Source: Candidatus Poseidoniales archaeon (lineage in GTDB: Archaea; Thermoplasmatota; Poseidoniia; Poseidoniales; Poseidoniaceae). From it: a stretch of DNA of 36,764 bases. The stretch lies in NCBI GenBank assembly GCA_003602575.1, contig QQRY01000057.1, forward strand, positions 1-36,764, in the 5' to 3' direction. The notes under the pieces are model-generated. The model made no database searches. It saw nothing but the letters and a program-made list of their open reading frames with translations, and was not told where the DNA came from. A program made the position numbers and the translations under genes. This document shows positions 1-36,764 of this stretch, one piece after another. The stretch's first letter is position 1. Each line of letters opens with the position of its first letter.

Positions 1-65
1 TTCTTCTTGCGCCACTTCCAACGTTGATTACCAGTTTTTTTCCAAGCACGGGACCCTCGCTTCAT
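1..65 (-). CDS. Small Lys/Arg/Trp-rich basic protein, N-terminus only (possible ribosomal L41e-like)
   Basis: The reading frame starts at an ATG at 65 and runs off the left edge of the window after 21 codons. The visible peptide reads MKRGSRAWKK, then TGNQRWKWRKK. The WKWRKK end resembles the KWRKK core of the tiny ribosomal protein L41e, but too little is visible to be sure. A second in-frame ATG exists at 89; the TATA-like box at 91-99 would place the transcription start near 70, so the ATG at 65 (leaderless or nearly so) fits better. It is transcribed in the same direction as tRNA-Arg just upstream. Alternative: another small RNA-binding basic protein. Confidence 0.4.
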   Translation of the reverse strand, partial: MKRGSRAWKKTGNQRWKWRKK

Positions 66-90
66 GGTGAACAGGTCGCCCACAAACATG

Positions 91-99
91 CCATATATG
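91..99 (-). promoter_or_regulatory. TATA-like box for the basic-protein gene
   Basis: On the minus strand this reads CATATATGG. Its centre lies about 30 bases before the ATG at 65, the spacing expected of an archaeal TATA box with a leaderless or very short-leader mRNA. It helps choose the ATG at 65 over the one at 89. Inferred from position and composition only. Confidence 0.4.
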
Positions 100-185
100 A
101 TAGCATCGGGTAAATAGCCTAATTGTAAAATTTATTACATTGGCCTCTAAATTATGTTCAGGAATATCCTAAACGCTTTACTGAA

Positions 186-261
186 TGGCGGACGTACCAG
201 GATTCGAACCCGGGTCGCCGGCTTAGAAGGCCAGAGTGATATCCAACTACACTATACGTCC
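186..261 (-). tRNA. tRNA-Arg (anticodon TCT), CCA encoded
   Basis: On the minus strand the 7-bp acceptor GGACGTA pairs with TACGTCC. The anticodon stem CTGGC/GCCGG closes the loop CTTCTAA, giving anticodon TCT (reads AGA). The T-arm contains GGGTTCGAATCC-type sequence. The discriminator base is G and it is followed by a genomically encoded CCA (186-188 on the plus strand complement). No intron is needed to fold it. It reads AGA, a codon used heavily by the neighbouring AT-rich genes. Confidence 0.95.
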
Positions 262-307
262 AAGCCTGCCCAAAAGTATCTCTTTCATGAACTTTGAGTA
301 TGATTCA

Positions 308-862
308 TCATAAAGGTCTAGCACATTTATGACATCTTGAGGGTTTCCTAACGGTAGTTCTATCCCATGAATAGCCGCAGTTTTTACAAACCCAATGTTG
401 AACTTTTAGCTCACCAAGTACCGAATCTCTCATTCTTTGGAGTAAGGGTGAATCTTTCAATTTAGGCATAGGTGCAACTGAATTTGTCAGTTCATCGTGC
501 ATAGGAGAATGTAATGTCAAACCACTTGCATGTAAGAATTCATGAACGAAAGTATGTTTGTACAATATTTCATCTTCCAGTAGTGCTGGGTGTAAACCTA
601 TTGTAACCATACCCGGATCTAGTCTGAGTACTCTCCTGCGATTTAACTCCCCCGGACCTTCTTCGAATCTAGTCATTCCAAGTCTGTCGTCGTTTGATTC
701 CAGCCAAATTAGTTGGATTCTATCTTCAATCCATGGCATGAATACTGCATCTGTAACACCAGATAGAGCGGCTAGAGAATCAATGATTGCACCTTTGGGG
801 ATGTATGGAGGGTCATCTGGACGAGGCACATCGCCGAGTAGACCACTCCCCTTATCGCCCAT
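308..862 (-). CDS. SprT-like zinc metalloprotease with C-terminal zinc ribbon
   Basis: A 184-residue protein. Near residues 104-112 it carries HTFVHEFLHASGL, an HExxH zinc-protease motif, followed by more histidines (LTLHSPMH) that could supply the third ligand. The C-terminus has CKNCG and, 16 residues on, CHKC: a two-CxxC zinc ribbon. This HExxH plus C-terminal zinc-ribbon arrangement is that of SprT-like proteins, whose eukaryotic relative Spartan digests DNA-protein crosslinks; whether the archaeal form does so is inference. The gene is bracketed by two tRNA genes and looks monocistronic. Starts at an ATG at 862. An archaemetzincin was considered but its longer cysteine signature is absent. 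Confidence 0.7.
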   Translation of the reverse strand: MGDKGSGLLGDVPRPDDPPYIPKGAIIDSLAALSGVTDAVFMPWIEDRIQLIWLESNDDRLGMTRFEEGPGELNRRRVLRLDPGMVTIGLHPALLEDEILYKHTFVHEFLHASGLTLHSPMHDELTNSVAPMPKLKDSPLLQRMRDSVLGELKVQHWVCKNCGYSWDRTTVRKPSRCHKCARPL

Positions 863-956
863 GTAATCGCCAAATCTTTCCTATTCATCAAACCTTAGTT
901 AATTGAAAATGCTTATGATGGGCATGAAAGTGGACGGTTTGCGAAAGCACCCTTTT

Positions 957-1032
957 GGGCGTGTAGATCAGTTGGAAGATCGCTACCTTGGCATGGTAGA
1001 GGCCACGAGTTCAAATCTCGTCACGTCCACCA
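957..1032 (+). tRNA. tRNA-Ala (anticodon GGC), CCA encoded
   Basis: Acceptor GGGCGTG pairs with CACGTCC and includes a G3:U70 wobble, the identity hallmark of alanine tRNA. Anticodon stem CTACC/GGTAG closes loop TTGGCAT, anticodon GGC. T-arm ACGAG-TTCAAAT-CTCGT is intact. Discriminator A at 1029 and encoded CCA at 1030-1032. An AT-rich TATA-like stretch at about 905-918 suggests a leader of some 20 bases ahead of the mature 5' end. No intron. Confidence 0.96.
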
Positions 1033-1056
1033 TTCTTTGACAAAGGCTATGACAAA

Positions 1057-1067
1057 TCATTAATAAT
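1057..1067 (+). promoter_or_regulatory. TATA-like box upstream of hemH
   Basis: The stretch TCATTAATAAT lies about 26 bases before the hemH ATG at 1088. There is no good Shine-Dalgarno sequence before that ATG, so a leaderless hemH mRNA is the simplest reading. This gives hemH a promoter separate from the other hem genes. Confidence 0.4.
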
Positions 1068-1087
1068 GACCGTCATGCCCTTAATTT

Positions 1088-2119
1088 ATGGCAAAGAAAG
1101 GAGTTCTTCTTATCAATGTAGGAACACCTAATGAGCCTACTGTCAAATCCGTCAGAGAATACCTGAAGGAGTTCTTACTAGATCCTGATGTCATCGATAT
1201 TCCTGCCCCCTTAAGACACCTATTAGTTAGAGGCATAATACTTAGAGTAAGACCGAAAAAAATCGCCCCATTATATCAAAAAATATGGATGGAAGAAGGA
1301 TCACCGCTTAGAGTGTACTCTGACAGAATTACCAAATCTCTAGAATCTAGTTTAGATGATATAGAATTTGAATTTTCCATGCGCTATGGTAGTCCAAGTA
1401 TTTTCGATGCCCTGAAGAGATTGAAAGGTAGAGGAGTACAAGAATTGCTTATACTACCAATGTTCCCTCATTATGCTCAAGCGACAACAGAATCCTCACT
1501 CAAGCATACTTACAAACAATTGAAAAAGATTGATTGGAATCCCCGCATCATCGAAATGGGTCATTTTGAAACCGATGAAGAATATGTAGTTCCTCTTGCC
1601 AATTCAATAAATTCACAACTAGGAGACGACACACACTTATTATTTTCATATCATGGACTTCCTGTATCTCACGTAAAAAGAATTGATAGTTCTAAAAAAC
1701 ATTGTCAAAAAATAGATGAATGCTGTTCAATTAAAACCGACGCAAATTCTTTGTGTTATGGTCACCATTGTATGGAAACAACAAAAATTGTTGTTGGACT
1801 TCTAGGCCTAGATAGTGAAAGATGGTCAATGAGTTTCCAAAGTAGGATTGGACCTGTTAAGTGGCTAGAACCTTCAACTATGAATAAAGTAGAAGAGTTG
1901 GTCAAAAAAGGAGTTACAAAATTAGCAATTGTCGCGCCTGCTTTCCTAGCTGATGGTTTAGAAACATTAGAAGAATTGGATATAGGAATCCGTGAACATT
2001 TCATGAGTTTAGGTGGAAAGGAACTAACTGTAATCAAATGCTTGAATGATAATCAAGACTGGGTTGAGGGTCTTGGAAAAATGATAACTAAGAAGTTTAG
2101 TTTAGAAGCAATTAGTTAG
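1088..2119 (+). CDS. hemH: Ferrochelatase (protohaem ferro-lyase)
   Basis: A 343-residue protein of usual family length that inserts Fe2+ into protoporphyrin IX, the last step of haem b synthesis. It opens with KKGVLLINVGTPNEP (family: LLxNLGTP). The catalytic histidine is H189 in FSYHGLP, and the acidic motif ADGLETLEEL (about 288-297) matches the conserved LETLEE segment of ferrochelatases. Five cysteines (206, 212, 213, 223, 228) cluster in a central insert, possibly a metal or Fe-S site; that is inference. The gene has its own promoter and converges on hemY, overlapping its stop by 4 bases, so it is not co-transcribed with the other hem genes. Confidence 0.95.
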   Translation: MAKKGVLLINVGTPNEPTVKSVREYLKEFLLDPDVIDIPAPLRHLLVRGIILRVRPKKIAPLYQKIWMEEGSPLRVYSDRITKSLESSLDDIEFEFSMRYGSPSIFDALKRLKGRGVQELLILPMFPHYAQATTESSLKHTYKQLKKIDWNPRIIEMGHFETDEEYVVPLANSINSQLGDDTHLLFSYHGLPVSHVKRIDSSKKHCQKIDECCSIKTDANSLCYGHHCMETTKIVVGLLGLDSERWSMSFQSRIGPVKWLEPSTMNKVEELVKKGVTKLAIVAPAFLADGLETLEELDIGIREHFMSLGGKELTVIKCLNDNQDWVEGLGKMITKKFSLEAIS

Positions 2120-3372
2120 AATAATTCCGCAATTCTTTCTGCTTCACAAACAACATGAGTTATAGATACACCACTAACCGACCACCCAATTAGATTTTTT
2201 TCCGATTCTAATTTCGATATTTTAGCCATATACCCTGGCTCATATCGGGGTATTTTTCTAACACCAATCTTCGAAAATAATACTGGATTTGTAGCTAGAA
2301 ATTTCTCTGCATGTTTTAGTATTATTTCTTCATCTCCGTTCCATCTACTATGAGGAACCATGAGTCTAAACAATCTATGGCCTTTCGGAGCTCTACTGGA
2401 ATTATGTAAATCACTTTCATTCAAAATGCCACTAATAGGAATTTTAGTGTCGGGAATCAATGTCCCATAACCCATCTCAATATTTTTCACATGTTCCTGC
2501 TTAAATCCTATAACAAAAATAGATAATTCTGTGAATTTTTCATCTTCTTGAAAATCGGTTGCTGCCCAGATGATTGATGATTCTGGTATTCCATATTCTG
2601 AAGAAAGAGATTCTAATGATTGTGGTTTTTGATTGAGTTTTATTGAAACATTATTACTATCATGTAATTTTTCCTCTAGGGCAGTGATTAAGGTTTTCAT
2701 ACCCCCTTCTAAAGAAGCAATACTTCCTTTCTTTGGAGTGAAAATGGGATAGTTTTGAAGTATCTTTTTCTTTAACTTAGATTTTTTAACAGGAGGCTTT
2801 GGCCCAAAACTTGTCATTGACGGCATTAAAAAATCAGCATCAACATTTTCAGAAGTATCATTGACAATGCCCAAAGTCAGTGCATCTGCTATCTGTTTAT
2901 GGGGAATTAACTGCGCAACAGAAACGCCGCCTTTGCGAGATTTCTTGATCGATTTCCACATTCTAAAAAAACCAATTCTAAAAATCGAAGACATAGATAA
3001 CCTGTGCTTTCGGCCGTTCAAAATTATCCATCTTGACTTTGCTTTTTCATTGGATGGTTTGAAAGAATTTGAAATTTCTAAGTCCTCAATTAATCTCCAA
3101 AAGGCGGGATGTGGTCTTGTGGCATTTACTGCTAGATCACAGAGCCATTCTCCACTTTCCCATGTTGAAATGACACCTCCTAAGAAATCGTTTTTTTCAA
3201 GTAAAATTATTTCCAAATCCGGCCTTTTTTGTGACAATCTATAGGCGCATGTCATTCCAGAAAGTCCGCCACCGACAATTACGACCTTTGAAGAATTTGC
3301 TAAATCGGGATTGATGATGAGTGGCCTTCTCATCTCATCGCCATATTTTATCCAACTTTCTAAGTCAGTCAT
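2116..3372 (-). CDS. hemY: Protoporphyrinogen oxidase, FAD-dependent (HemY/PPOX-like)
   Basis: A 418-residue flavoprotein of the amine-oxidase/PPOX fold. Residues about 29-45 (VVIVGGGLSGMTCAYRLS) form the dinucleotide-binding loop, followed by an acidic strand end (LLEKNDFLGGVI). The C-terminal FAD segment (GWSVSGVSITHVVCEAERIA) is recognisable but divergent. It is the terminal gene of the hem operon, 14 bases after hemF. Because HemF and HemH flank it in pathway and on the map, six-electron oxidation of protoporphyrinogen IX with O2 is the expected job. Sequence alone cannot exclude a coproporphyrinogen-oxidising (CgoX) or other amine-oxidase activity. Confidence 0.82.
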   Translation of the reverse strand: MTDLESWIKYGDEMRRPLIINPDLANSSKVVIVGGGLSGMTCAYRLSQKRPDLEIILLEKNDFLGGVISTWESGEWLCDLAVNATRPHPAFWRLIEDLEISNSFKPSNEKAKSRWIILNGRKHRLSMSSIFRIGFFRMWKSIKKSRKGGVSVAQLIPHKQIADALTLGIVNDTSENVDADFLMPSMTSFGPKPPVKKSKLKKKILQNYPIFTPKKGSIASLEGGMKTLITALEEKLHDSNNVSIKLNQKPQSLESLSSEYGIPESSIIWAATDFQEDEKFTELSIFVIGFKQEHVKNIEMGYGTLIPDTKIPISGILNESDLHNSSRAPKGHRLFRLMVPHSRWNGDEEIILKHAEKFLATNPVLFSKIGVRKIPRYEPGYMAKISKLESEKNLIGWSVSGVSITHVVCEAERIAELF

Positions 3373-3386
3373 GCAAACATCTCAGT

Positions 3387-4298
3387 TTATTTTTCTACCC
3401 AGTTTATTGGATTACGTAGTAATTGAACCAATCTATCCTCTTCACTTCCGGATTCAACTTCATGGCAGTACTCCCATCTAGATGTAAGAGGTAATGACAT
3501 CAAAATACTTTCAATTCTACCGTTAGTAGTCAAACCAAAAGTGGTCCCTCGGTCGTAAACTAAGTTAAACTCAACATATCTTCCACGTCTGATTTGTTGC
3601 CATTCTTTTTGCTGATCTGAGTATTGAAGATCTTTTCTCCTATTCAATATCGGCAAGTATGATTCGAGGAATGATTCGGCACAATCGGTAACAAAGTCAA
3701 AACATTCATCCCTTGAAGCGCCATTTATATCATCAAAAAAGATTCCACCAAGACCTCTTCTCTCCTCTCTATGCTTTATGAAAAAGTAATCATCGCACCA
3801 GTTTTTGAATTTCTCATAATCTGCTACTTTGTGGCGAACACAAACATCCTTGTGTACTTGATGAAAATGAACTGCATCTTCTTCAAACAAGTAACTTGGA
3901 GTCAAATCCGCACCACCTCCAAACCACCAACTTCCGGGTTTTTGACCTTCCCCTCTCTCAAAGTAACGATAATTTGCATGAACTGTAGGCGCCATAGGAT
4001 TGAGAGGATGTAATACAAGACTGATTCCTGTCGCAAAGAAATCTAAATCTGTACCTTTCAGTTCATGACCTCCACCCATACTTTTTGCGGCTTGTGGACT
4101 CAATGTCCCGTGAACAACACTAACATTGACTCCTGCTTTCTCGAAAACCTTTCCGCCAGAAAATACTCGACTTCTACCTCCACCGCCTTCTTCTCTAGTC
4201 CATTCATCTTGACGGAAATCCACTCCATCTATTTCTTTCAATGCAAAACATATTTCATCTTGAATACGATGAACCATGTCAGACATTTTCTGACGCAT
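3387..4298 (-). CDS. hemF: Oxygen-dependent coproporphyrinogen III oxidase
   Basis: A 303-residue protein of standard HemF length that decarboxylates coproporphyrinogen III to protoporphyrinogen IX using O2. Strongly conserved blocks are visible: GVNVSVVHGTLS, the HANYRYFE histidine segment, WWFGGGADLTPSY, GIFFDD, and RRGRYVEFNLVYDRGTTFGL near the C-terminus. Its start ATG overlaps the hemE stop as TAATG (one shared base), so the two are translationally coupled. The presence of HemF rather than radical-SAM HemN ties the pathway to oxygen. Confidence 0.96.
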   Translation of the reverse strand: MRQKMSDMVHRIQDEICFALKEIDGVDFRQDEWTREEGGGGRSRVFSGGKVFEKAGVNVSVVHGTLSPQAAKSMGGGHELKGTDLDFFATGISLVLHPLNPMAPTVHANYRYFERGEGQKPGSWWFGGGADLTPSYLFEEDAVHFHQVHKDVCVRHKVADYEKFKNWCDDYFFIKHREERRGLGGIFFDDINGASRDECFDFVTDCAESFLESYLPILNRRKDLQYSDQQKEWQQIRRGRYVEFNLVYDRGTTFGLTTNGRIESILMSLPLTSRWEYCHEVESGSEEDRLVQLLRNPINWVEK

Positions 4299-5332
4299 TA
4301 TTTTTCACCTGTAATCTCTCGCAAAACTGTTTCAACACAATCTATTCTTGCTGAAGGAGCAAATCCATGTCCGAGATTAAATATGTGTCCAGGAGAATCT
4401 CCTGCTGCTTCAAGAACTTCTCTAGTTGCAATCTTAGCCATTTCAGTAGAACCATGAAGTAAGGATGGATCGAGATTGCCTTGGAAGGCAAATTTATCTC
4501 CGAATTGTTTACGGTTTTGTGCCAGACTATCTCGCCAATCTAAAGAAATTGCATCCAATTCTAATTTACGTATTTCAGAGTGTAAATGTCCTGAACCTTT
4601 TGCATAATGAATTAGAGGTACATCATAACCAACTTTCTCTCTAAAAACTTCAATTGTCTTTTTTGTTGCCGGCATAGCAAATTTACGATAAGTTTCTGGA
4701 GATAGTAGGCCAGCCCATGTATCGAATAACTGGACACCATCTGCACCCCCATGCAAAACTTGGTCTGCTAGTAAATCACCAACAATTTCTCCCATCTTTA
4801 GAAGTAAGTTTTGAGACTCATCGGGATTGGAATAAACTTTTGCTCTTGCATTATGGAAATCTTTGTCTCCAGTACCTCCAGAAAGTAAATACATACAGAT
4901 TGTCCATGGCGAGCCGACAAATCCTAGCCTTGCAATTGAATCTCCTACATGTTCTCCTACAGATTTCAATCCATCTGCAGCCCATGGAGCATGCTTTCTA
5001 GCTCTGAAGTCAGTCCAATCATCTACATCAGAAAGTTGAAATTCACTAATTCTAATTCCACCTCCATATTCGACATCATAACCTAAACTTGGCAAGGGTG
5101 TCAAAATATCACTGAAAATGATTGCAGCATCTATTTTCTTGTATCTTTCGATAGGCTGTAAAGTGATCTCTGTACACAAATCTACATCCATACAACGTTC
5201 CCAAAAAGAATTTTCTGCAGCAATCTTACGATACTCCGGTAAGTGCCTTCCAGCCTGCCTCATAAACCAAACTGGAGTCCTATCAACTGGTTTAAGTTTC
5301 AAGGCAGAAGTGATTCTTTCTTTACCATTCAT
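4298..5332 (-). CDS. hemE: Uroporphyrinogen III decarboxylase
   Basis: A 344-residue protein that removes four carboxylates from uroporphyrinogen III to give coproporphyrinogen III. It shows the N-terminal signature RTPVWFMRQAGRHLPEYR and the catalytic-Asp segment FSDILTPLPSLG, plus the glycine-rich FNLGHG near the C-terminus. I choose the ATG at 5332 over a GTG at 5341: the ATG sits two bases after the hemL TAA, has a GGAG sequence upstream, and gives the usual N-terminus (MNGKERI). Downstream it overlaps hemF by one base. Confidence 0.96.
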   Translation of the reverse strand: MNGKERITSALKLKPVDRTPVWFMRQAGRHLPEYRKIAAENSFWERCMDVDLCTEITLQPIERYKKIDAAIIFSDILTPLPSLGYDVEYGGGIRISEFQLSDVDDWTDFRARKHAPWAADGLKSVGEHVGDSIARLGFVGSPWTICMYLLSGGTGDKDFHNARAKVYSNPDESQNLLLKMGEIVGDLLADQVLHGGADGVQLFDTWAGLLSPETYRKFAMPATKKTIEVFREKVGYDVPLIHYAKGSGHLHSEIRKLELDAISLDWRDSLAQNRKQFGDKFAFQGNLDPSLLHGSTEMAKIATREVLEAAGDSPGHIFNLGHGFAPSARIDCVETVLREITGEK

Positions 5333-5334
5333 AA

Positions 5335-6624
5335 TTACCACTCCAGAGTATCTAATACTTCATCTAATGCTTCAACCATTCCTAAGATATGTTTCTCTTC
5401 ATGAACTGTTGCTATAAAACCAATCTCATAGGCAGAAGGAGCTAACATGTATCCTTTCTCAAGCAATGCTTTGTGCAAATCTGAATATAATGTTCCTGCA
5501 TTTGAAGGGATTAAATCTGCTCTTGATGGAGGATGATTATTTCCTGGAGAAAACCAGAACAAACTACCCATTCTTACCAATCTCATTGGAAATCCATGCT
5601 TCTCTAGAATCGGTTCGACAGATTCTTGTAGTAATTCGCCTAATTGTTCAAGTCGGTCATAAGCGTCTTCGTCGAGTAAGTCAAGAGTCTTGATACCAGC
5701 AGCCATAGCCAAAGGATTGCCTGAAAGAGTCCCTGCTTGGTAAACTGGGCCGAGTGGAGACAATCTTTCCATAATCTCACTTCTTGCGCCATATGCACCT
5801 ACAGGCAATCCTCCGCCAATCACTTTTCCAAGAGCAGTAATATCTGGAGTCACACCTGAAATAGAACCAAAACTTCCTTGCTTAAATCGAAATCCACTAA
5901 TTACTTCATCAAAAATTAGGAGCGAACCATACCTATCGCATAGAGACCTTAATTTCGACAAAAATTCATGACTTTGAACCAATAAACCATTATTTGCAGG
6001 TAATGGTTCAATAACAACGGCTGCTATATCTTCACCGTGTTGCGAAAATAAATATTCAACTGCTTCAATATCATCTAGGGGGGCAACTAAAGTTGTTGCA
6101 ACCGTATCTTTAGGAATTCCTGGGCTACTTGCAATTCCAAATGTTGCTAAACCACTACCGGAATTAACCATCAAAGAATCTACATGGCCATGATAGCATC
6201 CTTCAAATTTGACTAAGTAATCTCTTCCAGTGTAGCCTCTAGCGAGTCTAACCGCACTCATTACGGCTTCAGTACCAGAGGATACAAATCTAACTTTATC
6301 CATATGTGAAAATCTTTTCTTAACTCTTTTCGCAAGTTCAATCTCTCCAATGTGGGGGGCACCAAAAGAAGTGCCATTCTGCATTTTCTGAGAAACCATG
6401 TCTATTATCTCAGGATGTGAATGACCGTGAATAAGTGGGCCCCATGATTGAACAAAATCAACTAAATTATTCCCATCGACATCAGTCACTGTTGCTCCGG
6501 AGGCTTTTTCGAAATATATTGGATTTCCATGAACTGATTTAAATGCCCTCACAGGAGAATTTACTCCTCCAACTAAGTGATTCAATGCCTCTTTGTGTAG
6601 GGAATCTGATTTGTTTCTCTGCAT
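5335..6624 (-). CDS. hemL: Glutamate-1-semialdehyde 2,1-aminomutase
   Basis: A 429-residue PLP enzyme that makes 5-aminolevulinate from glutamate-1-semialdehyde, completing the C5 route begun by HemA. Seen: VGGVNSPVRAF at the N-terminus, SSGTEAVMSAVRLAR, FDEVISGFR, and the PLP lysine K267 in TALGKVIGGGLPVGAYG. These are diagnostic for GSA aminomutase among class III aminotransferases. Start ATG at 6624 is preceded by a strong GAGGTGA (6629-6635) that overlaps the hemB stop codon. Confidence 0.97.
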   Translation of the reverse strand: MQRNKSDSLHKEALNHLVGGVNSPVRAFKSVHGNPIYFEKASGATVTDVDGNNLVDFVQSWGPLIHGHSHPEIIDMVSQKMQNGTSFGAPHIGEIELAKRVKKRFSHMDKVRFVSSGTEAVMSAVRLARGYTGRDYLVKFEGCYHGHVDSLMVNSGSGLATFGIASSPGIPKDTVATTLVAPLDDIEAVEYLFSQHGEDIAAVVIEPLPANNGLLVQSHEFLSKLRSLCDRYGSLLIFDEVISGFRFKQGSFGSISGVTPDITALGKVIGGGLPVGAYGARSEIMERLSPLGPVYQAGTLSGNPLAMAAGIKTLDLLDEDAYDRLEQLGELLQESVEPILEKHGFPMRLVRMGSLFWFSPGNNHPPSRADLIPSNAGTLYSDLHKALLEKGYMLAPSAYEIGFIATVHEEKHILGMVEALDEVLDTLEW

Positions 6625-6633
6625 ACATTCACC

Positions 6634-7605
6634 TCAAAGCCAATCCTTTGAAATCGCCTCACGTGTGTGATAGCTCACTATAACGTCGGCGCCGGCCCTT
6701 TTGAATGAATGGAATATTTCACGAACCATTTTCTTTCTAGATTCATCATCAGGAGTTACTGAAAGGACCATAGAATATTCACCACTAACATTGAACACTG
6801 CAACTGGTCTAGACACTACATCTGAAACCTGTCTAACCACATCCAGATAAGTCAAAGCGGGTTTAATCATTATTATGTCAGCCCCTTCTCCTTCATCTGT
6901 GACTGCTTCTAAAATTGCTTCTTGATATCCAGACCGAATATCCATCTGATGGCTGCCTCTGTCTCCAAAGGAAGGTGCAGAACATGCTGCATCTCTAAAC
7001 GGTCCATAAAACGATGAAGCATACTTGACTGAATAAGATAGAATTCCTGTTTTGACAAATCCTTCTGATTCTAATACCTCTCTAATCGCTAGAATCCTTC
7101 CATCCATCATATCCGATGCAGAAACATAATCTGCACCTGCTACTGCATGCGATAAAGCGATTTTACAAAGTTCACTAACTGACATCTCATTATTGATTTC
7201 CTCATCATGAATAATACCACAATGACCGTGATCTGTGGCTGTACAGAGACAAACATCTGTCATTATTACTATGTCGCCCCCATACAATGATTTCAATTTC
7301 TTTACTAGAATTTGTAATGGCATATCAGGATTAGATGCATTAGTAGCATATGAATCCTTATCTTTTGAATCGAGAACAGGGAAAATCATATGTGAATTAA
7401 TTCCCATCTCCATATCTTTTGAGATAGTTTCTAGTAATTTATCTACTGATTGACGGTTTATTCCAGGCATACTTGAGATTGGTTCATCAATACCTTCTCC
7501 GCCAACGACGAAATGAGGTTGTACAAGAGATGATTTGATACTAATATCAAAGTTCAAATCTCTTCTCGCTTTGGTCCAGCGATTAATTCTAGGTCTAATG
7601 TTCAA
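6634..7605 (-). CDS. hemB: Porphobilinogen synthase (5-aminolevulinate dehydratase), zinc type
   Basis: A 323-residue enzyme that condenses two 5-aminolevulinates. Catalytic zinc cysteines C119, C121 and C129 lie in DVCLCTATDHGHCG, and the two active-site lysines are K194 (SVKYASSFYGPFRDA) and K248 (MIKPALTYLD). The start codon is TTG at 7605: it lies immediately after the hemCD TGA and three bases beyond a full GAGGTGAT Shine-Dalgarno sequence at 7609-7616. Annotation pipelines that prefer ATG could truncate it. Confidence 0.96.
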   Translation of the reverse strand: MNIRPRINRWTKARRDLNFDISIKSSLVQPHFVVGGEGIDEPISSMPGINRQSVDKLLETISKDMEMGINSHMIFPVLDSKDKDSYATNASNPDMPLQILVKKLKSLYGGDIVIMTDVCLCTATDHGHCGIIHDEEINNEMSVSELCKIALSHAVAGADYVSASDMMDGRILAIREVLESEGFVKTGILSYSVKYASSFYGPFRDAACSAPSFGDRGSHQMDIRSGYQEAILEAVTDEGEGADIIMIKPALTYLDVVRQVSDVVSRPVAVFNVSGEYSMVLSVTPDDESRKKMVREIFHSFKRAGADVIVSYHTREAISKDWL

Positions 7606-9297
7606 TCAATCACCTCTGTTCTTTTTCCACCATTTGGAAACAAATTCTGCTGTAGGCCCTTGTAAAATCTCTACTGTTGATTTCGAGAAATAACCCAGTG
7701 AATCTATCTCCTCTTGTGATGCTTTGCCCATGCACAGTATATTTTTAGGTATGGGTAATGAATTTTCAACCCATGACCTAGCAGAAGACGGCGAGGATAA
7801 TAGTAATACGTCTTCTTCACTCATTTCTATAGAATTAATCACTCTAGATTTATTTTCATAACCAATCCATGAATTTACTTCAAAATCTAAACTTTCTAGT
7901 TCGTTAACAAGTTCTTGGGAAGCAACATTAGAACGTGGAATCATCAAATTTATTTCTCTTGAAATCTTTTTATCTATGAAATCAATTAATTCTCTGGAAT
8001 TTCTAGAACTTGCACATATTGAAACAGTCACTCCTCGCATAAAACATGCTCTGGCTGTTCCTTCACCAATAGCTAACCATTGAATTCTGTTGAGGTCATT
8101 ATTACTTTGTGCCACTTCTATGGCACACTTAGCGGCAAATGGAGATGTTAAAATCAAGTAAGGCCATTTAGATCTAGAGGTTCCTTCCTGTAAGAAATTT
8201 GAGGGCCAGTTATTTGATAAAGAATTTAATTCAATGACTGGTTGATTAAGAATATTTATTCCATCATTATTTAGAATATTGGCAAGTCTGTCTGAGTTTA
8301 ATGTTGAAATTAGTTTTGGACCTTTACTTTGATTCAAAGAGTCTGTTATTTCCTGTTTAGGTAATTCAATTTTTAATTCAGAGATATGACCATTATATCT
8401 CATAACATCAAATTTTAAACCTTTACAAAATATTTGTTTCCAATTCATTGGAGAAACTTGTAGGATTACCTCTTGATCATTTACTTTAACACCTGCAGGG
8501 TAAAGACAACCACCTCCCAAAGAGGATAATATTTCACGTTCTTTAATCACATCTCTCTCGGAATTAGGATGATTCAATATCGCTCTAATATCTTGTAATG
8601 ACTCAACCTCTTCTGTCCTACAATGAATTGAAATTGAGCCTTGACCAGGAGCAGTGGGCCATTCCGACTCACTTATTCGTACTGCACTGAATTGAAGAAT
8701 CCAAGGTTCAAGAGCTTTGATTTCATACAACCTCTTCAAACCTATCTCTGCTAGGACAATAGCATCAATTCTCCCTTCTTTCAATCTCTTCAATCTAGTT
8801 TCAACTTGACCTCTAACTGCAATGGGGATTATATCGGGGCGTCTCGCTAAAACAAATGATTGTCTTCGACCAGAAACTGTACCCACCATACCTGATTTAG
8901 GAATAATACTCAATGCCTCATCCAAAGAATAATCTATATCTGAATCAAATAATGTTTCAAGGATTGGATAACCTTCTCTTTTGGGAAAAATTAGTACATC
9001 ACTTGTACATCCACGTTCCAGGTATGCTAGGTTGGATATGTCTTCGTTTATTTCAACTGGTACATCCTTACTCGAATGAACTGCAATATCGATATTATTG
9101 CTAAATAATTCAGCGTCCACAGCATGAATAAATTGGCCTACTGAAGATGATAAATCTCCACCAAGAGATTTATCTCCCATGGAAGATATTCCGACTATTT
9201 CTGTTGTGAAACCGTTTTTTTCTAAGCCTTGTTTAACTTTATTGGCTTGCCACATTGCGAGATTAGAAGTCCTAGTCCCTATTCTAATATGTCTCAA
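7606..9297 (-). CDS. hemCD: Fused porphobilinogen deaminase / uroporphyrinogen III synthase (HemC-HemD)
   Basis: A 563-residue two-domain protein. Residues 1 to about 320 are HemC: GTRTSNLAMWQ at the start, catalytic D78 in HSSKDVP, substrate-binding RR (144-145), and dipyrromethane-cofactor cysteine C264 in LGGGCLYPAG. Residues about 328-560 are a HemD fold, weakly conserved as always, with TSPFAAKCA, IGEGTA and SSPSSARSWV. The fusion would pass the unstable hydroxymethylbilane straight to the cyclising domain. The start is TTG at 9297, sharing TTGA with the hemA stop, with GGAGG seven bases upstream. No frameshift separates the domains. Confidence 0.93.
   Translation of the reverse strand: MRHIRIGTRTSNLAMWQANKVKQGLEKNGFTTEIVGISSMGDKSLGGDLSSSVGQFIHAVDAELFSNNIDIAVHSSKDVPVEINEDISNLAYLERGCTSDVLIFPKREGYPILETLFDSDIDYSLDEALSIIPKSGMVGTVSGRRQSFVLARRPDIIPIAVRGQVETRLKRLKEGRIDAIVLAEIGLKRLYEIKALEPWILQFSAVRISESEWPTAPGQGSISIHCRTEEVESLQDIRAILNHPNSERDVIKEREILSSLGGGCLYPAGVKVNDQEVILQVSPMNWKQIFCKGLKFDVMRYNGHISELKIELPKQEITDSLNQSKGPKLISTLNSDRLANILNNDGINILNQPVIELNSLSNNWPSNFLQEGTSRSKWPYLILTSPFAAKCAIEVAQSNNDLNRIQWLAIGEGTARACFMRGVTVSICASSRNSRELIDFIDKKISREINLMIPRSNVASQELVNELESLDFEVNSWIGYENKSRVINSIEMSEEDVLLLSSPSSARSWVENSLPIPKNILCMGKASQEEIDSLGYFSKSTVEILQGPTAEFVSKWWKKNRGD
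7609..7616 (-). promoter_or_regulatory. Strong Shine-Dalgarno that fixes the TTG start of hemB
   Basis: Reads GAGGTGAT on the minus strand, three bases from the TTG at 7605. The same GGTGA(T) core precedes hemL, sucD, priS and the 39-residue zinc-ribbon gene, so this appears to be the organism's preferred ribosome-binding sequence for operon-internal genes. Confidence 0.75.
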
Positions 9298-10676
9298 AGT
9301 GTAGCCTCCGCAAGAGTTGACTTCCCGTTAATGTGAATAATCGTTTCAGTCACATCACTAGCCACCCTCTTAAGAAGAATTGGATTTAATTTCCTGTCAG
9401 TAGAAAGAACCATCTCACTGAGTTCATTTGGGGAAAACGGCCCTTCTCGATTACAGATCCAAGTCGCTATCTCTCTAGAAAATGCGCCCAATTGTATATC
9501 AGAATCCCCTAAATTCTCATCTTTTGACCACTGAACAGATAGTTGTTCTAAAGTTCGATAAATAAACGCTCTAAAAAGACCCTGATTTCTGTCGGATAGG
9601 GCTGACATGAATTTCTTTTCGATATTTGAAATCAATACTTCGCTTTTATTGATTGTATTATCATAATCCCACTCAACTCCTAATTTATGGGCGACTTTTA
9701 TCCAGTATTCCATACCAAGTAATTCTTGACCATTATTAATTCCTGATGATTCGATAGATGGTGGCCATGAGAAATCCATTATTTTCACTGGGCTACTGGT
9801 TGGAATTATATTTGAAGAATTAAATGTTGGCTGAATATTTCTTATGGTTGATATAATCAATGATGGTTCAATTTCCTCTTTTCCCCAATGTTCGAATGAT
9901 AAAATCTTAACTTTTGATGAGAGTTCTAAATCACGTTTGGAAGATTTTTCAGGATTTCTAGAATACACAACAATATTCTTTTGACCTTGTGAAAGTAGAA
10001 CTTCAACTGCTTTACGACCCATTTCTCCAAAACCAAGAACTACACATGATGTATTTTCTACTTGAGAGAGCACTTCCTCTATTGCATTGGAGGCCAAGTT
10101 CAACATTGATTCAGTAGTTTGATTAAAGCCAAATTCTTTTCTTAGCAGTCTGTTAGCTGAAATGATGTGACTGAAAAATGAAGAATTAATATCTCCTATC
10201 AAGTTATTTTCTTTATGCAAAGATATCGACCCTCTAAATTGTGACATTACTTGTAATTCTCCAATAATAAATGAATCAAGACCGCTGCAGACTTTAACTA
10301 AATGCCTCCAAACATCTATGCCTGAATATCTATCGAATAGAGCCTCTTCCTGCCCAAAAACATTCAATACACAGTTTTCTAATTCATCACAAGTTGTTCC
10401 AAAACCGACATAAAGAACACGATTACAGGTAGAGAATTCAAATACGTCACTACCAAGTTTATGCTTTATTTTACTGATTAATTCTATTCGAGACTCTTTA
10501 GACATACCTTCAGAAGTAAATTTCTTTACGTAATCTACATTTGATGAATTAATTTTCATTGAAATCATACTAATACCATTGATTAGTGATTCGGTACTAT
10601 GTGATTCCCCATTGATGGAGTGAGAAGAAATAGATAATTTTCTCAAATCAATATTAGGCGCCCCTAAATTAGACAA
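9294..10676 (-). CDS. hemA: Glutamyl-tRNA reductase
   Basis: A 460-residue protein, slightly longer than usual at the N-terminus, that reduces Glu-tRNA to glutamate-1-semialdehyde. The catalytic cysteine is C84 in FSTCNRVLYV (family STCNRxE, here with L at the glutamate). GLDSFIIGELQVMSQF (family GLxSxxxGExQI) and the NADPH Rossmann loop VVLGFGEMGRKAVEVL are clear. The start is TTG at 10676; the next in-frame Met (residue 37) would cut into the first strand of the catalytic domain. It begins 34 bases after the stop of the 54-residue membrane protein and shares TTGA with hemCD. Confidence 0.93.
   Translation of the reverse strand: MSNLGAPNIDLRKLSISSHSINGESHSTESLINGISMISMKINSSNVDYVKKFTSEGMSKESRIELISKIKHKLGSDVFEFSTCNRVLYVGFGTTCDELENCVLNVFGQEEALFDRYSGIDVWRHLVKVCSGLDSFIIGELQVMSQFRGSISLHKENNLIGDINSSFFSHIISANRLLRKEFGFNQTTESMLNLASNAIEEVLSQVENTSCVVLGFGEMGRKAVEVLLSQGQKNIVVYSRNPEKSSKRDLELSSKVKILSFEHWGKEEIEPSLIISTIRNIQPTFNSSNIIPTSSPVKIMDFSWPPSIESSGINNGQELLGMEYWIKVAHKLGVEWDYDNTINKSEVLISNIEKKFMSALSDRNQGLFRAFIYRTLEQLSVQWSKDENLGDSDIQLGAFSREIATWICNREGPFSPNELSEMVLSTDRKLNPILLKRVASDVTETIIHINGKSTLAEATL
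9305..9309 (-). promoter_or_regulatory. Shine-Dalgarno that fixes the TTG start of hemCD
   Basis: GGAGG on the minus strand, seven bases before the TTG at 9297. It supports the full HemC N-terminus (MRHIRIGTRTS), which has no ATG alternative upstream of the conserved first strand. Confidence 0.65.
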
Positions 10677-10710
10677 TTTATTCCCCCCAACTCTGCTGAC
10701 TGGTCGTCCC

Positions 10711-10875
10711 TTATGAACTTGGATGTTTTATGACTCCTTCGGGATTATCTGCTGCTAATAATGTGTGAGAACCTGTGTAAACTGATGGAATTAATATTAA
10801 AAATAAAATTATTGGGACAAAGTACTTTCGCACAAATGATTGATAATCAAAATCGCGAAGTAAATTTCTTTCCAT
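10711..10875 (-). CDS. Small single-pass membrane protein (54 aa), likely first gene of the hem operon
   Basis: A 54-codon frame from ATG 10875 to TAA 10711. The peptide begins MERNLLRDFDYQ, has one hydrophobic helix around residues 16-32 (VRKYFVPIILFLILIPSV), and ends in a polar stretch (AADNPEGVIKHPSS). A GAGG sequence sits about seven bases before the ATG. It is in the same orientation as hemA and 34 bases ahead of it, so co-transcription is likely. I do not recognise the family. It could be a membrane anchor or haem-handling partner, but that is only context; chance ORF is possible. Confidence 0.5.
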   Translation of the reverse strand: MERNLLRDFDYQSFVRKYFVPIILFLILIPSVYTGSHTLLAADNPEGVIKHPSS

Positions 10876-10968
10876 ATCAAACCCTCAAATAATTCTTCGC
10901 TAATTGGTGCGAGGAATCTATTTGCTATTGATAATTTGCATTATGAGTAGTTTCAAAATGAAAAGCAA

Positions 10969-12057
10969 CTATTGTATAACAAAATTTTTCCAGCGTTTCA
11001 TATATTCTATGAATACTGGACTTAAGTCCACATTTTCAAGATGTTCTATACTGAAAGGTGGTTTTTGAGGTTGATAATTCTCTTCGCCCAGATGTTGTGG
11101 CCAATCTGGATGACCAATTCCAACTCTTGCAACACCAATGATATCAGCGCCTTCATCCATCAACCATTGAGCATCCTTTGAAGTCCAAACTGCTCCAGTA
11201 GAAATTAATGGAATTGTTTTAGGAACAATTTGACTAAATCTCTTTGTCAAACTTGGTCCAGATTCATCACCCTCTACTGGTTGAAATACATCCCAGCACG
11301 ATATATGTAACATATCAATCTCCATATTACATAAAATTCTAGCCAGTTCAATACTATCTTCAATATAAAGACCAACCTTCTCAATTATCGGAGAAATACG
11401 CACTGCGATTAGAAAATTAGGATTAGTAACTCTTCTAATCGATTCAATTATTTTTCTGAGAAATCTGCTTCTAGAGAAAATATCTCCGCCCCAATCATCA
11501 CCTCTACGATTGGTGATACTTCCTAGAAATTGACAGATCAGATAAGAATGGGCACCATGTAGTTCAACACCATGAAATCCTGCTTTTTCACACCTTAATG
11601 CAGCCTGAGTAAAGGATTCAATCATAGACCTTATTTCTTCATCTGTCATTTCACGAGTATACTTTCCATCCATTCCTGCTTCTGTATTCTTACTTGCTGA
11701 AATCGGTTGAACACCGTTTAATGACTCAGGAGCACGCATGCCTCCATGAAATAATTGAACAAGACCAATAGTATCTGTTTGATTGAGTTGAGTTGCCATT
11801 TCAGTTAACCCTGGTAATTGATGGTCTCCCCAAACTCCCATCTCTCCATCCCAACCGCGGCCTGTTTCGGTCACGTTTGCAGCTGCTGTTGTAGTAATTC
11901 CAAATCCACCTTTGGCACGTCTTACCAACCATTTTATTTCTTCATCTGACAAAGTACCATCTGCATTACTTTGCTTATTTGTCATTGCTGCAAGTAAAGT
12001 TCTATTGACAGACTTCAAGCCAACTCTTTGGAAAACTATCGAATCTGTGGCTTTCAT
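10969..12057 (-). CDS. Old-yellow-enzyme family NAD(P)H:flavin oxidoreductase
   Basis: A 362-residue FMN TIM-barrel ene-reductase. Family blocks seen: NRTLLAAMTNKQSN at the N-terminus, QLFHGG, the substrate-binding GVELHGAHSYLICQFLG followed by NRRGDDWGG, and the C-terminal FMN-phosphate segment ISTGAV...GADIIGVARVGIGHPDW. Together these resemble the YqjM-type/2,4-dienoyl-CoA reductase N-terminal half, without the second flavoprotein/Fe-S domain, so a stand-alone ene-reductase is likely. Physiological substrate unknown. It lies 36 bases after the photolyase stop on the same strand, suggesting co-transcription. Confidence 0.85.
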   Translation of the reverse strand: MKATDSIVFQRVGLKSVNRTLLAAMTNKQSNADGTLSDEEIKWLVRRAKGGFGITTTAAANVTETGRGWDGEMGVWGDHQLPGLTEMATQLNQTDTIGLVQLFHGGMRAPESLNGVQPISASKNTEAGMDGKYTREMTDEEIRSMIESFTQAALRCEKAGFHGVELHGAHSYLICQFLGSITNRRGDDWGGDIFSRSRFLRKIIESIRRVTNPNFLIAVRISPIIEKVGLYIEDSIELARILCNMEIDMLHISCWDVFQPVEGDESGPSLTKRFSQIVPKTIPLISTGAVWTSKDAQWLMDEGADIIGVARVGIGHPDWPQHLGEENYQPQKPPFSIEHLENVDLSPVFIEYMKRWKNFVIQ

Positions 12058-12093
12058 ATCATTCGCTAAAGGCTCATGGTTTTTGATTTATTG

Positions 12094-13629
12094 TCAAGAT
12101 TGAATCACTACTTCTTTACCTCTAGAGAGAGAAGATAAAATATATTCGTAAACTAATTTATCTTGTTCCTTCTTTTCATCACTTCTTTTGGCTAGATTTC
12201 TCATTGGCATTGCCATTCTAATATTACCTTCAAACGCACTTTTATGACGTTCGATAAATGCCCAATACAAATTTGAAACCATGCAATTTTTCTTCGCATC
12301 GAATTTGCATGATTTACAGTAATCTGACATTTTATTTATGTATGGAGTACCTGAAATATATGGCTTGGTCATCATTGCATCACCCAAAGAATAGGTCCCC
12401 ATTCCAAGTACATTAGGCTCAACTACCCAATCATATGCATCTATAAATGCTTCATGAAACCATGTTGTTAACTCTCTAGGATTGACATCTAATAGATTGG
12501 CAAAATTACTCAGTACCATGAGCCTTGGAATATGATGAGTCCAGCCTTCATCCATAACTGATTCAACTACAGTATCAAGACAATTAAATCCACTTTTAAC
12601 ACCCCAAAATGTTTCAGGAAGTGGATTGTTTTGACTCAAGTAGTTGGGTGCTGACTTCTCATTATCAAATACCTCCAAAGTTCTAAATCCGTCTGTAACT
12701 TCATGTATATGTCTTACATATTCTCTCCAAATCATCTGTCTAAAGAATCCCTCCAAACTATTTAACGGAGCATTTGTTCCCATTATGGAATCTATTACTA
12801 GTTTTGGAGATAGCCTGTGTAAATTTATTGAAGTGGCAAGTTTGGAATGAAATAAGTATCGACTTTTAGAACTCATAGCGTCTTCATAACGACCAAAATT
12901 AGGTAAATTTTCTAGAGCCCAGTCAAGGCTTTGAGTATTTTGTTCAAGAGTTGTTGGAACCTTGGAAAGATCACATATTCCAGGATTTGTTGAAAATTTA
13001 GAGTTAACTAAATCCATTACTTGAATATCTATTTCATCAACTTCAAATTCTAATTCTTTTTGAGTTTCTGGATCTCCTTTCCAAGGAAATCTGTTTTCTG
13101 AATCAAAACTGTATTTACCGCCAATTGGCTTTCCATGTTCCATTAATACCCCTGTTTCTTTTCTCACTCGTTGGTAAAATCGGTCCATGCGGAAAGGTGG
13201 CTTATCACCTACACTTTCCAGAAACCAATTCCTTTTTGTTAACCATCCATCGTGTTCTAGAAACTGAATTTTGTCAGCACTAAGTAAAGGTTGTAATTCA
13301 ATTCTTAATTCTCTTTCAGCCGGTGTAACGACTTTTATCGTTCCAAGTTGTTGGCATAATTCGTCTAAAATTTCATTATATCCAAGTTGTTTAGTCTTGT
13401 AGATTATTGGATGACCTAGAGATTTTGCTTCTTCTGAAAAATGTCTCATATTAGATAGTAATAGTGCTAATTTTTGCTTATGAAAATTTTTGGAATTCCC
13501 CTTTTTTGCTGATTCAATAAAAATTAGCCCTGCTTTTTTCCTATCTTCAATAGCCCAAGGAAATATATCGTGATTGAGTTGGTCATAGGGGACAAAGAAC
13601 CATTCGATAGAATCTGCAAACCCGTCCAT
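12094..13629 (-). CDS. Iron-sulphur bacterial cryptochrome/photolyase (FeS-BCP, PhrB-like)
   Basis: A 511-residue flavoprotein of the FeS-BCP branch, whose characterised members repair (6-4) photoproducts. Four cysteines that would bind the 4Fe-4S cluster are seen: C350 (FNCLD), C438 and C441 (DYCKSCK) and C449 (KNCMV), counted from the ATG start, close to the spacing in Agrobacterium PhrB. FAD-pocket segments include RQMIWREYVRHIHE, WTHHIPRLMVLSN and DAYDWVVEPNVLGM. I choose ATG 13629 over TTG 13647 because it matches family length. It sits between the Tudor/EF-hand gene and the ene-reductase, all on the minus strand, and fits life in sunlit water. Confidence 0.9.
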   Translation of the reverse strand: MDGFADSIEWFFVPYDQLNHDIFPWAIEDRKKAGLIFIESAKKGNSKNFHKQKLALLLSNMRHFSEEAKSLGHPIIYKTKQLGYNEILDELCQQLGTIKVVTPAERELRIELQPLLSADKIQFLEHDGWLTKRNWFLESVGDKPPFRMDRFYQRVRKETGVLMEHGKPIGGKYSFDSENRFPWKGDPETQKELEFEVDEIDIQVMDLVNSKFSTNPGICDLSKVPTTLEQNTQSLDWALENLPNFGRYEDAMSSKSRYLFHSKLATSINLHRLSPKLVIDSIMGTNAPLNSLEGFFRQMIWREYVRHIHEVTDGFRTLEVFDNEKSAPNYLSQNNPLPETFWGVKSGFNCLDTVVESVMDEGWTHHIPRLMVLSNFANLLDVNPRELTTWFHEAFIDAYDWVVEPNVLGMGTYSLGDAMMTKPYISGTPYINKMSDYCKSCKFDAKKNCMVSNLYWAFIERHKSAFEGNIRMAMPMRNLAKRSDEKKEQDKLVYEYILSSLSRGKEVVIQS

Positions 13630-13670
13630 AACCTGTTTTATGCACAAATAGACATAAACCTCTGTTTATT

Positions 13671-14921
13671 TCAATTTGCCTTGATTCTAGAATCATCGAC
13701 CCATTCATCCCAACTGGAATCAAATCCAACATAATGAATGAAATATTTTCCACCGTGTATTTCTCTAATTAGTGCATCCCACCATCCACCATTCCACTCT
13801 ACTTTGACCTGTTGACCGGCGGCGAAAGAAGGTTCATTGAAGGGATGATTATCAGGTCTTACTTTCCAGCCGGTAGGACCGACAACATATACTGTATTAT
13901 TTGTTTCAATTCTTGCTGTAGCTCTATTGTCATAAGATATGCTTTGGATTGTGGATGAACGAACATCGGTATCCCCTAATTTTGGATGCCCATATACGAA
14001 TCCTTTCAAAATATCTCCTTCTATAAAAGCGTCTTGGATAATAACTTCTTTTTTGGCTTCAAAAGGCTGCACCATTATCTTGGCAAGATCTTTGTAATTT
14101 ATTTCAGAGTTTGGAGGAATTCCCATTTCTTCAAACATCTCTACAACTTCATCTATTTGGAGAGGATCACCCATTTCAGTTAATATTTGAAATAATTCTT
14201 GGGAATTGATTGTTCCACTATTATCTTTATCAAAAACCATGAATGCATCGATTAATTCTTGCTCTTCTGTGGATATCTGTTTAACATATTGTTGCGCCGC
14301 TTTTGAATCGGGTTGAATTGCAATTCTTGATGGTGGGACACCAGATTCAACGTCACCATCATCAAAATGTATCATATACGTATGGTGAGGTTGAACTTCA
14401 GCAATTTTTCCAGGGAAGAAGGTACCATAATTTTTCCAATTAACAAGTACTCTATCACCCAATTCTAAAGCATCATCTGCTCTGCGAATATTACCAGGAT
14501 TTGAACCAATTACTAAGCCCTGTTTAGTTTCAATTCCTGAACTCTTAGGTACATCAACATCATAACTGCCATCATTATTTATTTTGATGACTGTGCACCT
14601 ATCTAGCCAACTGTTATTGGTTGGACTAAAATATTCTACATGCATTCCAACTTCTAAATCTGGAGAGATGGGTATTTCAGTTAATTCTTCAATCTGCTCA
14701 TTATCATCATGATTATTGACTATTCCAAGGCGTTCTAATGCACTGATTACAGCGCTAGTAACAGCATCAACATCATTGTTTATGACCGTATTGTGAACTA
14801 CATCTCCACCTACAACCGAATCTTGCATATTTAGAGTCTGGTTACCGCTGGGTGGGACCGGAATCCATTCACTTCCAGACCACATGAACTTTCCATCTGG
14901 ACTGTAAACTATGTCGGTCAT
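13671..14921 (-). CDS. Tudor-like / EF-hand / Tudor-knot multidomain protein
   Basis: A 416-residue protein of eukaryote-like domain mix. Residues 6-21 (SPDGKFMWSGSEWIP) resemble short DUF2510-type motifs. Residues about 88-148 and 154-202 look like two Tudor-type barrels (second: RVLVNWKNYGTFFPGKI, FDDGDVE). Residues 222-284 are an EF-hand pair: loop D231-E242 (DKDNSGTINSQE) is canonical, while the second loop (about 266-279) has lost its ligands. Residues 366-414 are an Agenet/Tudor-knot/chromo-barrel-like module (VKVEWNGGWWDA, HYVGFDSSWDEWV). No signal peptide or membrane segment. A Ca2+-responsive scaffold or reader is possible; function and ligand are unknown. Confidence 0.7.
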   Translation of the reverse strand: MTDIVYSPDGKFMWSGSEWIPVPPSGNQTLNMQDSVVGGDVVHNTVINNDVDAVTSAVISALERLGIVNNHDDNEQIEELTEIPISPDLEVGMHVEYFSPTNNSWLDRCTVIKINNDGSYDVDVPKSSGIETKQGLVIGSNPGNIRRADDALELGDRVLVNWKNYGTFFPGKIAEVQPHHTYMIHFDDGDVESGVPPSRIAIQPDSKAAQQYVKQISTEEQELIDAFMVFDKDNSGTINSQELFQILTEMGDPLQIDEVVEMFEEMGIPPNSEINYKDLAKIMVQPFEAKKEVIIQDAFIEGDILKGFVYGHPKLGDTDVRSSTIQSISYDNRATARIETNNTVYVVGPTGWKVRPDNHPFNEPSFAAGQQVKVEWNGGWWDALIREIHGGKYFIHYVGFDSSWDEWVDDSRIKAN

Positions 14922-14986
14922 GAATGGTGCTAGAACTTTAATCTAAAAGATATTATGAATAATCCTAATTGTAAATATCAAGTGTC

Positions 14987-17329
14987 TCATTCATCTGATT
15001 GTTCATCTTGACTAATTTTTTTGACAGGGAATAATTTGTCCATCCACTTTGGTGACCACCAGTTAGCCTTACCCATCAATCTCATAGTTGCAGGAACTAC
15101 CAGTGCTCTAACAATAGTTGCATCAAGTAAAATTGCAAGTGCTAAACCAAATCCTATTTGCTTGAGTATTACAACCGAAGACAAACCAAATGCACTGAAG
15201 ACTACTACCATAATTGCAGCTGCTCCAGTAATCAAGCGACCTGTTTTTTGAAGTCCATTTGCAACTGCGAGAGTATTATCTCCGGTACGTTCCCATTCCT
15301 CGTGTATTCTTGAAAGCATTAGAACTTCATAATCCATCGACAAACCAAATACAATACAAAATAGAATAATTGGATTTGTTGTTTCTATTGGTTGTGGTGT
15401 AAAGTTTAGTAATTCTGCCCCATTACCCCATTGGAATACAAATACCAACATACCAAATGATGCCGAAACAGATAATATATTCATTATAATTGCCTTGATT
15501 GGTATTATTACACTTCTAACTTGAATGAAAATTAGTATAATTGTGGCTATTAATATAAATGCAAGAGCAATAGGTAGATTCTCAACAATTGCGTCCAATA
15601 CATCTAGGCTGTAAGCAGCGAATCCTGCAACCATCAGTACACCATCATCTCCAGTGTTTAAGTCTGAGAGTAATTCGTCCCTGTCAGACCTTACATCTGA
15701 TACAAATTCTCTACTACTCTCTCCAGTTATAGTACCGGTCAAAGAAAAAAGAACAAAAGTAATATTATCAGAAATAAACTGATCTTTAAGATACTCTCTA
15801 TTGGCAATAGTATCGTTATCTAAAAATTCATCAGGGGTTTGCCAAAACTGGAGTACCTCTGATTCACTCATATCTACACTGGGTAAAGCAAATCCTGAAG
15901 CATTTATGACCCGTTCGTCGTCAAGATAATTCTTCATCCAATGGTACATTGTGATTAGATTATTTTCTTCAAGAGGATCTTCTCCATCAAAGTCAATAAC
16001 TATCATAGCACGGTTAACTGCTCCTTCAGGCCACTTTTCATCTATCAACTCAAAACCAATTCTAGTTTCGTCATCAGGAGGTAGTGCATCTCTTGAAGCA
16101 ATAGAAAAATCAGCCTGTAGGAACGGTAATCCTGCACCTAAAAGAATGACGAGTGTTGGGATAAGAACAGCCCATGGACGCTCCATTACGAAATTAGCAA
16201 TCTTTGCCCAAGCACCATCTTCTTTCTCGTTTTCTGTACTGAAAGAAAATGGGATTTTACCCTTGAATACTTTATTACCGATCAAAGCTAAGATTGCTGG
16301 CAAAACAATTACTGAAAATACCATTGCAATACTTACTGCCAATGTACCGCCAATTCCTAAACTTGGGAGCCCGGTGTTTTCAAAAAATAGCATCCCCATT
16401 AGACCTATAGCAACTGTAATTCCTGAGAAAAACACTGCTTTACCTGCGGTTGCGACTGTAATTGCTGTAGAAGTTCTTATGTCACGACCATTATTCAATT
16501 CTTCTCTAAATCTATTTACCATAAATAGAGAATAATCAACTGATACTCCTATACCAATAAGCGTGATTATATTCAATGCATACTGAGTCACATCTGTAAC
16601 ATTGGATAACCAAATCGTGACTCCCATTGCTGAAATTACAGTTAAGACTGCAACACCTATAGGTAATAATGCAGCAATAATTGTTCCAAAAACTATGCCT
16701 AAAATAATCAATGATAGAGGGCCTGAAATAAGTTCGGCTTTGATTAGGTCATCTTGAATTCTAGAATCAAAAATAACATCGATTGCTAAATCTCCTGTTC
16801 TCCAAAAGTTAAATTCGGAATCTACCTTGATATCTTCCCAGTTTTCATCATAAATTTGTTTCGCTTCTTTCCTATCAGTAGAAATCTTAACCTTATTTTT
16901 AGCCCAAAAACCATCTTCGTCTTGATAGACAAATTTGTTTCGCTTTTCTCCAGAAGTTTCCCAAGAATATTGAATTGTGACATCATCCATATCATGAAAT
17001 TCTGCTAAGGCTGAAATAACCGCTTGCTGCCATTCTGGAGAAGAGTCGTTTAGACTAGGGTGGTTAATCAACAGAATGAAGTCCTCTGACTGGTTACCTT
17101 CATTTTCAGAAGCAAAAGCACTCTTTCTTAAGTCACCTGCTTCCACTGACTCTAAATCTCCTTCACCCCATGATTCTGCCCAGTTAGGCCCCATTGAGAC
17201 TAGAGATCCTAACAGCATACAAGACAAAATACCGATTACCAAAACCTTCTTTTTGTGATCAAATATTGATTCACCTAATTTGAAAAATGACCTGTTTTCA
17301 AGCATTTTGGGGTCTGTAGACCAGTCCAT
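14987..17329 (-). CDS. MMPL/RND-superfamily exporter
   Basis: A 780-residue polytopic protein with the duplicated RND layout: helix 1 near the N-terminus (KKKVLVIGILSCMLLGSLVS), a large extracytoplasmic domain, five helices, then a second helix-domain-helix set. The two proton-relay motifs GVSVDYSLFMVNRFREE and GLSMDYEVLMLSRIHEEWE are typical of the MMPL family. Substrate is probably lipidic or hydrophobic, by family only. I choose the ATG at 17329 (MDWSTDPK). A 55-residue upstream extension to 17494 would overlap the divergent msrA and lacks family support. Confidence 0.85.
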   Translation of the reverse strand: MDWSTDPKMLENRSFFKLGESIFDHKKKVLVIGILSCMLLGSLVSMGPNWAESWGEGDLESVEAGDLRKSAFASENEGNQSEDFILLINHPSLNDSSPEWQQAVISALAEFHDMDDVTIQYSWETSGEKRNKFVYQDEDGFWAKNKVKISTDRKEAKQIYDENWEDIKVDSEFNFWRTGDLAIDVIFDSRIQDDLIKAELISGPLSLIILGIVFGTIIAALLPIGVAVLTVISAMGVTIWLSNVTDVTQYALNIITLIGIGVSVDYSLFMVNRFREELNNGRDIRTSTAITVATAGKAVFFSGITVAIGLMGMLFFENTGLPSLGIGGTLAVSIAMVFSVIVLPAILALIGNKVFKGKIPFSFSTENEKEDGAWAKIANFVMERPWAVLIPTLVILLGAGLPFLQADFSIASRDALPPDDETRIGFELIDEKWPEGAVNRAMIVIDFDGEDPLEENNLITMYHWMKNYLDDERVINASGFALPSVDMSESEVLQFWQTPDEFLDNDTIANREYLKDQFISDNITFVLFSLTGTITGESSREFVSDVRSDRDELLSDLNTGDDGVLMVAGFAAYSLDVLDAIVENLPIALAFILIATIILIFIQVRSVIIPIKAIIMNILSVSASFGMLVFVFQWGNGAELLNFTPQPIETTNPIILFCIVFGLSMDYEVLMLSRIHEEWERTGDNTLAVANGLQKTGRLITGAAAIMVVVFSAFGLSSVVILKQIGFGLALAILLDATIVRALVVPATMRLMGKANWWSPKWMDKLFPVKKISQDEQSDE

Positions 17330-17432
17330 GTGTGGCGGGATACAAATCGGTATTTGAAACAATGTTTTACTAGGTAAAATAAAGTAACTATACAAAACGA
17401 TATTTGATAAAATATAACTATGTGTCATAACC

Positions 17433-17951
17433 ATGTATAGAGCACTGTTAGGCGGTGGCTGCTTTTGGTGTACTGAAGGTGCATACAAAAACATGAGAGG
17501 AATTATTTCGGCATTGCCTGCCTATGCTGGAGGTCCTGATAAAAAACCAAATTATAATTCGGTTTGTTCTGGAAAAACTGGGCATGCAGAAATTGTCGAG
17601 CTAATTTATGACCCTGAGTTAATTTCCTTTGAGACAATTCTGGAAGTATTTTTCACCGTCCACGACCCTACACAATTGAACCGCCAAGGTAATGATGTTG
17701 GTACACAATATCGTAGTTGTATAATGCCAGTTGAAGAAGGGCAAGAGGAAGTTGCAAAAATGATGATTGCTAAAATGGAACAATACTTTGATGATGAAAT
17801 AGTTACCACTATAGAAGAACCAACAAATTTTACAATCGCTGAAAAATACCACCATGATTACTATGCTAGAAACCCGACACAGGGGTACTGCATGGCAGTT
17901 GTTGGTCCTAAATTATCAAAACTTCGTCAAAAGTTGTCTCACCTATACTAG
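17433..17951 (+). CDS. msrA: Peptide-methionine (S)-S-oxide reductase
   Basis: A 172-residue MsrA. The catalytic cysteine is C10 in GGGCFWC, followed by the family's YAGG (PAYAGGPDKKPNY), GHAE, FFxxHDPTQLNRQGNDVGTQYRS, and EKYHHDYY. It reduces oxidised methionine in proteins, consistent with an aerobic lifestyle. Divergent from the MMPL exporter across about 100 bases that must hold both promoters, and followed 36 bases later by the P5C dehydrogenase on the same strand. Confidence 0.96.
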   Translation: MYRALLGGGCFWCTEGAYKNMRGIISALPAYAGGPDKKPNYNSVCSGKTGHAEIVELIYDPELISFETILEVFFTVHDPTQLNRQGNDVGTQYRSCIMPVEEGQEEVAKMMIAKMEQYFDDEIVTTIEEPTNFTIAEKYHHDYYARNPTQGYCMAVVGPKLSKLRQKLSHLY

Positions 17952-17987
17952 CGAGATGTTGAAGAAGTTCCTTCTACAGCCCCGTAC

Positions 17988-19622
17988 ATGGTCAATAGTA
18001 TACCGCACCCTCCGACACCAGTTAACGAACCAATACTTGGTTACCTTCCAGGCAGTCCAGAAAGAATTTCTTTGAAAGAAGAATTAACCCGTCAATCAAA
18101 TGAAATTATAGAAATTCCTTGTATAATAAACGGTGTTGAAGTATATACTGATAACGTAGTTGAACAAGTAATGCCTCACAACCACAATCATGTAATCGCA
18201 AGAGTCCATCTGGCTGGTGAAAACGAAGTCAATGATGCCATTAAGGCGTCTTTGGATGCTCACGATGCATGGTCAAGTATGCCATGGGAAGCAAGAGCTG
18301 CTATATTTTTGAAGGCAAGTGAACTGCTTAGTGGCGAGTATAGATCTAAAATCAATGCTAGTACAATGATTAATCAATCAAAAACCTGCCATCAAGCAGA
18401 GATTGATTCAGCGTGTGAACTAATTGACTTTTGGAGATTCAATGTAGATTATGCTCGTCAAATATATGAGGATTTACAACCTCCTGTGTCACCATCAAGC
18501 ATGTGGAATTCTAGTGAAGTAAGGCCTTTAGAAGGATTTATTTTCTCAGTAACTCCATTTAACTTCAGTAGTATTGCTGCTAATTTACCATCTTCAGCAG
18601 CGATTATGGGTAATACTGGGGTTTGGAAACCAAGTAGAAATTCATACCTTTCAAATTACTATCTAATGCGCTTAATGATGGATGCTGGACTACCTGATGG
18701 AGTAATAAATTTCATTCCTGGAAAAGCTAGTATGGTTGGTGATATTTGCTTGTCGCACCCTATGTTAGCAGGTATTCACTTTACAGGTTCTACTGCAGTT
18801 TTTAGAAAGATGTGGAAAGATGTGGCTGATAATCTTCCAAGTATGCGCTCATATCCTAGAATAGTTGGGGAAACTGGAGGTAAAGACTTCATTGTAGCAC
18901 ATCCGAACTGTGATGAAAAAGCACTGATTGTAGCATTGATTAGAGGTGCATTCGAGTTCCAAGGTCAAAAGTGTAGTGCTGCAAGTAGAGCATATATTGC
19001 TAAATCTGTATGGGATAATATCAAAGAAGAATATTGCTCAGAAGTCGCAAAAATCACCATTGGAGACCCTAAGGATTTCTCAAACTTTATGTCTGCAGTA
19101 ATCGATAAGAAATCTTTTGACAATATCACTGGATATATTGACAGAGCGGCTAAAGATTCTGGTTGTCAAATAATTACCGGTGGAAGTTATGATGATTCTA
19201 AGGGCTATTTCATTCACCCTACAACAATAGTTTGCTCAGATGCAAATTATGAATCCATGAGTGAGGAGATATTTGGACCTGTTTTATCAATTCATGTTTA
19301 TCCTGACAAAGAATTCGAACAAATACTGGAAACTTGTGATAAAACTTCAGAGTATGCCCTTACAGGTTCAATTTTTGCAGCAAATAGAGAAGATATAGAA
19401 ACAGCAAAGAAAGCTTTGAAGTATTCATGTGGTAACTTCTACATCAATGATAAGCCAACTGGAGCTGTTGTAGGACAACAACCATTTGGAGGTGCCAGAG
19501 GCAGCGGAACAAATGACAAGGCAGGCTCACCTCTTAACTTGCTTAGATGGGTCAGTCCTCGTTCTATCAAGGAAACCTTTGCTCCACCTCATGATTGGAG
19601 TTATGGCTTCCTGAATGAATGA
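17988..19622 (+). CDS. 1-Pyrroline-5-carboxylate dehydrogenase (ALDH4-type)
   Basis: A 544-residue aldehyde dehydrogenase that oxidises glutamate-semialdehyde/P5C to glutamate with NAD+. Catalytic C329 (FEFQGQKCSAASR) and E295 (VGETGGKD) are present, as is the Rossmann block GIHFTGSTAVFRKMW. The N-terminal PVNEPILGYLPGSPER and the internal VTPFNFSSIAANLPSSAA segment match the eukaryotic/actinobacterial stand-alone P5CDH branch rather than the PutA fusion. No proline dehydrogenase is in the window. Starts at ATG 17988; no clear Shine-Dalgarno, and an alternative start a few codons away cannot be excluded. Confidence 0.9.
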   Translation: MVNSIPHPPTPVNEPILGYLPGSPERISLKEELTRQSNEIIEIPCIINGVEVYTDNVVEQVMPHNHNHVIARVHLAGENEVNDAIKASLDAHDAWSSMPWEARAAIFLKASELLSGEYRSKINASTMINQSKTCHQAEIDSACELIDFWRFNVDYARQIYEDLQPPVSPSSMWNSSEVRPLEGFIFSVTPFNFSSIAANLPSSAAIMGNTGVWKPSRNSYLSNYYLMRLMMDAGLPDGVINFIPGKASMVGDICLSHPMLAGIHFTGSTAVFRKMWKDVADNLPSMRSYPRIVGETGGKDFIVAHPNCDEKALIVALIRGAFEFQGQKCSAASRAYIAKSVWDNIKEEYCSEVAKITIGDPKDFSNFMSAVIDKKSFDNITGYIDRAAKDSGCQIITGGSYDDSKGYFIHPTTIVCSDANYESMSEEIFGPVLSIHVYPDKEFEQILETCDKTSEYALTGSIFAANREDIETAKKALKYSCGNFYINDKPTGAVVGQQPFGGARGSGTNDKAGSPLNLLRWVSPRSIKETFAPPHDWSYGFLNE

Positions 19623-19909
19623 AGAGGTATTTTTTTACTTTTGTCAACTCGACTTACTGATTCAACCAGTAATTTAGGTTTCATTCCATTCCCAATTATT
19701 GAGATAATCCACCAGCCAAGAGATAAAATCGGCGTGGATATTAACATTGTCAGACATAGGAAAACAATGATGTTTGAATTTGCGAGATTCCATGAATAAA
19801 TTATTGTAAAAACCATTACTATAATGAAATATATTCTAGATGCTTCACTAGGAGTTGACCAACCTCTGTGATCAAGCCTTGGAGCAAATAGAAATTCTAC
19901 TAGGCTCAT
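19601..19909 (-). CDS. Small membrane protein of unknown function (102 aa)
   Basis: A 102-residue frame with a polar N-terminus (MSLVEFLFAPRLDHRG), two hydrophobic helices at about 26-44 and 47-70, and a basic tail (RVDKSKKIPLHSFRK). Its 3' end overlaps the P5C dehydrogenase 3' end by 22 bases, convergent. I do not recognise a family. Codon use and the sensible membrane-protein composition argue for a real gene; lack of homology evidence keeps confidence moderate. Confidence 0.5.
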   Translation of the reverse strand: MSLVEFLFAPRLDHRGWSTPSEASRIYFIIVMVFTIIYSWNLANSNIIVFLCLTMLISTPILSLGWWIISIIGNGMKPKLLVESVSRVDKSKKIPLHSFRKP

Positions 19910-19991
19910 GGCTAGAGTTTCACATTATCAAATAAAAAGGCATGTTTATTTTTTCTTGCGATGATTTCATGACTTAAGACAAATAGGCGCA

Positions 19992-20064
19992 ACCCCGCTG
20001 TGATGACTGCTTTAGCCGAATGCTGTTTTTTCAGTGACGAGTGATGGGCGAACTGAGCGGGACC
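19992..20064 (+). ncRNA. Box C/D guide sRNA (putative rRNA 2'-O-methylation guide)
   Basis: Found between divergent genes in a GC-rich patch. Terminal stem CCCGC (19994-19998) pairs perfectly with GCGGG (20057-20061). Box C is GTGATGA (20000-20006), box D is CTGA (20053-20056), box C' is GTGACGA (20034-20040, one mismatch from consensus) and a weak D' is CCGA (20016-20019). The D guide between C' and D is exactly 12 nt: GTGATGGGCGAA (20041-20052). From memory of archaeal 23S rRNA it could pair for 11 positions (one G-U) with UUCGCCCAUUA just 3' of the A-loop. The D' guide is short and its target unclear. A possible TATA box lies at 19944-19953. Confidence 0.75.
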
Positions 20065-20124
20065 TATGAAAATTAAATCGATCAAATTACAAAGATTGAT
20101 TATCCTCATTCCTGACGTAGATTT

Positions 20125-20502
20125 ATGCAGAAGAGTGTCTTTGTAAAATTTGTTTCCGAGCCCAAGAATGATTCGCTAAAATCAATTGTAGGATTAGCAT
20201 GTGCTGCACAAGCGATAAATGATGGAAATAATGTTAGTATTTTCTTTGCTGCTGCTGGCACTCGTCTACTAGACCCTAACTACATTGAAGAACTTGGAAC
20301 AGATTTCCCAATGATTACACAAATAATGGAGACTATAGCATCAAAAGCAACACTGTACTGTTCTTTTGCCTCTGTAAAAGCAGTATTGGGTCATAGTGAG
20401 GGCGATGGAGCTCTTTTTGTATCTGATGATAAAATTGAGTGGAGTGGCCCCCCAGGAGTTATTGCTTTGGCTACATCATCCGATGTTCAGTTGACATATT
20501 GA
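20125..20502 (+). CDS. DsrE-like small protein
   Basis: A 125-residue alpha/beta protein resembling the DsrE/DsrF/YchN fold: KSVFVKFVSEPKND, then a helix LACAAQAINDGNNVSIFFAAAGTRLL, and a single conserved-position cysteine in YCSFASVKAVLG, ending in a hydrophobic strand (PGVIALATSSDVQLTY). DsrE-family proteins relay sulphur or have unknown roles; with no dsr genes nearby I assign no pathway. Starts at ATG 20125, downstream of the C/D RNA on the same strand. Confidence 0.6.
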   Translation: MQKSVFVKFVSEPKNDSLKSIVGLACAAQAINDGNNVSIFFAAAGTRLLDPNYIEELGTDFPMITQIMETIASKATLYCSFASVKAVLGHSEGDGALFVSDDKIEWSGPPGVIALATSSDVQLTY

Positions 20503-20556
20503 TAATTTAAATAACCAAAACCGTTGATTTGAAGACTTGTAACACATAGGATTGTC

Positions 20557-21996
20557 ATGCAGGGATTGGTTAAAACTCCTCTTTCTCCTGCGCCAAATAA
20601 TCTCTATTTATCTCAAACATCATCTCGATGGAAAACTGTCAGTTCTATGCTTGGATTGGTTATTATCGTTTTCTTTTTGGTACAAATTGCAGTCTTAGCG
20701 GTTTCTGGATTTATCGACTCTGACTTTGATGGGAAGTTAGGCCCTAGTAACCCGATTCAAGTAATGCTTGGAGTGATTTGTTCGACTCCTTTTCTATTAC
20801 TTTTCATAGTTTTAAGAAGGCCTAAATTAGCACATATTGTTAGATTAGAATACTCGGAAGTCGGCTCAAATGCACATTTAATTCCGCCTTCAACATTAAT
20901 TCAAACTCCTCATCAAACCTCAATTCAGCATCATCTAGTTCACAATACTGGTCCTTTGGAAGTGCCGCCTCTCAAGCATTTATGGATCATTTTCATCTTA
21001 GGAACTTTAATTTCGACACTATGTATGCTACCATTATTATTTAATTCTTCAATCTTATCCATACTACTATTTGTTTTGATTGCAATTCCTGCATGGTTAA
21101 TCGGTTTCTCCACGCCTGTATTTGCTTGGTGGGCGACCTCAAACGAATACTTTGGACTTAAGACAACTAAAAGACAAGGTGAATGGATGCTAATTGCTGG
21201 TATGCTATCTACATTTCCAGCACTAATCATTAATTCAATAATTTCTCCAATTATCATTAGTTTCCTTGGCATAAGTATGGATGGAATGGAAAGTCTCGGT
21301 TTTGGAATGATTCTATTCTTATCAGCACCAATTGGTGAGGAACTTAGTAAAGCAGCAGCGATACTATTTCTTTCAAGATTCATTGATTCACCAAAACGAG
21401 GTTTCCAAATAGGTTTCTCTGTAGGATTAGGATTTGCACTTCTTGAAAATATGTCATACATCTTAAGTTCAATAGCAGTAGGTGAAGGAGCTGCAATAAC
21501 TTTCATTCTGACCGCAGTTCTACGCGCCATTGGATCGATTCCAGGTCATGCTACCTGGACTGCTATCACAGGATTTGCTATCGGCCATTATATCACCGAG
21601 AAAAAGAGAAATCATGATATAATTCATAATGTTCAAGATACAAGTAAAAAGAATAATGAAAGTCAATGGGTTTTATTCGATAAAAAAACAGGACAGCCCA
21701 TTTCAAGTTCCAGTACTAACACAAATGTGATTTTACCTAAGTGGTTAAGCGCTGGAGAAGAAAAAGCAATTACGATGACTAAGTCTCCATTGAATGCTCT
21801 ATTTATTGCAATGCTATGCCATGGAATTTGGAATGGAACTATGTGGGTAAGTAGTAAATTACTAGTCAATACATCTCTATTATTCTCGTTTATAGTCGAG
21901 ATGATGTTAGTGATTATTCTGATTACTATTTTATGGACTATTCTTAGAAGACTCATTCCATATGCCATTAATGAACGAAATCACTCGATTACGTGA
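20557..21996 (+). CDS. PrsW-family intramembrane metalloprotease
   Basis: A 479-residue protein with about nine hydrophobic helices. Putative catalytic residues of the PrsW/CAAX-protease clan are seen inside helices: E261-E262 with K265 (APIGEELSKAA), E297-N298 (FALLENMSY), H331 (IPGHATWTAITG) and a late histidine in AMLCHGIWN. Soluble insert at about 345-395. Bacterial PrsW cleaves anti-sigma factors; archaeal substrates are unknown. AT-rich TATA-like sequence at 20505-20514 lies some 45 bases upstream. Probably its own transcription unit after the DsrE-like gene. Confidence 0.8.
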   Translation: MQGLVKTPLSPAPNNLYLSQTSSRWKTVSSMLGLVIIVFFLVQIAVLAVSGFIDSDFDGKLGPSNPIQVMLGVICSTPFLLLFIVLRRPKLAHIVRLEYSEVGSNAHLIPPSTLIQTPHQTSIQHHLVHNTGPLEVPPLKHLWIIFILGTLISTLCMLPLLFNSSILSILLFVLIAIPAWLIGFSTPVFAWWATSNEYFGLKTTKRQGEWMLIAGMLSTFPALIINSIISPIIISFLGISMDGMESLGFGMILFLSAPIGEELSKAAAILFLSRFIDSPKRGFQIGFSVGLGFALLENMSYILSSIAVGEGAAITFILTAVLRAIGSIPGHATWTAITGFAIGHYITEKKRNHDIIHNVQDTSKKNNESQWVLFDKKTGQPISSSSTNTNVILPKWLSAGEEKAITMTKSPLNALFIAMLCHGIWNGTMWVSSKLLVNTSLLFSFIVEMMLVIILITILWTILRRLIPYAINERNHSIT

Positions 21997-22071
21997 AAAA
22001 CGACTAATTTCCTATATATTGGGGGTATGTCATTTTAAGACGATTAATTCCGACTATGTATTGGGAATCCT

Positions 22072-22833
22072 ATGGACGTCTTGACAGGTGGGCTAAATCA
22101 GGGCAATCTAATTGTCACAGTAGTCATTATCTTAGGATTAATTATAGGTTCTTCAAAGGCAAAGATGTTAGATTCCGCTGGTGTTGCTGCTGCTGCATTC
22201 ATCGGTTTAGTTGTTGGAGGGATGGGTCATTGGACATGGTTACTCATTTTACTAGCATTTCTTCTAGCATCTCATAAAGCGACTAAATGGCGCTTTGAGG
22301 AAAAAAAGAGTAGGAATATGAGTGAATCTGATGACGGGCATAGAGGTTGGGTAAATGTTCTAGCCAATGGAGGTTTACCTGCTGCTGTTGCTGCCATGGC
22401 ATTCTTACTAGAAGAGTGGGAATTTGGAATTTGGATGTTTAGCGCTGCTGTCGCTGTTGCTGCAGCTGATACTTTTGCTAGCGAAATTGGATGTCTTGAC
22501 GATAATGTTAGAATGATTACAACTATGAAACCATGTGAAGCAGGATTGAATGGAGGCTTTTCAGCAACTGGACAAAAAGCAGCTCTCCTTGGCTCTGTAT
22601 TGATTGGCTCGCTGGCCTTTTTCGCTTGGTATGTTACAAATCTTGATTCCGAAATCATGGATGGAGTATATCTTTCACTACTCACTTGTATTATTGGATG
22701 GATTGGATGTCAGGTAGATAGCCTACTTGGAGCGGTTTTTGAAAACCGTGGTTACTTGACAAAAGGCGGAGTTAATACATTAGCAATTACATCTGGAATG
22801 ATGATTATGTGGGCATGGCTTAGATTCGTTTAA
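22072..22833 (+). CDS. DUF92 membrane protein (VTE6-like phytyl/polyprenyl-phosphate kinase candidate)
   Basis: A 253-residue integral membrane protein with six or seven helices. DUF92 hallmarks are present: KMLDSAGVAAAAFIGL at the N-terminus, ANGGLPA, the acidic AAADTFASEIGCLDDNVRMIT, and GLNGGFSATGQKAALLGS. In plants and cyanobacteria the DUF92 protein VTE6 phosphorylates phytyl phosphate to phytyl diphosphate; the archaeal substrate is not known. A TATA-like CCTATATATTGG at about 22010-22021 suits a start just ahead of the gene. A phytol-kinase-like protein lies about 6 kb away (28630-29307). Confidence 0.8.
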   Translation: MDVLTGGLNQGNLIVTVVIILGLIIGSSKAKMLDSAGVAAAAFIGLVVGGMGHWTWLLILLAFLLASHKATKWRFEEKKSRNMSESDDGHRGWVNVLANGGLPAAVAAMAFLLEEWEFGIWMFSAAVAVAAADTFASEIGCLDDNVRMITTMKPCEAGLNGGFSATGQKAALLGSVLIGSLAFFAWYVTNLDSEIMDGVYLSLLTCIIGWIGCQVDSLLGAVFENRGYLTKGGVNTLAITSGMMIMWAWLRFV

Positions 22834-22885
22834 TTATCCCACAAATCGTCGGCGAGTTCTTCAACCAAAACCTACTGGTTAACCC

Positions 22886-25207
22886 ATGCGCCAGTATAGC
22901 ATACCCCTATTGTTGCTAACAATAGTAGTGGGTATGAGTCTGTCAAGTTCTGTTTCTGCCTTCGATGAACCGGTTTATGAAGCAGGTTATGTAGACTGGG
23001 AAATAAATCCAATTGAGCGTTTATATGTCGAGGGAATGGACGAAACTGACGCTGTGCTTCAACGCCAAAAATCAGATAATGCGCCTGGTGGAATTAGTAT
23101 TGGAAATGGATTTAGTGGACAAATTTTGAACCTTAACAGTGAACCAATACAAAATGGATTTAGTAGTACCGTAAATATGAGTGTTTTCTTTTCAGTATAT
23201 CTTGATCAAGGTGCTGGGCCTCAAACATGTACAAGGCAGCAATCTGGTTCAAATTTAATCCCTGGAAGTGATGCTACTACAACTCTGATTTATTCAGTTG
23301 ATGCAGGAGGAGTTCCTGTTTATGATTCTGTAGTAACTCAAGTTGTCGACAAAGTAAACTCCAATGAAGCCATGAACTTCTCTGGTGAAATGAACGAAGT
23401 CAATCTAACAATGATTGAAGGAGATGTTTTCTCATTATCTGTTTCTGTTCAACATAACTGTGCTGCTAGGGCAAGAGTCCAATGGGGCGCCCTAGAACAG
23501 AATGGCGGTGGGATTCTTATCAAAGGAGAAATCTATGAACCAAAAGGTGAAATTACTGTAGACGAGTCTAGAAGAGCACATATTGAGTTCGAACCATTAT
23601 TCCCTTGGGGTGGAGATGACGTAAAGGAAATCAAATGGGAAATTTGGGGGCCATTGGAAGATTATGAGAGAACTCCGTATAGCCTTGAAGGAATGATGGA
23701 GAATTCAATTGGAAGAACTATGACTGTCCGAGAAATCGATGAAAATAAATCGATATGGACTTGGTCAGGACAAAATGAACTGACTCCAGGTTTAACTAAT
23801 TTGCAATTCTGTATTACTACAATTTCTGGCGACTCAAATAGTGAATGTCACGCATTTGGAGTCATAAAAATAGAAATCGAAGAAGAGAATGACGGTTTTG
23901 CTAGTGCTAAATTATTCCTAACTCTCTCTAGTTTCATTGCATTGATTATATTTTTGAGAAATATATTCAGTCAAGGATTGATGTTACCATTACCAATAAT
24001 TGGTGCACTAGTTGCAATTATGTTACTCTTCGTACCAACGATATTTGACCAAGCGAATCTAGGCGCTGATGCTGCTATTGACGATAATACACGTGTCAGT
24101 AATGCCGACCTGTTTGATGAAAATGGAGAAATATACACTATTTCAGATTTGATTGAAGGTAAGAATGCTCTTGTAATAGGAGTTGGACTTCCTGCTTCAG
24201 AAAATCTATTTGATCAATCTAATCAGTTCAATCAAACCATTGAGCACTTTGGAGATGATATTGCGGTCGTCCATATATTATCAGGAATGGAGCCCTTAGA
24301 AAGCGACATCGTCCAGATGAAACAAAAAATAAACTCATCGTGGCCAGTTCTAATTGATAGAGATGAAGTTTTTGCAAGTGGGTTACCTGATGGTGTTTCA
24401 GACTCAGTGATTGTGATAGATCCAGCAATGCATGTCACATATAGTAAAGCTCCAGTCGCTTTCTCAAAAGAAATTATTGAATCTGTAGAAGATATTTCAT
24501 CTGGGGGAAGTCAAAATTCAGCAGCATACTTTACTTTACTATTTGGACCTGGATTATTTTTGATATTCCTCGCCTTACCGAGAGAGGATTGGACACCACC
24601 TGAAAAACCGCTACCTCCTGGAACCTTGTGGGCGTCAATTATTGGCGCATCTGGTTTAGGTATTCTAGTTGTTAATCTACCATTACTAATCGCAACCTTA
24701 CTCCCAATAGGTAGTGATTTATTATTCTGGATTGATATTGCACTAATGCTTTGGTTTGTAGAGATGAGTCTTGTAACTGCAAGAAGAGGTAAACCATACG
24801 AAGCTGAAATAATTGCAAAATATCTTCATAAGTTGTTTCCTGAATCATTCCAAAACTGGAGACCTCTAGAAGACATGGAAAGAGATGTATTACTGGGTAT
24901 TTGGTTCGCTTGGTTCGGTATTTTGGCGTTCCCTGCATTGTTTACTCAAGGCGTAGGTGCGCCAATGTTGAGTGGAATAGGTGGTATCTTCAGTGGTATA
25001 ATGAATCTAATTTTATTCTTCATACTCGGTGGATTAGCAATTCTAATTCTAAGATTAATTGCTGCAATTGGTGGCCCAATTTCAAGGATCTTTGGAAGGT
25101 ATGGCGCTGAGGCTTTTACTCAATTCGTGGGTTGGTGTCTAGTACCAATTTCAATTTGGGTCACTGTTAATGCAATTATTACAAGTTCTCTTTTCGGAAT
25201 ATTGTAA
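22886..25207 (+). CDS. Large exported membrane protein with thioredoxin-like domain lacking CxxC
   Basis: A 773-residue protein. Residues 1-25 form a signal peptide (LLLLTIVVGMSLSSSVSA). Residues 26 to about 340 are an extracytoplasmic beta-rich region with few cysteines. Two helices follow (about 343-388), then a thioredoxin/peroxiredoxin-like domain (about 405-540: DLFDENGEIYTISDLIEGKN, ALVIGVGLP, WPVLIDRDEVFASGLPDGVSDSVIVIDP) in which the redox CxxC position is replaced by non-cysteine residues. Five or more helices close the C-terminus. Family unknown to me. The layout suggests an envelope assembly or binding role rather than redox catalysis; that is inference. Confidence 0.7.
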   Translation: MRQYSIPLLLLTIVVGMSLSSSVSAFDEPVYEAGYVDWEINPIERLYVEGMDETDAVLQRQKSDNAPGGISIGNGFSGQILNLNSEPIQNGFSSTVNMSVFFSVYLDQGAGPQTCTRQQSGSNLIPGSDATTTLIYSVDAGGVPVYDSVVTQVVDKVNSNEAMNFSGEMNEVNLTMIEGDVFSLSVSVQHNCAARARVQWGALEQNGGGILIKGEIYEPKGEITVDESRRAHIEFEPLFPWGGDDVKEIKWEIWGPLEDYERTPYSLEGMMENSIGRTMTVREIDENKSIWTWSGQNELTPGLTNLQFCITTISGDSNSECHAFGVIKIEIEEENDGFASAKLFLTLSSFIALIIFLRNIFSQGLMLPLPIIGALVAIMLLFVPTIFDQANLGADAAIDDNTRVSNADLFDENGEIYTISDLIEGKNALVIGVGLPASENLFDQSNQFNQTIEHFGDDIAVVHILSGMEPLESDIVQMKQKINSSWPVLIDRDEVFASGLPDGVSDSVIVIDPAMHVTYSKAPVAFSKEIIESVEDISSGGSQNSAAYFTLLFGPGLFLIFLALPREDWTPPEKPLPPGTLWASIIGASGLGILVVNLPLLIATLLPIGSDLLFWIDIALMLWFVEMSLVTARRGKPYEAEIIAKYLHKLFPESFQNWRPLEDMERDVLLGIWFAWFGILAFPALFTQGVGAPMLSGIGGIFSGIMNLILFFILGGLAILILRLIAAIGGPISRIFGRYGAEAFTQFVGWCLVPISIWVTVNAIITSSLFGIL

Positions 25208-25242
25208 AAACATTGACTTAGGTTAATGTTAATTCAACAGTT

Positions 25243-26154
25243 ATGAATCTATTACAAACAATGTGGAGCATTAGTAGGCGTAAATCATTAATTAATTGCC
25301 CTAGGCAATATATTTTGAGATATTCTAGGAGTCAACGATTCTCTAAAAATACTCAAAATATAATCAATTTTTCATTAAATGACTTGGTTATTAGGTCGTC
25401 TAGAAAAGTCATTCACGAAAGACTTGAAGACTTTAAAAATGGACTAGAATGGTCAGAAAAAATGATTTCATTGAAAATTCGTTTAGGGATTAAGGAAGAA
25501 ATCAGTTCTGAAAGGTATTCAGCCATAAGAAATAGTTCTAATCTAAAAAATCTAATCCATTCTGCGAAAAATAGAATCAACTCTTTGTGGAATACCAATA
25601 TATTCAGAAGAATAATTTCTGGTCAAATTAAGCAATGGTCCTGTATGGACCGGAAAAAATTCCTTTCTAATGGGCATATAGACATATTCTGTTCACCTGA
25701 TATTTCATATAAAATTCAAAAAAGATGGCATTTACTAAGAATAGACTTCCAAGGAGAATTGAGGAACCCATCAGATGAGTTAGAAAGTCTTGCAATGGTA
25801 AATTGGGCTAAAAAAAATAATTTCTTACCATATGTGAATAGTCAATATATCGTTAATACTTTGAAATTTATCAATGGAAAATGGATACATAACAGATATC
25901 TTCCAACAGATGATTTATTGCAACAATCAAAACAACTTTTAGAAAAAGACGTTAACGAAATGAATAAATTAGTTGGAAAAATGGGGCCATTGCTGAATCT
26001 AGCACTAATACCACTGTCCAATAACCGATATACATGTAAAAAATGCTCATTCAAGCCTTCATGCCCTGCAAAAAATGGTTTGAGGATTTCTAAATTAGAA
26101 CAAAATGCGATTGAGTATAATAATGCAAAAATAAATTTTGAATCAAATGGATGA
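25243..26154 (+). CDS. PD-(D/E)XK nuclease with Cas4/RecB-like four-cysteine cluster
   Basis: A 303-residue protein. N-terminal SLINCPRQYILRY (C19) and C-terminal YTCKKCSFKPSCP (C265, C268, C274) give the one-plus-three cysteine pattern that holds a 4Fe-4S cluster in Cas4 and AddB-type nucleases. The core shows GHID (D147) and LLRIDFQGE (D168), but the catalytic lysine of the D-x-K motif is a glutamine (Q170). Activity may be altered or lost. No CRISPR array or cas gene is present, so a DNA-repair role is more likely. Its 3' end overlaps tpiA by 12 bases, convergent. Confidence 0.75.
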   Translation: MNLLQTMWSISRRKSLINCPRQYILRYSRSQRFSKNTQNIINFSLNDLVIRSSRKVIHERLEDFKNGLEWSEKMISLKIRLGIKEEISSERYSAIRNSSNLKNLIHSAKNRINSLWNTNIFRRIISGQIKQWSCMDRKKFLSNGHIDIFCSPDISYKIQKRWHLLRIDFQGELRNPSDELESLAMVNWAKKNNFLPYVNSQYIVNTLKFINGKWIHNRYLPTDDLLQQSKQLLEKDVNEMNKLVGKMGPLLNLALIPLSNNRYTCKKCSFKPSCPAKNGLRISKLEQNAIEYNNAKINFESNG

Positions 26155-26808
26155 TACAAGATCTTGTAAAACAGACAGAGCATCATCTGCCTTGGTCACT
26201 CCACTCGCAAGGAGGACTCCTTCAGCACCTAGTTCGATTGCTTTTGATACATCTTTGCCATTTTTTACTCCTGCGCCACAAAGAATTCGAACATTTGAAT
26301 TCACAGATTTAACTGCCGCAACAGTATCACTGACAATTGATGGATCTGCAGTAGTTACTGATATGTCTCCACCAATTAGTTCAGGAGGTTCTACAGCGAT
26401 GAAAGTTGGTCCTAACTCTGCCAGTGCTTTGGCTTCTTCAACATCAGCTGCACATGCACAAACTGGAAAACCTTCAGGTAATTGTTCCATTAATTTCTTG
26501 ACGTGCTCTAGTGAGACTTTATGCTCAGCATGATTGATTATAGTTCCTTGAGCGCCTCTTGAAATTGCAGTTTCTGGCTCTAACCATCCAGTGAAACTAC
26601 CTTGGCCTACAGGGTCTAAGTGCTGTGACCAAACTTCTAGGTTATTACTTGAATTGGATATTGAATGTAAATCAAATGCGGAAACAACAGCCACCATTCG
26701 AACATTTGAATCTGAAAATTGCTCCATCTTTTCTGCCAGCACATCAGCAGTGGATGCTGACGCTGAAGAATAGGTTTTGAAGTTTACAACTACAAGTGGC
26801 TTGTCCAT
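26143..26808 (-). CDS. tpiA: Triosephosphate isomerase, archaeal type
   Basis: A 221-residue protein, the short archaeal TIM length (bacterial enzymes are about 250). N9 and K11 in VVNFKTY bind substrate, the electrophilic histidine lies in IINHAEHK, and the catalytic glutamate in FIAVEPPELIG; phosphate-binding glycines appear in LCGAGVKNGKD and GAEGVLLASG. It interconverts DHAP and glyceraldehyde-3-phosphate. I choose ATG 26808 (MDKPLVVVNFKTY) over an upstream start at 26859, which adds 17 residues not found in the family. Last gene of a minus-strand run from 29307. Confidence 0.94.
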   Translation of the reverse strand: MDKPLVVVNFKTYSSASASTADVLAEKMEQFSDSNVRMVAVVSAFDLHSISNSSNNLEVWSQHLDPVGQGSFTGWLEPETAISRGAQGTIINHAEHKVSLEHVKKLMEQLPEGFPVCACAADVEEAKALAELGPTFIAVEPPELIGGDISVTTADPSIVSDTVAAVKSVNSNVRILCGAGVKNGKDVSKAIELGAEGVLLASGVTKADDALSVLQDLVSSI

Positions 26809-26869
26809 GAAAATGGCACTCAGTAATGACATTTGAGTTCTTCCATCGAATATCAACAAATCTGCTAAT

Positions 26870-27865
26870 TTAGGGCCATTGCCCGTCGCTTAGAATGGAG
26901 TCCGCTGGAATTACTGAATCATGTTCAACAATCATATTTGTGATTTTACTATTGCTGCCAATAGTCACATTTTCCCCAATCAAACTCGACTCTATTGAGA
27001 CATTTTTAGAAACTTTAGTTCCATCAAGGATAGTCGAGTTCTCAATGACTGAATGCATTATTTCAGTATTTTTTCCTACCATTGAGTCGATAATTATCGA
27101 ACCTTCTTCGACTTTTCCGAATGGTTTATTAAACCAAGATTTACCACAAATTTCTCCCTTTGAAAATCGATTATTATCGATGCAAGTCCTAACCGCATCA
27201 CACCAAGAACTTCTCGTACCAGAATCTATGAAATAACCTTCAAATTTTTGACCATTAAGTAATTTTTCTTCGGCTAACAAAGGAAATACTTCTCGTTCTA
27301 TAGAATTTTTCTTCTTTGGTATGTAGTCAAAAATATCATCCTCAAATACATAAGAACCCGCATTAATTAAATTCGAAAAGACTTGTTCTGGGAGTGGCTT
27401 TTCCATAAACTGCGTGATCTTAGAATCATCATCTAATCCTACAATTCCAAATCTAGTTGGGTCACTAACTTCCCATAGACCTAAAGTACCTATTCCACCA
27501 TTTGATTTATGCAAATCTAGTAAAGATTTGATGCTTAGTGATGATATTATATCACCATTAAAACATGCGAATGTGCCGCTTACTACGTCTCTACAATTAC
27601 CGAGCGCACCACCAGTTCCAAGAGGTTTATCTTCTGGTACAATAGTGAGATCGAAGTCAAATTCAGAATTAGAAAAGTAGGACTTAATCATATCCACTTT
27701 GTAACCTCCTGCCACTACTACTTCGTCAATCATATCTTTTGGAACCGAGGAAATAACTTGCTCTAACAGAGTTTTATCCAACATTGGCAGCAGAGGTTTT
27801 GGAATCCGATTTGTCCAAGGAAGAAGTCTAGAACCAACTCCTCCGGCTAAAACAACCACCTGCAT
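26870..27865 (-). CDS. NDP-sugar pyrophosphorylase / mannose-1-phosphate guanylyltransferase-like
   Basis: A 331-residue nucleotidyltransferase. The N-terminal signature VVLAGGVGSRLLPWT, then IPKPLLPM, contains the nucleotide-binding GGxGxRL and the lysine of the PKP motif. EDKPLGTGGAL, FNGDI and FMEKP complete the Rossmann-like domain. From about residue 255 there are left-handed beta-helix hexapeptide repeats (GSIIIDSMVGKNTEIMHSVI). It activates a sugar-1-phosphate for glycan or glycolipid synthesis; the base and sugar cannot be read with confidence. ATG 27865 is preferred over a TTG two codons upstream. Confidence 0.85.
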   Translation of the reverse strand: MQVVVLAGGVGSRLLPWTNRIPKPLLPMLDKTLLEQVISSVPKDMIDEVVVAGGYKVDMIKSYFSNSEFDFDLTIVPEDKPLGTGGALGNCRDVVSGTFACFNGDIISSLSIKSLLDLHKSNGGIGTLGLWEVSDPTRFGIVGLDDDSKITQFMEKPLPEQVFSNLINAGSYVFEDDIFDYIPKKKNSIEREVFPLLAEEKLLNGQKFEGYFIDSGTRSSWCDAVRTCIDNNRFSKGEICGKSWFNKPFGKVEEGSIIIDSMVGKNTEIMHSVIENSTILDGTKVSKNVSIESSLIGENVTIGSNSKITNMIVEHDSVIPADSILSDGQWP

Positions 27866-27913
27866 GACCAAGGCGAAACAAAGTTACCTTTCAAACAATG
27901 TGCCAATAAATCA

Positions 27914-28033
27914 CTATTTTTTAGATTCTTTGACCGATTCTTTAGTTTCGTCGTTTGGGTCTGAGTAATCAATTCCACAACTTCTACAAACCATATGTTC
28001 ATCCCAATCGCATTGTCTACGGCATCCAGTCAT
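27914..28033 (-). CDS. 39-residue zinc-ribbon micro-protein
   Basis: A 40-codon frame, ATG 28033 to TAG 27914. The peptide starts MTGCRRQCDWDEHMVCRSCG and ends in an acidic/lysine tail (SVKESKK). Cysteines C4, C8, C17 and C20 can bind one zinc. A perfect GGTGAT (28037-28042) lies three bases before the ATG and overlaps the stop of the PRX-like gene, so the two are translationally coupled. Small zinc-ribbon proteins of this size are common in archaea, mostly uncharacterised. Function unknown. Confidence 0.72.
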   Translation of the reverse strand: MTGCRRQCDWDEHMVCRSCGIDYSDPNDETKESVKESKK

Positions 28034-28041
28034 GAAATCAC

Positions 28042-28584
28042 CTACTGCTTCCACTTAACTGAACAACCTATTGATTCAGTGATACTATTTTCTATATTTT
28101 TACCTTTTAGTAAAGAATCTACAGCGTCATGTAATTCAGTACTTGATACTTGATTTGGATCTCTAGGAGAATCATCCATTCTCCCTTTGTATACCAATCT
28201 TCCAGAACCATCAAAAAGGAAGAATTCAGGGGTTCTTTTAGCATCAAAGGTCTGTGCAACAATTTGAGTTTCATCGAATAAATATGGATATGGCATTCCT
28301 TTCTCTGCTCTTTTCTGCATATTTTCGAAAGAGTCGGAACTGTAGACGCTAGCATCATTAGAATTAATTCCAATAAATCCTATTTGATTAGAAGATGCGA
28401 AATTTGCCATTTGGTTTATTCTATCAATACTTGCAATAACATATGGGCAATGATTACATTCGAATAGAATAATCAAACCATTAACATCCAATATATTGTT
28501 GAAACTGACTTTATCTCCACCAACAATTGGATTGGCATTACTAAGTTCAAAGTTGGGCATCTTACCACTTATTTCTATCGACAT
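28042..28584 (-). CDS. PRX-like1 thioredoxin-fold protein
   Basis: A 180-residue AhpC/TSA-type protein. The redox pair C43-C46 sits in LFECNHCPYV, followed by GINSNDA, PYLFDETQIVAQTF, TPEFFLFD and GRMDDSP, and the C-terminal IGCSVKW: the conserved layout of the PRX-like1 group. Probably a thiol peroxidase or disulphide reductase; substrate not known. Cytoplasmic, no signal peptide. Coupled to the downstream zinc-ribbon micro-protein and 45 bases after the kinase-like membrane gene. Confidence 0.88.
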   Translation of the reverse strand: MSIEISGKMPNFELSNANPIVGGDKVSFNNILDVNGLIILFECNHCPYVIASIDRINQMANFASSNQIGFIGINSNDASVYSSDSFENMQKRAEKGMPYPYLFDETQIVAQTFDAKRTPEFFLFDGSGRLVYKGRMDDSPRDPNQVSSTELHDAVDSLLKGKNIENSITESIGCSVKWKQ

Positions 28585-28629
28585 GGTAATACCAAATCCT
28601 AATGCATTAAAATTTCTTGTATCTGAAAA

Positions 28630-29307
28630 TTAGATAATCGGACCTAAAATCAAACCTAAAAATATCACAATACTAGATGCTATGATTATCAAAACATTGT
28701 CATCTATTACTCCAAATTCATATCTTTCAACAAATGAAGCTACAGCTCCAGATATTAATCCCCATAGTGGTATAGAAGGATTGGCTAAGGTTCCAATAAA
28801 CCATCCAAGTGGGAGACAAAGAATAGCCATACCAAGATTACCCCAAGCACTTTTTGTTCTTTTTCTAAACATTTTATTCCTTATAATTCCTGTAACTCCA
28901 TCTCCAAAGGCCATGAAAAGTGATGGCAAAATAGCAAGCCATGGTTCGTCTGAATAAGTCCAAATCACATATACTGAAATCCCCAACATCAATGCAAAGG
29001 TTGCATCGTTCATATTCTGCTCGGTTTGCATCCACCATAATCTGCGATCGAGTAAGTGAGTGCTTAACAGTGCAATAAATCCGATTAGTCCCCCTATTAA
29101 CGGCCAAATTGGATTATCAAAAACGATTGGTGTCAGTATTATTGGTACCCCTCCTGCAAGCATGTGTGCAATCTTGCGATTATAGTAGACTGCCACCATG
29201 TTTTCTGTGCCTCTAGAAACCATGTAACTATGGACAGGTTTGATTGAAAAAACTATTACCACAGACCAAATTCCCAAAATCAGAAACCACACTATGTTAG
29301 AATCCAT
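28630..29307 (-). CDS. Phytol/dolichol-kinase-like membrane protein (CDP-archaeol-synthase/SEC59 clan)
   Basis: A 225-residue protein with six or seven helices. Seen: YNRKIAHMLAGGVP, the acidic motif MAFGDGVTGIIRNKMF followed by KRTKSAWGNLGMA, and SFVERYEFGVIDDNVLI near the C-terminus. This order (RKxxH, GDxxxxxxG, KSxxG, ExxxxxxDN) is that of CTP-dependent polyprenol kinases (yeast SEC59, plant phytol kinase VTE5). It likely phosphorylates an isoprenoid alcohol. ATG 29307 is preferred to TTG 29313. Divergent from sucC; a TATA-like arm at 29343-29355 suits its promoter. Confidence 0.78.
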   Translation of the reverse strand: MDSNIVWFLILGIWSVVIVFSIKPVHSYMVSRGTENMVAVYYNRKIAHMLAGGVPIILTPIVFDNPIWPLIGGLIGFIALLSTHLLDRRLWWMQTEQNMNDATFALMLGISVYVIWTYSDEPWLAILPSLFMAFGDGVTGIIRNKMFRKRTKSAWGNLGMAILCLPLGWFIGTLANPSIPLWGLISGAVASFVERYEFGVIDDNVLIIIASSIVIFLGLILGPII

Positions 29308-29342
29308 AGTCAATGGTTGATAACTCAGCGTTTAGTGATTGA

Positions 29343-29387
29343 GGTTAAATTAAATTTTTTCTACTAAAAATGTGACTTAATTTAATC
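29343..29387. promoter_or_regulatory. Divergent promoter with inverted TATA-like arms
   Basis: TTAAATTAA (29345-29353) and TTAATTTAA (29377-29385) form a perfect 9-bp inverted repeat, 11 bp if a G-U is allowed, spaced by 23 bases. Each arm sits at a plausible TATA distance from one gene: the left arm for the kinase-like gene (start 29307, minus) and the right arm for sucC (start 29436, plus). The symmetry may simply reflect paired TATA boxes, or an operator for a shared regulator. Confidence 0.4.
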
Positions 29388-29435
29388 AAAGTATTCAAAG
29401 ACGGCCTTTATGTGGATGCAATTGGAGAGAGAGAT

Positions 29436-30644
29436 ATGAATATCCACGAATATCAAGGTAAAGCGCTTCTAAAAGCGAATGGTGTGCCGGTTCTAGAAGG
29501 AGTGCACTGTACATCTGTTGAGCAAGCTCTAGCAGCATATGATAAATTAAATTCAAAAGTTGTTGCAGTAAAATCTCAAATACATGCTGGAGGAAGAGGT
29601 AAGGGAACTCTATTCAATCCAGAAACTAGAGAACACGTAATGGATGGAGGAGTTAAGATTGCTTTCTCAAAAGATGAAGTGGAGAAATATTCCTCTCACA
29701 TCCTTGGAAACCTACTAGTTACAATTCAAACTGGCGATGAAGGTAAAGTAGTCAATAACCTATACATTGAATCTGGTTGTGAAATAGAACATGAGTACTA
29801 TCTTGCATTATTAGTTGATAGAGATAATAAATCTGTATTAATCATGGCATCGACAGAAGGTGGAATGGATATTGAAGATGTTGCCCATAACACACCTGAA
29901 TTAATTCATAAAATTTCAGTAGATCCTAATTCGGGACTTCTAGGTTTCCAAAAGAGAGACTTGGGTATGGCTCTTGGGCTTTCTGGCGCTGCACTAAAGT
30001 CATTTTTCAAGATGCTAGGAAAAATGTATGATATGTTTGTTAGCAATGATTGTGCTATGGTCGAGATTAATCCACTGGTCAAAAATAAAAATGATGAAAT
30101 TATTGCATTAGATGCTAAAATTTCATTCGATGAAAATGCAGAATTTAGACATAAGAATTGGGATGAACTTCGAGACTTATCTGAAGAAGAGGATGTTGAA
30201 ATTAGAGCAAAAGAAACCGGACTATCCTATGTCAAATTAGACGGTAACATCGGTTGCTTAGTCAATGGAGCAGGTCTTGCAATGGCAACAATGGACGTAA
30301 TCAAACTGTATGGAGGTGAGCCTGCAAACTTCCTCGACGTCGGAGGGGGGGCAAATGAAGAACAAGTAAAGACTGCTTTCTCAATTATTCTTGAAGACCC
30401 TAATGTAAAGGGCATTTTAGTCAATATTTTTGGTGGAATTATGCGTTGTGATATTATCGCTAGAGGAGTTATTGCTGCTACTGAAGCACTATCACTAGAT
30501 GTTCCTCTAGTAGTTAGACTAGCTGGAACAAATGTCGATGAAGGAAAGGCAATTCTAGCTGCTTCTTCGTTGAACATACATCCTGCAGATGATTTGGCAG
30601 AAGGTGCCAAAAAGATTGTTTCTTTGATCGGAGGTGAGGCTTGA
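29436..30644 (+). CDS. sucC: Succinyl-CoA synthetase beta subunit
   Basis: A 402-residue ATP-grasp subunit. It begins with the canonical [19 protein letters not shown], has [14 protein letters not shown], the Mg/nucleotide block AMVEINPLV, and the C-terminal [25 protein letters not shown] and [13 protein letters not shown] blocks. With SucD it couples succinyl-CoA cleavage to NTP formation in the TCA cycle. I choose ATG 29436 over a GTG at 29412 because it matches the family and has GGAG eight bases upstream. The stop shares one base with sucD. Confidence 0.96.
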
Positions 30645-31567
30645 TGGCTATTTGGATTGAAGAAGATGCTAAAGTTCTAGTTCAGGGAATCACAGGAAAG
30701 CAAGGTCATTTCCACGCTGATAAAATGGTCGAATATGGAACAAATATCGTTGGTGGATGTACACCTGGAAAGGGCGGTCAAACCGTCGAACTTCAAGGCA
30801 AAGATTTCCCAGTTTGGGATTCTATGAGAGAAGCGATTGCAGCCACTGATGCAGATGCAACCGTAATTTACGTACCTCCTCCTTTTGCTGGTGAGGCTAT
30901 TATGGAGGCTGCTGAAGCATTTGATTCTGTCAAAGGTGAAGGTGTTGTAGTATGTATCACTGAAGGAATACCTACTTTGGACATGGTCAAGGCTGTTTCA
31001 TATGTTTATAATCGCCCAGGAGTTCGTTTAATTGGCCCTAATTGTCCTGGAATTATTACGCCAGGGGAAAACGGAGGAGCAAAGATAGGAATTATGCCAG
31101 GTCACATTCATGCAAAGGGTAGAATTGGAATTGTTTCGAAGTCTGGAACATTGACTTACGAGGCAGTTGCTCAAACAATGAGTATCGGAGAAGGTCAATC
31201 AACATGTGTTGGAATCGGTGGCGATCCTGTTAATGGAACTGGATTCATAGACTGTCTAGCCGCTTTTGAGGCTGATGAACAGACAGAAGCAATCGTAATG
31301 ATTGGAGAAATCGGCGGAAATGCAGAACAAGAGGCTGCTGCATGGGCTGCTGAAAACGTGACAAAACCGATTGTTGGATTCGTCGCTGGTGCAACTGCTC
31401 CACCTGGTAAGAGAATGGGTCATGCAGGAGCTATTATTTCTGGAGGAAAAGGAACTGCTGAAGAAAAATTTGCTGCCTTTGAAGCTGCTGGAATTGCTTG
31501 TGCAAAAGATCCATCAGAACTTGGAGCAGTATTACTTGAATCTCTTAAGAAAGCAGGTCTAAGGTGA
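30644..31567 (+). CDS. sucD: Succinyl-CoA synthetase alpha subunit
   Basis: A 307-residue subunit carrying the phosphohistidine. CoA-binding Rossmann features [22 protein letters not shown] and GGCTPGKGG are visible, then [27 protein letters not shown] and the active-site histidine in [14 protein letters not shown]. Start ATG 30644 overlaps the sucC TGA by one base and has an eight-base Shine-Dalgarno GGAGGTGA (30630-30637), which decides it over the TTG one codon upstream. Confidence 0.96.
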
Positions 31568-31576
31568 GATTGTATA

Positions 31577-32854
31577 ATGGAAGATTTTGATTTTCATCAG
31601 TATTATCAAAATAATGAAGTTGACATATCATGGCTTTCTAAGCCTAGTCAGCATGAATTTCGCTGGCGGTGCTCCGATGGCAGATGGAGAAAATCAAACC
31701 GTAGAGTAAGTTCAATTGAGACTTTTAGAAAAGCTATTTTTCAAGATAATCCTGCTGACATATATTTTTCTACATCTTCCTGGTTAAATCCAATTGATTT
31801 ACCAAGACTCAGTGATGAAACTAGACCGCATCCAATATTACTCAATCACTTGATTGTATTTGATATTGACTTTTCTCCGCTATCGTTTGAAAATTTAGAA
31901 AAAGCTAGAGAAACGACATTAAATCTACACAACTGGATTAAAGAAAACTATGATTATGAGTTATTATCAATCTCTTTTTCGGGTAGCAAAGGTTTCCATC
32001 TATTCTACAATGATTTAGATAGAACTTTATTTTCCATTGAAGATGCTAAAAAGAGAGAGAATGCCGTAAAAGAGGAACGCAATAAATTGCTTCAAGAAGT
32101 GTTATTGGCAGGATTCAAAGTAGACCCAAGAATTACTGCTGATACCCGTAGAATTATTCGCTTGCCTGGTAGTATTCATGGGAAAACCGGTCTATTATGC
32201 CACAGAATTGGCCTTGAGATGCTTGAGACTAATGTTGAATCATGGATAAATAAAGTTCCGAGTTACTATACAGATTTAGAAATTCCAAAGACCGCTAAAG
32301 TTCAAAATAAAAAAGAAGTGAAAAAATACATCCAGGATGAAAACAAAGAAACTACTGAATTTTCCTATTTGATGGAAGTTAGTAATCACTTACCTGGTAC
32401 CAAGGATAGAAGTGCACTAATCTTTTGGACACCTTATTCATGGGGAACGGGTGCTGAATGCTTTGAAAGATTAAACGCTTTAATCGAGATGGGAAATTTA
32501 TCCTATTGCGCTATTTTTTCAGATGGTGAAAGAATTCTTTTCATTTGCCCTGAATCTATCACTAGGGCAAAAGTGGTAAAAGTTCTAAACGATTTAGGTA
32601 TGGAAAAATTATCAGAGAACCTAAAACAGAGAGAGCATTATTGGGTTAGAATATCTGGTATAATGCGAGACGATGGCCTTTGGTACAATGAACCAAAGTT
32701 CATTTCAATTATTAAAAATAATAACTCAAAATCAACCTACTCAAAATCGCATTTGACATTACTAACCAAACTTGGCGTTGCTATTGATAAATCTCAACAT
32801 GAGAATATCTCAGGAAATAGTGAACCAAGCATTAGAATGGTTGTTCGAGACTGA
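31577..32854 (+). CDS. priS: DNA primase small (catalytic) subunit, archaeal/eukaryotic type
   Basis: A 425-residue protein that makes RNA/DNA primers for replication. Catalytic D96 and D98 lie in LIVFDIDFS, the nucleotide-binding SGSKGFH at 135-141, the third Asp (D189) in ADTRRIIRLPGSIHGKTGL. The usual zinc-knuckle cysteines of PriS are not apparent. Residues about 270-425 form a poorly conserved C-terminal region. It begins nine bases after the sucD stop with AGGTGAGAT as ribosome-binding site, so it is the third gene of the sucCD operon. The large subunit is not in the window. Confidence 0.9.
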   Translation: MEDFDFHQYYQNNEVDISWLSKPSQHEFRWRCSDGRWRKSNRRVSSIETFRKAIFQDNPADIYFSTSSWLNPIDLPRLSDETRPHPILLNHLIVFDIDFSPLSFENLEKARETTLNLHNWIKENYDYELLSISFSGSKGFHLFYNDLDRTLFSIEDAKKRENAVKEERNKLLQEVLLAGFKVDPRITADTRRIIRLPGSIHGKTGLLCHRIGLEMLETNVESWINKVPSYYTDLEIPKTAKVQNKKEVKKYIQDENKETTEFSYLMEVSNHLPGTKDRSALIFWTPYSWGTGAECFERLNALIEMGNLSYCAIFSDGERILFICPESITRAKVVKVLNDLGMEKLSENLKQREHYWVRISGIMRDDGLWYNEPKFISIIKNNNSKSTYSKSHLTLLTKLGVAIDKSQHENISGNSEPSIRMVVRD

Positions 32855-32856
32855 TA

Positions 32857-32863
32857 ATTTATA
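32857..32863 (+). promoter_or_regulatory. TATA box for the structured RNA / zinc-finger gene unit
   Basis: ATTTATA just after the priS stop. Its centre is about 27 bases before G32888, where the hairpin-rich element begins, the distance expected between an archaeal TATA box and transcription start. Confidence 0.5.
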
Positions 32864-32887
32864 GACTCGCTACCATCAATATCATCT

Positions 32888-32978
32888 GTCCCCAATGGAG
32901 TCTTAGGACTGTGACATTTCGCTACGCGAGACCGTAGAAACAATCGGCGACGGCGCTCGGGGACAGCGCCTAGCCACA
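32888..32978 (+). ncRNA. GC-rich multi-hairpin RNA element of unknown class
   Basis: By my count 53 of the 88 bases 32888-32975 are G or C in an otherwise AT-rich region. Three short perfect hairpins: AGTC-TTAG-GACT (32899-32910), CTACG-CGAGAC-CGTAG (32922-32937) and GGCGCT-CGGGGAC-AGCGCC (32952-32970), the last extended by GGC/GCC (32946-32948 with 32973-32975). The 5' end GTCCCC (32888-32893) is complementary to GGGGAC in the loop of the third hairpin, a potential pseudoknot. It ends 16 bases before the next start codon, so it may be a 5' leader (cis-regulator) or an independent small RNA. No tRNA, C/D or convincing H/ACA fold. Confidence 0.55.
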
Positions 32979-32991
32979 TCTTCGTGATAAT

Positions 32992-33636
32992 ATGGCTGAA
33001 AAAAACTACTTTTCTACTATCGTACTGGGCGTCATATTTGCAGGATTAGTTTTTATGTCATCTCAAGGCACTGAACACTCAGGAGGATGGCTTGTTTTAG
33101 CATCATTTTTTGGTTGTGGATTTATTGGACAAATACTTGTAGTCAATGGAATTATGCAAGTAACACCGGTTAATCAAGTACAAAGAATTACACAAGAAGA
33201 GTATCGTAGAAATTACCAAAACATCCCCTATAAATCGATAATTGCCAAAATAAACTCCAGCGGAGTAACTGTAACTACCGTTGAGGATGCAATAAAGACA
33301 TATTCTAGTTTGTTCAATGTCGGAGAAAAGGCGGCAAGGCCATTCTTCCAAAATCAGTTTGTTAAGTCAACACTGGGTTTGGATATCCAAAATTCTGTAC
33401 AAACCTCACAAGTTAGTTCAACTCGTAAAAATAAAACTAAAAAATTAGACTCTAACTTTTGGGATGATGTCTCAAAGGGAGTTACAAAAAATGAAGCTAA
33501 ATCTGAAGAGATTTGCGCTGATCCAAATTGTTCTAAATCTGTTTCTGCTTTTGATTTCCGTTGCTTTCAATGTCGTGGTAGATTTTGTGCAGATTGTGAA
33601 AGTGGCAAGAGTATAATGTGTAAAGCATGCTCATAG
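32992..33636 (+). CDS. Membrane-anchored treble-clef/RING-like zinc-finger protein
   Basis: A 214-residue protein with two N-terminal helices (about 7-23 and 32-54), a middle region (about 75-125, SIIAKINSSGVTVTTVEDAI), a Lys/Ser-rich linker, and an eight-cysteine C-terminal module: C175, C180, C191, C194, C199, C202, C210, C213 (spacing 4-10-2-4-2-7-2). This cross-brace pattern resembles AN1/RING-type double-zinc fingers; the family is not identified. ATG 32992 has GTGAT four bases upstream. The mRNA may carry the structured element at 32888. Its last six bases overlap the helicase 3' end. Confidence 0.65.
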   Translation: MAEKNYFSTIVLGVIFAGLVFMSSQGTEHSGGWLVLASFFGCGFIGQILVVNGIMQVTPVNQVQRITQEEYRRNYQNIPYKSIIAKINSSGVTVTTVEDAIKTYSSLFNVGEKAARPFFQNQFVKSTLGLDIQNSVQTSQVSSTRKNKTKKLDSNFWDDVSKGVTKNEAKSEEICADPNCSKSVSAFDFRCFQCRGRFCADCESGKSIMCKACS

Positions 33637-36414
33637 GAAAATTTCTTTCCTATGCAATGAGTTTTGAGGAACCATTGTTGAGGATTTGAGAATGTCAACT
33701 CTAATTTTACCTTCTTTGCTTCTCGCATAAAATAACTCAGATGGGCTAACAAACTCATTCCAGTAGCGTTGGAAAACTTCCGCTTTTTCAAGGGATGCTG
33801 CCAAAACCTTTGGCACTGTGTGATACATAACCAATCTATCTTGTACTGGCCTGAAGAATTTAGCAATTACTTCTGGCATAATTTTAGTTAGCCACGTATC
33901 AGTAATGAACTTAGATGATCTTGAAATTACATATCTTGGTTTTTGCATCGGTCCTAAAATTTCCTCCAAACAGGCAGAGAAGAGTGCGCTTTCTTCTTCT
34001 GTAGAATTCTCAAGATGTAAGCGCACCCAGCCACCTCCACGATTGCCACCATCAGCACGACAATTTCTTGATATCATTCCTAGATGAATCAAACTATTAA
34101 CTATTGAAAGTGAAATCGCTTGAACTAGAGATTCATCGGTCCACGGTGTTTTTTCCCTACCAAACGAAAAACCTCCACCAGAACCAGTACCTAATTTAGC
34201 TTCAATTGCAGAAGTTGGTTTTGCATTGAATGGCTGACCAATTCCCCAGAGCCCTCTTATGTGACTTCTATTACGACTACGTCTCAACATATCTTCATTG
34301 AAAACTGACATTCCTTCACTAACACCTTCTGGTTCTGCTTCTGTAAAGGCAGCGTGGACATGCCCGACACCTTTCTCAATCGCACCATCATCACATACTC
34401 CATACAACTGTTTATGCTTCTTCTTGAAGCGCTCATAATCTGAGAATCCATTGGTAAACTCTTCTGCAAGGCAGATGATATCCCAGTTATTCGCAACTTT
34501 TTCTGGCCATAATTTATCTAGTCTGATCGAACGACCCCTAAGTTGGTTGATACTCATACTTGTTGTCACAGTTGTCAGGTCTATCAATACATTAATTCTT
34601 GAGGCATCCCATCCTTCACCTAGTAACCCCCTTGTTCCAATTAGACACTTTGTAATACCTGATTGGAAAAACTCGGTTATCATTAGCGAATAATGTCTAG
34701 GAATCCAATCCTTACCCCTACCAATTATCTCATGATAGCCATTTCTCAATTCATCACTCAAGGTAATTTTTAGATTTCTTTGTTTAATCCAATCATTTGC
34801 CGCACTCAAAAATTCATCTGCCAAATCGTCATCAACAAGTACCGTACTACCAGTCATTAAGATCGGATTAAGCAATTCTACATTATCACATCCAACTGCC
34901 TGTCTAAAAGCAGCAACAGCTCCTCCCGCTTCATCATCCATTACACCTTCAACCAATGTAGTTGCTGAAGTTTTCTCAAAATCAGTGATGATTACTGCTC
35001 TAATATCTCCACCTAATGCTTGCATTTCTGAACTTAAAATTGTTGAAATCGCCTTACTTTTTGTGGATGCATAAGCCATAATCCGGCCTACTGGTGATGC
35101 ACAAGGTCGTATTCCAGTCTCAGTAATTTGGGTACCTAACATTCTCAATCTCTGAGTCACTAAATCTGCTTTTTCGTGATCTTTTTCACTCTCACTCCTG
35201 CGTAATCCATGCCTTACATATCGGTCGAGAACAGGCCTCAATATGGCCAATTTATTCTGATAAGAATCTAACAAGTGGCTCGGAGGATAAGGCACACCTT
35301 TTGGTATACTACCAAGCGTGTTTAACAAAAAAGCCCTCCCAGCGTTTGCAAATCCGCTATTTCTTTTACTAAACTGATCCCATTCTTCCCTTTTACCACC
35401 TGGTGATTTCCTTTCCTCTAGGGCTTTGAATACCCATTTGTCGATAGGTAATGTAGCATTTGGATAATCTTGATCCTGATGCAACTCATTGAGAAGTTCC
35501 TGGAATTCGTCGTCCACTTGAGCGACATAACTCAGCTCATTTTGTGATGGTCGGACAAAAAATGCTAAGTCTTGATATGGTGCTAAATTGGAATCTCTAA
35601 CTAGGGCTGGGACCGGAACTTCATAGTCAATCTCACCAAAAAATTCCTGATATCTTTTGGTATCTTCTTCATCATAATGTTGGAAATCTGGCGGGGTTGC
35701 CGTTAACCCAAGAACAATTGGATTACCAAAATACTCTCTAACTTCGGTTAGAACTCTCCCCCAATGATGAAGTAAGTGGTGGCATTCGTCAAGAATTATT
35801 AACCCAATACCAATCTCTTTCAATCCTTTAAGGTTATTTTTAGCAGTTTCACTCAAAGTCCATAAAGCATTTCCGTGCTTAGAAAATTCGTCCCTAACCT
35901 TTTTTCTATAGATAGAAAGTCTGTCTTCATAATAATCATTATTTCTTATTTTTAAGTCCTCTTGCCAAGCCAAAGCATTTTCCTCATCTATTGCTTCTCC
36001 ATTTGAGATCAAACTTTGTATCCAAAGTTCAATTGCTGCTTCGTTTAATTCTTCTCCACCTCTCTTAGGCATAGTTATTGATTGATATGTCAGAGAAGTT
36101 AGCAATCCAGGTTTTTTCGGGTCAGTACTAATGAATTCATCTTTACCATCTAAATCAAATAAATCGGTTCTTGCAGCCCATTGCGCCTGTATTGCTGAAT
36201 TAGGAGAAAGAACTAGAGTTGGTAGCCTTACTAAATCAGACCAAACATATAATCCTAGAACCGTTTTTCCTGAGCCTGGTGGAGCAACTATATGCAAATG
36301 CTTTCCATCTTTTTGAAGTTCTGGAGAAATTACTGAAACTGCTGCAACTTGAGATGGTCTAAGTTTACCATCGAATTTAATTGAACCAAATTCGGGTAAA
36401 ACTTTGTTGAACAT
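33631..36414 (-). CDS. Large superfamily 2 DEAD/DEAH-type helicase
   Basis: A 927-residue protein. Near the N-terminus it has a Q-like region LRPSQVAAVSVI, Walker A APPGSGKTVLGLYV, motif II LIILDECHHLLHHWG and motif III GLTATPP. The second RecA domain holds IITDFEKTS, the GLLGEGWDASRINVLIDL motif and motif VI NQLRGRSIRLDKLW. About 250 residues of unassigned C-terminus follow, with a Gly-rich turn (GTGSGGGFSFGREKTPW). Nucleic-acid remodelling in repair, restriction or RNA metabolism is possible; no narrower role can be read. ATG 36414 has AGTGAT three bases upstream and is preferred to TTG 36435, which overlaps the previous stop. Confidence 0.85.
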   Translation of the reverse strand: MFNKVLPEFGSIKFDGKLRPSQVAAVSVISPELQKDGKHLHIVAPPGSGKTVLGLYVWSDLVRLPTLVLSPNSAIQAQWAARTDLFDLDGKDEFISTDPKKPGLLTSLTYQSITMPKRGGEELNEAAIELWIQSLISNGEAIDEENALAWQEDLKIRNNDYYEDRLSIYRKKVRDEFSKHGNALWTLSETAKNNLKGLKEIGIGLIILDECHHLLHHWGRVLTEVREYFGNPIVLGLTATPPDFQHYDEEDTKRYQEFFGEIDYEVPVPALVRDSNLAPYQDLAFFVRPSQNELSYVAQVDDEFQELLNELHQDQDYPNATLPIDKWVFKALEERKSPGGKREEWDQFSKRNSGFANAGRAFLLNTLGSIPKGVPYPPSHLLDSYQNKLAILRPVLDRYVRHGLRRSESEKDHEKADLVTQRLRMLGTQITETGIRPCASPVGRIMAYASTKSKAISTILSSEMQALGGDIRAVIITDFEKTSATTLVEGVMDDEAGGAVAAFRQAVGCDNVELLNPILMTGSTVLVDDDLADEFLSAANDWIKQRNLKITLSDELRNGYHEIIGRGKDWIPRHYSLMITEFFQSGITKCLIGTRGLLGEGWDASRINVLIDLTTVTTSMSINQLRGRSIRLDKLWPEKVANNWDIICLAEEFTNGFSDYERFKKKHKQLYGVCDDGAIEKGVGHVHAAFTEAEPEGVSEGMSVFNEDMLRRSRNRSHIRGLWGIGQPFNAKPTSAIEAKLGTGSGGGFSFGREKTPWTDESLVQAISLSIVNSLIHLGMISRNCRADGGNRGGGWVRLHLENSTEEESALFSACLEEILGPMQKPRYVISRSSKFITDTWLTKIMPEVIAKFFRPVQDRLVMYHTVPKVLAASLEKAEVFQRYWNEFVSPSELFYARSKEGKIRVDILKSSTMVPQNSLHRKEIFL

Positions 36415-36431
36415 GAAATCACTAGGGGCAA

Positions 36432-36764
36432 TCAACGAGGAGGCCCTCTATTAGGTCCTTTTGGAGGGCCGCCTTTCTTGGGTCCTCCTGAAGGCCCGCC
36501 TCTTGGAGGTCCGCTTTTCTTAGGTCCTCCTGGTGGTCCACTTTTCTTAGGTCCTCCTGGCGGTCCGCTTTTCTTAGGTCCTCCTGGTGGCCCACTTCTA
36601 CTAGGTCCTCCTGGTGGCCCACTTCTACTTGGCCCTCCTGGTGGTCCTCTTTGAGGGCCTCTAGGTGGTCCTCTTGAAGGTCCTGGCGGACTTGACCTAC
36701 CAGGGCCTCTAGGTGGAGTTCTTCTAGGAGGAGCCTCTTCCTCTTCTTCATCTTCAAAGACTGC
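36432..36764 (-). CDS. C-terminal tail of a protein with Gly-Pro-rich nonapeptide repeats (5' end outside window)
   Basis: The open frame enters from the right edge and stops at TGA 36432-36434. The 110 visible residues start with an acidic run (EDEEEEE), then are almost wholly Pro, Gly, Arg, Lys and Ser. The register is a nine-residue unit, GPPGGPSRS twice then GPPGGPKKS three times, with looser copies on either side. Net charge is strongly positive. It is predicted disordered, perhaps nucleic-acid binding. It immediately precedes the helicase on the same strand, so both probably share an operon. The folded part of the protein is not visible. Confidence 0.75.
   Translation of the reverse strand, partial: AVFEDEEEEEAPPRRTPPRGPGRSSPPGPSRGPPRGPQRGPPGGPSRSGPPGGPSRSGPPGGPKKSGPPGGPKKSGPPGGPKKSGPPRGGPSGGPKKGGPPKGPNRGPPR
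36465..36670. repeat. Tandem 27-bp in-frame coding repeats
   Basis: On the plus strand the unit is close to GGTCCTCCTGGTGGTCCAC plus eight more bases, repeated in several near-identical copies. The period of 27 equals nine codons and third positions vary, showing selection on the encoded Gly-Pro repeat. Direct in-frame arrays of this sort expand and contract by slippage. Confidence 0.8.

Follow-up and report, generated by a model that had tools for sequence, protein, structure and literature searches.

A pseudoknotted RNA with a predicted kink-turn is associated with a variable primase cassette in Poseidoniales archaea

What is the GC-rich patch that separates a primase-like gene from a small zinc-finger gene in the genome of an uncultured marine archaeon, and which of its neighbors does it serve? 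The question is raised by contig QQRY01000057.1 of Candidatus Poseidoniales archaeon (assembly GCA_003602575.1), of which positions 1 to 36 764 were analyzed; this whole stretch of 36 764 nt is called the window. The patch has a GC content of 0.57–0.60 where the surroundings lie mostly between 0.25 and 0.45. An earlier note on this DNA had proposed a structured RNA with a pseudoknot between a loop and its own 5′ end, and had suggested that it could be a metal- or ligand-sensing leader or a new small RNA.

The element occupies 90 nt on the forward strand (32888..32977), with its start predicted at G32888. The first six nucleotides, GTCCCC (32888–32893), are complementary to GGGGAC (32959–32964) in the loop of the last of three hairpins that can be drawn, starting at 32895, 32918 and 32946. 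The TATA box of its predicted promoter, TTTATA (32858..32863, forward strand), is located 4 nt past the stop codon of the primase-like gene and 25–30 nt ahead of position 32888, and the ATG of the next gene follows at 32992. Taken singly, this sequence folds in an unremarkable way. It has a minimum free energy of −26.6 kcal/mol with z = −0.20, and 78 of 200 shuffled sequences fold equally well or better. The case for an RNA therefore rests on comparison. A mini-ORF within the element, ATG-GAG-TCT-TAG, was dropped because it is broken in a related locus (L015).

Searched at the DNA level, 194 relatives gave matches in 17, the genome of the window itself counted in; a 23-nt match in genome G001 (L017) was judged spurious. 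Fourteen of the matches formed alignment A3, from which we constructed a covariance model (R1) that identified the RNA in 65 of 170 genomes of the family at E ≤ 0.1. Model R2 matched 122 of 318 genomes of the order at E ≤ 0.01, in both families and in 13 of 22 genera. Matches in relatives span 88–106 nt, with about 4 flanking nucleotides counted in. There is a single R2 match per genome, except in G027 where matches are found on two contigs. The match in G263 (L140) is cut by a contig end, and a 27.5-bit match in G244 (L139) was judged spurious. An apparent second copy in G024 (L013/L018) proved to be a run of N in the scaffold that is flanked on either side by the start of the following gene. 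Scanning 339 genomes of the class yielded 120 matches at E ≤ 1e-4, and 59 were obtained at E ≤ 1e-5 in a sample of 389 genomes of the phylum. All matches listed fall within the two families of the order; outside it there was none, either in the phylum sample or in the ∼21 class genomes that are not of the order (339 less 318), an absence that is not proof because the filters were stricter and a like scan missed the RNA in G102, G094 and G076. Viral contigs contained no match to one RNA pattern and no relative of the primase-like protein.

The structure was analyzed in an alignment (A6) of 88 distinct copies from both families, picked for diversity from the available loci. It contains 27 base pairs with 92.9% of cells paired, and 22 of the 27 exhibit changes on both sides, in 502 cells. 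The covariation score is 0.512, compared with 0.159 ± 0.006 for shuffled alignments and at most 0.076 when the pairing partners are slid. Independent events were counted by parsimony on the tree of the adjacent primase-like protein, for which 84 of the 88 rows were usable. This gave 113 both-side changes from one canonical pair to another, against 0–8 when the partners were shifted by one, two or three columns, and 118 changes to or from non-canonical pairs, against 246–354 with slid partners. The second hairpin (P3) holds 52 of the 113 both-side events and 81 of the 118 non-canonical changes; since its register was set by the model, the stricter count is 61 events.

In the pseudoknot, the 5′ strand GUCCCC (P1, 32888..32893, forward strand) pairs with the 3′ strand GGGGAC (32959..32964, forward strand), and five of the six pairs change on both sides, with 16 independent compensatory events even though the pseudoknot was left out of all three covariance models. 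The forms found are GUCCCC/GGGGAC, GUCUCC/GGAGAC, GUUCCC/GGGAAC, GUUUCC/GGAAAC and GUCCUC/GAGGAC. The 3′ strand is contained within the loop of hairpin P4 (32946..32975, forward strand; GGC-GAC-GGCGCU/AGCGCC-UA-GCC), in which 9 of 12 pairs change on both sides across A6. As counter-evidence, the topmost P4 pair is unpaired in 55 of the 88 copies. The sequence of upper P4 varies by cassette type, being of GGCGC or GGGGC type. The strand order of P1 and P4 is that of an H-type pseudoknot, in which the 5′ end of the RNA pairs with the P4 loop. Between its strands it encloses the first hairpin, the hypervariable P3 (32918..32930, forward strand; UUCGC-UAC-GCGAG, with a model-dependent register) and a partly conserved joining region, J3/4 (32931..32945, forward strand), that the model leaves unpaired. 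Pairing of J3/4 with the Shine-Dalgarno-like sequence was inspected by eye, and no conservation was apparent. The GC-rich RNA with its loop-to-5′-end pseudoknot, as the earlier note had drawn it, is thus borne out by the covariation in A6, and the compensatory changes looked for in the stems and in GTCCCC/GGGGAC are found among the homologues. All three of its hairpins are present and covary, the first having a more specific identity than had been recognized.

That first hairpin (32895..32917, forward strand) is a kink-turn by sequence motif. Tandem sheared G•A/A•G pairs (GA/GA) are combined with a three-nucleotide bulge (UGU) that separates the C helix (GUC/GAC, closed by UUAG) from the NC helix (AUG/CAU). 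The GA/GA nucleotides, the uridine at L3 and the cytosine that follows are invariant in all 88 copies. The C stem is 100% paired, the inner NC pair is G-C in 64 of 88 and the outer NC position is paired in 85 of 88; within A6 there is covariation in both the C stem and the outer NC pair. According to the rule stated in the excerpt of PMC6298567, a Watson–Crick C:G pair at 3b:3n disfavors kinking in the absence of protein, while C:G at −1b:−1n favors it. By this rule the folding signals are mixed. There is C:G at 3b:3n in 64 of 88 copies, against protein-free kinking, and C:G at −1b:−1n in 85 of 88, in its favor. We infer that the kink-turn is bound by L7Ae.

The promoter signal also recurs. 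When 118 loci were aligned on the first G of the RNA, an A/T block appeared at −29..−23 and a purine-rich segment at −35..−31, with T preceding the first G in 72%. The TATA box assigned ahead of the RNA in the window has its counterpart in these loci, and the positions fit a transcription start at the first base of the pseudoknot. The RNA is probably transcribed from that G.

No Rfam family accounts for the element. A scan of the whole window against Rfam at the gathering threshold returned only two tRNAs. When matches at E up to 10 were allowed, the best for the element was 19.2 bits against a cut-off of 55, and the best for L015 was 18.3 against 45. RNase P RNA was rejected because a separate RF00373 match over the cut-off is found in eight of eight genomes. 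H/ACA guide RNAs have a conserved ACA 3′ of the hairpin; here the trinucleotide is ACA in the window, and ACC, AAA, ACT or yet another in the relatives, and this class was rejected too. The view that the RNA fits no class that can be named has therefore held up as far as Rfam is concerned. We consider it near certain that this is a genuine RNA and that it represents a new family. An unexplained structured RNA has also been reported from the same archaea, Tan1, an abundant 229-nt non-coding RNA of the MG-II archaea according to the available text of PMC5069720; compared by length only, it is more than twice the ∼90–100 nt of the present RNA.

What is the gene upstream? It lies at 31577..32854 on the forward strand, has a match to PF01896 and had been taken for the replicative priS. 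Against the NCBIfam PriS equivalog its score is 53.6 bits where the cut-off is 326, and of 15 genomes tested 13 have another PriS (48.7–62.4 bits), among them all seven that carry the cassette. A score below the cut-off together with a second PriS elsewhere in the genome indicates that this is not the replicative PriS. It is instead predicted to be a second, divergent archaeo-eukaryotic primase (AEP), a PriS paralogue that is missing from some relatives, and it is our proposed partner of the RNA.

The AEP assignment is based on motifs and fold. PF01896 was found in 33 of 33 members. The catalytic motifs of AEPs are hDhD, SxxxGxH and hD, and residues D96, D98, S135, H141, D183, R192 and R195 are invariant in all 33 aligned proteins. 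An AlphaFold model has a mean pLDDT of 89.4 and a pTM of 0.57. In the PDB it is matched best by chains of PriS (E 8.3e-11; TM-score, normalized by query length, 0.40), and it has an extra ordered C-terminal region outside these matches. The assembly that contains the window has yet a third PriS-like frame, a partial one (L202, G000:C45:3250-3489), which is perhaps a strain fragment. A weak PF01896 match in G117 (L209) sits among unrelated genes and was set aside.

How closely is the RNA linked to the AEP gene? In public sequences, taking the best 80 of 120 relatives, the RNA lies directly behind the AEP in 76 of 80 loci, two of the 76 being partial at contig ends. The remaining four (L216, L220, L226 and L288) are cut in the AEP or within 51 nt of it, so that all 76 testable loci of this set have the RNA after the AEP. 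Many of these are the same genomes as in the other scans, and the counts overlap. Among the 121 loci of the order-wide set, 116 have the AEP immediately 5′ of the RNA, its stop codon lying 28–74 nt before the element; of the other five, four are cut and one is the spurious L139. By hand count, the 318 genomes of the order comprise 137 with an AEP match, 122 with an RNA row and 118 with both.

The exceptions can be examined singly. Four genomes have an RNA row only, of which G087, G063 and G263 have cut loci and G244 has the spurious match. The 19 genomes with an AEP match only include G102, G094 and G076, where the RNA is present when filters are turned off, and 14 whose contigs break off within the AEP or shortly past it (13 by coordinates; in G095 546 nt are left). 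In G065 the AEP is a distant match with 30–32% identity. In G077 (L292, ∼1512–2250) the AEP is decayed to its N-terminal 145 residues followed by a small internal piece, and neither RNA nor partner gene was found beside it. With filters off there is no RNA at the AEP-less sites L181–L186 or beside the canonical PriS at L200, the best scores of 10.5 bits (L176) and 9.9 bits (L181) both being at chance level. Contigs that end in the AEP gene or the RNA make the cassette look rarer than it really is; MAG contigs of this kind are L016, L036, L140, L175, L223 and L282. The presence and absence of RNA and AEP together suggest that they form one working unit, and the comparison argues strongly that the RNA is tied to a variable AEP cassette.

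The cassette consists of the AEP, the RNA and a partner gene that varies, and in most cases a helicase gene in convergent orientation comes next. In the window the latter is a ResIII/DEAD-type gene (33631..36435, reverse strand, 934 aa) that overlaps the end of the partner gene by 6 nt. A helicase accompanies the cassette in 57 of the 64 loci that have enough sequence. The reverse strand at 36432–36764 encodes a protein rich in GPPGGP-type repeats that runs off the end of the window; in G001 and G049 (L184, L185) sucD is followed by a similar frame, also rich in repeats.

The cassette is found at several chromosomal sites, F04|F08, F06|F05, F22|F28 and elsewhere. Much of family 1 has it at the sucD–F08 site (with helicase) and part of family 2 at F06–F05, while F22–F28 is used by g20-type loci. 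Over 14 sucD-site loci the identity to the window is 37–82% for the AEP and 27–75% for the partner, against 81–98% for sucC/sucD. In the AEP tree genus g1 falls into several separate clades and g10 into two distant ones. Single odd placements possibly result from mis-binning; some carriers (AG-333-I22, AH-287-M04) have names that we take to be of the single-cell-genome kind. A Poseidoniales-type cassette was also seen in a record titled Deltaproteobacteria bacterium AH-558-G13 (L291), which is probably mixed or mislabelled.

Among 181 genomes of the order without an AEP match, eight sucD flanks were read. In G020 and G084 sucD adjoins the helicase directly, without a cassette, and in G001 and G049 sucD is followed directly by F08, with neither cassette nor helicase. 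G117 has a different sucD neighbor, and its genus carries the cassette elsewhere. The flanks in G017 and G060 are cut by contig ends. Contiguous empty sites have thus been read in four genomes only, and assembly gaps inflate the apparent absences. G023 is the remaining case. Its sucD is followed by a partner-type gene and the helicase, with AEP and RNA both missing; the gene (L183/L302) encodes 284 aa with 31–37% identity to other partners, aligning on both sides of their helical domain with the domain itself missing.

The partner gene is the basis of the main rival to an association with the AEP. In the window (32992..33636, forward strand) its product has two long N-terminal hydrophobic helices that we read as membrane segments, a helical domain at ∼68–128 and a C-terminal AN1-like zinc finger. 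The Pfam zf-AN1 match is below cut-off (14.3 against 27.9 bits) and the structure model is of low confidence (pLDDT 66.7). BLAST places the partners in separate clusters F01, F26 and F35, and in 72 of 81 loci one of these is among the three frames that follow. By eye the F26 and F35 types seem to share the small helical domain of F01. In the alignment the F01 proteins mostly add the N-terminal hydrophobic helices and the C-terminal AN1-like finger, with zf-AN1 under the Pfam cut-off in all five F01 proteins scanned, and the F26 and F35 types are short or have another cysteine-rich motif.

The RNA ends shortly before the start codon of this gene, at 32977 against an ATG at 32992, just as the earlier note had it. 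In both families the partner is the next gene on the same strand, and its start codon usually lies ∼9–18 nt past P4 and the end of the element, so that in most loci the RNA would also be the 5′ UTR of the partner. The RNA might then be a cis-acting leader that controls translation, either via L7Ae at the kink-turn or via the zinc finger of the partner in autoregulation. There is precedent in the parts available of PMC5539422 and PMC6298567, where archaeal L7Ae represses its own mRNA via a kink-turn in the leader, likewise near an archaeal start codon. For Pyrococcus, the excerpt of PMC3124441 describes kink-turn RNAs that stem from 5′ UTRs. Yet the L7Ae leaders are unstructured without protein in the available text of PMC5539422, while here there is a P4 stem of up to 12 pairs, and the kink-turn is one element within a larger RNA that has a pseudoknot and is linked to an AEP gene. 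Moreover, the Shine-Dalgarno-like sequence lies outside the structure in the one fold that was modelled, and the RNA occurs as a single copy per genome in one gene setting.

Two further observations speak against a leader. In one g1 subclade of 11 loci the gene start is 131–149 nt further on, with a second promoter-like block in between. In 10 of the 11 the best promoter-like match in the spacer is a variant of GCTGAAAGATTATGTGC, each being weak singly (p 0.037–0.39 per sequence), and the 20 nt 3′ of the element are T-rich (0.43 against 0.29 elsewhere). In G023, one genome, a partner-type gene has been kept without AEP and RNA, and this separates a leader of the partner gene from an RNA of the AEP. 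We therefore favor an AEP-associated RNA, given this case and the RNA following the AEP in the testable loci. A purely leader function is possible but somewhat doubtful. The RNA could also act as AEP cofactor and leader at once.

A second way to couple RNA and partner is that the pseudoknot RNA neutralizes the partner (or the AEP) in the manner of a type III toxin–antitoxin system. In such systems an RNA gene with tandem repeats precedes the gene of a ToxN-type nuclease toxin. The order of RNA then protein, the pseudoknot fold, the hydrophobic segments of the partner and the lack of the block in some relatives are all consistent with this, but there is one RNA match per locus without tandem repeats, besides three weak matches on the opposite strand. 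Nor was there a toxin-family or ToxN-type match, for six partners in Pfam and for the window partner in PADLOC and NCBIfam. G023 keeps a partner-type gene without the RNA that would restrain it, albeit minus the helical domain. We regard an antitoxin as improbable.

The least probable reading in our estimation, and a very unlikely one, is a small-molecule or metal riboswitch for the partner gene. A compact pseudoknot with a kink-turn does resemble known riboswitch scaffolds, and many partners have a zinc finger. However, the Rfam matches at E up to 10 are all at chance level, and the same cassette is found in all loci read, rather than one aptamer placed before several genes that serve a common pathway. 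The RNA is retained even where the partner, of the g10/g7 type, has no C-terminal AN1 finger. The metal- or ligand-sensing leader that had been suggested from the window is thus disfavored by the single cassette setting, as it is by the spacing in the g1 subclade and by the G023 partner without RNA.

If the RNA belongs with the AEP, how does the cassette compare with known systems? Like retrons and defence-associated reverse transcriptases (DRT) it combines a polymerase gene with an adjoining non-coding RNA that is structured and with a gene for a putative effector, and its distribution is patchy. Unlike them, the polymerase is an AEP primase, with PF01896 rather than a reverse transcriptase identified in 33 of 33, and no RNA layout of retron type was recognized in a cassette known from sequence alone. 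TOTE conflict systems combine an AEP with an SF2 helicase in a conflict setting and are not known to include an RNA; the cassette resembles them in its AEP and SF2-type helicase. No Pfam family named TOTE was among the matches of the 33 AEPs at E up to 1; the TOTE name appears for one viral match. PADLOC gave no match for AEP or partner, and a weak PbeA match for the helicase (7e-11). In Thermus, the available text of PMC7693054 describes a primase-polymerase beside a helicase in ICETh2 that lowers the uptake of foreign DNA. The cassette is like this element in having an AEP-family enzyme and a helicase in a variable element, the barrier role being that of the Thermus system, and unlike it in that this text describes no RNA or membrane partner, and in that the present AEP is PriS-like with a C-terminal region. 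The Thermus example makes a barrier role plausible here. Among the matches listed, the open-licence literature contained no primase-linked RNA of such kind, and no paper on TOTE. Both the RNA family and the cassette are thus not described in Rfam, PADLOC or the open-licence literature searched, among the matches listed.

Our main reading is that this is an AEP-associated non-coding RNA that acts as a ribonucleoprotein cofactor in a retron-like layout, to which we give a probability of about 0.45, a little short of even. The RNA would be held by the AEP, perhaps via the ordered C-terminal region, and might serve as scaffold, primer or template. A particle of AEP, RNA and L7Ae could then dock on the partner at its helical domain, and the output would come from the hydrophobic N-terminus or the zinc finger of the partner. 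By analogy with retrons and DRT, polymerase, RNA and effector would form a sensor that foreign DNA releases or activates, and the helicase would process the target. For most species the RNA would double as the 5′ UTR of the partner mRNA, and the two could be coupled in this way. By that analogy we tentatively entertain, as a rather unlikely extension, a primase–RNA immune (conflict) system of widespread surface-ocean archaea, in which a dedicated AEP polymerase would cooperate with its own kink-turn/pseudoknot RNA and signal via an exchangeable membrane or zinc-finger partner, with help from an SF2 helicase. Defence as the purpose of the cassette is similarly doubtful; its presence and absence could come from another accessory role, such as repair.

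At the least, both families of an order of widespread marine archaea share a new RNA family with strong support, which combines a covariation-confirmed pseudoknot with an L7Ae-type kink-turn. To our knowledge no other primase-type polymerase uses a dedicated non-coding RNA, and if the link to the AEP is true this would be the first. The logic of retrons and DRT, of polymerase, RNA and effector, would then extend to a second, unrelated polymerase superfamily, and the uncultured Poseidoniales would gain a testable conflict system.
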